The notes beneath the pieces are model-generated. The model ran no database searches and was not told the DNA's origin. It saw nothing but the letters and a program-made list of their open reading frames with translations. A stretch of DNA of 64,000 nucleotides from Bryobacteraceae bacterium (GTDB lineage: Bacteria > Acidobacteriota > Terriglobia > Bryobacterales > Bryobacteraceae): positions 62,001-126,000 of the forward strand of contig JAHDVK010000011.1 of NCBI GenBank assembly GCA_023384675.1. Reading direction: 5' to 3'. This document shows, piece by piece, positions 1 through 64,000 of the stretch (positions are counted from its first letter, which is position 1; each line of letters starts with the position of its first letter). The position numbers were made by a program, and so were the translations under genes.

Positions 1-4585
<4,585 letters not shown>

Positions 4586-4624
4586 GTTTCCTGACTCGGT
4601 CGGTGGAATGCGAATGGTCCTCTC

Positions 4625-4653
4625 AGTATAAGGCCTCCTGTTCCATCAGTCAA
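4625..4653 (-). promoter_or_regulatory. Sigma-70-type promoter of gltB
   Basis: On the minus strand TTGACT (4653-4648) is followed after exactly 17 bases by TATACT (4630-4625), a near-consensus housekeeping promoter about 40 bases ahead of the gltB start. The predicted transcription start is near 4618. Its -35 box is overlapped by one of two dyads described separately. Confidence 0.7.
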
Positions 4654-4695
4654 AGTGAAATTGATGCGTTTGCGGTATCAGTACGCCTTATGATA
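4645..4695. promoter_or_regulatory. Two dyads, candidate LysR-type regulator sites between gltB and the LysR gene
   Basis: Two inverted repeats with the same core lie about 30 bp apart: ATCA-N13-TGAT at 4645-4665, and TATCA-N10-TGATA at 4676-4695. Relative to the predicted gltB start point they centre near -37 and -67, the usual positions of the activation and recognition sites of LysR-type regulators. The upstream dyad also touches the first base of the LysR coding region, which would suit autorepression. The spacing and symmetry are visible; the binding protein is inferred from position. Confidence 0.5.
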
Positions 4696-5624
4696 TGATC
4701 CGGGGCGTGGATCTGTCCCAACTGCATCTCTTCAAGGACATCGTGCAAAGCCGCAGCATCAGCCGCGGGGCTGCGCTGAATGGTGTCACCCAATCCGCTG
4801 CGAGCCAGACCGTTCAGGAACTGGAGCGACTGCTGAGCGTTCAACTGCTTGACCGCTCCCGGCGTCCCCTGGAGGTTCTGCCGGCGGGCCGTCTGTTTTA
4901 TGACTTCGGCCGTGAGGTGTTGCGCCGGCACCAGGAATTCCTGATCTGTCTCGAAGATTTGCGGGGCGACACCGGGGGGACGGTGAAGGTAGCGGCAATC
5001 TATTCAGTCGGCATTTCGGAGATGGCGCGGCTGGAGAAGGACTTTTCGCGCCGGTTGCCTGCCGCGAGTCTGGAGGTGAGCTACTTGCGCCCGGAGAAGG
5101 TGTATCAGGCGGTGGTGGATGACCGCGCCGATTTGGGGCTGGTCAGCTATCCGGAGCCGACCCGTGACGTGGTTGCGCTGCCGTGGCGCGAGGAGCCGAT
5201 GGTGATCGCCTGCGCGCCGGGTCACCCTCTGGCGGGGGCGGTTTCGTTGCGCGCCGAGGACCTGGCGCGCGTGGAGTTCATCGGCTTTGACGAGGACCTG
5301 CCCATCAGCCGCGACGTGGAGCGCTTCCTGCGCGAGCAGGGTGTGCGCGTGCGCGTGGTGCTGCGATTCGACAACATCCAGAGCATGAAGGAGGCGCTGC
5401 GACTGGGGCATGCGGTCAGTCTGCTGCCCGCGCCGATTCTTCGCGAGGATGTTGCTGAAGGGCGCTTGCGAGCCATCCCGCTGGAGAAGCCGCTGTTCCG
5501 CCCGCTGGGGATCATTCACCGCCGCCGCCGCACGTTTTCGCGCGCGGCGCAGGTTTTCCTGGATCTTCTGCGTGAGCCCGCGGCTGAGACGGAGCCCGTG
5601 CCGGTGGTGGATGTGGCCGGTTAG
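4695..5624 (+). CDS. LysR-family transcriptional regulator, likely regulator of gltB
   Basis: A 309-residue protein of normal LysR length. The N-terminal winged helix-turn-helix spans about residues 8-65 (SISRGAALNGVTQSAASQTV is the recognition region), followed by a linker helix and a periplasmic-binding-protein-like effector domain (about 95-300). It is divergent from gltB with only 109 bases between, the same arrangement as gltC-gltAB in Bacillus, so control of gltB is the natural reading; the inducer is unknown. The ATG at 4695 is used; GTG at 4707 is possible because no clear ribosome site precedes either. The stop abuts, without overlap, the stop of the convergent hydrolase gene. Confidence 0.85.
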   Translation: MIRGVDLSQLHLFKDIVQSRSISRGAALNGVTQSAASQTVQELERLLSVQLLDRSRRPLEVLPAGRLFYDFGREVLRRHQEFLICLEDLRGDTGGTVKVAAIYSVGISEMARLEKDFSRRLPAASLEVSYLRPEKVYQAVVDDRADLGLVSYPEPTRDVVALPWREEPMVIACAPGHPLAGAVSLRAEDLARVEFIGFDEDLPISRDVERFLREQGVRVRVVLRFDNIQSMKEALRLGHAVSLLPAPILREDVAEGRLRAIPLEKPLFRPLGIIHRRRRTFSRAAQVFLDLLREPAAETEPVPVVDVAG

Positions 5625-7160
5625 TCAGCGCCGCACGTGACGGTCCAGGAAATCGAGGATGCGGCCCATGATAAAGGGGCTGAAGAACGCCGGACCGCCA
5701 TGCCCCGCGCCCCGCATGGCGATGAAGTGCGACTCGACGCCCGCCTGGAGCAAGGCCTCGTGCAGCAACTCGCTCTGGTTGAACGGCACAACGCGGTCCT
5801 GGTCGCCGTGGACGATGAGGAACGGGGGCGCGTTCTTCGTGATGTAGGCGATGGGGTTCGCCTTCGCCGCCAGATCGGGCCGTTGTTGAATCGGAGCGCC
5901 GATCAGTTGCGATTCCGGGGAATCCGGCGCATTGTGGTCGATGTCGGAGGGGAAATCGCCTATACGCAGGAGGTCCGAGGGGCCGAAGTAGTCGACGACA
6001 GCCTGCACGTCATTGCCGCTGGTTCCGAGCAGCGCCACCAGATGCCCGCCCGCCGAGGGCCCCCACGCCGCGATTCTGGCGGCATTATAGCCATGCTCTT
6101 TCGCGTGGGTGCGCAGCCATTTGACCGCCGCCCGTACATCCTCAATCTGCGCCGGGAACTTGGCTACCTGGCTCAGACGATAACTGACCGAAGCCACGGC
6201 GTAGCCTGCGTCCAAAAGTTCGAATGCGGGCGGGTTCGCCCGCGACCCCTGCCGCCAGGCGCCGCCATGCACGAAGACCACAAGTTCCGGACGCCGCCCC
6301 GGATTCGCGGGCAGGTAGAGGTCGAGATGGCGCCCGGGCGCGTATTCGAGGGCCGGGCGAAGCGTGGTGTTTGCCGGGACGCGCGCCGCGCGTTCGAGCC
6401 GTGCCTCGCCCGCGGGGAGCCCCGATGCGCCACGCAGCCAGCCGAGCGACACGAGGAAGCGGTCCATTGCTTCCATGGACGCTGTCAGCCAGGGTTCGCG
6501 GTTGAAGAAGCCGTGAGGCATGCCCGGCGCCAGCCAGAGGTCCACCCGGTTGCCCAGTTCCCAATTGCGCGCGGCGTACTCGCGAATCAGCGGGAGCCAG
6601 GTTTTGTCTTCGGTCCCCACCAGGATCAGGGCGGGCGCTTCTCCGCGACCGGCCAGGGTGACCGCCGAAAGCTCCGGCAGATCGTATTTGCGCATGTCGG
6701 TCACGGGGTTGAAGAGCAGCCAAGCCTGAGGGCGCGGGCCGCCGTTGAGCGCTCCCGCCAGCGCGCAGCCGCCGCCGGCCGAACCGCCGCCCCAGGCCAC
6801 GCGCCGGGCGTCAACGCCGAGACTCGCGGCGTTCTCGAGGAGCCAGCGCATTGCGTCGCGGCAGTCCTCCGCCGACTCGCGCGGGGTGGTCTGGTGCCGT
6901 GAACTGACGCGGTATTCCGCACTGGCCGCCACAATGCCGCGGCTTGCGAGGTGCTTCGCGAAGGGGAAGAACTGTTGCGGCGTTCCGCTGCGGAAACCGC
7001 CTCCGAAGAAGAACAAGGCCGCCGGCCGCCGCGGACCGCCGCCCTCTGGTTTGAAGACATGAATCCGCAGTTCACCCTGCGGGGCGGTCTTGAAGATGTG
7101 AGATTCCTGACCGTTCAGGAGGCCCACGGCGGCGATCGCCAACAACGCCAGTCTCATCAT
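5625..7160 (-). CDS. Secreted protein with two alpha/beta-hydrolase domains in tandem
   Basis: A 511-residue protein with an N-terminal signal peptide (about residues 1-17, ending LLNGQ) and two complete esterase-like domains. Domain 1 (about 25-235) has the oxyanion segment FFFGGGF, the nucleophile elbow GGGSAGG, the acid in VGTEDKTW and the histidine in GMPHGFF. Domain 2 (about 265-505) has VFVHGGAW, GPSAGG, HGDQDRVVPF and GAGHGG. Both triads look intact. The HGG-type motifs put both domains near hormone-sensitive-lipase/BD-FAE-type carboxylesterases or acetylxylan esterases; the substrate cannot be read. Its start overlaps the folK stop by 4 bases, so it is last in the rlmN-fol operon although nothing links it to folate. 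It is more likely periplasmic or exported. Confidence 0.85.
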   Translation of the reverse strand: MMRLALLAIAAVGLLNGQESHIFKTAPQGELRIHVFKPEGGGPRRPAALFFFGGGFRSGTPQQFFPFAKHLASRGIVAASAEYRVSSRHQTTPRESAEDCRDAMRWLLENAASLGVDARRVAWGGGSAGGGCALAGALNGGPRPQAWLLFNPVTDMRKYDLPELSAVTLAGRGEAPALILVGTEDKTWLPLIREYAARNWELGNRVDLWLAPGMPHGFFNREPWLTASMEAMDRFLVSLGWLRGASGLPAGEARLERAARVPANTTLRPALEYAPGRHLDLYLPANPGRRPELVVFVHGGAWRQGSRANPPAFELLDAGYAVASVSYRLSQVAKFPAQIEDVRAAVKWLRTHAKEHGYNAARIAAWGPSAGGHLVALLGTSGNDVQAVVDYFGPSDLLRIGDFPSDIDHNAPDSPESQLIGAPIQQRPDLAAKANPIAYITKNAPPFLIVHGDQDRVVPFNQSELLHEALLQAGVESHFIAMRGAGHGGPAFFSPFIMGRILDFLDRHVRR

Positions 7161-7609
7161 TTCAGATCCTCCAGTAGTTCCCGGATGGTTTTTTTCAACC
7201 GTGGATGGACGGCCTCGGGTGCAACTTCAGCCAACGGGGCGAGCACGAACAGGCGTTCCTGCATGCGCGGGTGGGGCAGTGTGAGATCGGCCGAGGTCAT
7301 CTCCAAATCGTCGTACATGAGGAGATCGAGGTCCAGCGTCCGAGGGCCGTTCGGAATACTTCGCTGGCGGCCCCGCTCGGCTTCGATCCGGATCAGTTCG
7401 CGCAGCAGGGTTTCGGGCGGCAGGAAGGTATCCAGCACAAGCGCGGCGTTCAGGAATCTCGCCTGATCGAGGTAACCGACGGGATCGGTTTCGTGGAAGC
7501 TGGAGACCTGTTCCACGCGCCCCAGGGTGGACAGCCGCTCGACGGCAAAGCGGAGATGCGCTTCGCGGGCGCCCACATTCGAACCAAGGGCGATGAGCGC
7601 TCTAGCCAT
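7157..7609 (-). CDS. folK: 2-amino-4-hydroxy-6-hydroxymethyldihydropteridine pyrophosphokinase
   Basis: Transfers pyrophosphate from ATP to 6-hydroxymethyl-7,8-dihydropterin, the step before FolP in folate synthesis. The 150-residue length is normal. It begins ALIALGSNVG, then has the substrate loop ETDPVGYLDQARFLNAA, the signature GPRTLDLDLLMYDD with the metal-binding Asp pair, and LPHPRMQERLFVLAPLAEV. The start overlaps the folB stop by 8 bases and the stop overlaps the hydrolase start by 4, consistent with translational coupling in one operon. Confidence 0.95.
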   Translation of the reverse strand: MARALIALGSNVGAREAHLRFAVERLSTLGRVEQVSSFHETDPVGYLDQARFLNAALVLDTFLPPETLLRELIRIEAERGRQRSIPNGPRTLDLDLLMYDDLEMTSADLTLPHPRMQERLFVLAPLAEVAPEAVHPRLKKTIRELLEDLK

Positions 7610-7967
7610 GGCGTTGTCGCACGATCTCCACGGCGGGATAGTCGACGCCGAATGCGTGCAGGGCGGCGGGCTTCTTCACCAGCATCCGCACGCGCGATGT
7701 GGGAAACTCCGCGAGCAGGGCCTCCGCCATCCGCTCCGCGATAGTCTCGATGAGGCGGTAGGGCTGCGCTTCCGCGATGCGTTGCAGGGTGGTGCGCACG
7801 GCGGCGTAGTCGATCGTGAGTGTGAAGTCATCGGCGGCGGCCGCCGGGCGGATGTCGAACAGGAGGTCCACGTCGACAACGAGTTGCTGCGGCGCGGCGC
7901 GCTCGTCATCCGGGACGCCGACGTGCGCCATGACCCTCACGCCGCGGAGTTGAATCGTATCGCTCAT
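7602..7967 (-). CDS. folB: Dihydroneopterin aldolase
   Basis: Cleaves 7,8-dihydroneopterin to 6-hydroxymethyl-7,8-dihydropterin and glycolaldehyde. The 121-residue length is typical of this small octameric enzyme. Recognisable segments are GVRVMAHVGVPDDER at the N-terminus with the conserved Glu, DYAAVRTTL, the helix PYRLIETIAERMAEALL, and the catalytic Lys in VRMLVKKPAAL. It is the middle gene of folP-folB-folK and overlaps both neighbours by a few bases. Confidence 0.93.
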   Translation of the reverse strand: MSDTIQLRGVRVMAHVGVPDDERAAPQQLVVDVDLLFDIRPAAAADDFTLTIDYAAVRTTLQRIAEAQPYRLIETIAERMAEALLAEFPTSRVRMLVKKPAALHAFGVDYPAVEIVRQRHG

Positions 7968-8779
7968 GCGTTCTTCACCGCTTCAGCCAGGGCGACGGCG
8001 CGGCAGGTAGCCTTCACATCGTGCACGCGCACAATAGCCGCCCCCGCCAGGACCGCAATCACGGCCGCCGCCAGCGAGCCCTCGAGCCGGTCCTCGACGC
8101 GCGACTGTCCAGGCAGCATCGCCAGGAAGGATTTCCGCGACGCGCCTGCCACAACAGGATAGCCCGCCTCGGTGAACTCCGCGAAGCGGCGCAGGATTTG
8201 CAGGCTCTGGGCGGGGGTTTTGGCAAAGCCGATGCCCGGATCGATGGCGATTTCGGAAACGCCGGCCAGCCGCGCGCCCTCGGCGCGGTCAAGCAGCCAG
8301 TCCCGCACTTCGCTGACCACGTCGCGGTACTGAGTCAGTTCGCGCATGTTTTGCGGCGTGCCGCGCATGTGCATGATGATCGCCGCCGCATTGTGCTTGA
8401 GCAGGACCGGGAGCATGGCAGGATCGCGCAAGCCGGAGACGTCGTTTACGATTCTCGCTCCTGCGGCGAGAGCCGCATCCGCCACCGCCGGTTTTGTCGT
8501 ATCGATACTTAAAGGGGTCTTGACGCGCCCGCGCAAGGCCTCGAAAACGGGGATCACGCGCCGCGACTCGTCCTGTTCGGACACAGGTTCGGCGCCGGGA
8601 CGCGTGCTTTCGCCGCCGAGGTCGAGCAGGTCCGCGCCCTCGTCTTCGAGCCGCAGCGCCTGGTCGACCGCCTGTTGCGTGTCAAGAAACCGGCCGCCGT
8701 CGCTGAAGGAATCCGGGGTGACATTTACCACGCCCATCACCAAGGGACGCGCCGCTCGAAGCAGCCGTTGGTCTGTCAT
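7964..8779 (-). CDS. folP: Dihydropteroate synthase
   Basis: Condenses hydroxymethyldihydropterin pyrophosphate with p-aminobenzoate, the target step of sulfonamides. The chosen ATG at 8779 gives 271 residues and forms an ATGA overlap with the rlmN stop; a longer reading is possible but adds 14 unconserved residues. Family segments are [16 protein letters not shown], the [11 protein letters not shown] loop, [30 protein letters not shown], and GASRKSFL near the C-terminus with the phosphate-binding Arg/Lys. It overlaps folB by 4 bases. Confidence 0.95.
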
Positions 8780-9819
8780 GCCGGCGTGACCAGGGTATCC
8801 ATCCGCTTGAGTTGGCCGCATGCGGCGTAGATGTCGAGGCCGCGCGGACGCCGGATGAAAGTGGGGAAGGACCTGCGCAGCCGAGCTTGGAACGCGAGCA
8901 CGCGGTCCGGATCGGGTGTCTCGAATGGAATGCCCGGTCCTGGATTCAACGCAATCAGGTTCACCTTGCAGTTCAAATGGGCCAGCAGCCGTACTACGCG
9001 TTTCGCGTCGTCGTCCGAATCATTGACTCCCTTGAGCAGCACATATTCGAAGGTGAGTTTCTCCCAGGGCCGCAGCGGGTAGGTGTGGCAGGCCTCGAGA
9101 AGCCCGTCCAAATGCCATTTTTGCGTGATGGGCATGATGGCTTCGCGCTGCTCCTGATGCGAGGCGTTCAGGGAAATAGCGAGGCGCGGCCTGACGGGGG
9201 CGGCGCCCAGTTCCGCGATTCGCGGGGTGATGCCCGAAGTAGAAACCGTGATGCGCCGCTCCGCGATGCGCAAACCCTTCGGGTCGGCGAGAATGCGCGT
9301 GGCCTTCAGCACCGCGGGCAGATTCAGCAGCGGTTCACCCTGCCCCATCATGACGATGTTGATCCGGCGCGCATCCGCCCAGAGGGCGTTTTCCCGTGCC
9401 AGGGTCAATACCTGGCCGGCGATCTCGCCCGCGGTGAGGTTGCGTTCGAGGCCCATCAGCGCGGTGAGGCAGAATTTGCAGTCCACGGGGCAGCCCACTT
9501 GCGTGGAGATGCAGAGCGTGTCGCGCTGGGGTTCGGGCATGAAGACCGCCTCGACCGTCTTGCCGTCCTCGAGCGAAAGCAAGTATCGCCGCGTGCCGTC
9601 GGCGGATTCGTAGCGCGAGGCAACCGCGGGCGCGGCCAGCGAGAAGCGTTCCGCGAGAGAGGCCCGCAGTTCGCGGGGCAGCGCCGTGATCTCGTCGAAA
9701 CTCTCCACGCGCCGCTGATAGACGGCTTCGTAGATCTGCCGCGCGCGATAGGCGGGCGTGTTCCCGCCCAGCGCGGCGCGCAGGTCGTCGATGTCCATGC
9801 CGGGTATGGGTTGCGGCAA
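8776..9819 (-). CDS. rlmN: 23S rRNA (adenine2503-C2)-methyltransferase, radical SAM
   Basis: Methylates C2 of A2503 of 23S rRNA, and in known members also A37 of some tRNAs, using S-adenosylmethionine and a 4Fe-4S cluster. The 347-residue protein has the radical-SAM motif CPVDCKFC (Cys-x3-Cys-x2-Cys) preceded by CISTQVG, the SAM-binding [30 protein letters not shown], and a C-terminal catalytic Cys in AACGQL. The start is TTG 9819, preceded by AAGGGGG five bases upstream; ATG at 9798 is the alternative. It opens the leftward operon and is divergent from the M16 peptidase gene. Confidence 0.95.
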
Positions 9820-9834
9820 GCGGGCCCCCTTGAA

Positions 9835-9883
9835 GCTTTCAGTCTAGCGAAGCTGGGGCGAGCGGAAACGCTACACTGAAAGC
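9835..9883. repeat. 9-bp inverted repeat in the rlmN/M16 divergent region
   Basis: GCTTTCAGT at 9835-9843 is matched by its exact complement ACTGAAAGC at 9875-9883, 31 bases apart, filling most of the 70-base gap between the two divergent starts. It could be a regulator site or a cruciform; a TACACT element resembling a -10 box lies in the right arm at 9873-9878. The function is unknown. Confidence 0.4.
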
Positions 9884-9889
9884 GAGTCC

Positions 9890-11173
9890 ATGAGCCAGCT
9901 TTCGACCTCGCGCGACATCGCGGTGACTACTCTGTCCAATGGGATCCGGGTGATTACCGAACCCATGCCCTCGGTGCGGAGCGTCGCAGCCGGGATCTGG
10001 ATCGGCTGCGGCTCCCGCGCGGAAAAGCCCTCTGAAAACGGCATTTCTCACTTCATCGAACACATGCTTTTCAAGGGCACTGCTCGCCGCGGGGCGGAGG
10101 ATATCGCCCGCGAAGTGGACGCGCTCGGAGGGCAACTGGATGCGTTCACGGGAAGGGAACTCGTCGGCTACACGACGAAGGTGCTGGGCACGCACCTGCC
10201 GGAAGCCTTCGACATTCTTGCCGACATGCTTCTCCATTCCCGCTTTGCCGAAGAGGACATCGAGAAAGAAAAGGGCGTCATTCTCGAGGAGTTGAAGATG
10301 GAAATGGACTCGCCCGAGTCGCTCGTCCACGACCTCTTCGTCAGCAACTTCTGGAAGCGGCACCCTCTTGGCCGGCCGATCATCGGCAACCGCCGCACCA
10401 TTCTGGGTTTCGAACGCGAGGTGCTGCGCGAGTTTCACTCGCGCTTCTATGTGCCGGCCAATCTGACGATCACCGCGGCGGGCGATCTGCGCCATGATGA
10501 GGTCGCCGCGCTTGCCGAACGCTACTTCGGAAAGCTCGAGGCCGGAGGCAAAACGCCCCGGCTCACGGCCCCGCATCCGCAAGCCGCCATCACTCTGAAG
10601 AAGAAACGCTCCCTGCAACAGGTGCATCTGTGCCTGGGCGCGCCTTGCTACCCGATCAACCATCCGTTGCGCTACGCGGCGTATACGCTGAACGTGGTTC
10701 TAGGCGGCGGGATGAGTTCGCGGCTGTTTCAGAACATCCGCGAGCGGCAGGGCTTGGCTTACAACATCTTTTCTGAACTGCAGCTTTACCACGACTCGGG
10801 CTGTCTCGCCGTGTATGCGGGCACCTCGCCCGCCACCGTACGCCCGCTGCTGCTGGGGGTGCTCGGCGAATTCCGAAGGCTCAAAAACGAGCTGCTTTCT
10901 TGTGAGGAATTGAGCCATGCGAAGGAGCACATGAAAGGCTCCCTGCTGCTGAGCCTGGAAGGCACGAACAGCCGCATGAGCAACCTTGCCCGGCAGTGGT
11001 TGAATTTCGGCCGGTTCTACTCGCTTGACGAGATAGCAGCCGGTATTGATGAGGTAACCGCCGAACAGGTACAGCAGGCGGCCCGCGAATTTTTGCAGCC
11101 GGACAAGCTCGCTCTCACGCTGCTCGGGCGGATTGACTCTGTGCCAGTGACGCGTGACGATCTCGCCTGCTAG
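9890..11173 (+). CDS. M16-family zinc peptidase (mitochondrial processing peptidase-like)
   Basis: A 427-residue single-unit M16B peptidase. The inverted zinc motif HFIEH is at about residues 51-55, with the third ligand Glu in EKEKGVILEELKME about 75 residues later, so the active site is complete. The C-terminal half has the paired inactive-domain fold including GGGMSSRLFQNIRERQGLAY, whose Arg and Tyr bind substrate in this family. Length fits the PqqL/YmxG/RPP group. There is no signal peptide, so it is probably cytoplasmic. It is followed two bases later by the TPM-domain gene in the same direction. Confidence 0.92.
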   Translation: MSQLSTSRDIAVTTLSNGIRVITEPMPSVRSVAAGIWIGCGSRAEKPSENGISHFIEHMLFKGTARRGAEDIAREVDALGGQLDAFTGRELVGYTTKVLGTHLPEAFDILADMLLHSRFAEEDIEKEKGVILEELKMEMDSPESLVHDLFVSNFWKRHPLGRPIIGNRRTILGFEREVLREFHSRFYVPANLTITAAGDLRHDEVAALAERYFGKLEAGGKTPRLTAPHPQAAITLKKKRSLQQVHLCLGAPCYPINHPLRYAAYTLNVVLGGGMSSRLFQNIRERQGLAYNIFSELQLYHDSGCLAVYAGTSPATVRPLLLGVLGEFRRLKNELLSCEELSHAKEHMKGSLLLSLEGTNSRMSNLARQWLNFGRFYSLDEIAAGIDEVTAEQVQQAAREFLQPDKLALTLLGRIDSVPVTRDDLAC

Positions 11174-11175
11174 CG

Positions 11176-11967
11176 ATGCTCCGGTCCGCGCCAGCCCGTC
11201 TAACCTTACTGTTCGCGCTTGTCGTGCCGGCGTGGGCGGCGGACTTCGCCGCGCTCAAGCCGCAGGGGTATGTCAGTGACTACGCGCGCGTGCTCAATCC
11301 GCAAGCGCGTGCGGCGCTCAATGAGTACTGCGCGCGCGTGGAACAGGCGACCGGCGCGCAGATCGCCCTTGTCACGTTGCCCTCGCTCGAAGGCCAGCCG
11401 GTGGAAGAGGTCGCCGAGCTCATCTACCGCCGCTGGGGCATTGGCGCCAAGGGAAAGGACGAAGGCGCGCTCGTGCTGCTGGCGATTCGAGACCGCCGCT
11501 CCCGCATCGAGGTCGGATACGGCCTGGAGCCGGTGATTCCCGATGGGTTCGCCGGCGGCGTGTTGCGCTCGATGCGCGAGGCGCTGCGCGCGGGGGACTA
11601 TGCGGCCGCGCTAGGTGAAGCGGCGCGCACCATCGGCGAGGCAGTGGCGCGCGAGAAGAACGTCGACATCGGCGCCGCTCCCATTCGCCGGCGCGCGCCT
11701 GCCCCGCAGGAGGAGACGCCCTGGCAGCCGCTGCTTGTTGCGCTCGGGGTGCTCGCTTTTCTGCTGTTGACCGGGGGGCGCGGCGGGGGCCGGGGCGGGC
11801 CCATGAACCTGCTGTTGGCCATGATGCTCGGCAACGCGATTGGGCGCGCCGGCGGCCGTGGCGGCGGGGGCTTCGGCGGCTACGACAGTTGGGGCGGCGG
11901 AGGTGGCGGATTCGGCGGGTTTGGCGGCGGCATGTCGGGCGGCGGCGGCGCCTCGGGTAGCTGGTAG
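11176..11967 (+). CDS. TPM-domain protein (YgcG type), membrane-bound with glycine-rich tail
   Basis: A 263-residue protein with a signal peptide (about 1-21, VVPAWAAD), a TPM domain (about 25-155; YVSDYARVLNPQARAALNEY, ALVTLPSLEGQPVEEVAELIYRRWGIG, GYGLEPVIPDGFAG), one membrane segment (about 182-196), and a tail that is mostly glycine with a few aromatic residues, ending in SGSW. This is the usual build of YgcG-type proteins, which commonly sit beside LemA, as here two genes downstream. The role of the pair in the envelope is not settled. Confidence 0.88.
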   Translation: MLRSAPARLTLLFALVVPAWAADFAALKPQGYVSDYARVLNPQARAALNEYCARVEQATGAQIALVTLPSLEGQPVEEVAELIYRRWGIGAKGKDEGALVLLAIRDRRSRIEVGYGLEPVIPDGFAGGVLRSMREALRAGDYAAALGEAARTIGEAVAREKNVDIGAAPIRRRAPAPQEETPWQPLLVALGVLAFLLLTGGRGGGRGGPMNLLLAMMLGNAIGRAGGRGGGGFGGYDSWGGGGGGFGGFGGGMSGGGGASGSW

Positions 11968-11977
11968 GAGAACTCGC

Positions 11978-12703
11978 ATGGAGAAACGGCTCAATCAACT
12001 CGTTGACAAGCTCAAGCAGGCCCATGGTGCTGGACTTGTTTCGGTGATTCTCTACGGATCCGCCGCGGCTGGCGACTATCAGGGCGCCATCTCCGACCTG
12101 AACATATTCTGCGTCCTCCAGCGTGTGGGCGTCGAGGAACTGCGCAAGTCCGAGAAGATCGTCAACTGGTGGCGCGAACTCGGGAACCCTTCCCCGCTGC
12201 TCATGGCGCGCGATGAGGTTCCCAAGTCCACCGATTGCTTCCCGATCGAATTTCACGACATGCAGGAGCGTCGGAGGGTGTTGCACGGTGAGGACATCGT
12301 CGCGGGACTTGAGATCGTGGATCGCTACTACCGCGCCCGCGTTGAATATGAGTTGCGCGCCAAGCTGCTGCGCCTGCGCCAGAAGGCCGCGGGGATCCTC
12401 TCCGATCGCGCCGCCGTGCTCCTGCTGATGGAAGAATCGATTTCGACATTTTGTGTCCTCGGACGCCACGCGCTTCGCTTGCGTGACGGCGCCGCGCCTT
12501 GGACGAAGCGGGAGATCGCCGCGGCCCTGGTTGAGAACTTCGGCCTCGCCGCCGCTCCGTTGGATACACTATTGGATCTGCGCGAAGGAAAACTCAAGCC
12601 CCGGCAGGTGGATCCGTCCTCGCTGTTTGAGGCCTATCTGCGGGAGATTACAGTTTTGGTGGATGCGGTGGACCGCATCGCTTCCAAGGAGGCAGAAGAA
12701 TGA
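11978..12703 (+). CDS. Nucleotidyltransferase-fold protein of unknown function
   Basis: A 241-residue cytoplasmic protein. Residues about 20-45 carry LYGSAAAGDYQGAISDLNIF, which matches the GS-x-(8-12)-[DE]-x-[DE] core of the nucleotidyltransferase fold, but with SDLN where active enzymes usually have SDxD, so activity may be weakened. The rest is helical, with a charged segment VEYELRAKLLRLRQKAAG. ATG 11978 is chosen because it follows GGTAGGAG (11963-11970) and lies just past the TPM stop; the reading frame stays open further upstream but would overlap the TPM gene. It overlaps lemA by 4 bases, so it is translated with TPM and LemA. Substrate unknown. Confidence 0.75.
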   Translation: MEKRLNQLVDKLKQAHGAGLVSVILYGSAAAGDYQGAISDLNIFCVLQRVGVEELRKSEKIVNWWRELGNPSPLLMARDEVPKSTDCFPIEFHDMQERRRVLHGEDIVAGLEIVDRYYRARVEYELRAKLLRLRQKAAGILSDRAAVLLLMEESISTFCVLGRHALRLRDGAAPWTKREIAAALVENFGLAAAPLDTLLDLREGKLKPRQVDPSSLFEAYLREITVLVDAVDRIASKEAEE

Positions 12704-13278
12704 AGACTGGTCTGATCGTCGTCGGGATTCTGGTGCTGCTGGTGGTGATGATCGGCGGCAAGGCAGCCACGGTGAACAACGAACTAGTAGCGCAGCGGGA
12801 GGCCGTCTCCAGCGCGTGGGCGCAGGTGGACAACGTGCTCCAGCGGCGCGCCGATCTGATTCCCAACCTTGTGGAGACCGTGAAGGGATTCGCCGCCCAG
12901 GAGAAGGAAGTGCTCGGGGCGATTGCGAACGCGCGCGCTGCCATGATCGGGGCGCGGACGCCGCAGGAAAAAATACAGGCAAACAGCCAGTTTGAGAGCG
13001 CTCTGGGGCGGTTGCTGGTGGTGGTGGAGAACTACCCGGTACTGAAGTCGAGCGAAAATTTCATGCGGCTTCAGGATGAACTGGCCGGAACCGAAAACCG
13101 CATTTCGGTGGAGCGGGGCCGGTACAACGAAGCCATCCGCCAGTACAACACCACTGTCGGCCGGTTCCCGAATAGTCTCTTCGCGGGCATGCTGGGATTC
13201 CAGCGCAACGAAGCCTATTTCAGCGCCGAACCCGGTGCGCGAACGGTTCCGGCAGTGAAATTCGGAGGCAACGAGTGA
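12700..13278 (+). CDS. lemA: LemA family protein
   Basis: A 192-residue protein with one N-terminal membrane anchor (about 3-21) and a long helical domain. The LemA signature is clear: SSAWAQVDNVLQRRADLIPN, LVETVKGFAAQEKEVL, VVENYPVLKSSENFMRLQDEL, and AGTENRISVERGRYNEA, ending in FPNSLFAGMLGF. LemA proteins are envelope proteins of unclear function, often encoded beside TPM proteins as here. The start overlaps the previous stop (ATGA). Confidence 0.93.
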   Translation: MKTGLIVVGILVLLVVMIGGKAATVNNELVAQREAVSSAWAQVDNVLQRRADLIPNLVETVKGFAAQEKEVLGAIANARAAMIGARTPQEKIQANSQFESALGRLLVVVENYPVLKSSENFMRLQDELAGTENRISVERGRYNEAIRQYNTTVGRFPNSLFAGMLGFQRNEAYFSAEPGARTVPAVKFGGNE

Positions 13279-14723
13279 TGAGCGTACGCACGTTTCCCAA
13301 CTACATCGATGGCGCCTGGGTGGAAGGGCCCACCTTCGAGAACCGGAATCCGGCCAACACTGGCGAGGTCGTGGGCCTGCATGTATCCGGCACGCCGTCG
13401 GACATCGCCCGCGCCGCTGCCGCCGCCGAGGCTGCGTTTCCGGCGTGGAGCGCGATGAATGGCCCCGCACGCGGCGCGCTGCTGTACAAGGTGGCTGAGC
13501 TGCTCGATGCGCGTTTCGAAGAGATTTCGGCCGAGATGACGCGCGAAGAAGGCAAAACGCTGCCTGAGGCCAAGGGCGAGGTGCGGCGGTCCATCAATAT
13601 CTTCCGCTACTTCGCGGGTGAGGGCTCCCGGCTTGCGGGCACGATGGCTCCGAGCGAGCGGCCGCGCGTCCATATGTTCGCCGTCCGCAAGCCTGTGGGC
13701 GTGGTGGCGCTGATTACGCCGTGGAACTTTCCGAGTGCGATTCCCGCCTGGAAGCTTGCGCCCGCGCTGATCTGCGGCAATACCGTACTAATGAAGCCGG
13801 CGTCGGCGGCGCCCCTCAGCGCGTGGCGCCTCATCGAGGCTTGCCATGACGCGGGCATCCCGCCGGGCGTCGTCAATTTCGTTGCGGGCGGAGGCGGCGC
13901 GCTTGGGGCCGCGTTGTTGAACGCCCGGCCCGTCAAGGCGATTTCCTTTACGGGGTCCTGCGGTGTGGGTGAGAAACTGCACGAGGAAGCCTCTAGACGC
14001 CGTCTGCGCATTCAGTTGGAGATGGGCGGCAAGAACCCGACCATCGTTCTGGCGGACGCCGACTTCGAGGCTGCCGTTGAGAACGTAGTCAACGCCTCGT
14101 TCTTCTCCACCGGTCAAAAATGCACCGCTACCTCGCGCGCAATCGTGGAGGAATCCATCTACGACCGCTTCGTCGAGGCGGTCGCAGAGCGCACCCGGAA
14201 GCTCAAGGTTGGCGATGGCATGCAGCCCGGCGTGGACATCGGCCCCTGTGTAGACGAGGGCCAGATGAAGACCGTGTTGGAGTACGTTGAAATCGGCCGG
14301 ACCGAGGCCGGCGAACCGGTCTGCGGCGGCCGACGGCTGACCGGTCCTGGCTTCGATGAGGGCTGGTTCGTCGCGCCCACCGTATTCGCCGGTGTGACAC
14401 CGGAGATGCGCATTGCCCGTGAGGAGATCTTTGGTCCGGTGCTCGCCATCATGAAAGCGCGCGACTTCAACCACGCGCTTGAGGTGGCCAATGGCAGTGA
14501 ATTCGGCTTGTCTGCATCGCTCCAGACCACCAACTTGTCCCGGATGTTCGAGTATGTGTACGGCATGGAGGCGGGCCTATTGACCGTCAACCTCCCCAGC
14601 GCCGGTGTGGAATACCAGTTACCTTTTGGCGGTACGAAGGACTCCAGTTTTGGCCCAAAGGAGCAGGGGCCGGCCGCCATGGAATTCTATAGCGACTGGA
14701 AGACAGTCTATATCAAGTATTAG
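13278..14723 (+). CDS. Aldehyde dehydrogenase, likely 2-oxoglutarate semialdehyde dehydrogenase
   Basis: A 481-residue NAD(P)-dependent dehydrogenase. Visible are the catalytic Cys in FFSTGQKCTATSR, the general-base Glu in LQLEMGGKNP-like IQLEMGGKNP, the oxyanion Asn in ITPWNFPSAIP, and the cofactor loop FTGSCGVGEKL. The sequence style (GQKCTATSR; LPSAGVEYQLPFGGTKDSSFG) is that of the KGSADH branch, which oxidises 2,5-dioxopentanoate to 2-oxoglutarate at the end of oxidative pentose or hexuronate routes. The next gene encodes an FAH-family protein able to make that semialdehyde, supporting the call. The start ATG shares its A with the lemA stop; GTG 13275 is possible. Confidence 0.85.
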   Translation: MSVRTFPNYIDGAWVEGPTFENRNPANTGEVVGLHVSGTPSDIARAAAAAEAAFPAWSAMNGPARGALLYKVAELLDARFEEISAEMTREEGKTLPEAKGEVRRSINIFRYFAGEGSRLAGTMAPSERPRVHMFAVRKPVGVVALITPWNFPSAIPAWKLAPALICGNTVLMKPASAAPLSAWRLIEACHDAGIPPGVVNFVAGGGGALGAALLNARPVKAISFTGSCGVGEKLHEEASRRRLRIQLEMGGKNPTIVLADADFEAAVENVVNASFFSTGQKCTATSRAIVEESIYDRFVEAVAERTRKLKVGDGMQPGVDIGPCVDEGQMKTVLEYVEIGRTEAGEPVCGGRRLTGPGFDEGWFVAPTVFAGVTPEMRIAREEIFGPVLAIMKARDFNHALEVANGSEFGLSASLQTTNLSRMFEYVYGMEAGLLTVNLPSAGVEYQLPFGGTKDSSFGPKEQGPAAMEFYSDWKTVYIKY

Positions 14724-14739
14724 TACAGGAAATAGTCTA

Positions 14740-15585
14740 ATGAAGCTTGGTCAAGTCGAATGGAACGGTCGCATTACGGCGGCCCTTTTTGAAAATGGCG
14801 AGGCGCGCCCGATCCCCGGCTATACGGTACTCGAACTCGTCGATAAAAGCGAACGGGAAAGCGTCGATTTGGTCGAATATGTAAAGGAACGTGGCACGAA
14901 AAGCGCTTCGGGATTATCTCCGCTCATCCCTATTCGTCCTCGCGAAGTCTGGGCCTGTGGTTGCACGTATGAGATGAGCGCCTCCTTCCGCGACGCGGAA
15001 CACGGCACCCGCGAGGGCTTCTACCGCCACGTCTTCACCGCCCCCCGCCCCGAGATCTTCTTCAAGGGCACAAGCCGGGTCTGCGTCGGACCCAATGAAA
15101 AGATCGGCATTCGCGAGGATTCGACTTTCACCGCTCCGGAGCCGGAATTGGCTGTCCTTCTGGGGTCGAAGGGAAGCATTCTTGGCTATACCCTGGCAAA
15201 CGATGTTTCTGCCTGGGATATTGAACGGGAAAATCCTCTGTATTTGCCGCAATCGAAGGTCTATAACGCCTGCTGTGCCCTGGGTCCCTGGTTTGTCACT
15301 CCAGATGAATTAACCGATCCGTATTCACTCGAAATGACTTGCACGGTTCGCCGGGGCGAGCGGTTGATTTTCGACGGCGCTGTATCTACCTCGAAACTGG
15401 GCCGGAAAATCGAGGAGTTGATTGAATATCTGCTCCGTGCAAACCACATTCCGGCAGGCTCGGTTCTGTTGACTGGCACCGGAATTATCGCCACTGCTGA
15501 GTCGGCGCTGGCTCCGGGCGACATCGTCACCATTACGGCGGAATCCATCGGCTCGCTGGCGAACGAAGCCGTGATCGTGAGCTAA
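14740..15585 (+). CDS. Fumarylacetoacetate-hydrolase-family protein, candidate 2-keto-3-deoxy sugar-acid dehydratase
   Basis: A 281-residue FAH-superfamily enzyme. Metal ligands are expected in the TAPEPELAVLL segment (Glu pair) and in GYTLANDVSAWDIE (Asp); VLLTGTGIIATAESALAPGD matches the conserved late glycine/threonine loop. Length and style fit 2-keto-3-deoxy-D-arabinonate or -xylonate dehydratases rather than true fumarylacetoacetases, but this is inference. Together with the upstream dehydrogenase it could convert a 2-keto-3-deoxy pentonate to 2-oxoglutarate. AGGAAA lies ahead of ATG 14740. The stop overlaps the hisA stop by 4 bases, tail to tail. Confidence 0.78.
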   Translation: MKLGQVEWNGRITAALFENGEARPIPGYTVLELVDKSERESVDLVEYVKERGTKSASGLSPLIPIRPREVWACGCTYEMSASFRDAEHGTREGFYRHVFTAPRPEIFFKGTSRVCVGPNEKIGIREDSTFTAPEPELAVLLGSKGSILGYTLANDVSAWDIERENPLYLPQSKVYNACCALGPWFVTPDELTDPYSLEMTCTVRRGERLIFDGAVSTSKLGRKIEELIEYLLRANHIPAGSVLLTGTGIIATAESALAPGDIVTITAESIGSLANEAVIVS

Positions 15586-16295
15586 GTGGAAGCCGCCTTT
15601 TCGTTCATGGCCGCGAGCCGCGCCAAATCCAGCCGGCCCGTGTAGATGGCCATGCCCAGCGCGGCATGGACGTTCATCTCAAGCAGAGCTTCCACGTCAG
15701 CGTAGGTCGTAATGCCGCCCGCGGCTGTGATTTCGTGACCGGTCGCGCCTCGCAGGCGGCGGAACCAATCCAGGTCAGTGCCTTGCAGCATGCCTTCCTT
15801 GTCAACGTACGTGCAGAGGAAGCCGGAGCAGTATGGGCTGAGTTCGTTAATCGCCTCTTCGGCGGTGAGGTTGACAGACTCGGTCCAGCCTTTCACCGTG
15901 ATCCGGCCGCCTTTGGAGTCCAGTGCAATCAGGACGCGCTGGGGTGTGACGTCCTGCGCGATCGACCGCAGCAGTTCGTGGTTGATGCCGGTTTGCGTGA
16001 AAGCCGACGTGCCAACGATCACGCGGTGTGCGCCACCGTCCAGCAGTTTGCGGGCCCGGCCGGGCGTACGCACTCCGCCACCCACGCGTGCGCGACAGCG
16101 TCCGGCGAGCCGCTCGACAATCGCTTGATTCTCGCCACGGCCCAGTGCCGCGTCGAGATCGATGATCTGCAGTTCGGGAAAGGCCGCGAATTTCTCCAGC
16201 ATCACCTCCGGTGAATCGCCTTCCAGCGCCTTCTCGCGGCCCTGGACAAGCTGCACTACTTTCCCGTCCATCAGATCAATGCAGGGGATGATCAT
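15582..16295 (-). CDS. hisA: ProFAR isomerase (phosphoribosylformimino-AICAR ribotide isomerase)
   Basis: Fourth step of histidine synthesis, an Amadori rearrangement on a TIM barrel. The 237-residue protein has the catalytic Asp in PCIDLMDGKVVQL near the N-terminus, the phosphate loops GGGVRT and VGTSAF in the first half, a second catalytic Asp in YVDKEGMLQGTD, and AAGGITTYADVEAL. The ATG at 16295 shares its A with the hisF stop; GTG 16298 is an alternative. Last gene of the his operon. Confidence 0.95.
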   Translation of the reverse strand: MIIPCIDLMDGKVVQLVQGREKALEGDSPEVMLEKFAAFPELQIIDLDAALGRGENQAIVERLAGRCRARVGGGVRTPGRARKLLDGGAHRVIVGTSAFTQTGINHELLRSIAQDVTPQRVLIALDSKGGRITVKGWTESVNLTAEEAINELSPYCSGFLCTYVDKEGMLQGTDLDWFRRLRGATGHEITAAGGITTYADVEALLEMNVHAALGMAIYTGRLDLARLAAMNEKAAST

Positions 16296-17059
16296 CACGT
16301 GGTCCTTCTCACTGGGATGCCCGCGCGTTCAAGTTCCTGCTTGAGCTGATCCACTGTGTAGGTGCCGTAATGGAAGATGGATGCGGCCAGCGCGGCGTCC
16401 GCCTCGCCCTCGGTCAGCACGCGCACGAAGTGCTCCGGCTTGCCGGCCCCGCCGGAAGCGATCACAGGGATCCGGGTCGCTCGCGAAACGGCGCGCGTAA
16501 GATCGCAATCGAAGCCATCCTGCACGCCGTCGGTGTCCATCGACGTGAGCAGGATTTCCCCGGCGCCCAGTTGCTCGCCGCGCGCGGCCCACTCCACGGC
16601 GTCCATGCCTTCATCCTCGCGGCCGCCTTTCGTAAACACATTCCACGAGCCGCGCGCGTTGCGCTTGGCGTCAATCGCCAGCACGGTGGCTTGCGCGCCG
16701 AAGGCTTTGCTCAACTCGGAAATCAATTCCGGCCGCCGCACTGCCGCGGTGTTGACGGAAACTTTGTCGGCCCCGGCATGCAGAATCCGGTGGGCGTCTT
16801 CCACCCTGCGGATGCCTCCCCCCACGGTGAGAGGAATGAACACCTGCCGCGCGGTCCGGGCCACCACGTCCACCATCGTGTCCCGTTCATCGCTTGAGGC
16901 GGTGATATCGAGAAAGACAAGCTCATCGGCGGACTGCTCGTTGTACCGGGCCGCCAGTTCCACCGGGTCGCCCGCGTCGCGCAAGCCGACGAAATTGACG
17001 CCTTTCACAACCCGTCCTCCGGTGACGTCCAGACAAGGGATGATTCTTTTCGCAAGCAT
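16295..17059 (-). CDS. hisF: Imidazole glycerol phosphate synthase, cyclase subunit
   Basis: Closes the imidazole ring using ammonia delivered by HisH, giving imidazole glycerol phosphate and AICAR. The 254-residue TIM barrel begins [19 protein letters not shown] with the first catalytic Asp; the second is in [14 protein letters not shown]. Phosphate-binding loops [12 protein letters not shown] and [11 protein letters not shown] are present. ATG 17059 gives the standard start; 10 bases separate it from hisH. Confidence 0.96.
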
Positions 17060-17069
17060 GGCCTGAGTC

Positions 17070-17659
<590 letters not shown>

Positions 17660-17663
<4 letters not shown>

Positions 17664-18247
17664 AGCAGTCCCTTGGTGGACGGCAGCTCGTCTTTCAGCC
17701 GGGCATCCTTCGAGCACGCAAACTTCATCGCCCTGGCCCAGCACTTGAAGATCGCTTCCACCTTGTGATGGTTGGAGCGCCCGTAGAGCACCTTCGCATG
17801 TAGGTTGGCCCCGGCGTGCGTGGTGAAGCCATGGAAGAAATCTTCGAGCAATTCGACCTGCAGATCGCCGACCAGCCGGGTCTTCACCTTGTCCTTGTAC
17901 ACGAGATACGGCCGCCCGCCCAGATCGACGGCAACCACCGCAAGCGTCTCATCCATCGGCACCACGTAATATCCGGCACGGTTGATGCCCTTGCGCTCGC
18001 CCAGCGCACCAGCGAAAAGCTGTCCGAGCACGATGCCCACGTCCTCCACCGTGTGGTGCTGATCGACGTCGAGATCGCCCGCGGCGCTGAGGGTCAGGTC
18101 AAAGCCGCCATGTTTGGTGAAAAGCTCGAGCATGTGATCCAGAAACCGGACGCCGGTGGAAATCTCATATTTGCCTTTGCCTTCGATCTTCAGCGCGCCC
18201 CGAATCTGGGTTTCGCGGGTATTCCGTTCCACTTTGGACGTTCTCAT
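17660..18247 (-). CDS. hisB: Imidazoleglycerol-phosphate dehydratase (monofunctional)
   Basis: Manganese-dependent dehydration of imidazole glycerol phosphate. At 195 residues it is the dehydratase alone, without the N-terminal phosphatase domain that E. coli HisB carries. Metal-binding segments are [45 protein letters not shown] and [11 protein letters not shown]. It overlaps the HAD phosphatase gene upstream and hisH downstream by 4 bases each. Confidence 0.96.
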
Positions 18248-18924
18248 ACGGGCGGCAGCACTCCTTCGATTTGATTGACGTCATCCAGTACGGCGATGGC
18301 CCCTGCCTTGTTCAGCACCGCAGCCAACTCGGCGTGCCAGGGTACGTCCCGGGCGGCGATCCCGACAAACGGCACCCCAGCCGCGCTCGCGCTGCGCGCA
18401 TCGTCGACGGTATCGCCGACGTAGAAATACCGCGGCGCGGGATGGCGATCCAAAATCATTAGCAGGCCGTCCGGGGCGGGCTTCGCATTTGCCACGTCGT
18501 CCGCGGTCACCACCGGATCAAAGGGGATGCCGTCCGCGAACCGAGCGAGAGTGACCGACGCCTCCACCTGGCTGCGGCCGGTGAAGATGGCGAGTTGAAA
18601 TCGCAGAGACAGCCTCTGCAGCAGTCCGCCGGCTGGAACCCAACGCTCGCGAGTGATCAGGCCGTCGTTGTTCTCGCCAAGGAACACGCGATTGAAGTAT
18701 TCGACCACCGTTTCGTAGGGCACTTCGACGCCATGATCCCGGCAGATCTGCTGTGAAAGAAGCCAGTCGTTGTTGTATCCGCCCTGGTTCTTGTAGTGTT
18801 GAATGCGCTCCCTCTCCACCGTCCTGCCGGTGAAATGGCGCACGGTCTCCACAATGGATTCGCGGTAGCTCTCGCCGACCTCGGCGAGCACGCCATCCAT
18901 GTCAAAAATCAGCATGGGCTTCAT
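18244..18924 (-). CDS. HAD-superfamily phosphatase inside the his operon, candidate histidinol-phosphatase
   Basis: A 226-residue HAD hydrolase. Motif I is FDMDGVL (nucleophile Asp and acid Asp), motif II is in IFTGRSQ, motif III Lys is in NAKPAPDG, and motif IV is [10 protein letters not shown], so all four motifs are intact. A helical cap lies between motifs I and II. The start ATG 18924 makes an ATGA overlap with the hisC stop and its stop overlaps hisB, so it is embedded between hisC and hisB. Because hisB lacks a phosphatase domain and no other histidinol-phosphatase is present, it is the best candidate for that step. Position and motifs are seen; the substrate is inferred. Confidence 0.85.
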
Positions 18925-19979
18925 GTCCACACCTCGTCGAGCGCCTCGAAAAACCGCCGGACCTGCTCGGGCGTACCCGCGGTCACGCGCACGCAGCCCG
19001 CGATCTCGTAGCTGCGGTCGCGCACCAGTACGCCGCGGTCCCGAAGGGCGTCGCGCACCATAATCGACCGTTCCTCCGCGCGAAAGAGAACGAAATTCGC
19101 CTGGCTGGGGTAAGCCTGGATCTTGCGTGCGGCGAAGCCTTCGAACAAAAGAGCGCGCGCCGCCAGCGACTGCGCAACGTAGTTGCTGAGATACCGCGTG
19201 TCCTCGACGGCGGCCCGCACCGCGATGGCCGCCAGCAGATTCACGCTATAGGGCGACTGCGCTTTGTGTGCATAGCGGATGTTGTGCTCCTGAGAGAACA
19301 GGCACCCAACGCGTAGAGCGGCCATGCCGAAGGCCTTTGAAAAAGTGCGGCTCACGAACAAGTTCGGATACTGTTCAATTAGCCGCAGACCGGTGACGCC
19401 GCAGAATTCGTAATATGCCTCGTCGATCAGTACGGCCGCGTGCGGGGCGCGCTCGAGGATCTGCACCATCGCGCCCACGCCGATCGATGTGCCCGTGGGG
19501 TTATTCGGATTCGAGATCAGAATTGCGCGCGTGCGTGGTGTGATCGCACGCAGCAATTCCTCAACCGGAAAGCTGAGGTCCGCGGGGTGATAGTCCAGCG
19601 ACACGATCCGCGCTCCCGCCACCTCACTGTAGAAGCGGTACATCGCATAGCTGGGATGCAGGATGATCACCTCGTCATCGTCATCCACGAACGTGTTGAC
19701 GAGCACCTGAATCGCCTCGTCAGTGCCGTTGGTCAAAAGAAACGTGGATTCGGGCGTCTGAAAGTATTCGGCCAGAGCGGCGCGCGTGGCTTCGTACTCG
19801 GGATAAATTGTGAGCGCCTCGGCGTTCAGCTTTTCAGTCAGCAGCTCGATCACGCGCGGGGAGCAGCCCACGGTGTTCTCGTTGAAATCGAGACGCAGCT
19901 TGCCCGCACGCCCGGCGGTGGGCGGCGAATAAGGCGCCATACGCTTTACGGCGTTCCGCGGCTGCAGCGATTCACCCAC
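18921..19979 (-). CDS. hisC: Histidinol-phosphate aminotransferase
   Basis: PLP enzyme, fold type I, that converts imidazole acetol phosphate and glutamate to histidinol phosphate. It has LRLDFNENTVGCSPRV near the start, NGTDEAIQVL, ISNPNNPTG, LIDEAYYEF, and the PLP lysine in VSRTFSKAFGMAALRVG. GTG 19979 is chosen because it overlaps the hisD stop by 8 bases, giving 352 residues; ATG 19940 would remove 13 residues and is possible. Confidence 0.95.
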   Translation of the reverse strand: MGESLQPRNAVKRMAPYSPPTAGRAGKLRLDFNENTVGCSPRVIELLTEKLNAEALTIYPEYEATRAALAEYFQTPESTFLLTNGTDEAIQVLVNTFVDDDDEVIILHPSYAMYRFYSEVAGARIVSLDYHPADLSFPVEELLRAITPRTRAILISNPNNPTGTSIGVGAMVQILERAPHAAVLIDEAYYEFCGVTGLRLIEQYPNLFVSRTFSKAFGMAALRVGCLFSQEHNIRYAHKAQSPYSVNLLAAIAVRAAVEDTRYLSNYVAQSLAARALLFEGFAARKIQAYPSQANFVLFRAEERSIMVRDALRDRGVLVRDRSYEIAGCVRVTAGTPEQVRRFFEALDEVWT

Positions 19980-21216
19980 GCGTCCGCACCTCCACGCTCC
20001 GTGCATGCGCTTCCAGGCCCTCCGCCCGCGCCAGCGTGGTGATGGATGGCTCGAGCGCTCGCAGGGCCGCTTCGCTCAACTGCTGCACGGAGATCACTTT
20101 AACGAAGTCGGCTGCCGAGAGCCCCCCGCGCAAGCGTGCCGCACCGCCTGTCGGAAGCACATGATTCGGCCCGCTTGCGTAGTCGCCCGCCGCTTCGGGG
20201 CTGCGCGCGCCCAAGAAGACACTGCCCGCATGACGAATCGCCGGCAGCAGTTTCGCGTCGTGCAGGCTCAGGTGCTCGGGTGCGAACCGGTTGGACAATT
20301 CCACGGCCTCTTCGTCCGATTGCACGAGGATGATGGCCGAATTGCGGTCAATCGCCTTGCGGGCCACCGGCGCGGTTGGCAAGGTTTCCAACTGTTTTTC
20401 GACCTCCGCCGCTACGGCGTCCGCCAGGGAGCGCGAGCGCGTCAGCAGGATCGCTGAAGCGTCGGTGTCGTGTTCGGCCTGCGCCAGCAGGTCAGCCGCC
20501 AGCCAGGCCGGATCTCCATCGGCGGCAATAATCAGGATCTCCGTCGGCCCGGCGACGAAATCGATGCCCACTTCGCCGGCCAGCAGTTTCTTCGCGGCGG
20601 CCACGTAGATGTTGCCCGGACCCACAATGCGGTCCGCTTTTGGCACCGTTTTCGTTCCATAGGCGAAGGCGGCGATGGCCTGCGCGCCGCCCATCTCAAA
20701 CACGTGCGTGGCACCCAGCATGCGGGCTGCGCCCAGAATCTCGTCCACGGGTTTTGGCGACGCGACCATCACATTGGTCACTCCGGCGACGAGCGCGGGC
20801 ACGACCGTCATAATCACCGTCGAGGGCAGCGGATACCGCCCTGCCGGGACGTAGGCCGCCACGCTTTCGAGCGGCCGCACGATTTGCGACAGCTTAAGAC
20901 CGGGTGACGGTTCGATCTTCGCCGCCTTCGGCAGCTGCATTTTGGAGTAGGCGCGAACGTTCTTTGCCGACGTGCGCACCGCCCGCCGGAAAGCGGGCGA
21001 CAGCCGCTTCTGTGCCGCCTCCAGCGCCTCACGCGGCACAGCCACCGATCTGCGCTGGAGGTTGTCGAACCTCCGCGCGTACTCGATCAGCGCGCCATCC
21101 CCCCGCGTCCGCACCGCGTCCAGAATCGGCCGTACCGCTTGTTCCGCCTCCGTCATCCGCGCGGCGCGGCGCCTCAACAGGCGTTCCGCGGACTTGCTGT
21201 CAACAATGCGAATCAT
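19972..21216 (-). CDS. hisD: Histidinol dehydrogenase
   Basis: Zinc enzyme that oxidises histidinol to histidine in two NAD-dependent steps. The 414-residue protein has AAYVPAGRYPLPSTVIM, the signature around VDRIVGPGN-like ADRIVGPGNIYVAAAKK, FVAGPTEILI, LLAQAEHDTDASAIL with the zinc Gln/His, and NRFAPEHLSLH with the catalytic Glu-His. An 8-base gap from hisG precedes it. Confidence 0.96.
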   Translation of the reverse strand: MIRIVDSKSAERLLRRRAARMTEAEQAVRPILDAVRTRGDGALIEYARRFDNLQRRSVAVPREALEAAQKRLSPAFRRAVRTSAKNVRAYSKMQLPKAAKIEPSPGLKLSQIVRPLESVAAYVPAGRYPLPSTVIMTVVPALVAGVTNVMVASPKPVDEILGAARMLGATHVFEMGGAQAIAAFAYGTKTVPKADRIVGPGNIYVAAAKKLLAGEVGIDFVAGPTEILIIAADGDPAWLAADLLAQAEHDTDASAILLTRSRSLADAVAAEVEKQLETLPTAPVARKAIDRNSAIILVQSDEEAVELSNRFAPEHLSLHDAKLLPAIRHAGSVFLGARSPEAAGDYASGPNHVLPTGGAARLRGGLSAADFVKVISVQQLSEAALRALEPSITTLARAEGLEAHARSVEVRTRG

Positions 21217-21223
21217 CTACGCC

Positions 21224-22096
21224 TCACATCACGATTTTGTTCAGCGGATACTCAACGATGCCCTGCGCGCCCGCGGCCTTCAACCGCGGGATGATGTTGC
21301 GCACCGTGGACTCGTCGAGGATCGTATTCACCGCCAGCCACTCGCCGTCGCTCAAAGAAGATACGGTGGGATTTTTCAACGCGGGCAGCACGTTGAGCAC
21401 CGCATCCAGATCGTTCTTGCGCACGTTCAGCATCAACCCCACCTTGCCCAACGCGGCAATCGCCCCGTCGAGCAGCATGCGCATATCTTCGAGTTTACGG
21501 CGCTTATCCGGGTCATTCCACGCCGCGTGATTGGCGATGAGCTGCGTGTTCGATTCCATCACGATCTCGACGATCCGCAAATTGTTGGCGCGCAGCGAGG
21601 AGCCGGTCTCGGTCACTTCCACGATCGCGTCGGCCAGCACTGGCGGCTTCACCTCGGTTGCGCCCCAGGAGAACTCCACCTTGGCCGAGACACCGTTCTT
21701 CTCGAGGTACCTTTTCGTCGCCCCCACCAGTTCCGTAGCGATGATCTTCCCCTCCAGATCCTTCACGCTCTGCACCGGCGAAGCTTCCGGCACGGCCAGC
21801 ACCCAGCGCACTTTGCCGAAGCTCTGCTTTGCGTAGACCAGATCGGCGACCGTCACTACATCGGAGTCGTTCTCGATCACCCAGTCAAACCCGGTCAGTC
21901 CGGCGTCCAGAATTCCGTCTTCCACATAGCGCGCCATCTCCTGCGCGCGGATCAGCATGCATTCGATCTCTGGATCGTCGATGGATGGAAAGTAACTCCG
22001 GCTGCTCACATTGATGACGAACCCTGCCTTGCGGAAGAGTTCGACCGTGGCATTTTCCAGACTGCCCTTCGGGATGCCCAGTTTTAATAGACTCAT
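21224..22096 (-). CDS. hisG: ATP phosphoribosyltransferase, long form
   Basis: Commits ATP and PRPP to histidine synthesis. At 290 residues it is the long, hexameric form with a C-terminal ACT-like regulatory domain (about 215-290) for histidine feedback, so HisZ is not expected. Visible are [26 protein letters not shown], and the PRPP-binding [20 protein letters not shown] 22096 is the conserved start. Control is thus double: feedback on this enzyme and, by the leader upstream, attenuation of the operon. Confidence 0.95.
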
Positions 22097-22103
22097 GGAA
22101 TTT

Positions 22104-22481
22104 CTACTTTTCTCCGTAAACCGCGGCGGGGTCGTATTGCTTTTCTTCCGTGACGGTCCAATTCCCATCCTTCAGAGTCCGGAAGAAACAACTCTGATAG
22201 CCTTCGTGGCAGACTCCCGGGCCTTGCGCTTCCACGAAGACCAGCAGGCAATCGGCGTCACAGTCCGTCTGAATCTTCTTCACCGCGAGCCGGTGACCCG
22301 AACTCTCGCCTTTCAGCCACAACTTGTTCCGCGAGCGGCTGTAGAACGTCGCGAAACCGCTCTCCACGGTCCGGCGGAACGCCTCTTCGTTCATGAAGCC
22401 GACCATCAGAACCCGGCCTGTCGCCTCGTCCTGAATCACGGCCGGAATCAGGCCATCGAGTTTCCTAAAGTCCAGTTCCAT
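22104..22481 (-). CDS. hisI: Phosphoribosyl-AMP cyclohydrolase
   Basis: Zinc/magnesium enzyme opening the adenine ring of PR-AMP. The 125-residue protein starts [19 protein letters not shown], has [18 protein letters not shown], the metal site DCDADCLL and the Cys/His segment [11 protein letters not shown]. No HisE (PR-ATP pyrophosphatase) domain follows, so HisI is monofunctional. ATG 22481 fits family starts; ATG 22502 in frame would add seven residues. First structural gene after the leader and terminator. Confidence 0.93.
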
Positions 22482-22510
22482 GTTTGCTCGTTTCCTAGCC
22501 ATCTGCACAA

Positions 22511-22537
22511 AGAAAGCCCGCCGTTCTCGCGGCGGGC
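22511..22537 (-). terminator. Attenuator terminator of the his operon
   Basis: On the minus strand GCCCGCCG (22537-22530) pairs perfectly with CGGCGGGC (22523-22516) over a 6-base loop and is followed by TTTCTTT. It lies after the histidine leader peptide and just before hisI, so it can only act to stop the operon early. Seven bases of its 5' arm can pair instead with GGCGGGC at 22589-22583 in the leader coding region, giving the competing antiterminator. Confidence 0.8.
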
Positions 22538-22568
22538 CCTTTGAAAGTCTTGCGTTTCGCTGTTCTCG

Positions 22569-22637
22569 CTAGCGCGCAGACCGCCCGCCCATCTCATGAT
22601 GGTGATGCTGACGGTGAGTGCGGCCGGCGCTGTACAT
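22569..22637 (-). CDS. hisL: his operon leader peptide (22 residues, His-rich)
   Basis: Minus-strand ATG 22637 to TAG 22569 encodes MYSAGRTHRQHHHHEMGGRS followed by AR, with five histidine codons in a seven-codon stretch (22616-22596). AAGGG lies four bases before the ATG. The His run is followed by a G-rich segment able to pair with the terminator 5' arm. A ribosome stalled at the His codons would leave that segment free and let transcription continue; a ribosome that reaches the stop would cover it. This is the logic of enterobacterial hisL, found here by its codons and not by similarity. The peptide itself is probably not functional as a protein. Confidence 0.8.
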   Translation of the reverse strand: MYSAGRTHRQHHHHEMGGRSAR

Positions 22638-22646
22638 GAAACCCTT

Positions 22647-22676
22647 AGCATACCACGCCTCATCCAACGTCGTAAA
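22647..22676 (-). promoter_or_regulatory. Possible promoter of the his leader
   Basis: Minus-strand TTTACG (22676-22671), 18-base spacer, then an extended -10 element TGGTATGCT (hexamer 22652-22647). The start point would fall near 22640, making the leader mRNA almost leaderless and leaving AAGGG at or outside its 5' end. That tension keeps confidence low. Confidence 0.35.
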
Positions 22677-22741
22677 GTGCTGCGACCGGTTCCTCCGGCT
22701 CCGCTACACTGAACGGAATAAGGAAACCGACGGATTCCACC

Positions 22742-24886
22742 ATGTTTCAATCATTGATCCGGCTTTTGCTGCGGCTCCTGTATCGCGTCCAGGTGAGCGG
22801 GCAGTTGCAAAGAGCGCCGAAAACGCTCATCGTCGCCAACCACCAATCCTTCCTCGATGCCGTCCTGCTCTGGGCCTGGCTGCCGCGCGACGTCCTCTAC
22901 ATCGTCCACACCCAGGTCATGGAGGAACGCCTGTTCCGTTTCCTCCTGCGATTCGCTGAGTATGTCGTGATCGATACTACGCGCCCCATGGCGATGAAGC
23001 AGGTGGCCGAGTTGATTGATTCCGGCCGTCCGGTGGTCATCTTCCCGGAGGGCCGCGTCACAACGACCGGGGCGATGATGAAGATCTACGACGGGCCTGC
23101 CTTCCTCGCCGCGCGCACCGGCGCCATGGTCGCTCCTATTACCATTGACGGGGCGATTCATGCCCGCGGCTTTACACGCATGACGCGCGACTTCCCGCGC
23201 CGCTTCTTCCCGCGCATCACGGTGACCTTCCATCCGGGCGAACTGCTGCCCATGCCTGAAGCCCCGAACGCCAAGCTCCGCCGCCGCAAGGCCAGCGAAG
23301 AACTGCGCCGCATCCTGCAGCGCGCCTGGCTCGCCGCCCGCCCGTCCCGTTCACTCCACGACGCCTTCCTGGAGGCTGTCGAGTTGCATGGCCGCGGCCG
23401 TGATCTCGCCGCCGACGCCGGCGGCACGAAGTTCACCTACGGAACTCTTCTCAAGGCTTCTCTCGCCCTTGGCCGGCTTACGGGCAAATTTACAAGCGAA
23501 AACGAAGTAGTCGGCGTGATGATGCCCAATGCCTCTGCCACCCTCGGGCTTTTCCTGGGCCTGCTCGGCGCGCGCCGCATCCCCGCGATGCTCAACTTCA
23601 CCGCCGGTGTGGAAGGACTCAATAGCGCCATTCGCGCCGCGGAGATCAAGACCGTTCTTACCTCCCGCGCCTTCCTCGAACGCGCCAACCTCCAGCCGGT
23701 CGTTGACAGGCTCGAGGGCGTGCGCATCGTTCTGCTTGAAGACCTCCGCGCCACCCTGACCCTGGCCGACAAACTCTGGCTCATCCTCTTCGCGCTGCCC
23801 TTCCCCCGCGCCGCCACGCTACGGTCGAAACCGGAAGATCCCGCCGCGGTCCTCTTCACGTCCGGATCGGAAGGGAAGCCCAAAGGGGTCGTCCTGGCAC
23901 ACCGTTCCATCCTCGCCAATATCGAACAGGTGCTTACGGTGATGGATGTTTCGCCTGCCGACAAGATCCTTTCCGCCATGCCCGTATTTCATAGCTTCGG
24001 GCTGATGGCCGGTTTCCTTCTGCCGGTGCTCGGGGGCCTGCGCGTGTTTCTCTACCCCACGCCGCTTCATTACTCAATCCTTCCGGAGCTCTTCTACGAC
24101 CGCGATTGCACGGTGATGTTTGCCACGCCCACGTTCCTTAAGCATTACGCCCGCCGCGCCCATCCCTATGACTTCCGCCGCGTGCGCCTTCTGCTCGCGG
24201 GCGCTGAGAAACTCACTGACGAGATCCGCCTGACTTATCTCGAGAAATTCGGAGTGCGGGTTCTCGAAGGCTACGGCGCCACCGAATGCTCGCCCGTCAT
24301 CGCCGTCAACACGCCCATGAAATGCAAGGCGGGCAGCGTGGGTGAACTGCTTCCAGGCGTCGAGGCGCGCTTGGAAACGGTGCCCGGAATCGAGCGCGGC
24401 GGCCTTCTCCATGTCCGCGGCCCCAACCTCATGCTCGGCTATTGGAAGGAGGCCGCGCCCCGGACTCTCGAACAACCCGCTTCCGTCTTCGGCCCCGGCT
24501 GGTACGCTACCGGCGATCTTGCCGAATTCGACGAACATGATTTTCTGACGCTGCTCGGACGCGTAAAGCGCTTCGCCAAGGTCGCCGGTGAGATGGTCTC
24601 TCTGGAAGTGGTCGAAAATCTGGCCGAAGCCGCCAGCCCCGCGGCCCTCCACGCCGCTGTAAACCTGCCTGACGAACGGCGCGGCGAGATGATCGTCATC
24701 TGCACACAGGACCCGGCTCTCGACCGCGCGCGCCTCCAGGAGGCCGCCCGCGAACTCGGCGCGCCGGAACTCGCCATTCCCCGGCGCGTGATCCACGTGC
24801 CGAAAATTCCTCTTCTCGGGAACGGCAAAAAGGACTATCCTCGATTGAATGCCCTGGTGGAGGAACTGATTGCCGCAAAACAATAA
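22742..24886 (+). CDS. Aas-like fused acyltransferase and acyl-ACP/acyl-CoA synthetase
   Basis: A 714-residue two-domain protein. The N-terminal third (about 1-205) is a PlsC-type acyltransferase: NHQSFLD gives the His-x4-Asp active site, and VVIFPEGR is the glycerol-phosphate motif. The C-terminal part (about 215-712) is an AMP-forming synthetase with LFTSGSEGKPKGVVLAHRS, VLEGYGATECSPV, YATGDLAEFDE and the late lysine in LLGNGKKDYP. E. coli Aas has the same order and re-acylates lysophospholipids at the inner membrane; that role is inferred here. It shares 17 bases with the transporter gene that follows. A TACACT -10-like element lies 32 bases upstream. Confidence 0.87.
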   Translation: MFQSLIRLLLRLLYRVQVSGQLQRAPKTLIVANHQSFLDAVLLWAWLPRDVLYIVHTQVMEERLFRFLLRFAEYVVIDTTRPMAMKQVAELIDSGRPVVIFPEGRVTTTGAMMKIYDGPAFLAARTGAMVAPITIDGAIHARGFTRMTRDFPRRFFPRITVTFHPGELLPMPEAPNAKLRRRKASEELRRILQRAWLAARPSRSLHDAFLEAVELHGRGRDLAADAGGTKFTYGTLLKASLALGRLTGKFTSENEVVGVMMPNASATLGLFLGLLGARRIPAMLNFTAGVEGLNSAIRAAEIKTVLTSRAFLERANLQPVVDRLEGVRIVLLEDLRATLTLADKLWLILFALPFPRAATLRSKPEDPAAVLFTSGSEGKPKGVVLAHRSILANIEQVLTVMDVSPADKILSAMPVFHSFGLMAGFLLPVLGGLRVFLYPTPLHYSILPELFYDRDCTVMFATPTFLKHYARRAHPYDFRRVRLLLAGAEKLTDEIRLTYLEKFGVRVLEGYGATECSPVIAVNTPMKCKAGSVGELLPGVEARLETVPGIERGGLLHVRGPNLMLGYWKEAAPRTLEQPASVFGPGWYATGDLAEFDEHDFLTLLGRVKRFAKVAGEMVSLEVVENLAEAASPAALHAAVNLPDERRGEMIVICTQDPALDRARLQEAARELGAPELAIPRRVIHVPKIPLLGNGKKDYPRLNALVEELIAAKQ

Positions 24887-26192
24887 CGGCTATAGCGTGC
24901 GCGAACAGCGCGGCTGGTATTTCTACGATTTTGCCAACTCCGCGTTCTCCTCCACGGTGGTAACGCTGTTTCTCGGCCCCTGGCTCACCGTCCTCGCCCG
25001 CAACGCGGCAGATGCCAACGGGCTCGTTCATCCGCTTGGCATCCCTGTGGACGCCCGCTCCTATTGGAGCTACCTGATCGCACTGAGCGTGTTTTCCCAG
25101 GTGCTCTTCCTCCCGGTGATCGGCGGACTCGCCGACTACAGCGCCAGGAAAAAACACTGGCTAGGCCTTCTCGCCTACATTGGGGCCGCGGCTACCATCG
25201 GCATGTTTTTCCTCGATGGTACCCGCTACTTCCTCGGCGGCGTGCTGTTCCTTATCGCGAATCTCGCCTTCGGCGCCTCCATGGTGATTTACAACGCGTT
25301 CCTCCCCGAAATCGCTCCCGAGGAGGACCGTGACGCCGTTTCGTCCAAGGGCTGGGGGCTGGGCTACCTTGGCGGCGGACTCCTGCTGGCGCTCAATCTT
25401 CTGCTCTACCAGAATGCGGAAAACTGGGGTTTCGACGAGGGCTTCGCCGTTCGTGTCAGTCTCGCGTCCGCGGGCGCGTGGTGGGCGTTCTTTTCGATGA
25501 TTCCCCTCGCCACGCTCCGCAACCGAAGGCCGCAGAAGCCACTGCCGAAGGGCGGAATTCCATTCAAGGACAGCTTCCTTCAACTCATCCGGACACTCCG
25601 CGGAATCCGTAAGCTGCCCATGACGTTTCTCTTCCTCGTGGCTTATCTTCTCTACAATGACGCGATTCAGGCGGTGATCGCTCTGGCCGGTCAGTTCGGC
25701 AGCGACTATCTCAAGATCCCAATGGCCGACCTGACTCTGGCGATCCTGATGGTCCAATTCGTGGCTTTTGGTGGCGCGCTGTTTTTCAACGAAATAGCCA
25801 AACGGATTGGCGCGAAAAACTCCGTTGTGGCAGCCTTGATCGTCTGGATCTGCCTGATGTTCGGCGTCTTCTTTGTCAAAACAACTGCCCACTTCTTCAT
25901 CGCGGCGGCCCTTGTCGCCATCATCATGGGCGGCAGCCAGGCGCTGAGCCGCTCCATTTTCTCGCTCATGATTCCGCGGGGCAGGGAAGCGGAGTTTTTC
26001 TCGCTCTATGAAATCAGCGACAAAGGGACAAGCTGGCTTGCCCCCCTGATTTTTGGATTAACCCTCCAGTTCACGGGCAGCTACCAGCTTGCCATTCTCT
26101 CTCAGATTATCTTCTTCCTGGCCGGTCTATTGCTATTGTTGCGCGTCGATGTAGGCCGCGCGGCGCTCGAAGCGGGTTCCCCCGTCACCTGA
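24870..26192 (+). CDS. MFS transporter of the UMF1 (Atg22-like) family
   Basis: A 440-residue polytopic membrane protein with about 12 hydrophobic segments. REQRGWYFYDFANSAFSSTV near the N-terminus is the hallmark of the UMF1/Atg22-like branch of the major facilitator superfamily; GGLADYSARKK in the first loop is the MFS loop motif. The start is TTG 24870, preceded by GGAGG six bases upstream inside the end of the aas-like gene, which shows coupled translation. In enterobacteria aas is paired with the MFS lysophospholipid flippase lplT; this transporter is from a different MFS family, so a similar role is only a hypothesis. Confidence 0.88.
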   Translation: MPQNNNGYSVREQRGWYFYDFANSAFSSTVVTLFLGPWLTVLARNAADANGLVHPLGIPVDARSYWSYLIALSVFSQVLFLPVIGGLADYSARKKHWLGLLAYIGAAATIGMFFLDGTRYFLGGVLFLIANLAFGASMVIYNAFLPEIAPEEDRDAVSSKGWGLGYLGGGLLLALNLLLYQNAENWGFDEGFAVRVSLASAGAWWAFFSMIPLATLRNRRPQKPLPKGGIPFKDSFLQLIRTLRGIRKLPMTFLFLVAYLLYNDAIQAVIALAGQFGSDYLKIPMADLTLAILMVQFVAFGGALFFNEIAKRIGAKNSVVAALIVWICLMFGVFFVKTTAHFFIAAALVAIIMGGSQALSRSIFSLMIPRGREAEFFSLYEISDKGTSWLAPLIFGLTLQFTGSYQLAILSQIIFFLAGLLLLLRVDVGRAALEAGSPVT

Positions 26193-26216
26193 GCGCCGCG
26201 CGTGTCGATTCAGTCA

Positions 26217-26750
26217 TCAGTCGCCGCTCGGCGCTGGCGCCGGCCGCGCGCTCAGGGCCGTCTGCACAAGCCGGTCGGTGGTCTTTCGCGCTTCGATTGC
26301 ACGGTTTGACAACGCGATGATGCGGGCCCCATAGCCAGGCTGCGCCGCCACCAACTGGTTCTCGCGCACGTCGTTGAGCAACTGGTTTACTTCCGGCGCA
26401 ATCGCGGCGAGTTCAGCCGCGATACCCTCCACCGCGGCACGCTTGGCCGCCGGTAGCGCCCCGAAGTGCATCTCCAGGCTTCGCACATTCCGGGCCGATC
26501 TGTTCACCAGGTCTTTCACCGCGTCCAGCACGACGGCCTTGCTTTGCCAACTCACCAGGTGCTGGCTCCGCGCCAGTGCGGATAGCTCGTCCAGTTTTGT
26601 TGGGAGCGCGCGCTTGTTACTTCGCAGTTCCTTCAATTGCCGCGCAGTCTCCTGCGCGTCAAAGGCCGAGCGGCTGTTCGCAACGGCCGTCGAGGTGCAC
26701 AAAGCGAGCGTAGCTGCCGCGGTGAACACACGAATAGCGTCCCGGGTCAT
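26217..26750 (-). CDS. Secreted helical protein, unknown function
   Basis: A 177-residue protein with a signal peptide (about 1-24, STAVANS) and a helical body without recognisable motifs: about 25-165 are rich in Ala, Arg, Glu and Leu, and the C-terminus is a short Pro-rich tail. AGGAG eight bases before ATG supports the start. It lies 119 bases downstream of the ABC exporter gene on the same strand. I do not recognise the family. Confidence 0.7.
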   Translation of the reverse strand: MTRDAIRVFTAAATLALCTSTAVANSRSAFDAQETARQLKELRSNKRALPTKLDELSALARSQHLVSWQSKAVVLDAVKDLVNRSARNVRSLEMHFGALPAAKRAAVEGIAAELAAIAPEVNQLLNDVRENQLVAAQPGYGARIIALSNRAIEARKTTDRLVQTALSARPAPAPSGD

Positions 26751-26869
26751 CGTTGTTTTCTCCTATTTACTTGTTTTTGTGGAAAGAACAAAGCACGCGA
26801 AAGGTGATAGCGTACTCAGCTGGATAGATTCCTGCCCTGCCTCGCCAGTTACAAAAAAACGCAGCCTGG

Positions 26870-28696
26870 CTATTCCGCGGTTTGCGGCGTTGCTTCCTGC
26901 TCCTGGTATTGCAGCCGGTACAGCTTCCAATAGATCCCGCGCAATGCCAGCAATTCCTGATGTGCGCCGGATTCGCGCAGTTTGCCCTTATGCATGACGA
27001 AGATCCGGTCAGCGCGCTGAATCGTGGATAGCCGGTGGGCAATGATCAACGACGTTCGTCCTGATACCAGGCGCGCCAGCGCCTCGCGGACGCGGATCTC
27101 CGTCTCCGTGTCAACACTCGACGTGGCCTCGTCCAGAATCAGAAAGCGAGGCTCGTGCGCCAGCGCCCGGGCAAAGCCGATCAGTTGTTTCTGCCCGGTG
27201 GAGAGGCCCGCACCCCTCTCGCGCACGGGATGGTCGAATCCCTCCGGCAGCGAGCGCAGGTAGCCGTCCAGGTTCACCTGTTCCGCGGCACGTTCCAGTT
27301 GCGGCCTTCCGATATTGGCATTTCCGAGGCGGATATTGCCGCCGATTGTTCCTGTGAACAGAAATGGGTCCTGAAGGACTACTCCGAACTGCCGTCGCAG
27401 CTCCCGCGGGTCCATTTGGCGAATATCCACATCCCCAAGCCGGATTGTTCCGCGGTTGATGTCGTAAAAGCGCAACAAAAGGTTGGCGATGGTGGTCTTC
27501 CCGGCGCCGGTGTGTCCCACCACGGCGATGCTCTCGCCCGGTTCAATCCGGAACGATACGCCCCGCAACACCCAGTCCTCTTCGTTGTAGGCGAACCAAA
27601 CGTCGTCGAACTCGATCGCCGCGGGCCTTTGAGGAAACGGCTTGGGCGCCGCCGGCCCCTTGATCGTCGCGTCCTTGTCGGTGAGCAGGAAGATGCGCTC
27701 GGCCGCGGCCATTGCGGTCAGCAGGATATTGTATTTTTCGCTTAAGTCCTGGATCGGCCGGAACACCCGCATCCCATACTGGAAGAAGGCCACCAGCACC
27801 CCCATCGAAAGACCGCTCGCGCGCACTTCAGTCCCGCCCCAAGCCAGCAGGCCCGCGAAGGCGAGCAGTGACACGAACTCCACCGCCGGATAGAACCATC
27901 CATAAGCCGAAATGGTTTCCTTGTGCGCCTCCAGGCTCATTCGGTTGATTTCGCAAAAATCCTCCGACGCGCGCGCTTCGCGATTGAACAGTTGCAGCAC
28001 GCTCATTCCTGCGATGTGCTCCTGCAAGAAAGCATTGATCCTTGCCACCGCCAGCCGGACCCGGCGATTTGCCGCCTGTACCACGCGCCGGAATGCCACA
28101 GTGATGCCGAAGGCCAGCGGCAGCACCAGCAGCATCAACAACGTCAACCCCGGGCTGAGCCGGAACATGGCCGCCACAATGAAAAGCAGCACGAACACAT
28201 CGCCCAGCACCGTCACCAAACCCTGTGCGAAAAGTTCGTTCAACGCATCCACATCGGTAGTCACCCTGGTCACCAGCCGTCCTACCGGGCTGCGGTCGTA
28301 ATCGCGGACGTCCATCTCCTGCAGCCGCGTCATGATGTCCCGGCGGAGGTCGAACATGGCGCGCTGGCCAGTCCATTGCATCAGGTATTGCTGGCCGAAT
28401 TGCAGCACCAGCGCCAGCGCGATCGAGGCAAAATACAGCAGCCCGATCTGCGTCAAGCCTTCGCGTGCGTCTTCCGCCAGTAGTGCTTCCAGCCACGGCA
28501 ACACGGGTTCGCCCGCCGGCGCAAGGTAGCGGTCCACCGCCGTCTTCGTCAACAACGGGCCCAACACCTGTAACAGCGCGTCGCCCAGTAAGAAAAGCAG
28601 CGAGACAAGGATGATGGCCCAGTACGGACGCGCATAGGCCAGCAGCCGGCGCATCAGCTTTCCATCGTAGGATTTGTGAAGCAGCTCCTCTTCCAC
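26870..28696 (-). CDS. ABC exporter, fused membrane and ATPase domains (MsbA/MdlB type)
   Basis: A 608-residue half-transporter that should act as a dimer in the inner membrane. The N-terminal half has six membrane segments (about 20-320). The ATPase part has Walker A GHTGAGKTT, Q-loop VVLQDPFLF, signature LSTGQKQLIGFARAL, Walker B RFLILDEATSSVD and the switch His in IIAHRLSTI. Exporters of this type flip lipids or extrude drugs and peptides; the substrate is not readable. The start is GTG 28696. It is divergent from truB. Confidence 0.92.
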   Translation of the reverse strand: MEEELLHKSYDGKLMRRLLAYARPYWAIILVSLLFLLGDALLQVLGPLLTKTAVDRYLAPAGEPVLPWLEALLAEDAREGLTQIGLLYFASIALALVLQFGQQYLMQWTGQRAMFDLRRDIMTRLQEMDVRDYDRSPVGRLVTRVTTDVDALNELFAQGLVTVLGDVFVLLFIVAAMFRLSPGLTLLMLLVLPLAFGITVAFRRVVQAANRRVRLAVARINAFLQEHIAGMSVLQLFNREARASEDFCEINRMSLEAHKETISAYGWFYPAVEFVSLLAFAGLLAWGGTEVRASGLSMGVLVAFFQYGMRVFRPIQDLSEKYNILLTAMAAAERIFLLTDKDATIKGPAAPKPFPQRPAAIEFDDVWFAYNEEDWVLRGVSFRIEPGESIAVVGHTGAGKTTIANLLLRFYDINRGTIRLGDVDIRQMDPRELRRQFGVVLQDPFLFTGTIGGNIRLGNANIGRPQLERAAEQVNLDGYLRSLPEGFDHPVRERGAGLSTGQKQLIGFARALAHEPRFLILDEATSSVDTETEIRVREALARLVSGRTSLIIAHRLSTIQRADRIFVMHKGKLRESGAHQELLALRGIYWKLYRLQYQEQEATPQTAE

Positions 28697-28787
28697 GATC
28701 TTCCAGTGTAGCCCGGCAGCGCGCCTTCCTCCGGTCTGACAGCGGCGGTAAAATAAAGAGTTTGCCCAGATTCAGGAGTTTCTCCCT

Positions 28788-29678
28788 TTGCAATCGATGA
28801 ATGGTGTGATCGTCGTGGACAAGCCCTCCGGCTGGACTTCCCACGACGTGGTGAACAAGCTGCGGCGCATCGCCAACACCCGCAAAATCGGCCACCTCGG
28901 TACCCTCGACCCGCTCGCCACGGGCGTGCTCCCTTTGCTACTGAACCGCGCCACCCGGCTTGCTCAGTTCTTCACGAAGAACGACAAGCTCTACGAAGGC
29001 TTGATCCGCTACGGCTTCGCCACCGACAGCTATGACGCCGATGGCGTCCCAGCCGGCCCGGACCTCGCCCCCGCTCTGACCCTCGATCGGGTCGAGCGGA
29101 GCCTCGCTCCTTTCCGTGGTGAATTCGCCCAGAAACCGCCCCCTGTTTCGGCCAAGAAAATCGCAGGCAAAAAAGCTTACGAACTTGCGCGGCGCAATCA
29201 GCCGGTTGATCTGCCCGCCGTGCCAGTTCAGGTCCACCAACTAGACATCCTGGAAGTTCAGGGCAGCACCGCCCTCATTCGCGTCCACTGTGGCGCGGGC
29301 ACCTATGTCCGCTCCATCGCCCACGACGCTGGACAGCGCGCCGGCTTTGGTGCTCACCTCATGGAATTGCGGCGCCTCGCCTCCGGCCCCTTCGCTATCG
29401 AACAAGCCCGGACACTTGAGGAACTCGAAACTCTCGCCCGTGAAGACCGCCTTCCCGAAGCTCTGGTGCCCGCCGCCTCTCTGCTGCCCGAGATGCCCAA
29501 TGAGATCGTGGATCCGGCTACCGAGGCGCATATCCGTCAGGGCCGCACTTTTCGTGTCTCGCCCTTCCGGAGCCGGGGCTCGGCCCGCAACGTGAAGGCT
29601 CTCTCTCGCGACGGCCAATTGATCGCCATCGGCGAGATCCGCCTCCCGAACCTCTATCACCCCGTGGTCGTCTTCTAG
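28788..29678 (+). CDS. truB: tRNA pseudouridine(55) synthase
   Basis: Converts U55 to pseudouridine in the T-loop of tRNAs. The 296-residue protein begins GVIVVDKPSGWTSHDVV, has the catalytic Asp in HLGTLDPLATGVLP, then GATD-like FATDSYDADG, QKPPPVSAKKIAGKKAYELAR, and CGAGTYVRSIAHDAG. The start is probably TTG 28788, nine bases after AGGAG; ATG 28797 is an alternative. Its stop overlaps the glmU stop by 4 bases, tail to tail. Confidence 0.94.
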   Translation: MQSMNGVIVVDKPSGWTSHDVVNKLRRIANTRKIGHLGTLDPLATGVLPLLLNRATRLAQFFTKNDKLYEGLIRYGFATDSYDADGVPAGPDLAPALTLDRVERSLAPFRGEFAQKPPPVSAKKIAGKKAYELARRNQPVDLPAVPVQVHQLDILEVQGSTALIRVHCGAGTYVRSIAHDAGQRAGFGAHLMELRRLASGPFAIEQARTLEELETLAREDRLPEALVPAASLLPEMPNEIVDPATEAHIRQGRTFRVSPFRSRGSARNVKALSRDGQLIAIGEIRLPNLYHPVVVF

Positions 29679-31060
29679 CCCTTCTCGCGCCGGTGCTTTG
29701 CCCAGTCCTCTTTCACGAACTGCTGACCCCGGCCAATGCCCAGTGCGTCGGCCGGCACCGGCTTGGTGATCACGCTGCCCGCGCCGATGTAGCTTCCTTC
29801 GCCGATCTCGACCGGAGCCACCAGCGTCGAATTTGATCCCACGAATGCGCGATCGCGAATTGTCGTCGGATGTTTTCCCTTACCGTCGTAATTGCACGTG
29901 ATTGTTCCCGCCCCGATATTCACGTTGCGGCCAATAGTCGAATCACCCAGGTACGATAAATGCATCGCTTTCGAGCCGGGCCCCAAATGCGTCTTCTTCA
30001 ATTCCACGAAATTGCCCACCTGCGCCTGCTCGTCCACGAACGCGCCCGGACGCAGCCGCGCGAACGGACCCACGCTCGCGCCCGCCGCCAGCCGCGAATC
30101 GACCATCACGCAAAACGCCTCCACCGTGGCGCCGTCCTCCAGGCCGCAGTTCTCGATGATCGCGCACGCTCCAATACTGCAGCCTTCGCCTACCCGCGTG
30201 TGCCCACGTAGCTGCACGAAGGGTCCGATCACGGTGTCCATGCCCACTTCCACGCCCGCGTCGATCCGTACCGTCTCCGGCTGCTCGATTGTCACCCCCG
30301 ACAGCATCAATTCACGCGTCCGCCGCGCCCGCAATACCCGGTCCACTTCCGCCAATTCCACGCGCGTGTTGATCCCCAAAATCTCATGCGGATCGTCAAC
30401 GGTATATGCCGCGGTCTTCAACCCTGTTTTCGCGAGGATCTCTGGAATATCGGTCAAATAATACTCCCCCGAAGCCGGATTCGGCCTTAATGCCGCCAGC
30501 GCCGGCCAGAGGGCCTCGGCCTCGAAACAATAGATTCCAGAGTTAATCTCTTTCAGCGGCTTCTCTTCCGGGAGGCAGGCCTTCTCCTCCACGATGCGCA
30601 CCACGCGGCCCGCGCCGTCTCGATAAATCCGCCCGTAGCCGGTGGGATCGTCCAGATGCGTAGTGATCAGCGTTGCCGCGCATCCCTCCTCGATATGATG
30701 CTCAAGCAACCCTTGGATCGTCTCGGGACGCAGCAGCGGGCAGTCGCCATAGAGCACAATCACCCGCCCCTCGGCATGTTGGGGAAGCCCCCGGCAAGCG
30801 CTCACCGCATCCCCCGTGCCGAGTTGCTCGCGTTGTACGGCGAACTGGATGCCATGGTTCTCCACGGCCGCCCGCACACGGTCCGCCTGATGGCCGATGA
30901 CGGCCGTAATGCGGTCGGGAGGCGCAACTCCACGCGCCGCCCCGATCACGTGCTCCAGCAAGTGGGCGCCGCCCGCGCGGTGCAGTACCTTGGCCATTTT
31001 TGAACGCATTCGCGTGCCCAGGCCGGCGGCTAGAATGATGGCGGAAACTGGGATAGACAT
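29675..31060 (-). CDS. glmU: Bifunctional GlmU: glucosamine-1-phosphate acetyltransferase / UDP-GlcNAc pyrophosphorylase
   Basis: Makes UDP-N-acetylglucosamine for peptidoglycan and lipopolysaccharide. The uridyltransferase half (about 1-230) has ILAAGLGTRMRSKMAKVLH, REQLGTGDAVSA and LYGDCPLL with the metal Asp. The acetyltransferase half (about 250-450) is a left-handed beta-helix of hexapeptide repeats with GNFVELKKTHLGPGSKAMHLSYLGDS-type residues at about 360-385 and the CNYDGKGKHPT loop. Length (461) is normal. It follows yvcK by 27 bases on the same strand. Confidence 0.95.
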   Translation of the reverse strand: MSIPVSAIILAAGLGTRMRSKMAKVLHRAGGAHLLEHVIGAARGVAPPDRITAVIGHQADRVRAAVENHGIQFAVQREQLGTGDAVSACRGLPQHAEGRVIVLYGDCPLLRPETIQGLLEHHIEEGCAATLITTHLDDPTGYGRIYRDGAGRVVRIVEEKACLPEEKPLKEINSGIYCFEAEALWPALAALRPNPASGEYYLTDIPEILAKTGLKTAAYTVDDPHEILGINTRVELAEVDRVLRARRTRELMLSGVTIEQPETVRIDAGVEVGMDTVIGPFVQLRGHTRVGEGCSIGACAIIENCGLEDGATVEAFCVMVDSRLAAGASVGPFARLRPGAFVDEQAQVGNFVELKKTHLGPGSKAMHLSYLGDSTIGRNVNIGAGTITCNYDGKGKHPTTIRDRAFVGSNSTLVAPVEIGEGSYIGAGSVITKPVPADALGIGRGQQFVKEDWAKHRREKG

Positions 31061-31087
31061 CCCCTCGATTGTAGCGGGCCGTTTCCC

Positions 31088-32134
31088 CTAGCCGCCGGTC
31101 TTTAACCCGCGCCCAGCCTGCGCGCGCCGCCGCCGGCCTCGCTTGGCCAGTTGCAACGCTACTTGCCCCACGCGCTCCGGATCGTGGCGCACGATCTCTC
31201 CCGGCGCCGCCAGGGGCAACAGGACCGATTGAATCCTCATCCGCCGGATCTCTTCGAAATCATTGACCACCGGCTGTGCCAGGCTCCGCGCGTAGCGCCG
31301 TACCGCGGGTTCGGCCAGCGGCGCCGTATTGAGCACGGCATATTCGATCAACCTGCGCCGTGCATGGGCCTCGATCGCCTTCAAGTGTGCCGATGCTTTC
31401 ATCCCCGTCGTCTCGCCCGGCTGTGACATCAGGTTGACGAAACACGCCTTCACCGCCGGAGATCGCGCAATCTCCAACGCGATCCCGCGCACCAGCAAAT
31501 TCGGAATCAAACTTGTATAGAGCGACCCCGGCCCCAGCGTGATCAGATCGGCCGTCCGGATCGCCTCCAGCGTTTCACTCAACGGGCGGCACACCGCCGG
31601 CACAAGCTCGATCCTTGCAATCGGCGACGTGCTGCGGCTGATCCTCGACTCTCCCTCCACGACGCGGCCGTCTGCCAGAGTGGCCCGCAAACCGACCTGC
31701 GAGGCGGTGCTGGGATAGATTCGTCCAGTGATTGCCAGCACCTCAGAACTGAGCCTCACGGCCTTGCCGAAGTCCCCGGTCACTTGCGTCATTACCGCCA
31801 GAAAAAGATTCCCGAAGCTGTGCCCGCGCAGGCCGCGCCCGCTGTCGAACCGGTATTGGAACAACCGCGTCAGCAGCGCTTCATCCTCGGCCAGGGCCAC
31901 CATGCAGTTCCGGATATCGCCCGGCGGCAGCATGTCTAATTCACGCCGAAGCCGCCCCGAACTGCCCCCATCGTCGGTGACCGTCACCACTGCCGTAATG
32001 TCCATCAACGGATGCGGCGAGGGCAGCCGCGCATTGATGTGCGAATACCGCTTGATGCCTTTCAGCAGCGTGGACAACCCCGTCCCGCCGCCGATGGCTA
32101 CCACCCTCAACGGTCCCTGCAGGCCCGCGCCCAC
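31088..32134 (-). CDS. yvcK: YvcK/GlmR-type UDP-GlcNAc-binding protein (gluconeogenesis factor)
   Basis: A CofD-like Rossmann protein of about 340 residues. It begins VVAIGGGTGLSTLLKGIKRY, then has AVVTVTDDGGSSGRLRREL, PPGDIRNCMVALAE, HSFGNLFLAVM, TLGPGSLYTSLIPNLLV and NLMSQPGETTGMKASAHL, all typical of YvcK. In Bacillus this protein binds UDP-GlcNAc and tunes cell-wall precursor synthesis. The start is uncertain: GTG 32134, TTG 32110 and GTG 32104 are in frame, and 32104 has the best-spaced AGGGA. Genes run TPR protein, yvcK, glmU, probably as one transcript. Confidence 0.88.
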   Translation of the reverse strand: MGAGLQGPLRVVAIGGGTGLSTLLKGIKRYSHINARLPSPHPLMDITAVVTVTDDGGSSGRLRRELDMLPPGDIRNCMVALAEDEALLTRLFQYRFDSGRGLRGHSFGNLFLAVMTQVTGDFGKAVRLSSEVLAITGRIYPSTASQVGLRATLADGRVVEGESRISRSTSPIARIELVPAVCRPLSETLEAIRTADLITLGPGSLYTSLIPNLLVRGIALEIARSPAVKACFVNLMSQPGETTGMKASAHLKAIEAHARRRLIEYAVLNTAPLAEPAVRRYARSLAQPVVNDFEEIRRMRIQSVLLPLAAPGEIVRHDPERVGQVALQLAKRGRRRRAQAGRGLKTGG

Positions 32135-32142
32135 GGCCTCCG

Positions 32143-32688
32143 TCAGCCTCTCTGACCGGTGATCAATTCGCGGATAACCGAGTCCTGCAGCAGAGGCTGA
32201 AAATCGTTGTCCGATCGTGCCAGGCCGCGAGTAGCCGGATCCAGCGAAATCGCCTGCTGCAGATGCGCCACCGCCCCGGGCATGTCGCCCATCAGCCCCG
32301 ACGCCAGCGCAAGCGCGTATCGCACGTGCGCCCCGTCGCCTAACTTCACAGCCTTCTGCAAATGAGGCAGCGCATCGCTGTACTTCTGCAGGTTCATCAG
32401 GCTCACCGCGTAGGTGTAGTAATCCTCCGCGGTCTTCAGGACGACGTCCGCCTTGGCCATCCGCTGCGTACACATCCGGACGTACATCTGCGCCGATTCC
32501 TTCACCGTGATCTCGGGGCCCTGTGCGCACAACTCAAACAGGTGTTGCGCATCTGCGAACTTGCCGCCGTGGAACAGCTTCATCGCCCGTGCAAACAGGT
32601 CCGTATGCTCCTTGCCATTCGTCGGTACGGCCGCGGGGGCCGGGTTGTTCGCGGTTGCTTTCGGCGTTTTCTTCATCGATTCCTGCAA
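32143..32688 (-). CDS. Tetratricopeptide-repeat protein
   Basis: A 181-residue cytoplasmic protein with an Ala/Pro/Asn-rich N-terminus and at least three TPR-like helix pairs: DLFARAMKLFHGGKFADAQHLF (about 30-52), DYYTYAVSLMNLQKYSDALPHL (about 85-108) and a third ending AVAHLQQAISLDP (about 137-150). Such proteins mediate protein contacts. The second in-frame ATG (32676) may be the true start. It is immediately upstream of yvcK. Confidence 0.78.
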   Translation of the reverse strand: MQESMKKTPKATANNPAPAAVPTNGKEHTDLFARAMKLFHGGKFADAQHLFELCAQGPEITVKESAQMYVRMCTQRMAKADVVLKTAEDYYTYAVSLMNLQKYSDALPHLQKAVKLGDGAHVRYALALASGLMGDMPGAVAHLQQAISLDPATRGLARSDNDFQPLLQDSVIRELITGQRG

Positions 32689-32791
32689 TCCCCTACGGGC
32701 CTGACGCCCCGAATCGTAGGCGCATTCTTCAAAGTACTAGCAGAACTATCGCACCCCGCGCAACAGCGGCTAAACCGTTACAATCATCTTC

Positions 32792-33859
32792 GTGACCAGC
32801 GGCTTCTGCACTTCCGATGGCTCCACGCGCTTCACCGCGCGCCACCAGGCGCTCGCAGGCCGGGAATTTTACCGCCGGACTCCCGCCGGTTTGCTCTCTT
32901 CCATCGGTCTTGGCACCTACCTCGGTAAACCGGACGAAGCCGCCAGCGCGCGTTACGTGGAGGCCATCCTCGCCGCGCTCAACGGCGGCATCAACGTCTT
33001 CGACACCGCCATCAACTACCGTTACACCCGCTCCGAGCAAGACCTCGGCGAAGCTCTCCGGCGAGCCTTCCAGGAAGGCCTCGCCGCTCGCGACGAAGTC
33101 CTCGTCTGCACCAAAGCCGGTTTCCTCACCGCCGGCGCCGTCCCCTCCAACCTCCATCCCTCCCATATCGTGGCGGACTCCCATTGCATCGAGCCCGAAT
33201 TCCTCAGCGACCAGGCTGCCCGTTCCCGCGCCAACCTCCGCCTCGATACCATCGACGTCCTCTACCTCCACAACCCCGAAACTCAGCTCCGCTCCATTCC
33301 CCTCGCCAAGTTCGAGGACCGGATCGCCCACGCCTTCGAGCGCCTCGAAAAGCTTTGTACCGCGGGCCACATTCGCCACTACGGCGTCGCCACCTGGAAC
33401 GCCTTCCGCCTGAAGCCCGGCCAGGACGAACGCCTCTCGCTCCCCCGTCTCATCGAACTCGCGCGCAACACCGCTGGCGAAGACCACCACTTCCGCTTCA
33501 TCCAGCTCCCGCTCAACCTCGCCATGCCCGAGGCCTTCACATACCCTCATGCCCTGCTCGACGGCGAGGGAATTAATGTGCTCGAAGTCGCCGCCCGCTC
33601 CGGCATCACCGTTGTCGCCAGCGCCTCCCTGAACCAGGCCAGACTCGTCAACGGCCTTCCGGCTCGCCTCCGCTCCCGGTGGTCCGCCCCGCAAACCGAC
33701 GCCGAGTTCGCGCTGCAATTCGCCCGCTCCGCCCCCGGCGTCACCACCGCTCTCGCCGGCATGGGCCAGACCGCGCATGTCCGCGAAAACCTCGCCGTAG
33801 GAGCCTATCCGCCCGCGCCCGCCAGCGACTGGCTCAGCATCTTTCAACGGGAGCAGTAA
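32792..33859 (+). CDS. Aldo/keto reductase
   Basis: A 355-residue TIM-barrel oxidoreductase. The catalytic Asp is in GGINVFDTAINYRYTRSE, the Tyr in the same segment, the Lys in VLVCTKAGFL, and the His in LYLHNPETQL. YGVATWNAFRLKPG and the C-terminal FARSAPGVTTALAGMGQ are the NADP-binding strands. The barrel has an insertion of about 25 residues after the catalytic Lys (FLTAGAVPSNLHPSHIVADS region) seen in some bacterial members. The start is GTG 32792. The UvrC-like gene follows six bases after its stop, so the two are probably co-transcribed. Substrate unknown. Confidence 0.88.
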   Translation: MTSGFCTSDGSTRFTARHQALAGREFYRRTPAGLLSSIGLGTYLGKPDEAASARYVEAILAALNGGINVFDTAINYRYTRSEQDLGEALRRAFQEGLAARDEVLVCTKAGFLTAGAVPSNLHPSHIVADSHCIEPEFLSDQAARSRANLRLDTIDVLYLHNPETQLRSIPLAKFEDRIAHAFERLEKLCTAGHIRHYGVATWNAFRLKPGQDERLSLPRLIELARNTAGEDHHFRFIQLPLNLAMPEAFTYPHALLDGEGINVLEVAARSGITVVASASLNQARLVNGLPARLRSRWSAPQTDAEFALQFARSAPGVTTALAGMGQTAHVRENLAVGAYPPAPASDWLSIFQREQ

Positions 33860-33865
33860 TCCGGC

Positions 33866-34972
33866 GTGCATCCGGCCGTCCTTGAACCCCCGTTTCATCT
33901 GGACGAAGTCCCCGATATCCCTGCCATTTATGTCATCCACGCCGGCGGCGCCCGCCCCCTGCTCGGTCGCACCGCTCGCCTCCGCCGCCGCTTGAATCGC
34001 ATCCTCGCTCAACCCTCCGCTCCCTCTCGCTTCCTCAACCTCCACCTTCTCGCCTCCCGTGTCGAATACACCCTCACGTCCTCCCGCCTCGCTGCGCACC
34101 TCGCTTTCTATGAAGCCGCCCGCGCGCACTTCCCCGAGGACTACTCCAGACTCATCCGATTGCGCCTCCCGCCGTACGTCAGACTTCTCCTGGCCAACCC
34201 CTACCCTCGCACGCAGGTCACCTCCCGGCTCTCCGCGTCTCAGAGTCTTCACTTCGGACCATTCCGCACTCGCGCCGCCGCCGAACGATTCGAAGCCGAA
34301 ATGCTCGACTTGTTCCAGGTCCGCCGCTGCCAGGAGGATCTCGACGTCTCGCCCGATCATCCCGGCTGCATTTACGGCGAAATGGGCCGCTGTCTGCGCC
34401 CTTGCCAGGAAGTCGTTTCCGCCGCCGAATACCAGAGCGAAGTCCTCCGTCTCGAAAACTTTCTTCGGTCCTCCGGTCACACCCTGCTCGCCTCCGTTCG
34501 CGCCGCGCGCGAACGTTCCGCCGCCAGCCTCGATTTCGAGGAAGCGCATCGCCAGCATCTTCAGGTCCAGCGCATCGAGCAAGTCCTCAAACTCCGTGAT
34601 GATCTCGTCACGGACGCCGCCCGCCTTTCGGGCGTCGCGGTCACGCCGGGCGCCGTTCCGGGCCATGTCGAACTCCGTTTCATGCTCGACGGCGGCTGGC
34701 TGCCCGCCATCAGCTTCAAGGTAGCTCCCGATTCCACGGGTGCCATGATTCCCATGGACCAGCGCCTCCGCGCACTCGCCGAGACCCTTTCCGCCGCCCG
34801 CCCCGCCACGCGCGAACGCACTGAACACCTCGCGCTGCTCGCCCGCTGGTACTACTCTTCGTGGCGCGATGGCGAATGGCTCCCTTTCGATTCCCTCGCC
34901 GCCTTGCCTTACCGCCGTCTCGTCCGCGCCATCTCCCGCATCGCCTCCGGGATTCAGGCCACCCTATTCTGA
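33866..34972 (+). CDS. UvrC-like protein: degenerate GIY-YIG domain plus Cys-rich and UVR regions, no C-terminal nuclease
   Basis: A 368-residue protein resembling the N-terminal half of UvrC. Residues about 18-95 match a GIY-YIG nuclease: PAIYVIHAG stands for the GIY strand and PLLGRTARLRRRLNRIL for the YIG strand plus catalytic Arg, with Glu in AFYEAARAHFP. The second Tyr is lost (LLG). Residues about 135-185 match the UvrC Cys-rich region (FQVRRCQEDLDV, GCIYGEMGRCLRPC), and 210-245 the UVR helix pair. The UvrC endonuclease and helix-hairpin-helix parts are missing, as in E. coli Cho, which is shorter. It may be a nuclease for repair or a binding remnant. GTG 33866 is the likely start. Confidence 0.75.
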   Translation: MHPAVLEPPFHLDEVPDIPAIYVIHAGGARPLLGRTARLRRRLNRILAQPSAPSRFLNLHLLASRVEYTLTSSRLAAHLAFYEAARAHFPEDYSRLIRLRLPPYVRLLLANPYPRTQVTSRLSASQSLHFGPFRTRAAAERFEAEMLDLFQVRRCQEDLDVSPDHPGCIYGEMGRCLRPCQEVVSAAEYQSEVLRLENFLRSSGHTLLASVRAARERSAASLDFEEAHRQHLQVQRIEQVLKLRDDLVTDAARLSGVAVTPGAVPGHVELRFMLDGGWLPAISFKVAPDSTGAMIPMDQRLRALAETLSAARPATRERTEHLALLARWYYSSWRDGEWLPFDSLAALPYRRLVRAISRIASGIQATLF

Positions 34973-35083
34973 CCGCCGGGATTGCTACTTTAGTGGGAAC
35001 GCTTCTGCGCGCCGGATTCGTGAAGCGTGTTTCCGGAAATTGTCCGATGCCGCCCGGCATAATGGTTGTGGAGATCACTCATC

Positions 35084-35560
35084 GTGGGACCTAAGCCTTC
35101 CGCCAAGGAGCCTCGCCTCAACGTCACTTTGCTCCTCGCCACCAGCCTCGCCCTGCTCCTCATCGGCGGCGCTGTTGCGTTTCTCGTCATCCGCTCCGGC
35201 GGTGACGAGGACCTCGGCTCGCTAACCGCAGAAGCCGAGGCCTACATGCCTCAACTCCAGCTCACCGAGGTCAACATGGAAGCTGCCGACAGCTTCATGC
35301 AGACCACGCTCGTCGAAATCACCGGCCGCATCACCAACATCGGCGACCGCGCCGTCCGCCTCGTCGAAGTCAACTGCATCTTCACCGATCCCTACGGTCA
35401 GCGTCTGCACCGTGAACGCGTCCAGCTTGTCCGCCCCCGTGGCGCGCCCCTTAACCCTGGCGACTCGCGCACCTTCCGTCTGCCCTTCGACAACCTCCCC
35501 GAGGGCTGGAATCAGGCCCTCCCCTACTTCGCCATCGCCCGCATTGAGTTCGCCCAATAG
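35084..35560 (+). CDS. Single-pass membrane protein with an extracytoplasmic beta domain, unknown function
   Basis: About 158 residues: a short basic cytoplasmic end, one membrane segment (NVTLLLATSLALLLIGGAVA region, about 14-37) and an outside domain (about 55-158). The outside domain has the pattern of FxLYD/DUF2393-like beta-sandwiches: VEITGRITNIGDRAVRLVEV followed by FTDPYGQ and PLNPGDSRTFRLPFDNLP. GTG 35084 is chosen because GGAG lies ten bases upstream; TTG 35066 is in frame. Four bases separate its stop from the receiver-fusion gene. Confidence 0.72.
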   Translation: MGPKPSAKEPRLNVTLLLATSLALLLIGGAVAFLVIRSGGDEDLGSLTAEAEAYMPQLQLTEVNMEAADSFMQTTLVEITGRITNIGDRAVRLVEVNCIFTDPYGQRLHRERVQLVRPRGAPLNPGDSRTFRLPFDNLPEGWNQALPYFAIARIEFAQ

Positions 35561-35563
35561 GAA

Positions 35564-37207
35564 ATGGCTCACCTTCTGCTCATTGACGACGACCCCGTCC
35601 AACTGGACATCCGCCGCCGTCTGCTTGAGCGCTCAGGTCATTCCATTGCCACCGCCGCTACTCCAGCCGAAGCCCTGGCCGCTCTCGCCGCCCGCGCGCC
35701 CGCCTGCGTGTTGATGGACCTCCGTCTCCCCGCCGCGGCCGACGGCCGCGCACTGCTTCGCGATCTGAAACGCCTCGCCCCGGACGTCCCGGTCATCGTG
35801 CTCACCGGCATGCCTCAGGACCTGGAATCCACCCCAGAACGCGCCCTTGCCAGCGCCCTGCTCCGCAAGCCGGTCCGCTCCGAATCCCTGGCCGCCGTCA
35901 TCGGCAGGCTCGCGATCTCCGCATTCCTGGCCCTCTTCTGCTCTTCACCCGCCTTTGCGCAGATCCGGGATTTCAGTTTTGCGGTCAAAAATCCACGCTC
36001 GGAACTCATCGCCGACCTCGACCTGTCCTCGCCAGGCGCCGACTGGTCCCGCCAGGGCGCAGAAGCCGCAAGCGCCCGCCTCACCATCGCCGGCCTCCCT
36101 CCACAACACATCGTCGTTTACGGAGGTCCGCGACGTCACACCTACTCGGTCTTCCTTGGCCGATTGCCCGCGGGCTCTCACACCCTCCGCATCTCCCGCG
36201 ATTCCAAGCTCTCCGCCGCAAACGCCCGCCTTGAGATCCACGACGCCCGCGTCCGGGAGGTCCCGCCCGGAGATCCCGCGTACGAAATCGTCGCCCACGC
36301 CCCCATCCTCTACCCGCGCGCGGACACCATCGGCCGCTTCTCCGATATTCCCCTGCTGACCTACGCCACCCGCGCCAACGAGCGGGGGCAGCGCCGGCTC
36401 GAATACACGGTGATCTTCTCGAACGAAGACGGCGGTACTTCCACCCGCAGCCTGATGGCCCGATGGGGCCGGCCTACGGATATCGAGTACGTGTACCGCG
36501 TCTGGCTCGATGCCCGCGGAGCCATCAGCCGCACCCAAATCCAAACCCGCGGCCACAAAGATGTTCCCTATGATGGCCGCCGCGAGGCGTTCCACCCTGT
36601 CCTCGAAACCGTCACGAACAACAACATGGTCGAGGCCGCTCGCGGCCAGTCTCTGCTCCGCCACCAGCCCGCCCCCGTCGAGGTCGACCTCTCCCACGGA
36701 TCGCGTGAACTGGTCATGGACCAATTCCCCCTCACCTATGCCGTCGCCGCCAAGGAGTTGATCCGGGAAGGAAAGCTCCGCGAGCCAGGTTCTCCAAGCG
36801 ACGAGAACATCTCCGACCCTCGCCACTACTTGACGATCGAGCTCAAACTGAACCTGAAACACGGGGCGCTCCAGGTCTTCGTCGGCCGGCGCAACACGAA
36901 TCAGTGGGCGGGGTCCGCCGCCGGCCGGGCCGAGGATTTCATCACTCGCTCCGGTTGGGTCCGGACTGCTGTCGAACTGCCGCCCAACACCGCACCCGAC
37001 GAAATCACCGCGCTCGCCCTACAATGCATGGTGAACCGCGACCCCCGCAAGAAGGGTGAACCGAATACGGGAGCCTGCCAGGTGGAGGCCATTGGCCAGG
37101 TCTTCTTCCTCGGAAACGATTATATGCCCCGCTCGCCGCTGCGATTCAGCGATGCGCCCGCGGTCATCGAAAGCGGCGCTATCGCCGTCTTCCGGCGCCA
37201 GCCCTGA
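35564..37207 (+). CDS. Response-regulator receiver domain fused in frame to a secreted-type domain
   Basis: A 547-residue protein in two unlike parts. Residues 1-113 are a complete receiver domain: acidic pair in LLIDDDP (8-10), phosphoacceptor Asp52 in VLMDLRLP, Thr81 in VIVLTG, Lys102 in LLRKPV. Residues 115-132 read as a signal peptide or anchor (R-LAISAFLALFCSSPAFA, then Q). Residues 133-547 are a beta-rich domain I do not recognise, with YGGPRRHTYSVFLGRLPAG and LTIELKLNLKHGALQVFVG. No ATG, GTG or TTG falls at the joint, so two separate genes are unlikely. Topologically the receiver would be cytoplasmic and the rest outside. The stop overlaps the next start by one base. Confidence 0.75.
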   Translation: MAHLLLIDDDPVQLDIRRRLLERSGHSIATAATPAEALAALAARAPACVLMDLRLPAAADGRALLRDLKRLAPDVPVIVLTGMPQDLESTPERALASALLRKPVRSESLAAVIGRLAISAFLALFCSSPAFAQIRDFSFAVKNPRSELIADLDLSSPGADWSRQGAEAASARLTIAGLPPQHIVVYGGPRRHTYSVFLGRLPAGSHTLRISRDSKLSAANARLEIHDARVREVPPGDPAYEIVAHAPILYPRADTIGRFSDIPLLTYATRANERGQRRLEYTVIFSNEDGGTSTRSLMARWGRPTDIEYVYRVWLDARGAISRTQIQTRGHKDVPYDGRREAFHPVLETVTNNNMVEAARGQSLLRHQPAPVEVDLSHGSRELVMDQFPLTYAVAAKELIREGKLREPGSPSDENISDPRHYLTIELKLNLKHGALQVFVGRRNTNQWAGSAAGRAEDFITRSGWVRTAVELPPNTAPDEITALALQCMVNRDPRKKGEPNTGACQVEAIGQVFFLGNDYMPRSPLRFSDAPAVIESGAIAVFRRQP

Positions 37208-37500
37208 TGAACCCCGCCGAAGAACTCCGCCGCCGCCTCGCGACAGGCGGCAGTCTCATCCTGAGCCTCAAGATCACACCCAAATCCCCGCGTACCGCCT
37301 GGGCCGGTGTGCTTGACGACGGCGTAATCAAAATCCGGGTCGCCGCCCCGCCGGAGAAAGGCAAGGCCAACGCCGAACTCATCCGCTTCCTCGCGCACGA
37401 ACTCGGTCTTCAGGCCTCGCGAATTGAAATCATCAGTGGTGCGGCCTCGACTCGGAAACTGGTCCGGTTGTCTTCGGAGCGGGCATCACCCGCTGCATAA
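37207..37500 (+). CDS. DUF167 (YggU-family) protein
   Basis: A 97-residue protein with the DUF167 signature: SLKITPKSPRTAWAGV, IKIRVAAPPEKGKANAELI, and ISGAASTRKLVRL at the end. Function is unknown; the fold is small alpha/beta. The ATG shares a base with the preceding stop. Its last 68 bases overlap the convergent gene on the other strand. Confidence 0.88.
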   Translation: MNPAEELRRRLATGGSLILSLKITPKSPRTAWAGVLDDGVIKIRVAAPPEKGKANAELIRFLAHELGLQASRIEIISGAASTRKLVRLSSERASPAA

Positions 37501-37855
37501 CCCACTCGGCTGCCGCCGGTGGGTCGCCCACCGGCGTCCGCGCCGTGCCTTGGATCAGGTTTCCCGACACCCGTCCCATCATCTCGTACACCATGGTCCC
37601 GCCCTCACTCCGCGTGCGCCTCAACACAAATCTCAACTCGTTGCCCGTGATCGTCCCGTCCTCGATCTCCAGCCGCCGCGACTCACTGAAATGAAACGTC
37701 CCCATGAGCTTCGAACCCTCAGTCCGCAACTCGACCCGCGCCGTCATCTCGCCCATCGGGCTGGCCATCTTCCAGTTCCATTCCCCGTCCACCCGGGCCG
37801 TCTGGCCCGCCAGCCCGCCGCTCAGAACCGCCAGCAGTGTCGCTGCCCTCCACAT
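37433..37855 (-). CDS. Small secreted beta-rich protein, unknown function
   Basis: A 140-residue protein with a signal peptide (about 1-18, GGLAGQ) and a compact beta domain: DGEWNWKMASPMGEMTARVEL, GSKLMGTFHF, ITGNELRFVLRR, GTMVYEMMGRVSGNLIQGTA. The alternating strands and turns look like the lipocalin-like domains often seen in acidobacterial secreted proteins. It overlaps the DUF167 gene at its 3' end by 68 bases. Confidence 0.68.
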   Translation of the reverse strand: MWRAATLLAVLSGGLAGQTARVDGEWNWKMASPMGEMTARVELRTEGSKLMGTFHFSESRRLEIEDGTITGNELRFVLRRTRSEGGTMVYEMMGRVSGNLIQGTARTPVGDPPAAAEWVMQRVMPAPKTTGPVSESRPHH

Positions 37856-37893
37856 GCCCGCAGAATATCAACCGCGCACCCCGGCGGCAAGGC

Positions 37894-38742
37894 TCAGCAC
37901 GGATAGCATCCGAACACCCGCAACATGTCCGCCAGCTCCTCCAGATGTCCCAGCGCCCGCTTCACCCGCTCCTCCTCCAGTCGCCCCAGGAAATCCACAT
38001 AGAACAGGTATTCCCATGGCCGTCCGCGCAATGGCCGGGATTCGATCTTGGTCAGGCTCAAATCCCGGAGTGCGAACGCGCTCAACGCCTTGAACAAGGA
38101 CCCAGGCTGGTTCCGCGTGGTAAAAACCAGCGACGTCTTCCAGCCCTTCTTCGCTGGCCCCACGGCTGGCAGCGGCTTCTCGCCTGCCCGCCGCAGCAGA
38201 AAGAACCGCGTATGGTTCTCCCGGTCGTCCTCTATTGATTTCTTCAAGATCCGGGCGCCGTAGATCCCTGCTGACACGGCTGAGGCGATCGCCGCCGCAT
38301 CCTTCAGCCCCTCCTCCATCACCATCTTCACGCTGCCCGCCGTGTCATAGAAAGGCGTCCGCTCCAGTTGGGGATTCGCCGCCAGAAAATGGAGGCACTG
38401 GTTCAACGCCACCGGATGCGAGAATACCCGCCGCAGATCCTTGAACATCACCCCCGGAGCTGCGATCAGGTTGTGGATGATCCGCACGTTTGTCTCGCCC
38501 GTGATGTGATGGTCGAAGTTCAACAGATGGTCATAGTTCTCATGGACTGAGCCGTGTAACGTGTTCTCGATCGGTATCACGGCCGCGGCCGCTTCGCGGT
38601 CGCGCAGCGCCGCGAACACATCCTCAAACCGCGGACATGGCAGTATCTCCGCTTCTTCGCCCACCAGCCGCATCACCGCTTCATGGCTGAACGCGCCAGG
38701 CTCGCCCTGGAACGCGGCCCTTACCCCGCCCTTGCGCCGCAT
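37894..38742 (-). CDS. pheA: Prephenate dehydratase
   Basis: Converts prephenate to phenylpyruvate for phenylalanine synthesis. The 282-residue protein has the dehydratase domain (about 8-185; AAFQGEPGAFSHEA, AVIPIENTLHGSVHENYD, SHPVALNQC, YDTAGSVKMV, ENHTRFFLL with the catalytic Thr-Arg-Phe) and an ACT domain (about 198-275; GSLFKALSAFALRDLSLTKIESRPLRG), so feedback by phenylalanine is expected. No chorismate mutase domain is attached. ATG 38742 follows GGAGG by nine bases. It is divergent from the XRE-type regulator, with a palindrome between. Confidence 0.95.
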   Translation of the reverse strand: MRRKGGVRAAFQGEPGAFSHEAVMRLVGEEAEILPCPRFEDVFAALRDREAAAAVIPIENTLHGSVHENYDHLLNFDHHITGETNVRIIHNLIAAPGVMFKDLRRVFSHPVALNQCLHFLAANPQLERTPFYDTAGSVKMVMEEGLKDAAAIASAVSAGIYGARILKKSIEDDRENHTRFFLLRRAGEKPLPAVGPAKKGWKTSLVFTTRNQPGSLFKALSAFALRDLSLTKIESRPLRGRPWEYLFYVDFLGRLEEERVKRALGHLEELADMLRVFGCYPC

Positions 38743-38791
38743 CAATCCGCACCTCCGTCTGGGATGGTAATTTTTGCAAACCCACCTTGAG

Positions 38792-38813
38792 TTTGTTCCG
38801 AATTCAGAACAAA
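38792..38813. promoter_or_regulatory. 22-bp palindrome between pheA and the XRE-type gene
   Basis: TTTGTTC at 38792-38798 is mirrored by GAACAAA at 38807-38813, and the centre GAATTC is itself palindromic; only one base pair of the 22-bp dyad mismatches. It lies midway between two divergent starts, the place for an operator, and the regulator next door is the obvious candidate to bind it. Confidence 0.55.
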
Positions 38814-38875
38814 ATTGATTCTAGGAGACATAACCGACGTTACACGCCCCGCGCGGGCTGCGCTGAGATCATATC

Positions 38876-39667
38876 ATGGAAGTTGCCGGACTCAAGCTGA
38901 AACGCGCCCGCGAACGGATGGGCCTCCGTTACCGTGATGTTGAGGAGTTCAGCCAGCGCCTCGCCGACCGGCGCAAGAACAGCGAACTCTCCATCGCCAT
39001 CAGCCGGCTCTCCGACATCGAGAACCGGGGCGTCGTTCCCACGATCTACAAGCTCTACTCGCTCTGCGCTATCTACCGGCTCGATTTCTCCGAAGCGCTC
39101 CGCTGGTATGGTGTGGACCTGCCCGGCCTGCCCGCCGACGCCGTCTTCCTCCAGCCCGAGCGCACCCACCTCGTCGGGTTCTCCGCCGAATCCACGGGCG
39201 TTGGCGGTCAGGTGCAGGTGCCTCTCTCGCTCGATCCGGGACTCGACCTCAGCCGCACCACCTTCCTCAGCCGCTACATCCAGAGTTGGGGCGTGCTGCC
39301 CCTCATGCTGGTGGGCGGATTCGATCTCCGCAACCACCGTTACGGCTTCCTCGGCCTCGATGACTGGTTCATGTATCCGCTGCTGTCTCCGGGGTGCCTC
39401 GTCTTAATCGACGAAACCCGCCGCAAGATCGAGCGCTCCGGCTGGACCAACGAACACGACCGCCCCATCTACTTTCTCGAGCACCGCGACGGCTGGCTTT
39501 GCGGCTGGGCGGCGATGTCGGGCGACACCCTTGTCGCCCTGCCTCATCCGGCCTCCGAACAGGAACCCCGCCTGTTCCGTTTCCCCGAAGAGGTGGACAT
39601 CGTCGGACGCGTGGCCGGCATCGCCCACCGTCTCGACTTTATGCGGCGTCCCCCCCCGCGCTCTTGA
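38876..39667 (+). CDS. XRE-type helix-turn-helix regulator with a C-terminal S24-like region
   Basis: A 263-residue protein. Residues about 4-80 form an XRE-like helix-turn-helix (LKLKRARERMGLRYRDVEEF, SRLSDIENRGVVPTIYKLYSL). The remaining part (about 130-255) has LDDWFMYPLLSPGCLVLID, IYFLEHRDGWLCGWAAM and VDIVGRVAGI, the strand pattern of the S24/LexA-type sensor or dimer domain, but no clear catalytic Ser-Lys pair, so self-cleavage is doubtful. It is divergent from pheA with a 22-bp palindrome upstream. It ends 28 bases inside the convergent small gene. Confidence 0.75.
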   Translation: MEVAGLKLKRARERMGLRYRDVEEFSQRLADRRKNSELSIAISRLSDIENRGVVPTIYKLYSLCAIYRLDFSEALRWYGVDLPGLPADAVFLQPERTHLVGFSAESTGVGGQVQVPLSLDPGLDLSRTTFLSRYIQSWGVLPLMLVGGFDLRNHRYGFLGLDDWFMYPLLSPGCLVLIDETRRKIERSGWTNEHDRPIYFLEHRDGWLCGWAAMSGDTLVALPHPASEQEPRLFRFPEEVDIVGRVAGIAHRLDFMRRPPPRS

Positions 39668-40067
39668 GCCCCCTCAGCAGGGCCTCGATGTCTCCCAGGA
39701 ACAACTCCCGCTCCGGCGCCCCGGCCGATGCGGGCATCAGATTCTGGTAGTGCGCCAATCGCAGCCAGGTCTCGATCAAAACGTGCCGTTCCACCAGCAA
39801 GCCGCTGAAGAACAGAGCCAGATCCGTCCGCTGGTACTCCAGACTCATTCCAAGCCATTCCTGGAAACAGGCCGCGTGGCTCTCGCGCAGCGCCCGGTCT
39901 GCCTCCACCGCGCCAAAAACCTGAGCTAAACCATGATGCTCATACGTCCCGCTGTTCGGGTTCCTGAGCCGGGACAGGTAGTCCAGACGTCCGAAAACCG
40001 AGGGGATTTGGGTCAGCGTCCTCCGCCATAAATCCTGACTGGGCCGTTGCTTTTGATCCATCCGCAT
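39639..40067 (-). CDS. Conserved-looking small protein, unknown function
   Basis: A 142-residue soluble protein rich in aromatic residues and helices: DLWRRTLTQIPSVFGRLDYLSRLR, HHGLAQVFGAVEADRALRESH, FFSGLLVERHVLIETWLRL. No signal peptide or known motif. The second in-frame ATG (40061) may be the start. The last 29 bases overlap the regulator gene coming from the other side. Confidence 0.65.
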   Translation of the reverse strand: MRMDQKQRPSQDLWRRTLTQIPSVFGRLDYLSRLRNPNSGTYEHHGLAQVFGAVEADRALRESHAACFQEWLGMSLEYQRTDLALFFSGLLVERHVLIETWLRLAHYQNLMPASAGAPERELFLGDIEALLRGLKSAGGDAA

Positions 40068-40315
40068 GCTTTGAATCCATTCAGGACCGGACCTGAATTC
40101 GCCCGTCCTTTCCCAACTATGTCCTAAACCGGAGTCCTCGTCAATTCGGGAATCCGCCTCCGGATTCGTCTCACCCCCGCGAAGCGGCCGAATAACGTTC
40201 TGGGTTCAGAAAATCTCAACGCAAAATCCCCGGATCTCCCCGACTCCGGGTAGTCTTTGTTCGTGGCCTCAGGGCCTCAGCCAAATCCTTAGATCACTGG
40301 AGCATCCCAAACACC

Positions 40316-40477
40316 ATGAAGCGTCTCCTCCTCGCGCTGCTGCTGCTCGTTCCCACCTTCGGCGCCGCTACGCTGCCGAGTCTCGACCAGGCCGCCGACC
40401 CCTGGCCTGACTGCCTGCCCTGCCCGCGTGTCGCCATGCCGGGCGATCTGCCGATTGGCGGTAACGGCGGCGAGTAA
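40316..40477 (+). CDS. Small secreted peptide, 53 residues, with a CLPC motif
   Basis: ATG 40316 to TAA 40477 encodes a signal peptide (KRLLLALLLLVPTFGAA, about residues 2-18) and a 35-residue mature part with DPWPDCLPCPRVAMPGDLP and a glycine-rich end (GGNGGE). The two cysteines are two residues apart. TGGAG lies upstream but rather far (about 15 bases). A near-perfect terminator starts 37 bases after the stop, and 248 bases without a gene precede it, so this is a single-gene transcript. I do not recognise the family; a secreted signal, toxin-like or redox peptide are all possible. Confidence 0.6.
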   Translation: MKRLLLALLLLVPTFGAATLPSLDQAADPWPDCLPCPRVAMPGDLPIGGNGGE

Positions 40478-40513
40478 TCCTCCCTCATCCTCGCGAAGTA
40501 CACAATCGTTCGG

Positions 40514-40557
40514 AATATGGCGAAGCGCGGACCGTGCGCTTCGCCATATTTCTTTTT
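40514..40557 (+). terminator. Strong intrinsic terminator after the small secreted peptide
   Basis: AATATGGCGAAGCGC at 40514-40528 pairs without mismatch with its complement at 40536-40550 across a 7-base loop and is followed by TCTTTTT (40551-40557). It is the strongest stem-loop I see in the window. Confidence 0.9.
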
Positions 40558-40602
40558 CCGCGGCAGCCTCTATGATAGTGGTAGTACCATACTCGCCAGC
40601 CC

Positions 40603-41385
40603 ATGAATTGGCTCCCAAGCATCGAACGCTACCTGCACCTGCTGCAGTTGACGGCCATGATTCTGCTCCTCCTCAGGCTGACTTGGTACCGGCTGGCGGG
40701 AGGAAACAAGTGGCTGGCCGCCTTCCTCGCAGTATCCGCCGCTGGCGGCGTCTCCCTCATGTCGCTCCCCTTCAACACCAACCGCTACGCCTACACCTGG
40801 GCCGCCCTGCAAGTCCTCAAATGGTTCCTTTCCGCCATGGCTGTCCGCGAACTCGCGGGGTTGATACTGGCCGAATACCGAGGCCTTTCCATCCTCTCCC
40901 GCCGGACCTTGGCCGCCGTTTTCGCTCTTTGCGCTTTAGGCTCGCTCACCATCGTCTCTTTCGGATTTTATGATCCCGCCGAGTCCTTCCCGCTTCTCCG
41001 CCTCGTGCTGCTATTCCAACAGGCCATGGCGCTAACCCTCACACTGTGCCTGTTCGTCCTGCTCGGCTTTGTGCTCTGGTTTCCCCTGCCGCTCGACCGC
41101 AATTTGCACCTGTACAGCTTCTGTTTTCTCATCCCCCTCTTCGCCACCGCCACCGCCGTCGGCGTCCGCGTGTTCGGCGGCGCGGAGTGGCACCGGGCGA
41201 TGAGCACCGCAACCCTGCTCGCCTATGCCGTTTGCTTCAGCTGGTGGGCGGTTCGTTTGCGTCCCGCGGGCGAATCCGGACCGCGTTTCGCCGTCATTCC
41301 CCGCGCACCCGATGACGAACGCCGCCTTCTGAATAAACTAGCCGCCCTAAACCAGGCGCTGGAATCGCGCCGCCGGGATCTTTGA
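40603..41385 (+). CDS. Seven-segment integral membrane protein, unknown function
   Basis: A 260-residue protein with about seven hydrophobic segments between residues 8 and 220 and a charged cytoplasmic C-terminus (DDERRLLNKLAALNQALESRRRDL split as a short helix). WYRLAGGNKW, FNTNRYAYTW and GAEWHRAMST lie in loops. The arrangement resembles the membrane sensor parts seen in acidobacterial signalling proteins, but no kinase or other output domain follows. It starts 45 bases after the terminator. Family not recognised. Confidence 0.78.
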   Translation: MNWLPSIERYLHLLQLTAMILLLLRLTWYRLAGGNKWLAAFLAVSAAGGVSLMSLPFNTNRYAYTWAALQVLKWFLSAMAVRELAGLILAEYRGLSILSRRTLAAVFALCALGSLTIVSFGFYDPAESFPLLRLVLLFQQAMALTLTLCLFVLLGFVLWFPLPLDRNLHLYSFCFLIPLFATATAVGVRVFGGAEWHRAMSTATLLAYAVCFSWWAVRLRPAGESGPRFAVIPRAPDDERRLLNKLAALNQALESRRRDL

Positions 41386-41425
41386 AAATCGCACCTGTGG
41401 TTACGGATTATCGCAAGAATAGCGA

Positions 41426-41454
41426 TTGCAGCCGGACCATTCCCGGTGTATTAT
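41426..41454 (+). promoter_or_regulatory. Sigma-70-type promoter for the small membrane protein gene
   Basis: TTGCAG (41426-41431), a 17-base spacer, then TATTAT (41449-41454). The transcript would begin near 41461, ahead of the ATG at 41498, which argues against the longer reading that would start at the -35 box. Confidence 0.6.
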
Positions 41455-41497
41455 TATCGTGACCGCTGTTGCTATTACTTCGAGGTTATCGATCTCA

Positions 41498-42016
41498 ATG
41501 ACGCCTCCGCTCCTTCTCGTCCTCGCCGCCTTGACGGCGACCGTGCTGATCGCCTGGATGTTCCGGCGACTCGTCCTATCCCGCCGCCAGTTCGAAGAAC
41601 TCCCGGACGGCTGGGACCGGATCGATCCCAATCGTTACGCCCCCTTGGCCCGCTTGCTCGCGGCTGAAGATTTTGCCTATCTGCGGACCCTCCCGGGATA
41701 TGATCCGCAACTCGAACGGACGCTGCGCCGCCGCCGGATCGAGGCGTTCCGGCACTACCTGTCGGAACTGACCCGCGATTTCGAGATTCTCCAGCGTGTC
41801 GGCCAGATGCTGATCGCAAGCGGACAATCCAGCCCCATGCTCCGTGAACAACTCCTGCTTGCGCGCGCCACTTTCGCACGCGCGCTCTGGCAGGTGCGCA
41901 TTGAACTGGTGTTGTTCCGCCTCACCGGCCGCGCCGTGAACGGCGGTCGTCTGCTGTCAGCGCTGCAAAACGCTTGCGGAGCCCTGCACATCCAACCGCG
42001 CGAATCGGCCGCCTGA
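41498..42016 (+). CDS. N-terminally anchored membrane protein, unknown function
   Basis: A 172-residue protein with one N-terminal membrane segment (PPLLLVLAALTATVLIAWMF, about 3-22) and a helical cytoplasmic part with many Arg and Glu residues (RRRRIEAFRHYLSELTRDFEIL). The ATG is chosen by its position after the promoter; GAGG lies 12 bases upstream. No known domain. Confidence 0.75.
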   Translation: MTPPLLLVLAALTATVLIAWMFRRLVLSRRQFEELPDGWDRIDPNRYAPLARLLAAEDFAYLRTLPGYDPQLERTLRRRRIEAFRHYLSELTRDFEILQRVGQMLIASGQSSPMLREQLLLARATFARALWQVRIELVLFRLTGRAVNGGRLLSALQNACGALHIQPRESAA

Positions 42017-42022
42017 TCGCTG

Positions 42023-42793
42023 TCAGAAGGAGAACCCGCTCGCGCAAAGCCGCCTGAGCTCTCCGCGGGCCTCCTTCAATCCTTCGAACTGCTTCTCTGC
42101 TTCCTTGAACCGCCGGTGGTGTACGCGCCGGCGCCCGTTCTCGAACTCCACGGGATGCGCCACATGCAGCATCTCGTGGAACATCACATACTCCACCGCA
42201 AGCCTCGGCGTCTCAGGCCGGTCCAGAAACCGGCTTAACACAATCGTGCGGTGAGCCGGATCCCAATGGCCCAGATGGGTGCGTGCCTCGCCCCGGCTCC
42301 ACGCAAGATGCACTTGTTCCATGGTTCCGCCAAAATAGCGCTGATTCATGGCTTCGAACAGTTCGCGCAGATCGAACCGCCGCCCCTGCGTTCCGCTCGT
42401 ACGCTTATGACCGTTTCGCCGCCGCAACGCTTCCAAGCGCGCCCGCGTCTCCTCCCGGTTCACCCATCCCCGGTAGCGTTCTTCATATTCGGCTGCCGCC
42501 CGCACCCGCAGTACCTTGCCGATCAGGATTTCAGCCAGCGCCTCCAGCACGCCCTCCGGCGCCTCGCGCAGCGCTTCCGATAATCCCACCTGCATCACGC
42601 CGTCACGAATCCGCAGGGTGCTGATCGAGTTCGCGTAGGCCCGCCAGCGCACCCGGACGGACTCGACCTCGGACGGCCGGCGCCGCGCCTTCACCCGCGT
42701 TTGCCGGTAAACCCGCGAGAAAGTCTCCTCCGGCGTCTCCCGGTATCCGTCTTTCAATTCCAATGCCAGTTGCATCCCTCTCCCGAATAGCAT
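42023..42793 (-). CDS. SprT-like zinc metalloprotease
   Basis: About 256 residues. The zinc-binding motif HEMLH (in YVMFHEMLHVAHPVEF) near residue 207 followed by a later His in RRVHHRRFKEAE identifies the SprT-like/zincin group. A separate segment LAEILIGKVLRVRAAAEYEERY precedes it, and FEAMNQRYFGGTMEQVHLAW is the usual SprT lead-in. Members act on DNA-protein crosslinks in eukaryotes; bacterial roles are unclear. The start is uncertain (ATG 42829, 42793 or 42775). It is divergent from fabH. Confidence 0.8.
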   Translation of the reverse strand: MLFGRGMQLALELKDGYRETPEETFSRVYRQTRVKARRRPSEVESVRVRWRAYANSISTLRIRDGVMQVGLSEALREAPEGVLEALAEILIGKVLRVRAAAEYEERYRGWVNREETRARLEALRRRNGHKRTSGTQGRRFDLRELFEAMNQRYFGGTMEQVHLAWSRGEARTHLGHWDPAHRTIVLSRFLDRPETPRLAVEYVMFHEMLHVAHPVEFENGRRRVHHRRFKEAEKQFEGLKEARGELRRLCASGFSF

Positions 42794-42905
42794 ATCAATG
42801 GAGTTTTGCGTCCTTTTTGGACGTGTCATTCGAAAGGCTTGCGCCCAGTCCGCGTGCCCGGCTCCATGCCTGGCTCCGGACCGGAGCCAAGCAAAGGAAG
42901 GCTTT

Positions 42906-43895
42906 TTGCGTAACGTCAAAATCAGCGCGATCGGCACCTACGTCCCTCCGCGCGTCCTTACCAATGTCGACCTCGAAAAGATGGTCGATACCACGAACGA
43001 ATGGATCCTCGAGCGTACCGGAATCCGCGAGCGCCACATCGCCGATCCCGATACCGCCACGTCCGACCTGGCCGTCGAGGCGGCCAAGTCGGCCCTGGCC
43101 CAGCGCGGTCTCGATCCCGCCGAACTCGACGCCATTCTTCTTTGCACCGTCACGCCGGATCATTTCTTTCCCTCCACGGCGTGTCTGGTCCAGCACCGTC
43201 TCGGCGCGAAGCGAGCCTGGGGCTTCGATCTCATCGCCGCCTGCTCCAGCTTTGTGTACGGACTGACGACCGGCGCGCACCTGGTCGGCGCCGGTACCCA
43301 CTCCAAGGTGCTCGTTATCGGCGCAGACACCATGTCCCGCATCATCGACTACACCGACCGAGCCACCTGCGTCCTGTTCGGCGACGGTGCGGGTGCAATG
43401 CTGATCGAGCCCGCCGAAGACGGCGAACCCGGATTCGTCGGCTTCCGCAACGAAATCGACGGCTCCGGCGGCGATTACCTCAAAATGCCCGCCGGGGGCA
43501 GCCGTCTTCCACCCTCTCACGAAACCATCGATCAGCGCCTGCACTTCGTGAAGCAGGACGGCCAGGCGGTGTTCAAATTCGCAGTGCGCCGGATGCACGA
43601 AATCAGCGCGGATTTGCTGAAGCAGACCAACACGTCCGCCGCGGACGTCAAAGTGATGATTCCGCATCAGGCGAACCTCCGCATCATCAACGCCACCGCC
43701 GACCGCCTCGGCCTGACGCCCGAGCAGGTGGTCATCAACATCGAGAAGTACGGCAACACGACAGCCGCCACCATCCCGCTCGCCACCATGGATGCGATCC
43801 AGGACGGCCGTCTGAAGAAAGGCGACCTCGTGCTGTTCTCCGCCGTCGGCGCCGGTTTCACCGTCGGCGCCAACCTTTGGCGCTGGGCCCTCTGA
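42906..43895 (+). CDS. fabH: Beta-ketoacyl-ACP synthase III
   Basis: Starts fatty-acid synthesis by condensing acetyl-CoA with malonyl-ACP. The 329-residue protein has the catalytic triad: Cys in DLIAACSSFVYGL, His in IPHQANLRI, Asn in KYGNTTAATIPLA. It begins NVKISAIGTYVPPRVLTN and has NEWILERTGIRERHI. TTG 42906 is the likely start, four bases after GGAAGG; further upstream the frame is open but unconserved. Confidence 0.94.
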   Translation: MRNVKISAIGTYVPPRVLTNVDLEKMVDTTNEWILERTGIRERHIADPDTATSDLAVEAAKSALAQRGLDPAELDAILLCTVTPDHFFPSTACLVQHRLGAKRAWGFDLIAACSSFVYGLTTGAHLVGAGTHSKVLVIGADTMSRIIDYTDRATCVLFGDGAGAMLIEPAEDGEPGFVGFRNEIDGSGGDYLKMPAGGSRLPPSHETIDQRLHFVKQDGQAVFKFAVRRMHEISADLLKQTNTSAADVKVMIPHQANLRIINATADRLGLTPEQVVINIEKYGNTTAATIPLATMDAIQDGRLKKGDLVLFSAVGAGFTVGANLWRWAL

Positions 43896-43900
43896 TCCCG

Positions 43901-44369
43901 TCACCAGATTCCACCCTGCAGCGGGCGCAAGCAGACCTCCGTTGTTGCGCCCCCCTGCACTTCGGCACGCGTCCCTTTTGGCAGCACTCGCTGCACCGGT
44001 ACGGGTGCCCGCAACTCGTCCGAACCCACCCATTCGGTGAAGGCCAGCGCCACAAAGCCGCCGGGCCGGAACCTCTCCAGTTCGAAACGCGCCCATCGCC
44101 GCCCACCCGGATCGATTCCACAAACCAGCCTCGAATGAAGCCGGCGGCGGCCATACGGTTAGCCTGACGTCTTCGAGAAGGAAGCGGCCGTCCTCGCCGG
44201 TCACCATGGTTGGCGCTTCGTTGCGCTGGCCATGCCGGACAGAGGCCGTGACTCCGGCCAGCGCCTCGCCCGTGGCCTCCTGGCGTACGAAGCCCTCCAC
44301 CGCCGATGATGCCTGCGCCGCAGTGTCCGCAGCGATGAGGAGGAAGACGAATAGCAGGGTCTGGTACAT
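43901..44369 (-). pseudogene. Frameshifted gene for a small secreted protein with a carboxypeptidase-regulatory-like domain
   Basis: It begins with a signal peptide (MYQTLLFVFLLIAADTAAQ) and VEGFVRQEATGEALAGVT, then GEDGRFLLEDV, the usual opening of a CarboxypepD_reg-like beta-sandwich. After that the protein-like reading moves to a second frame (GFIRGWFVESIRV) and then to a third (RWARFELERFRPGGFVALAF, then TEWVGSDELRAPVPVQRVLP) before a stop at 43903-43901. The span of 469 bases is not a multiple of three. Both shifts lie at GC-rich runs (GCCGCCGCC and GGGTGGGCGGCG), so either gene decay or sequence errors are possible. Confidence 0.65.
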
Positions 44370-44443
44370 CCGCGCGAATCGGATCACAGGTTTTCGGCGG
44401 GAAAATCGACCGGCAACACGGCGCGGAATGAGTGCATTCGTTC

Positions 44444-44520
44444 GGGGTTCGTTCCGGGTTCGTTTGGGGGTTCGTTCCGGGTTCGTTTGGAGTTCGTTCC
44501 TAGTTCGTTTCGATTCGTTT
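44444..44520. repeat. Short tandem repeat, 23-bp period
   Basis: TTCGTTCCGGGTTCGTTTGG occurs exactly at 44448-44467 and again at 44471-44490, with three further degenerate copies of the TTCGTT core up to 44520. Within each unit the same TTCGTT core occurs twice. Confidence 0.8.
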
Positions 44521-44828
44521 TGGGGTGTTTTGTGCTTGTATCGTGTTGATTTTATTGAAAACGTGGGGCGAAGATCCGGTGAATTGAGAAATATGTTTTT
44601 TGCGCGCGGCCCGGGCGCGCGTTGGGTGAGGAGCGGGCATGCGGATTTGCGGACGGATTTGGGCAAAATGCTCATCTCGGCGACTACTATAGCGGGCGAA
44701 ACTTGGAAATCGAGCTTCAGGGAAGGGGTTCGGGCGGGAGATTGGTTACGGAAGTGGTTGAGGCGGGGCGGGTTGGCGGTTTTCGGGATTTTTTTGCTAA
44801 AGGCGTCACCGCGGGGAGGGACACAGGC

Positions 44829-44843
44829 ACCCGTCCCACCGCA
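44829..44843 (-). repeat. 15-bp dispersed motif, copy 1
   Basis: The minus strand reads TGCGGTGGGACGGGT, exactly as on the plus strand at 52746-52760. Both copies lie in non-coding DNA next to gene-poor stretches. Confidence 0.5.
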
Positions 44844-44998
44844 CTTTTCGGCGAAATCGTATGTGATAGAAAGGAATGGACTTAGCGGCACGGCAGGGGA
44901 GGGGGCAGGGCTGGGTGGGGCGGGTGGAAGCAGGCAGGTCCATATATATCAGTAACTTATGGAAGGTATGGTGTGACGGGGCAGGCTGTCCCGGGTGC

Positions 44999-45245
44999 CG
45001 GGTGCCCGGGTGCGACTCAATCACTTTACCTCGAAGCTGAATGCCTCCGGGCAACCGCCAGCACCCCAACCAAACGGGGCTATTCGCCCACCGAAGTTCT
45101 TTCAATCCAACAGGATGAATCGCTCGCCACAACGGTCTACGGGTTCATCGCCGAACACTCAGCCCCGCTCCCCGGAAGGAGTTTGGTGATTGGGTCCCCG
45201 AAATCCGAAATCCCCGAAATCCGAAATGCCGAAATGCCAGACGAT
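44999..45245. repeat. Diverged non-coding element, copy B
   Basis: It shares with 51146-51365 the block ACTCAATCACTTTA (45016-45029), a match over the following 30 bases (GCC-x-CC-GGCAAC), then about 150 bases later GTTTGGTGATTG (45181-45192), and right after that a run of CCGAAA-type short repeats. In both copies the minus strand can read LPGG-x6-KVIE. In both, the element lies just past the stop of a leftward gene. Confidence 0.55.
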
Positions 45246-45328
45246 TGACGGATGTTCGCGCCGATGGGGGCCTTTTCGTCCCGTTCGATCCAGAGATGGC
45301 GCATCACGGGGATGCCTGGGCGTTGCAG

Positions 45329-47122
45329 CTATTCCGAGATTGCGGTCTCTCCCTCCGAGGCGCGGAGCGAATCTATCCGCTGCGCCATTTCCGCCACGGT
45401 GGGAGGTTCGTCGAACACCAGCGCCTCGGGACTCATCTGATAAGCGGTCCCAACCCGCGCGAGCAACGCGGCGGCGAGAAGGGAGTCGCCGCCCAGTTGG
45501 CTGAAGCTGTCGTTGACGCCCACGCGCTCTGCGCGCAGCACTTCCGCCCAAAGACTTGACAGGGTCTCTTCGAGAGGGGTGCGTGGCGTCACGAACGGCT
45601 CCGCCGTTTTCGGCGGCGCTCCGCTCCTCTCAAACAGACCAAGCTGTTCGGCCAAACCGATGCGCTGCAACTTGCCGGTGGGCCCCTTGGGAATCTCCTT
45701 GACGATCAGGATGCGGCTCGGCACCTTGAAGGCGGCCAGGCGGCCGATGGCGAACCGGCGCAGTTCCGCGGGATCGATCACCGCGCCCTCGCGCGGCACG
45801 ACGGCAGCGGCGACATCCTGTCCCAGCGACGGGTGCGGGACCGCGAAGGCAACCGCCTGCGCCACTCCGGGGTGCTCCAGCAGGCAGTTGTCGACCTCCA
45901 TCGGTGCTATTTTCTCACCGCCACGATTGATGATCTCCTTGAGCCGTCCGGTGAGGAACAGGTAGCCATCCTCGTCTAAGTGGCCCAGGTCGCCAGTGCG
46001 CAACCAGCCGTTGGTGAAAGCCTGGCTATTGGCCGTGGGGTTGTCCTCATAGCCGGCCATGACGTTCGGACCACGGATGACGACTTCGCCCTCGCGGCCC
46101 GGTTCCATCAGGCCGCCGCTTTCGTCCATGATGGCGACTTCCGGTCCGGCGGCCAGTCCCGCGGACCCGGGCTTGCGGATGCCTGGAGGCAGCGGGTTCG
46201 AAGCCATCTGGTGCGCGGCCTCTGTCATCCCGTAGGCCTCGACGGCAGGCACGCCGAACAGCGCTTCGAGTTCAGTCATGACAGCCGGCGGAAGCGCCGC
46301 CGAAGAGGAGCGCACGAATCGCAGCGTGCTTTTCACTGCGTTCACGCCCACGGCGCGAGCCGCGCTCAGCACCGCCTGATGAATCGTCGGAACGGCTGTG
46401 TACCATGTCGGCTGGAACTCGTCGAGCCAGGCGAAGAAGCGCGGCGCCTCGAAGCCTGGCGACGCCACAAAGGAAGCTCCTGCCGTGAGTGAAGCCATCA
46501 GCGCCGCCACCAGGCCGTGAATGTGAAACAGCGGCATGACGTTCAGGCACCGGTCGCGGGGCGTCAAGGCCAGCGCAATAGCCACGTTGTAGCTCGAATG
46601 GCACAAATTGGCCTGGGTCAGCGGCACGAGCTTAGGGCGCGCCGTTGTGCCGGAAGTGAACAAGACCAGCGCCTCGTCCCGTGGCGCGGCAGGCGCAAAT
46701 GGCTGCACTTCGCCGCCCTGCAACTCAGCCAGTTCGAACACGGGCAGATTCAGAGTGCGCGCGGCTTCCCGGCATGCCGTAGCACCCGCCGCCGCCACAA
46801 CCGCCTTGGCTCGCAAACCGGAAAGGTAGTATTCGAACTCCGAGGCGCGATAGGCCGGGTTCAGCGGCGCCGCGCTCGCCACCGCGGCCACGCCAAGAAA
46901 CGCCAGCGCCGCCTCGGGGCCGTTTGGCAACACGATCGCGGTGCGGTCGGTGCGCTGGATGCCGCGTCCGGCCAGTGCGCCGGCAATGGTCTCGACCTGC
47001 GCGAGGAGTTCCGCGCAGGTCAACGACGCGGCTTCCGGCGCCAGGAGTGCGGGCGCCTGCGGCGTCAGAGCGGCCTGGCGCCGCAGGATCTCATGGACCG
47101 TCAGAACGCGCTCGCTGTTCAT
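45329..47122 (-). CDS. AMP-forming acyl ligase fused to a C-terminal carrier-protein domain
   Basis: A 597-residue protein. Residues about 10-500 are an adenylate-forming ligase with LFTSGTTARPKLVPLTQ (ATP loop), VEAYGMTEAAHQM, WLRTGDLGHLDEDGYLF, GRLKEIINRGGEKI and the late Lys in PKGPTGKLQRIG. The style (SGTTARPKLVPLTQANL) is closest to oxalyl-CoA-synthetase-like ligases. Residues about 520-585 are a phosphopantetheine carrier with SFSQLGGDSLLAAALL, the Ser being the attachment site. Thus an acid could be activated and loaded on the same chain. It is the last gene of a leftward cluster with an acyltransferase, a glycosyltransferase and an aminotransferase. The acid is unknown. Confidence 0.85.
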   Translation of the reverse strand: MNSERVLTVHEILRRQAALTPQAPALLAPEAASLTCAELLAQVETIAGALAGRGIQRTDRTAIVLPNGPEAALAFLGVAAVASAAPLNPAYRASEFEYYLSGLRAKAVVAAAGATACREAARTLNLPVFELAELQGGEVQPFAPAAPRDEALVLFTSGTTARPKLVPLTQANLCHSSYNVAIALALTPRDRCLNVMPLFHIHGLVAALMASLTAGASFVASPGFEAPRFFAWLDEFQPTWYTAVPTIHQAVLSAARAVGVNAVKSTLRFVRSSSAALPPAVMTELEALFGVPAVEAYGMTEAAHQMASNPLPPGIRKPGSAGLAAGPEVAIMDESGGLMEPGREGEVVIRGPNVMAGYEDNPTANSQAFTNGWLRTGDLGHLDEDGYLFLTGRLKEIINRGGEKIAPMEVDNCLLEHPGVAQAVAFAVPHPSLGQDVAAAVVPREGAVIDPAELRRFAIGRLAAFKVPSRILIVKEIPKGPTGKLQRIGLAEQLGLFERSGAPPKTAEPFVTPRTPLEETLSSLWAEVLRAERVGVNDSFSQLGGDSLLAAALLARVGTAYQMSPEALVFDEPPTVAEMAQRIDSLRASEGETAISE

Positions 47123-47123
47123 C

Positions 47124-47765
47124 TCAAAGTCCGTCCACTCCCGTCTTCACCACCATCGCCGGCGAGCCGGCTACCATGACATGATCGGCAATGTCGCGCG
47201 TCACCACCGCGCCCGCCGCCACTACCACACCCTCGCCGGTGCGCACGTAATCCACAATCACCGAGCCCATGCCCATATAGCTGCCCGCCCCGATGTGGCA
47301 AGCCCCGGCGATGTTGGCCCCGGGCCCGACAGTGATTCCATCATCGAGTTCCGTATGGTGTCCGATGAGCGCACCGCGATTGACAAGCACATGCCGCCCA
47401 ATCGCCGCGTAAGCGCCTACGACCACACCCGGCCAGATCACTGAACCTTCCCCCACGCGGCTTTTCGCCGACACCCGGGCCGCTGGGTGGATGAGCGTCG
47501 CGAAACGCATGCCGTGGGCGAGCGCCTGCTCAATAAAACCTCGCCGCGCCGTGCTTCCGAACGCGCAAACGGCCAAGTGGGTCGCGGCCAGTCCGGCCAA
47601 GTCGTCTACCCAGTGGACCGGCAGTCCCTCCAATTTCTCAATGCACCGCGCGGGGTCGGTGTTTTCGACGAATCCCGCCAGCGTGAAGCCGGGAATCTCC
47701 GAAGCGACGTCGGCGACCTCAAGGGCAAATTTACGCGCGCCCAGAATCAGCAGCGGCTTGGACAA
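47124..47765 (-). CDS. PglD/NeuD-type sugar acyltransferase (left-handed beta-helix)
   Basis: About 213 residues. An N-terminal Rossmann-like part (LLILGARKFALEVADV, about 1-90) binds the sugar nucleotide in this family; the C-terminal part (about 95-210) is a hexapeptide-repeat helix with FATLIHPAARVS, GALIGHHTELDD (catalytic His), ANIAGACHIGAGSYMGMG and AGSPAMVVK. Such enzymes N-acylate UDP-linked amino sugars, the expected product of the DegT aminotransferase in this cluster. TTG 47765 is chosen: GGAGG lies five bases upstream. It overlaps the glycosyltransferase gene by 35 bases. Confidence 0.83.
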   Translation of the reverse strand: MSKPLLILGARKFALEVADVASEIPGFTLAGFVENTDPARCIEKLEGLPVHWVDDLAGLAATHLAVCAFGSTARRGFIEQALAHGMRFATLIHPAARVSAKSRVGEGSVIWPGVVVGAYAAIGRHVLVNRGALIGHHTELDDGITVGPGANIAGACHIGAGSYMGMGSVIVDYVRTGEGVVVAAGAVVTRDIADHVMVAGSPAMVVKTGVDGL

Positions 47766-48750
47766 TCGCACCTCCCTCCCTTGCCCGCATTCGTTGCGCG
47801 CAGATCTCAAGAATACGATCGACGGAACGCTCCATCGTCGCTTCTGTTAATGCGAAGCGGTAGCCCTCTTCGACGATGCGCTCGCGCTCCTCCGTAGTGG
47901 TCAGATAGTAGCGGACCAGGTCCGGTATCTCTTCCACCGGCGCCATCACGAAGTGTTTGCCTGGCACGTAAGGGGCCGGGTCGTAGATCGTCTCCGAAAT
48001 CACCAGCGCCTTGTTGGCCAGGCCCAACAGAATCCTGAGCCCGGAATACTCACCCGCGGTTCGCGAGACATTCAGGAGGATCTTCGCGCGGTTCACCAGC
48101 TTCACCCGGTTCTCACCCCAATACGCGGGATTGTGCCAATCGCCAACGGCCGTCAGTTTGACCCCCTGCCGCTCCACCTGCCGCAGGATCCGGTTTCTGC
48201 GCGGCACATCGAGCGCGCCGATGAACAACACGTCGATATCGGGAGTCAGGCCCAAATCCCGGCCCATCTCCGGCGCATACCCGAACGGGACGAACTCGGC
48301 GCAGATCCCTCGTTCGGCCAGGAAATCCCTGCGCCCCGGGGCCGATACGAAGAGCACATCGGGAATACCTTGTCTCTGCAGGCTCCGTAGCGTGAACCAG
48401 TTCGTGTAGACATCCGTGGCCCTCGCGTCGCGCAGCAGGATCTTTCCGATTTCCCACCAGTTCAACCAGGGGCGCGGCAGACCCGAGGCGCGCGGGGGTG
48501 GCAGCGGCTCACCGTGCCAGATCACAACGAAAGGGCGTCTTTGCCGAGGTATCTGTCTTAGGCGCGCGGTGATCTTCGGAAACCATGCGGCATTATTCTG
48601 AATCCACAGCAAGCCATGCTCGGGCACGTTGTCGGCGCAATCGGCCGTCGAAGTGAAGCTGCGTGCAAACCCCTGCACAATGCGGGCAACAGTCCCTGCT
48701 GCGGCCCCGACTGCCGGTGCACGGTGGCAGAATGTGATGTCCATGCTCAT
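47731..48750 (-). CDS. Glycosyltransferase, CgeB-like
   Basis: A 339-residue protein of GT-B shape. The C-terminal half has VLFIGALDVPRRNRIL, YWGENRVKLVNRAKILLNVSR, EYSGLRILLGLANKALVISE and DPAPYVPGKHFVMAPVEEIPDLV, the pattern of CgeB/Glyco_trans_1 proteins. The N-terminal half is less conserved but has WIQNNAAWFPKI and VVIWHGEP. No signal peptide; cytoplasmic face. The start overlaps the aminotransferase stop (ATGA). Donor sugar unknown; context suggests an acylated amino sugar. Confidence 0.78.
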   Translation of the reverse strand: MSMDITFCHRAPAVGAAAGTVARIVQGFARSFTSTADCADNVPEHGLLWIQNNAAWFPKITARLRQIPRQRRPFVVIWHGEPLPPPRASGLPRPWLNWWEIGKILLRDARATDVYTNWFTLRSLQRQGIPDVLFVSAPGRRDFLAERGICAEFVPFGYAPEMGRDLGLTPDIDVLFIGALDVPRRNRILRQVERQGVKLTAVGDWHNPAYWGENRVKLVNRAKILLNVSRTAGEYSGLRILLGLANKALVISETIYDPAPYVPGKHFVMAPVEEIPDLVRYYLTTTEERERIVEEGYRFALTEATMERSVDRILEICAQRMRAREGGAIVQAAADSGRA

Positions 48751-49940
48751 GAAGCCGCCGACCCGGCCCCTGCGGGCCTGAGCAGGACGGTCCGGACGGC
48801 GCTGGCCACGCGCTCGATCTCACGCTCCCCATAGGCGGGCGACAGAGGCAGGCTCACGGTTTGCCGCCCGGTCCGGAGCGCCTCCGGACAGTCTTCCTCG
48901 CGCCAGCCGAACACCTCCCGATAGTAGGGCTCCTCAGTCGCGCTGCGGTAATGAATCGCACACCCGATCCCCAGCTTCCGCATGCGGGCAAGGAATTCGT
49001 CACGGTCGATGCCCGCTTCCCGCTCATCAATCAGCAGGCAGAACAGGTGATAGGCGTGCCGGGTTTCCTGCTCAGCCAATGCGGGCGGAGTGACCGGCAG
49101 CCCCGCGAGCGCCTCGCGATAGCGCAGCCAGATGCGCTCCCGGCGCTTCCAGTTGGCCTCGACACGCGCAAGCTGATGGATGCCGATGGACGCCTCCAGA
49201 TCGGTCATGTTGTACTTGAAGCCAGCCGCGACCACGGCGTAGTGCGGACTCCCCACGCTGCTGAAGCGCTTCCAGGCATCCTGAGTCATGCCTTGCGCCG
49301 CCAGAATCCGGACCGCCGTGAGGTGATCCGCGCTCTTCGCAATCACCATTCCGCCTTCACTTGTGGTGACGTTCTTTGTCGGATAAAAACTGAAGCAACC
49401 GAAATCGCCCATCGTGCCGGCCTTCCGGCCGCGGCATTCAGTTTCCACCGCGTGCGCGCAGTCCTCGATCAGCGTTAGCTGATGCTCGCGGGAGAGCGCC
49501 ATCAGTTCATCCATTGCGCAAGGCCGCCCGGCGAAATGCACGGGAATCAGCGCCCGCGTGCGCGGGCTGATCATCCGCCTGACCGCGGCGGGATCCAGGT
49601 TCATCGTGGCCGGCTCAATATCGGCCAGCACAGGCTGCGCACCGGCATGGATAATCGCGTTGATCGTCGCGCAATAGGTAAGCGGAGTGGTGATGACTTC
49701 ATCACCCGGCCCCACTCCGGCAGCGCGCAGTGAGAGCAACAAAGCCGCTGAGCAAGAGTGCAGCGCAGCCGCCCCCGGCACGCCCTTGAATGCCGCGAAC
49801 TGCTCCTCGAACCGGCCGACTCGGGGACCCCGCCCGATCCAGCCGGATCGCAGGCACTCCACCACCTCAGCGATCTCGTGCTCGCCGATGACAGGTTGCC
49901 CGAATACGAGGAAGGGTTCAGCGTGATTGGAAGGATCCAT
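48747..49940 (-). CDS. DegT/DnrJ/EryC1/StrS-type sugar aminotransferase
   Basis: A 397-residue PLP enzyme that transfers an amino group to a keto-sugar nucleotide. Visible are SGWIGRGPRVGRFEEQF, TPLTYCATINAI, PVHFAGRPC, LIEDCAHAVE with the PLP-binding Asp, and the PLP lysine in FSFYPTKNVTTSEGG, followed by the C-terminal HYRSATEEPYY. It is the first gene of the four-gene leftward cluster. Confidence 0.92.
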   Translation of the reverse strand: MDPSNHAEPFLVFGQPVIGEHEIAEVVECLRSGWIGRGPRVGRFEEQFAAFKGVPGAAALHSCSAALLLSLRAAGVGPGDEVITTPLTYCATINAIIHAGAQPVLADIEPATMNLDPAAVRRMISPRTRALIPVHFAGRPCAMDELMALSREHQLTLIEDCAHAVETECRGRKAGTMGDFGCFSFYPTKNVTTSEGGMVIAKSADHLTAVRILAAQGMTQDAWKRFSSVGSPHYAVVAAGFKYNMTDLEASIGIHQLARVEANWKRRERIWLRYREALAGLPVTPPALAEQETRHAYHLFCLLIDEREAGIDRDEFLARMRKLGIGCAIHYRSATEEPYYREVFGWREEDCPEALRTGRQTVSLPLSPAYGEREIERVASAVRTVLLRPAGAGSAAS

Positions 49941-50246
49941 GCCTTTGACTTGCCGGTGCCGGAACTCTAGGAGAGAATTCGCAGAAACCCATGACCTTCC
50001 GCGGCAATCCTTGATGCTAGCCGCACGGCGGCGGGAGAGTCAAATCATGCAGCATGGCGGTACGAATCATACTTCGATTCGCCTTACTGCCGGGACGCGA
50101 AGGATTGCTCCGAACTCTCCTGCGAGCATCAATCCGTAGGAGGCGGAGCAAACCACGCAGGCGGTGGGCGTCATTGCAATCGTGAGACCCACACGCCGGT
50201 GATAGAGGAGTATCCGCCCATATCCTCGCACCATGTTTCGGCCGGC

Positions 50247-50268
50247 GGGGTCAAAGACCTCGGTTCCT
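50247..50268. repeat. 22-bp direct repeat, left copy, flanking the transposase remnant
   Basis: GGGGTCAAAGACCTCGGTTC plus CT occurs here and again exactly at 50690-50711, on either side of the transposase remnant. The motif may be an end or target repeat of the element. Confidence 0.75.
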
Positions 50269-50269
50269 A

Positions 50270-50299
50270 ATCTACCCCTGAGAATTTTTGGGGGTAGAT
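50270..50299. repeat. Perfect hairpin upstream of the transposase remnant
   Basis: ATCTACCCC at 50270-50278 pairs exactly with GGGGTAGAT at 50291-50299 around a 12-base loop rich in T. It lies 16 bases before the transposase start. IS200/IS605-type and RAYT transposases recognise subterminal hairpins, so it may be the left end of the element. Confidence 0.6.
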
Positions 50300-50314
50300 C
50301 GCCACTATATCTAT

Positions 50315-50742
50315 ATGCCCCGACTGCCGCGCCTGGTTCTGCCAGGTATTCCCCACCACATCACTCAGCGCGGTAACTACCGCCAAATGAACTATTTCCG
50401 GGCCGAAGACTACCGGCTCTACCTCCAACTCCTCAAGGACTATTCGCGTCACCTTGGAGTCGCCCTGGTCATGCCCACGTCGTCGCGTTGCCGCAGCGCC
50501 CGGACTCCTTCGCGCGCACCTTTCGCCGGGTGCATTCCGAATATGCCCGCGCGATCCACATGCGGCTGCGGCGCGTAGGTCATTTATGGCAGGCACGTTA
50601 CGGCTCGACGCCGATGGATGAAAAACATTTCTGGGCGGCTATGTTGTATGTAGAGCAAAATCCGCTCCGGGCCCGTTTGGTGGGCCGCGGGGGTCAAAGA
50701 CCTCGGTTCCTGGCCGCGTCGGACCGCGACGGGACAGCCTGA
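50315..50742 (+). pseudogene. Remnant of an IS200-like REP-associated (RAYT) transposase
   Basis: The first frame reads MPRLPRLVLPGIPHHITQRG with NYRQMNYFRAEDYRLYLQLL, the standard RAYT beginning with PHHITQRGN. A second frame continues LPQRPDSFARTFRRVHSEYA and then GHLWQARYGSTPMDEKHFWA with YVEQNPLRARLV. The switch falls at 50470-50490 where the family has MPNHVH; here only ATGCCCACGTCGTC remains, so the HUH metal motif is deleted and the frame is broken. The gene is dead as written. It is flanked by the 22-bp direct repeats, the right copy lying inside the tail of the second frame. Confidence 0.85.
50690..50711. repeat. 22-bp direct repeat, right copy
   Basis: Exact copy of the sequence at 50247-50268, 443 bases away, immediately after the conserved end of the transposase (RARLV). 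Confidence 0.75.
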
Positions 50743-50787
50743 CTGGACCGCGACCGGATGGCCCGGATGGCCCGGATGGCGACCGCC

Positions 50788-51009
50788 CTTTTTCACGCGG
50801 CGGCCTTCGCCGTGGTAGGCGTAGGTAGTCGTGTTGCCACCGATTGCCGAGGTTTTCAGGCGGTTTTCGGCATCGTAGGTGAAGGTGTAGGCGCCGATGG
50901 CGGTCTGGTTGCCGGCGGAGTCGTAAGTCGAACTCTGGATGATGAGGCGGTTGGCGGCGTCGAAATCCGAGGCGGCCGCGGGGGTGAAGGAGTGGCGCGT
51001 GGCGACGTT
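50788..51009 (-). pseudogene. Fragment of an RHS (YD-repeat) protein
   Basis: The minus strand encodes FDAANRLIIQSSTYDSAGNQ and then AIGAYTFTYDAENRLKTSAI and YAYHGEGRRVKK, which are YD-repeats close to the end of RHS proteins. Conserved sequence stops abruptly on both sides: at the left it meets a GGATGGCCC tandem run (50756-50782) beside the transposase remnant, and at the right it fades into non-coding DNA. It is a leftover of an RHS gene, not a working one. Confidence 0.8.
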
Positions 51010-51145
51010 GGCATACTCGTGTGCACGCGCCGCCACATGTTTGTTGTGGCGCACTTGCGCTTCAGAGTCGGGCATCCGCGAGAGCATGGGGAAGGGTGAT
51101 GGCGTGGCCAGTCCAGTTGCCTGGAGGCGCGTACGCTTCGGGGAC

Positions 51146-51365
51146 GATGTACTCAATCACTTTATCTTCAACGTCAGCGCCGCCCGGCAACGGGGGGCAT
51201 CCAGACCGAAAGTGGGTCCTCGCCCGCCGAGGTGGATGAATGCAAGCAGATAGCAAGCCCGGCGCAACAGTGCGACATTTGAGCACCTTTCAGATCCAGC
51301 GACCTGTCTGGGGTTTGGTGATTGAGTGTGCTGTTCCGGAAACCGGAAACCCCCGGAAACCCCCA
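51146..51365. repeat. Diverged non-coding element, copy A
   Basis: Counterpart of 44999-45245. It has ACTCAATCACTTTA (51151-51164), GCCGCCCGGCAAC, then GTTTGGTGATTG (51313-51324) and a short CCGGAAA run (51336-51358). It lies between the RHS fragment and the stop of the leftward beta-propeller gene, so it may derive from the 3' end of RHS-type genes. Confidence 0.55.
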
Positions 51366-51388
51366 TCAGCCCATCTGCCGGTACGAGC

Positions 51389-52513
51389 TTACTGGGGTGG
51401 TGCTGGTGCGCCGATCATGCCTTCGGCTGTGTAGTCGGCCGGCACGATGCGGTAACGGTAGACCATTCCGTGCTGGCCGACAAAGTAACCGGAGCGCGAG
51501 CCGACGAATGTCACATCCCGGACGAGCGCGGGCAGGCTCGTCGGGCGCGAACTGAAGGTTCGGCCTCCATTAAAGGAGTAGCCGATCTGCCGGCCATTCT
51601 CGCTGACGCCCACCACGATTTTCCCGTCTCCGGAGGCCGCGTAGAAACTTCTCCAGGCTGGCGGATTCACGCTGCCGGTCCAGTTGGCGCCGGCGTCCGC
51701 TGTCCAGAATGTCTGTCCGCTTGCCAGAAGGACGAGTCCTTCATTCTCCGACCAGAAATGGATCGAATCGACGGCGTGTCTTGTCGCGGGAATGACGGAA
51801 TGCGACCACGTTGAGCCGCCATCGGCGGTCCTGGAGAACACGGCGACACTCGTTCCCATGTCCACGGGCGCGCCGCCACCCATGAAGCCGATGGCCGGGG
51901 TGACAAACTGGATCTGGCTCACCATGCAGCCGAGCTTGCGCGCGAGTCCGCCAACCACGGTTTCCAGGGCGCAGGGGCTTCCACGCGTCCACGTCTTGCC
52001 GCCATCGCCGGTGCGGTTTAAGTGGGTTTGCGACTGGGAATCGTGGCGGTCGGCGACCAGTCCGGTGGCCGGCGAAATGAACCACAAACCCCTGGACGTG
52101 GCCGGGATCTTGCCTAATTCCACCCACGTTTTGCCGTCGGTGGTGCCCATGATCCGGTTGCGCTCCGTCATTGCCCAGCCTTGCTTGGAATCCAGGAAGA
52201 ACACATCGGCCAGGTCTTCATCGGCGGCCTCCGGATCGCCACCTAATTGCGCCTGCCAGGTTTTTCCGCCATCCGGCGTGAAGAGGATGGTGGACTTCCG
52301 GCCCGCCACCCAGCACGTTTCCGGGCCTACGCAAGAAATCGCTCGCAGCTCAATGTCCCTATTGAAGGGAACCGGTTCCCAGATCGCCTTCCACTTCGGT
52401 TCCGCACTCTTGGATGCTGGAGCCGCTTTGGGGACGGGAGCTTTTTTCGTCTGGCCGACAACCAGGGCGGCCAACAAACAGCACGCAATCGCCAGTTCGA
52501 GAAGCCTACGCAT
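51389..52513 (-). CDS. Secreted beta-propeller protein with BNR/YCF48-like repeats
   Basis: A 374-residue protein with a signal peptide (about 1-20, AALVVGQ) and a short Lys/Pro/Ala linker. Repeats of the type FTPDGGKTWQAQ, TTDGKTWVEL, RTGDGGKTWTRG, RTADGGSTWSHS, WTADAGANWTGS and FNGGRTFSS mark blades of a propeller like YCF48/HCF136, and each blade ends with a GW-type or GY-type strand (QGWAMTE, IGFMGGG, SGYFVGQ). Function in non-photosynthetic bacteria is unknown; it is likely periplasmic or external. Confidence 0.83.
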   Translation of the reverse strand: MRRLLELAIACCLLAALVVGQTKKAPVPKAAPASKSAEPKWKAIWEPVPFNRDIELRAISCVGPETCWVAGRKSTILFTPDGGKTWQAQLGGDPEAADEDLADVFFLDSKQGWAMTERNRIMGTTDGKTWVELGKIPATSRGLWFISPATGLVADRHDSQSQTHLNRTGDGGKTWTRGSPCALETVVGGLARKLGCMVSQIQFVTPAIGFMGGGAPVDMGTSVAVFSRTADGGSTWSHSVIPATRHAVDSIHFWSENEGLVLLASGQTFWTADAGANWTGSVNPPAWRSFYAASGDGKIVVGVSENGRQIGYSFNGGRTFSSRPTSLPALVRDVTFVGSRSGYFVGQHGMVYRYRIVPADYTAEGMIGAPAPPQ

Positions 52514-52846
52514 ACATCCCCTCCCGACTGTCAGACTTCAATGACCGGATGCTACCACCAATCATCGCTTGGGTCAAAGGGGTCACTCAAGGAGGGGTCA
52601 CTCAAGTGTCCGTCCCGGTGGGCTTTCCGGTGAAATTGGGCGGCGTTTGGAATGAGTGAGATGCGGGTGGCGGGGGTGTGCCTTGGCGGATTCAGCGGCA
52701 GGGGGCGGGCTGTAAGTGATTGGCTTGCAATTGGTTATAGGGAGTTGCGGTGGGACGGGTCCCCTGGCCCCTATGGCCCTATGGGCCTCACCCTTTTCTG
52801 ATTTAGGCCGTAACAAATGCGCCCCGGCGGCCGAATCCCCGAGTGT
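52514..52846. other. Intergenic region between two divergent secreted-protein genes
   Basis: No coding sequence seen. GGGGTCACTCAAG occurs twice in tandem (52579-52591 and 52596-52608). The 15-bp motif copy 2 lies at 52746-52760, followed by short CCTATGG-type repeats (52769-52786). Confidence 0.6.
52746..52760 (+). repeat. 15-bp dispersed motif, copy 2
   Basis: TGCGGTGGGACGGGT, identical to the minus strand at 44829-44843. Confidence 0.5.
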
Positions 52847-53443
52847 ATGCGCACCTTCATCCTCGTCTCACTGCTTTTGACCGCCGCCACCTTGTCCTGC
52901 GCCGAGACTCGCCACGAACTCGCTTTGACGCTCGGCCGCCTCGCCTCGAACGACCGCGGCGCACTCACCGCCGGTTCCGGTACGGGCCTTCAGGCTAACT
53001 ACGGAATCCGCCTCGCGGCCAACTCCACCGCCGGACTCTACTTCGAGTCCCACTTCCTCGCCAGTCCGCATCGGGAAGTCGCCAGCGCAGCCCCGCAAGC
53101 CATCCGCGACTTCGCCAGCCTCTACGTGACACCTGGGCTGCGGGTTAAGTTCGTCCCTGCTGCCCGTCTGTCGCCCTGGGTCGCTGCCGGTGGAGGCTAT
53201 GGCCTCTTCGAGCACTCCCGCGAACTTCAGGACGGTTCGCCGAGCACCGTTGCCCGCAGCCAAAGCCACTTCGTGTTCCATTTCGGCGGAGGCCTCGATC
53301 TCCGGCTCAACCGCTTCCTGAGCGCCCGCTTCGAGGTCCGCGACTTCTTCACCGCCAGCCCGCTCTACAACGTCCCCTCCGTCTCCGGCCGCCAACATAA
53401 CGTTGTCGCCGGTGGAGGCCTGATCCTCAGTTGGGGCGAATAG
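52847..53443 (+). CDS. Outer-membrane beta-barrel protein (porin-like), unknown function
   Basis: A 198-residue protein with a signal peptide (about 1-18, TAATLSCAE) and alternating strands typical of an 8-stranded barrel: ELALTLGRLAS, GTGLQANYGIRLA, AGLYFESHFLAS, FASLYVTPGLRVKFVP, SPWVAAGGGYGLFEHS, HFVFHFGGGLDLRLN, LSARFEVRDFFTA, QHNVVAGGGLILSWG. ATG 52847 gives the signal peptide directly. The YceI gene follows. Confidence 0.78.
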   Translation: MRTFILVSLLLTAATLSCAETRHELALTLGRLASNDRGALTAGSGTGLQANYGIRLAANSTAGLYFESHFLASPHREVASAAPQAIRDFASLYVTPGLRVKFVPAARLSPWVAAGGGYGLFEHSRELQDGSPSTVARSQSHFVFHFGGGLDLRLNRFLSARFEVRDFFTASPLYNVPSVSGRQHNVVAGGGLILSWGE

Positions 53444-53469
53444 CATCGAATGAGGAAACGGAATCAGCT

Positions 53470-54018
53470 ATGAGACTCCTTCTACTCGCCGTCCTGCCTC
53501 TGCTCGCGGGCACACCTCAACCACTGGCCATCCAGGAAGGTACGCGCTTCGAGTTGACCGTCGAGAAGACTGGCCTTCTCTCCGGCAAAAAGCACATTTT
53601 CTCATTCCCTGTGCTCGAAGGCGCTGTCACCCTTGAGCCGCCCACCGTGGAACTCGCCCTCGATGCCCGCGCGGTTCTGCTCCACGACGACTGGGTCACT
53701 GAGAAGGACCGCCGCAAGATCCTCGACCTCACCGCTTCCCGCGAAGTGCTCGATACGGCTTCGCACCCCCGCATCATCTTCCGCTCTACCCGCATTGCCC
53801 CAGCCGGCGAGGGCCGCTACCAGGTCACCGGCCCACTCACCCTGCGCGGTATCTCCCGCGAGATCACCGTCGAAGTGACCCGGAGCGGCGACTTGTACAC
53901 CGGTGGAGCCGTCTTCCCCATGTCGCGCTACGGCATCAAACCTCCGAAGGCCGCCCTTGGCGCAGTCGGCACCCGCGACTTGGTCACAGTGAACTTCACC
54001 CTGAAAGCCGAATCCTGA
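53470..54018 (+). CDS. YceI-family periplasmic protein
   Basis: A 182-residue protein with a signal peptide (RLLLLAVLPLLAGT, about 2-15). The lipocalin-like YceI domain shows as STRIAPAGEGRYQVTGPLTLRG, ISREITVEVTR and AVFPMSRYGIKPPKAALGAVG, with an early SGKKHIFSF segment. Members bind isoprenoid lipids; the ligand here is unknown. The sigma-factor gene begins two bases after its stop, so they are probably co-transcribed. Confidence 0.85.
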   Translation: MRLLLLAVLPLLAGTPQPLAIQEGTRFELTVEKTGLLSGKKHIFSFPVLEGAVTLEPPTVELALDARAVLLHDDWVTEKDRRKILDLTASREVLDTASHPRIIFRSTRIAPAGEGRYQVTGPLTLRGISREITVEVTRSGDLYTGGAVFPMSRYGIKPPKAALGAVGTRDLVTVNFTLKAES

Positions 54019-54019
54019 T

Positions 54020-54631
54020 GTGCTTGTCTTGTCTCCCCTGTTTGTCGTACCCTGCAAGCCGGTACGTGCCTTGCAGACCGCCGCTCCCGCTTCGCTCGAG
54101 CAGTTGATGACCGGTTACCAGGCCGGCGACCGGGCAGCCGCCGATGCCTTTGCGGATCAGTGCTCCGCGATCCTCCTCCGGTTCTTTGTGAGCCGCGGCA
54201 GCAGCCGCCAGGAGGCCGGGGACCTCCTCCAGGACACCTGGCTTCGCATCCACAAGGCCCGCCACTCCTGGCGCCCGAATGAACCCGTCGTCCCCTGGTT
54301 GCTCGCCATCGCCCGCCACACCCGTGCCGACGCCTGGCGTAAGGCCTACCGCTCCACCCAGCGCGAAGAGAGTCTGGAAGGCGCCGCCGAACCGGTTTCC
54401 GCCCAGTCCTTCAACGAGGAGGCCGGTGATGTCCAGCGCCTCCTCCTCCACCTGCCCGAAAGTCAACGCGAGGTGCTCATTCTGCTCAAGGTGCTTGGGC
54501 TCAGCATCGACGAGGCCGCCCGCGCCACTTCCACGACGGCCGGAGCCGTTAAACAAAAAGCGCACCGCGCCTATGAAACGCTGCGGCGCGTACTCGCCAG
54601 CAGCCCCGCGCGCGGAAAGGAGCGAACATGA
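54020..54631 (+). CDS. ECF-type RNA polymerase sigma factor
   Basis: About 203 residues from GTG 54020; a TTG near 54071 could be the true start. Region 2 is SAILLRFFVSRGSSRQEAGDLLQDTWLRIHKAR in part (about residues 50-82) with WRPNEPVVPWLLAIARHTRADAWRK; region 4 is LHLPESQREVLILLKVLGLSIDEAARATSTTAGAVKQKAHRA in part (about 145-185). The 4-base ATGA overlap with the NrsF-type gene shows coupling to its anti-sigma. Confidence 0.92.
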   Translation: MLVLSPLFVVPCKPVRALQTAAPASLEQLMTGYQAGDRAAADAFADQCSAILLRFFVSRGSSRQEAGDLLQDTWLRIHKARHSWRPNEPVVPWLLAIARHTRADAWRKAYRSTQREESLEGAAEPVSAQSFNEEAGDVQRLLLHLPESQREVLILLKVLGLSIDEAARATSTTAGAVKQKAHRAYETLRRVLASSPARGKERT

Positions 54632-55302
54632 ACGACAATGACCTCGACCGCATTCTTGCCTCCTCCGGCGCCCCGCAGCCATCGCCGGAAGAAGTAGCGC
54701 TTGCGAAGCTGGCCATCTTCAAAGACCTCAAGCCCGTCCGCCCGGTCCCCAGCGTCCGTGGCGCCGCCCTCGTCTTCGGAGGTATCGCTCTCGCCCTCAT
54801 CGTGGCTGGCGTGCTTGGGCTTGGCGCGCACGGCTGGCAGCGGATGAATACCGCACAGGCCGCCGCCCTGGCCGGTTGGGCGCTCGCGGGAGTGGTCTTC
54901 GCCTCCATCTCCGTCAGTGCGCGAATGGCCCCCGCACGGCAGGTCCGCCCGTGGGCCGAAGCGCTCTGGGGCGCCGCTTTCGCCGCCGTGGCGGTTTCCG
55001 CCGCGGCGCTGATGGAATATCAACCCGGCCCCAAAATGGCCCTGCCTGTGTGTATTGCGGTGGTCGTCGGGACAGCACTCCTGTGGGCCGCGGGCGCAGC
55101 CGCCCTGCTGCGCCGCGCCTGGCCCGTCACCCCTGTCCGCTTCGGTCTCGCCTGCGGAGCCGCCGCCGGACTTACGGGCTTCCTCGTCGTCCAGGTCTTC
55201 TGCCCTTACCTGGAAACCGCCCATATCCTGGTCAGTCATGTCCTGCCCGCGCTGATCGCCTGCGCGCTCGGCGCCGGACTCGGCGCTCGCTTCGCGCGCT
55301 GA
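54628..55302 (+). CDS. NrsF-type (DUF1109) anti-sigma factor, six membrane segments
   Basis: A 224-residue protein with a short cytoplasmic N-terminus (DLDRILASSGAPQPSPEEVA) and six hydrophobic segments between about 45 and 220, with MEYQPGPKM in a loop. This build, directly behind an ECF sigma gene, is that of the NrsF/DUF1109 group, which hold the sigma factor at the membrane until a signal arrives. The signal is unknown. Confidence 0.85.
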   Translation: MNDNDLDRILASSGAPQPSPEEVALAKLAIFKDLKPVRPVPSVRGAALVFGGIALALIVAGVLGLGAHGWQRMNTAQAAALAGWALAGVVFASISVSARMAPARQVRPWAEALWGAAFAAVAVSAAALMEYQPGPKMALPVCIAVVVGTALLWAAGAAALLRRAWPVTPVRFGLACGAAAGLTGFLVVQVFCPYLETAHILVSHVLPALIACALGAGLGARFAR

Positions 55303-55427
55303 GTATTTCAAATACTCACGCAAAAATAACTGAGATCCACCGTAACCCGGTTCTGCCCGCATTCGAATTCCTGTTTGACTCGCGGCGCCGCGAAGCAAAC
55401 CAAAACTCAAACTGAGGAGAATTCGAA

Positions 55428-56201
55428 ATGACCCCAATCCACCTTGGATTGCCCGCCCTTGCTTTGTCCCTGCTGGCAGCGCCCGCGCTGTTCGCTCAGG
55501 GGCAGACGCGCCCGATCGCTTCCCAGACCGTGATCGACAGCCCCGGATCCTATGTCTTGAATCGGGATATCGCCTACAACCCCGAGCGCGGCGCCGGCAT
55601 CATGATCACCGCCAGCGGCGTCACGCTCGACCTGAACGGCTACGAAATCCTCGGGCCCGGCGGCCTCCGCGGCACCGCAATCCGCGTCCTCAACGCCCAG
55701 GGCGTCACCGTGAAGAGCGGCTCCGTTGCCAATAGCGCCTTTGGCGTCGTTGTCGAGGGCAGCGCCAACGTCCGGCTTGCCGGCTTGAACATCCGCGGAC
55801 AGGGCCTGATGGTCACCGCACCACCTCCCGAGGTCGGAGTCATGATCGTCCAGTCGCGCAACGTCGTGGTCGAAGGCAATGCCATCTATAACACCGGGCT
55901 CGGCATCTTCGTCCGCGGTGGCCAAAGTTGGGGTAACCGCATCGCCAACAACACGCTGACCGCGGGGATGAATGGACTGCTCGGCATCTGCTATAACCCC
56001 GCCCCCAGCGACCCGCAAGGTCCCGTGGGCGATCTCATCACCGGCAATCTGATCACCAACTACGGCGTGGGCCTGCAATTCAGCCCCACGAGCCGCTACA
56101 ATGTGGCCCGCCTCAATACCGTCGTTTTCACCAGCGCCGCCTACGATATTCAAAACCCCAGCAATATCGTCGAGGACAATACATCGACCCAAATCCGCTA
56201 A
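55428..56201 (+). CDS. Secreted right-handed beta-helix protein
   Basis: A 257-residue protein with a signal peptide (about 1-23, APALFAQGQ) and repeated short strands of a parallel beta-helix: GIMITASGVTLDLNGYEILG, AIRVLNAQGVTVKSGSVAN, GVVVEGSANVRLAGLNIRG, NVVVEGNAIYNTGLGIFV, GDLITGNLITNYGVGLQF. Such NosD-like folds bind or cut polysaccharides; no catalytic cluster is obvious. GAGGAG eight bases before ATG is a strong ribosome site. Confidence 0.83.
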   Translation: MTPIHLGLPALALSLLAAPALFAQGQTRPIASQTVIDSPGSYVLNRDIAYNPERGAGIMITASGVTLDLNGYEILGPGGLRGTAIRVLNAQGVTVKSGSVANSAFGVVVEGSANVRLAGLNIRGQGLMVTAPPPEVGVMIVQSRNVVVEGNAIYNTGLGIFVRGGQSWGNRIANNTLTAGMNGLLGICYNPAPSDPQGPVGDLITGNLITNYGVGLQFSPTSRYNVARLNTVVFTSAAYDIQNPSNIVEDNTSTQIR

Positions 56202-56215
56202 TTCCAGAAAAAGGA

Positions 56216-56246
56216 CTCCCCCCGGGTCAACAAAGCCCGGAGGGAG
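56216..56246 (+). terminator. Probable terminator stem-loop after the beta-helix gene
   Basis: CTCCC-C-CCGGG (56216-56226) pairs with CCCGG-A-GGGAG (56236-56246) with one mismatch and a 9-base loop, 15 bases after the stop. The T-tract is poor (CCCTTCCCCC), so termination is not certain. Confidence 0.45.
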
Positions 56247-56329
56247 CCCTTCCCCCAGCTTTCGGAATGGGACTTCTGTCCCAGGTGGATGTGATTGTGC
56301 ATCAGCCTTGCGAGGCGCCACACAGGCTC

Positions 56330-58534
56330 TCAAGGCGCGGAGCCGGCCTCCCAGTTCTGAATCACCACAATGGAAGGCCCTTCTACGGCTTCGTCCACCA
56401 CGGGGATCAGGAACCGCCGCCCGTCGGCCGAGACGTCGAAACCGGTGACGGAATGGACCGCCGCCCGCGCTTCGGTACTGACCTTGAACAACAAGCCGGG
56501 TTTCCCGAACCGGGGAGGCTGGCCGGGCGTAACGGGAACCCCATAGATCCCGCCGTCGAAACCGAGATAGTAGATCTCTCCGCCATCGCCGCGCCAGCGT
56601 ACGGCCTGCGCTCCCGCGAGAGTGACCGGGTATCGCGGACCGGTCACTGAAGGTGCGTCGCCGCCCGAGAAGGCCTGCATGTAGAGTTCGGCCCGCCCCG
56701 ACTCGTCCGAAGTAAACGCCAGCCACTTACCATCAGGCGAAAAGGCGGCGTTCGCCTCATGGAATGGAGTCGCCAGCAGCGGAATCTGCCTCCGGCCGCG
56801 TTCCAGGTCCAGCAGCAGGACGTCTCCCTGGGCTTCGTTGGGCAGGTGAGGAGCGCCGGTGTTCACAAACGCGAGGAAGCGTCCGTCCGGCGACCAACTG
56901 GTTGGCATCTGAAACAGGCCCGAAGGAAACTCCTCCTCCGGTTCTCCCTCTCCCAGGCCCCGGATGGTGACAATCGGCCATCCGCCGCCGCTGCGCATGA
57001 AGGCTAGACGAGTGGAATCCGGCGACCACACCGGAGCATCCCTCATCGCCGGAACTGCGCTCAGCTTCCGCGCGGCCCCCGATGCGAGGTCGAATATCCA
57101 AAGGTCCTGCGCCCCGCGTTCGACATCGTAAATCGCGGCCGCCACCTGGCGGCCGTCGGGCGAGATCCTTCCCGACTTCACGTTCACCCCGGCCGGCCCC
57201 ACCCGAGCCAGCTCGCGCCCCGCCCGGTCCACCATCGCCAATTGCGACCGGCTCACGTGGTTCAGGTAGGCCACCGACCCTCGCGCGGACACAGAGAAAT
57301 CGGCCGCCCCGGTTGCCTGGAAGGAGTAGACCTTCCCGGCCACGAACGCGGCCTCGCTCTCCACTTCCAGGCTGCGCGGGTTAAACCGCTGGGCCAGCAG
57401 ATTGCCGCCCTGGACATGGAACAAATAGCCTTGCCCAGGCCGAAGCGCGGATTCCGCGTACTGTACCCTGGTATCGGCCGCCAGCAGGTCATGGACCTGG
57501 CCGTTCTCGCCCGGCCGCCGGACCTTCGCTCGGTATCTTCGTATCCCTTCGTCCCATTCGACGAACAGGATTCCGCCTTCCTCTGGAAGCGCCTGAGGCC
57601 AGCGATATTCGCCCTCCATGAGTGCAGGCGTACCGCCCTGCACAGGGATGGTGTAATGGCCCGCCCGGCTGCTGACCATCAATCTGCCCGGACCCAGCCA
57701 GGCGCCTGCGAACAGGAAAGAAGGAAGCCGATCGAGCACCACCTGGGTATCCCCCCTGAATGAGGTCCGCATCAGCCTGCCCCTGGCCGTATAGAATAAT
57801 GCCTGCCCATCGGGCGCCCAGAAGAGGGTGTGAGATCCCCGTGAATCTGGGACCAGCTCCGGCGCCAGCGAATTCAAGGGGCGGAGGAATACGCTCTGCG
57901 CTCCGCTGCCGTCCATCGCCGTGAAAGCCAGCCGGCTGCCGTCCGGCGAAATCGTGAACGACTGCCGGCTCGCGCCGCCCTCCAGCGCGAATCCGGCCGG
58001 CGCCTCGATCTTGAATCGCGCCGCCTGCAATCCCACTTGCGGCGAACGGGTCTGCGAACCCAGCCAGTACGAGAGCGCCACAATCGCTACCGCGCCGACC
58101 GCCGCCCATGGCAGCCACTGGCGCCAGGACCGGGATTGCGCCGCTTTCGCCCGCGCCGGAGACCGGGCGGCGATTTCAAGTACGTTCAGGTTTGCGCTCC
58201 GCTGAATCGGAGCGACGAACCGGTAGCCCTTGCCGGGCAGCGTCTCAATATACTGCGGCTGGTCCGCGGAATCCCCCAGGACTTGGCGGAGTTTGTTGAC
58301 CGCCGTGTTCAGACCCTGTTCGTAGTCGACATGGGTTTCGCCGCCCCAGAGCCTCCGCTTCAGTTCCTCGCGCGTGATCAGTTCGCCGGGCTGACTCACG
58401 AGAAGCGTCAGGATCTGCAACGGCTGCCCTTGCAACCGTAGCCGGGATCCGTACTTGCGCAGTTCTCCGGATTGCGGGCTGAACTCGTACGGCCCGAACG
58501 CAACCAGCGGAAGTGACTCCGGCTGAGATCCCAT
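56330..58534 (-). CDS. Membrane-anchored winged-helix DNA-binding protein with a C-terminal beta-propeller (CadC/TolB-like)
   Basis: A 734-residue protein. Residues about 10-108 form an OmpR/CadC-type winged helix (YEFSPQSGELRKYGSRLRLQ, ITREELKRRLWG, NTAVNKLRQVLGDSADQPQY, ETLPGKGYRFVAP). A membrane segment follows at about 141-159. The rest (about 170-730) is a PD40/WD40-like propeller with FTISPDGSRLAFTAMDGSG, PVWSPDSTRLAFMRSGGG, TSWSPDGRFLAFVNTG and AAFSPDGKWLAFTSDESGRA. This one-component sensor build is abundant in Acidobacteria. DNA targets and signal are unknown. Confidence 0.9.
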   Translation of the reverse strand: MGSQPESLPLVAFGPYEFSPQSGELRKYGSRLRLQGQPLQILTLLVSQPGELITREELKRRLWGGETHVDYEQGLNTAVNKLRQVLGDSADQPQYIETLPGKGYRFVAPIQRSANLNVLEIAARSPARAKAAQSRSWRQWLPWAAVGAVAIVALSYWLGSQTRSPQVGLQAARFKIEAPAGFALEGGASRQSFTISPDGSRLAFTAMDGSGAQSVFLRPLNSLAPELVPDSRGSHTLFWAPDGQALFYTARGRLMRTSFRGDTQVVLDRLPSFLFAGAWLGPGRLMVSSRAGHYTIPVQGGTPALMEGEYRWPQALPEEGGILFVEWDEGIRRYRAKVRRPGENGQVHDLLAADTRVQYAESALRPGQGYLFHVQGGNLLAQRFNPRSLEVESEAAFVAGKVYSFQATGAADFSVSARGSVAYLNHVSRSQLAMVDRAGRELARVGPAGVNVKSGRISPDGRQVAAAIYDVERGAQDLWIFDLASGAARKLSAVPAMRDAPVWSPDSTRLAFMRSGGGWPIVTIRGLGEGEPEEEFPSGLFQMPTSWSPDGRFLAFVNTGAPHLPNEAQGDVLLLDLERGRRQIPLLATPFHEANAAFSPDGKWLAFTSDESGRAELYMQAFSGGDAPSVTGPRYPVTLAGAQAVRWRGDGGEIYYLGFDGGIYGVPVTPGQPPRFGKPGLLFKVSTEARAAVHSVTGFDVSADGRRFLIPVVDEAVEGPSIVVIQNWEAGSAP

Positions 58535-58670
58535 GATGCCCAGATGAGACGTAGTCTAGCAGAGCTGATCCGCGATGATAAGCCCTTTCCCTTCATCTGG
58601 TTCCCACCATAGATAGTTTTCAGGCGAAATCCATGCAAATTTCCGCCACGCCCACTCCATACTGGCAGCC

Positions 58671-59798
58671 ATGTTCAACAAGAACCTCTTCTTTTTGTTC
58701 CTTCTGGCCGCGCCCATTTGGAGCCAGCCTGAAGTGATCGCAACCGGAATGCCGGGGGCCGTGAAGATCACCCTCACGCCGCAGCGGAACTTCCTGGTGT
58801 CACAACCGGGCATGTCCTCGGGCTCCGGACGCATCCTTTTCGTAACCCGCTCCGGTGTCCAGCGTCCCCTGCTCGAAGGCCTCCCCTCGGGCGTTGAAGT
58901 CACCCTGGCGGGCACGAACGGACCCACGGCCATGGCGATCCATGGACAGACGCTCTATGTCCTGTTCGGTGGTGGTGACTGGGAACGGCGCGGCCAGCCC
59001 CCCGCCAGCATCCACAACCCGGAGGGGGCCTCGTCTCCGCTGTTCGCCTGCCTTCTCGCCTTCCGCTTCAACCAGCCGGTGGATTCGCTGAACGGACCCT
59101 TCCGGCTCACACCGCAGCTTCAGCAACTGCTTGCCGATGGCGGCGAAGCGTCTCTCACTGGCTCCGCGGGCGAAACCGTGCTGGTCTCCGTCCTCGCCCG
59201 CTTTCCCAACTCCGAACCGTCTCCAGGCGTGATCTACCGTTTCGCCAACCCTTGGGGGATGGCGATGACCGGAGATGGAGCCAGCCTTTACGTCACGGAT
59301 GCATCCATCAACTCACTCGCCCGCGTCGACACCGCGACAGGCCGTTGGCGGCGGCTGGCCCGCTTCGCCCCGGTAGGCAATCCGGCGCCGGTTGGCCCTC
59401 CCGTCACCGACTCTGTGCCTACCAACGTGCGCGTCTATGGAGAGCAGGTGCTTGTCAGCTTCCTCACCGGGTTTCCCTTCGCCCCCGGCAACGCGAGGGT
59501 GCTCGCTGTGAACCCGGACCAGGGCACTACTGAACCCTTCATCTACGGGCTCACCTCGGCGACCGATGTGCTTTGGAGATCTCGCCCCGACGGCGCGCCG
59601 GAGTTTTATGTCACCGAGTTCAGCCTGAATCAAAGCGCCAGCCCCGCCCCGCCGGGCCGGCTTCTGCGCTTCGACTCCAGCGGCCGGCACATCGTTGCCC
59701 AGCTCATCACTCCCGTCAACATGGTGCTCGACGAGACGTCCAACGAACTGTTTGTGCTTGAACTCCGCGGGCAGATTATGAGAATCCGGCTCGACTGA
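58671..59798 (+). CDS. ScyD/ScyE-like secreted beta-propeller protein
   Basis: A 375-residue protein with a signal peptide (about 1-18, LLAAPIWSQP). NHL-like propeller segments include PGAVKITLTPQRNFLVSQPG, GPTAMAIHGQTLYVLFGGGD, PWGMAMTGDGASLYVTDASI and PVNMVLDETSNELFVLELRG; the family is named after cyanobacterial scytonemin-cluster proteins but is widely spread. GPVTDSVPTNVRVYG-like PPVTDSVPTNVRVYGEQVLV matches the usual ScyD core. Function unknown. Confidence 0.82.
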   Translation: MFNKNLFFLFLLAAPIWSQPEVIATGMPGAVKITLTPQRNFLVSQPGMSSGSGRILFVTRSGVQRPLLEGLPSGVEVTLAGTNGPTAMAIHGQTLYVLFGGGDWERRGQPPASIHNPEGASSPLFACLLAFRFNQPVDSLNGPFRLTPQLQQLLADGGEASLTGSAGETVLVSVLARFPNSEPSPGVIYRFANPWGMAMTGDGASLYVTDASINSLARVDTATGRWRRLARFAPVGNPAPVGPPVTDSVPTNVRVYGEQVLVSFLTGFPFAPGNARVLAVNPDQGTTEPFIYGLTSATDVLWRSRPDGAPEFYVTEFSLNQSASPAPPGRLLRFDSSGRHIVAQLITPVNMVLDETSNELFVLELRGQIMRIRLD

Positions 59799-59845
59799 TC
59801 GAGCCGCGCAGCCGCGTTTGTTGAGACGCTCGCCGGGACACGTCC

Positions 59846-60835
59846 ATGAGAAGAACAAAACCCATCGCCAGACAAGTGATTCCTCCGTTCCGTGCGTCCA
59901 AAGCGTTGCTGCAGGCGCGGCTGATTGACTTCGATACGGGCAGCGCCGAGCTTGAGGAACAGCACAAGAGCTTCCTTCGCGAGGCCATCAACAGGGCGAA
60001 GACGAACTCCGGGTTCCATATTCAAATCTTCGGCTTCGCGTCGCGCCTGGGAGATGCCGGAGCCAACGAACGGCTCTCGAGGGCCCGGATGCAATCGGTC
60101 TTCAACTTCTTGAAGCTCCACGATGGCAGGGTGCTCAACAGCATCGCAATGTTCGAGGCGTTCGGCGAGTCCCAATCCGGGGGAGGAGAAAGGGACAATT
60201 CGCCCGAGTTCCGGGCGGTCGAGGTGCATATCTTCATCGGAGAGATTCCACCCATCGATCCCCCGGGAAGAAAGAAGGTCGAGCCGCCGAACACGCCCAA
60301 ACTCCCTGGCGGTCCGCGCTCCGGCTTCTGGGCCGTGGCCGCTACCGGGGGCGCGACGTTTACAGTTGGACCATCGATCGGTCCTCTAACGGCCGGGGCC
60401 ACGTTCGGGGCGAATTTTTTCCATGTGCGGAACGAACTCACGAAGGAGGTGCGCAGGTACGCCACCGTCGCCCTCGGGCCCGGCGTTTCGCTTGGAATTC
60501 CTTCGGGGATCAAGAGCCTCACGAACATTCTCCAGACACTCGCCACCGGACCTAACTTCTCGGGTGTCTCCTTCACTCCCGTTTTTTCCCGCCACGCGGT
60601 CACATTTCAGGAAGTCGAGTCCTGCCTTGTCGAAGTGAAGGGCGCCAACGCGGGCCTGATCGCCAGCGTCTCGATCGCGGTGATCACCTTCCACTGCCCC
60701 GGAGTCGCTCAATTCGGACCGTCGGGAACGCCCATCACCCTTCCCGAGGAGATCTGGAGCTTCAATTCCGCAGGCAGCAACTTCCAGTTGGGCGTGGGAG
60801 GGAGCGCCACCGCGGGACCCATGATCCGGCTATGA
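59846..60835 (+). CDS. OmpA-like domain protein without a signal peptide
   Basis: A 329-residue protein. Residues about 22-132 match the OmpA/MotB peptidoglycan-binding fold (LIDFDTGSAELEEQHKSFL, FHIQIFGFASRLGDAGANER, LSRARMQSVFNFLKL, AFGESQS). The Asp that contacts diaminopimelate in the GxTD motif is Ser here (GFAS), while the later Arg is kept. There is no signal peptide or anchor before it. Residues about 160-329 are glycine-rich and mildly hydrophobic with repeated GATFTVGPSIGPLTAGATFG-type strands. The order (OmpA domain first) and lack of export signal are unusual. Next downstream is an RHS gene. Confidence 0.72.
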   Translation: MRRTKPIARQVIPPFRASKALLQARLIDFDTGSAELEEQHKSFLREAINRAKTNSGFHIQIFGFASRLGDAGANERLSRARMQSVFNFLKLHDGRVLNSIAMFEAFGESQSGGGERDNSPEFRAVEVHIFIGEIPPIDPPGRKKVEPPNTPKLPGGPRSGFWAVAATGGATFTVGPSIGPLTAGATFGANFFHVRNELTKEVRRYATVALGPGVSLGIPSGIKSLTNILQTLATGPNFSGVSFTPVFSRHAVTFQEVESCLVEVKGANAGLIASVSIAVITFHCPGVAQFGPSGTPITLPEEIWSFNSAGSNFQLGVGGSATAGPMIRL

Positions 60836-61355
60836 CCGGGCGCGCCGCTTGCCCGATGAGCGCCGGGAACGTGCTCCTTGTCCGCCGAGGCCGCTTTGCG
60901 GAGGCGCTCCCCGTCAACCGGGCATACGCGGGCACTTTTTGACCGTACGGGTACGCCAGATACGCTGGGCGTCATTGACGGACTCCACTGCCTGGCGAGC
61001 ATTGTACCGGGGACCGAGGGACCTCCCGGCGTTCTTCACGGCAATGGTGTCAGCGCCACCCCATTTACCGAAGCGATCCGGGCAGCCGCCACAGTTGCAC
61101 AATCGGCCGCATCAGTGGGGTATTCGGTTCCACCTTACCCCTCGACGGACCCGCGGGATCGATGCCGCCAAGCGATTCAGGATCCTTAAGCGAACCGTGA
61201 TGGCGCCAAGGGCGAGGCCCGCGGCTTCTTCGTCTTTCCTTCATATTTTATCCCGCGTTTGACCGAACCAATGGCCAAAAGATGCTACCCTGACGCAACC
61301 GTGCTGATCACCAGCGAGCCTTGTTGACGAAGCACGGAGGAAAGGAGGGTGCGTC
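60836..61355. other. Gene-poor stretch before the RHS gene
   Basis: No convincing gene. One open frame (60878-61189) has no ribosome site and no recognisable motif. An AT-richer part near 61230-61290 may carry the RHS promoter. Confidence 0.5.
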
Positions 61356-64000
61356 TTGAAACGGACCCGGCTTCTCCCGAGCATGCTTATGCTCGTCCCG
61401 GCTCTGGCGCTTGGTCAGGGCTTTACACCCTTCCCGGGGGCAGGTCAGCAGCGCATCGAGATGCGGCCGAGCCTGGAATCGAGGGCGGGCAATTCGGTGG
61501 ATACCGCATCGGGCGCGTTCCTGGTCGAGCAGAAGGTCGTTGAACTGACGGGCGGACGGGATCTGCCCTTTATCGTCTACCACGACTCGCGCGGCGCCAC
61601 CTCACTGGGCGAACTGGGGTTCGGGTGGTATCACAACTATTCGGCGGAACTGCGCGTGGAATCGAGCGGAGCGGCTTCGGTGTACTGGTCGCGCTCGAGC
61701 TACAACCGCTTCCAGCGCAACGGCACCAGCAACAACTACACCCCGTTGGATGAAGCGGTCCTCTACGACACGCTGATCCGGAACACCAATGGCACGCATA
61801 CCCTCACCCGCCACGACGGCAGCATATTCGACTTCGACACCCAGGGGCGGCTGACGCGCACCGGCAACAAGATCCGCCAGTTCATCAACATCACGCGCGA
61901 CAGCGAAGGCCGCATCACGCAGCTTCGCGAACCAATGGCCAACCGCCCGATCACCGTGCGGTACGACCGCTCCCGAACGACGCCCCGCATTTCGACGCTG
62001 GAACTCCCCGACGGCCGCATCGTGCTTTTTGAGTACGCCGGAGAACTGCTGGATGCGATCCGCAACCCGGCGCGGCTGGGCGCCCTGATTGGCGAAGCTT
62101 TCGTTCCGAAAAACATCCCGGACAACAACCAGACGGGTTTACTGCATCCCATCAACGTGACCCAGAGCGGATTCGCCGGCGTCATCCGGTTTCAGAGCGC
62201 AAACATCAGTCACTCGCGCCCCGGCGACCTGCGCGTATTCTTGATCGCACCCTCCGGCCTGCGGCGGGAGATACCCAAGCCAGTGCCCGGCGGCAGCGGT
62301 ACGAACCTGGACTTCACCGGGATGGCCGTGGGCGGCTTCGAGGGCGAACCGATGCAGGGCACGTGGCAAGTGCAGGTGATTGATGGCGTGGCGGGCGCAA
62401 CGGGGCAGTTGAACGGCTGGCAGATGGCGATTAGCGGGCCTGCCTATCCGACTTACCTCAGCTATGACAACGCGAACCGGATCAACGGAGCGGGCGACGC
62501 GACGCTGAGGCGGATGTTCTTCAACGGCTATGACAATCAGGGCCGGGTGGTGACGCAGGACGATGGGGTGGACACCAATCAGCTCGCCCGTTTCTCGTAT
62601 TCGCAGCAGGGCAATCTGCTGGTGACCACGTACACGGATCGCGCGGGGGCGGTTTCCACCTATCAGCACGACTCCGGGGGCCATCTGGTGGAGTTCACCG
62701 ATCCGCTGGAGCAGACCACGCGCTACGAATACGATTCGGACGGCAACCGCACCGCGGTCACCGATGCGCTGAACCGTACGACGCGCTTCTCTTACACGAA
62801 TGGCAACCTCACCAGCATCATCGACTCCGGATCCGCCCTCACGCTGGTGGAGTATGACAGCCAGCGGAACGTAACGCGGATTACCGACGCTTTGGGCCGC
62901 TCCTCGAGTTTTCAATACAACGGCTCGAACAACCTCACCTCCGTGACCGATGCTTTCGGCAAGCGTGTGACGCGCCCTTATAACGGCAGCGGCCAGATGG
63001 TGGGCATCATCCAGCCCGACGGCGCCATGATCGACTTCGGCTACGCGCAAGGGATGATGACCACGGCGAATCACCCGGCGGGCGGCACTCTTCGCCAGGC
63101 GTATGACGATGCGGGCCGCCTGACCCGCATGACCGACGCCGAGGGCAAGCACACCGATATCGACTACGACGACCGCGACAATATCGTCAGCCAACGGGAC
63201 CCGAACGGCAGCACGACGCGCCACTCCTACGACTTGCGGAACCGGCGCTCGCAAACGGTCTCCCCCACTGGCGCGGTGACCCGCTATGAGTACGATGCCA
63301 ACGATAATCTGATCCGGATCACCGACCCGTTGGGTCTGGTGACGCGCTTCGAATACGACGGCGAGGACCGCCGCACGCGTACGATCGACCCGCTCGGGAA
63401 TCCGCTGTCGGCGACTGAATTCGATGCGCTGGGACAGGTGATCGCCGAGACCAATGCGGCCGGCGAAACAACCCGCACGCAATATGACGCCATGGGCAAT
63501 GTGACGGCGACGATCGACCATTTGGGCATCCGTACCGAGCAGCGCGTGTATGACAATCGCGACAACGCGGTCGAGGTGGTCAATGCGCTGGGAAACAAGT
63601 CCACGGCGCGGTACGACCTGCTGGGCCGGCCGTTCGAGTCCCGGAACCCGCTGGGCGACGCGCTGATTCTGGAATACGACCTGCGGGACCGGATTGTAGG
63701 GGTTCGTGATCCGCTCGGCCGCGCGCTGCGCCGCACGTTCGCCGACGACGATATGCTCACGAGCCAGTTGGATGGCGCCGGGCGCGAAGTCAGCTTCGGT
63801 TATGACCCGGCGAACCGGATGACGTCGATTACCCCGGGCACGGGCGGCTCCATTCGCTTGGTGTACAACAGGCGCGACCAGCCGACCTCGATCACGACGC
63901 GCGCCGGACGCCGGACGCAGTTCACGTACGACGATGGCGGACGCCGGACCCGCGTCACGCATACGGCCACGAGCGCGCAAATCCTGGAAAGCGGCTATAC
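61356..64000 (+). CDS. Secreted RHS/YD-repeat protein with an inserted P-domain (partial, 3' end off window)
   Basis: At least 881 codons, running off the right edge. TTG 61356 follows AAGGAGG by seven bases and gives a signal peptide (LLPSMLMLVPALALGQ). Residues about 45-200 are the RHS head (NSVDTASGAFLVEQKVVELT, LGFGWYHNYSAEL). Residues about 265-364 match a proprotein-convertase P-domain (SHSRPGDLRVFLIAPSG, EPMQGTWQVQVIDGVAGATG, LNGWQMAISG). From about 370 on come many YD-repeats (TTRYEYDSDGNRTAVTD, VTRYEYDANDNLIRITDPLG, RTQYDAMGNVTATID). Secreted RHS proteins form a shell around a C-terminal toxin or effector; that end is not in the window. Confidence 0.9.
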   Translation, partial: MKRTRLLPSMLMLVPALALGQGFTPFPGAGQQRIEMRPSLESRAGNSVDTASGAFLVEQKVVELTGGRDLPFIVYHDSRGATSLGELGFGWYHNYSAELRVESSGAASVYWSRSSYNRFQRNGTSNNYTPLDEAVLYDTLIRNTNGTHTLTRHDGSIFDFDTQGRLTRTGNKIRQFINITRDSEGRITQLREPMANRPITVRYDRSRTTPRISTLELPDGRIVLFEYAGELLDAIRNPARLGALIGEAFVPKNIPDNNQTGLLHPINVTQSGFAGVIRFQSANISHSRPGDLRVFLIAPSGLRREIPKPVPGGSGTNLDFTGMAVGGFEGEPMQGTWQVQVIDGVAGATGQLNGWQMAISGPAYPTYLSYDNANRINGAGDATLRRMFFNGYDNQGRVVTQDDGVDTNQLARFSYSQQGNLLVTTYTDRAGAVSTYQHDSGGHLVEFTDPLEQTTRYEYDSDGNRTAVTDALNRTTRFSYTNGNLTSIIDSGSALTLVEYDSQRNVTRITDALGRSSSFQYNGSNNLTSVTDAFGKRVTRPYNGSGQMVGIIQPDGAMIDFGYAQGMMTTANHPAGGTLRQAYDDAGRLTRMTDAEGKHTDIDYDDRDNIVSQRDPNGSTTRHSYDLRNRRSQTVSPTGAVTRYEYDANDNLIRITDPLGLVTRFEYDGEDRRTRTIDPLGNPLSATEFDALGQVIAETNAAGETTRTQYDAMGNVTATIDHLGIRTEQRVYDNRDNAVEVVNALGNKSTARYDLLGRPFESRNPLGDALILEYDLRDRIVGVRDPLGRALRRTFADDDMLTSQLDGAGREVSFGYDPANRMTSITPGTGGSIRLVYNRRDQPTSITTRAGRRTQFTYDDGGRRTRVTHTATSAQILESGY

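Follow-up and report, generated by a model that had tools for sequence, protein, structure and literature searches.

The his operon of this Bryobacteraceae genome is very probably under the control of a ribosome-mediated transcription attenuator with charged tRNA-His as its signal. In the window (the whole 64,000-nucleotide stretch analysed here), a short His-rich open reading frame (ORF), a segment of its last codons that can pair with a terminator arm, and the terminator itself precede hisI on the minus strand, and this set of elements recurs among relatives with its order and spacing conserved and with competing helices that change together between families. The locus thus combines a run of codons for one amino acid in a short ORF, a terminator ahead of the first structural gene, and an antiterminator strand that competes for one arm of this terminator and is so placed that the position of a ribosome would decide between the two pairings.

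The leader, the terminator and the his operon

An earlier note, made from the sequence alone, had described a 22-codon minus-strand His frame, a stop codon, and a perfect 8-bp GC stem-loop with a T-rich tail before hisI, and a reading of positions 22700-22460 (minus strand) found all the elements that it named, base for base. The predicted leader peptide ORF (22569-22637, minus strand; MYSAGRTHRQHHHHEMGGRSAR, 22 codons plus TAG) carries a run of four His codons (CATCACCATCAT, 22596-22607), the putative site of ribosome stalling, and an additional His codon at 22616-22614. Within its last codons lies region 2, the antiterminator strand GGCGGGC (22583-22589), which is the exact complement of GCCCGCC (22537-22531), just as the note had stated. 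The latter belongs to region 3 (GCCCGCCG, 22530-22537), at once the terminator 5' arm and the partner of region 2, whereas region 4 (CGGCGGGC, 22523-22516) and the T-rich tail TTTCTTTG form the 3' part of the intrinsic terminator (22508-22523). The terminator hairpin (22537-22516) thus has the stem GCCCGCCG / CGGCGGGC and the loop CGAGAA; its T tail is broken by one C, which accounts for its absence from the list of a simple terminator scan.

When the 240 nt before the window's hisI were shuffled 2000 times with dinucleotides preserved, the observed His density was never reached, and the pairing between the leader and the terminator arm (-18.2 kcal/mol) was equalled by none of 50 leader shuffles. 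The folding z-scores of the antiterminator and terminator stretches were -3.2 and -3.7, respectively, and that of the 1:2 fold of the leader was -2.3.

The first structural gene of the operon, hisI (22104-22481, minus strand, ATG at 22481), encodes phosphoribosyl-AMP cyclohydrolase and matches NCBIfam NF000768 above the cut-off, and further NCBIfam matches identify the remaining genes (16295-22096, minus strand), giving the order hisI-hisG-hisD-hisC-HAD-hisB-hisH-hisF. The gene between hisC and hisB (18244-18930, minus strand) encodes a HAD hydrolase similar to TIGR01548 (132.7 bits, below the cut-off of 140.2). Relatives, too, have a HAD gene within the his cluster, and the window's HAD protein may be the histidinol-phosphate phosphatase that the operon otherwise lacks. 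Neither hisA nor hisE is among the genes identified in the operon (16295-22481, minus strand), and both may sit elsewhere. The gene upstream of the leader (22742-24886, plus strand), acyltransferase and AMP-ligase-like as judged from its translation, is divergent. With no gene upstream to which it could belong, the terminator must be premature.

Conservation of the leader and its start

The genome, which the earlier note had called acidobacterium-like, is indeed of acidobacterial lineage and belongs with Bryobacteraceae relatives. The note had suggested comparing the regions upstream of hisI in related genomes, and relatives were searched at the genus, family, order, class and phylum levels. 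Among relatives, 86 distinct regions upstream of hisI were compared, and 84 of them contain at least four His per ten codons; shuffled sequences do so in 2.6% of cases and the opposite strand in 0%. The His codons before hisI are kept in all four congeners. In a matched control, the same density was reached in only one of 54 ilvB, leuA and trpE upstream regions of these relatives, and no leaders were seen upstream of trpE and leuA.

Altogether, 161 distinct His leaders were collected across 23 family labels, most of them in the class Terriglobia and fewer outside, preceding hisI or, less often, hisG or hisD. Within Terriglobia, the leader stands before hisI in families f1, f2, part of f3, f4, f6, f7, f8, f11 and f12; outside this class, leaders before hisI with clear terminators occur in f35, f44, f55, f57 and f69, and f26 has a leader before hisI for which no terminator was detected. 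In f15, f16, f28, f29, f32, f34, f37 and f38, also outside Terriglobia, the candidates before hisG or hisD are weaker and count as leads only, several of them having no clear terminator. Three loci missed by the stricter ORF filter (L103, L104 and L165) contain, on reading, His-containing frames followed by a terminator. The leader was not recognisable in genus g78 (f3), f9, f10 and the examined f5 genomes, all of which have his genes, nor was one found in these groups when it was sought before hisG; in f9, f10 and the examined f5 genomes, hisI is mostly at the operon end. In genus g78 (to which most of loci L148-L150 and L156-L163 belong), the arrangement is hisI-hisD-hisC-HAD, with no hisG, leader or terminator. 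Locus L159, from the related genus g81, has a terminator and a His-rich frame with no obvious ATG, which by its sequence looks like a decaying leader.

The collected leaders have a median of 23 codons, six of them for His. The terminator starts at a median of 27 nt past the leader stop codon (22-30 nt in most cases), and its folding has a mean z of -3.4 across the set.

A -10-like hexamer was found 5-12 nt before the leader start in 143 of the 161 leaders, most often at 8-9 nt, with 14% of shuffles reaching the same loose score, and high-scoring -10 boxes (TATACT and similar, with or without TG) precede 59% of the leaders versus 0.3% of shuffled sequences. Shine-Dalgarno-like 4-mers, on the other hand, precede 3% of the leaders versus 5% when shuffled. 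Relatives carry a TGCTATACT box 8-9 nt before the leader ATG, the spacing also seen in the window, and the Bryobacteraceae consensus before the leader start is T.TGCTATACT...atTTcATG. In the window, scanning with a plain sigma-70 model yielded no promoter for the leader, and the -10-like box TATGCT (22652-22647) is recognisable only through comparison with relatives; together with TTTACG (22676-22671), at a spacing of 18 nt, it makes up a putative promoter (22647-22676, minus strand). The presence of a -10 box just before the ATG and the lack of a Shine-Dalgarno sequence fit a transcript whose 5' end coincides with the leader ATG or lies no more than a few bases from it, and the leader ORF is probably translated from a leaderless mRNA.

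Competing pairings and alternative explanations

Pairing energies were computed for the 148 leaders with a clear terminator. From its first His codon on, the leader pairs with its own terminator 5' arm at a mean of -15.9 kcal/mol, compared with -11.9 kcal/mol for shuffled leaders; taken singly, the pairings beat shuffles by no more than a moderate margin (median p 0.06), so the strength of this evidence rests in the set. Swapping in three generic terminator arms proved too coarse a test, and in its place we used a full cognate/non-cognate interaction test, in which row and column means are removed and the diagonal (each leader with its own partner) is compared. Cognate pairs were better by 1.7 kcal/mol (147 leaders; z = -10.9, a pooled value inflated by related sequences), and specificity was retained when the window's family was left out (z = -6.4). 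Drawing one leader per family from 18 families, which lessens this inflation and does not remove it, gave a median z of -4.9, with p < 0.05 in 200 of 200 draws.

Consistent with these values, changes in the terminator sequence between families are matched by changes in the complementary segment of the leader's last codons. The visible pairs are CGGCGGGC with GCCCGCCG in Bryobacteraceae, TGCCAGCGG or TGTCAGTGGG with CCCGCTGGC or CCCGCTGAC and CCAGCGG with CCCGCTGG in f6 and f8, GCCGGGC with GCCCGGC in f12, and CCGGAGGG with CCCTCCG in f15. The mutually exclusive pairing of leader and terminator put forward in the earlier note is therefore kept among relatives and co-varies between families, though L004 and L005, two of the four congeners, show a weaker pairing (about -14 kcal/mol, shuffle p 0.14-0.18).

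This covariation bears on the view that the short ORF encodes a functional His-rich, metal-binding micropeptide and that the terminator is a mere constitutive dampener. His-rich peptides can bind metals, and some leader peptides act in trans, as does peTrpL of Sinorhizobium (PMC7298713). However, the peptides have little in common beyond the His run and the region 2 codons, the positions of the His residues and the peptide length vary, the ORF goes with his genes and does not occur upstream of ilvB, leuA and trpE, and peptide function leaves the covariation of region 2 with the terminator unexplained; we regard a micropeptide as very improbable. An equally slight chance is given to attenuation that acts on hisI translation or through Rho instead of an intrinsic terminator: leader attenuators are known in transcriptional and translational variants (PMC9413887), but the GC-rich hairpin with its T-rich tail upstream of the hisI start is conserved, with the mean folding z given above, and leaves that start uncovered. 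Finally, although a single genome could show matches of this size by chance, a coincidence of His codons in GC-rich DNA with an unrelated terminator is refuted by the conservation in 84 of 86 relatives and by the covariation across families.

Proposed mechanism and comparison with known attenuators

For the attenuator that we favour, the sequences lead us to infer the following course of events. Transcription would begin at or a few bases from the leader ATG, and a ribosome would load and trail RNA polymerase. When histidine is ample, this ribosome would reach the stop codon and cover region 2, leaving region 3 to pair with region 4, so that transcription terminates before hisI. When histidine is short, the ribosome would stall at the His codons and leave region 2 free to pair with region 3, which would block the terminator and allow transcription of hisI-G-D-C-HAD-B-H-F. 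The distances measured in the leader set are consistent with this scheme, since region 2 starts at a median of 31 nt past the first His codon of the run and ends at a median of 6 nt ahead of the leader stop codon. Given the known size of a ribosome footprint, region 2 would not be reached by a ribosome stalled at the His codons and would fall within the footprint of one at the stop codon, so that sufficiency would favour the 3:4 pairing and shortage the 2:3 pairing. Across the set, the 1:2 leader hairpin is weak, with a mean z of -1.3, and the fraction of paired region 2 bases is 76%, as compared with 66% when the upstream sequence is shuffled; this hairpin might possibly hold region 2 when no ribosome loads.

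We give about even chances to a broader interpretation, namely that this is an ancient and widespread his attenuator of Acidobacteriota, a compact two-state device with a leaderless start and an antiterminator in the last leader codons that is masked by the ribosome at the stop codon, and that it may represent the phylum's general control of amino acid operons. The last part is suggested by the presence of an ilvB leader of like build. In the window's genome, a Val/Ile-rich short ORF, ending in VVGIISIGVLVPSSA and a stop codon, starts 7 nt after a TAGTCT box and is followed by the terminator GGCCACC..GGGTGGCCTTTTTT and then by ilvB (locus L258, G000:C52:26031-30716, some 290-65 nt upstream of the ilvB match at position 1501). 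Similar ilvB leaders are found in congeners (L262 and L265) and in members of the family (L261, L263 and L264). The L258 leader is probably an attenuator for branched-chain amino acids, built like that of the his operon, and the ilvB leaders tested gave no Rfam match.

As to the his leader, an Rfam scan of the window found no leader family, including RF00514 (His_leader), and no T-box above the gathering score; in the leader region, with E values up to 10 allowed, the only match was a sub-threshold Thr_leader (15.3 bits versus 55), and a scan of nine loci also gave no leader family. Our literature search found no earlier description of an acidobacterial his leader, although one may still have been predicted in older surveys.

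Leader-peptide attenuation is so far known mainly from Proteobacteria and Actinobacteria, with scattered cases in Firmicutes (PMC2965389, PMC9413887). The 2010 survey reported leader peptides from these three phyla, and almost all of its predicted Acidobacteria attenuators had no assigned function (PMC2965389). The element described here supplies an acidobacterial attenuator with a clear signal (His-tRNA) and target, across many families of a large soil phylum that has received little study, and it is relevant to the question whether leader-peptide attenuation is old or had many origins. It also offers a model open to testing and, where genetic tools for a host are scarce, a candidate His-responsive element; its leader adds a small ORF of a size usually missed by gene finders.

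Among known systems, the ilvB-OMG motif, found in various phyla, and the ilvB-II motif likewise combine amino-acid-rich upstream ORFs with alternative RNA structures, but they concern branched-chain amino acids and ilvB, not his (PMC10272879). In Sinorhizobium meliloti trpL (rnTrpL), the leader ATG is the transcript 5' end and an attenuator follows (PMC7298713); that alphaproteobacterial system responds to Trp instead of His and was shown experimentally, whereas the leaderless start proposed here is predicted from comparison. One paper names RNA attenuators of his genes only in Proteobacteria and in three Firmicutes groups, the Bacillus cereus group, Peptostreptococcaceae and Erysipelotrichales, the latter with three to five consecutive His codons and a terminator/antiterminator (PMC9413887). 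As in those Firmicutes, the present element has consecutive His codons and a terminator and antiterminator before the his operon, and comparative genomics was the basis in both cases (PMC9413887), but it belongs to another phylum.

With enterobacterial hisL (RF00514), to which the earlier note had likened it, the element shares the short ORF with a His run, the intrinsic terminator before the first his gene and the alternative pairing of the leader with a terminator arm, although it does not match the covariance model of that family. In enterobacterial his leaders, the antiterminator strand follows the His codons within a leader that is longer and has several stems, whereas here it lies inside the ORF, just before the stop codon, and there is no Shine-Dalgarno sequence and probably a leaderless start. 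The comparative evidence strongly supports a mechanism like that of hisL, with the probable leaderless start and the antiterminator inside the ORF as refinements; the mechanism is thus already known, whereas the lineage and these details appear to be new.
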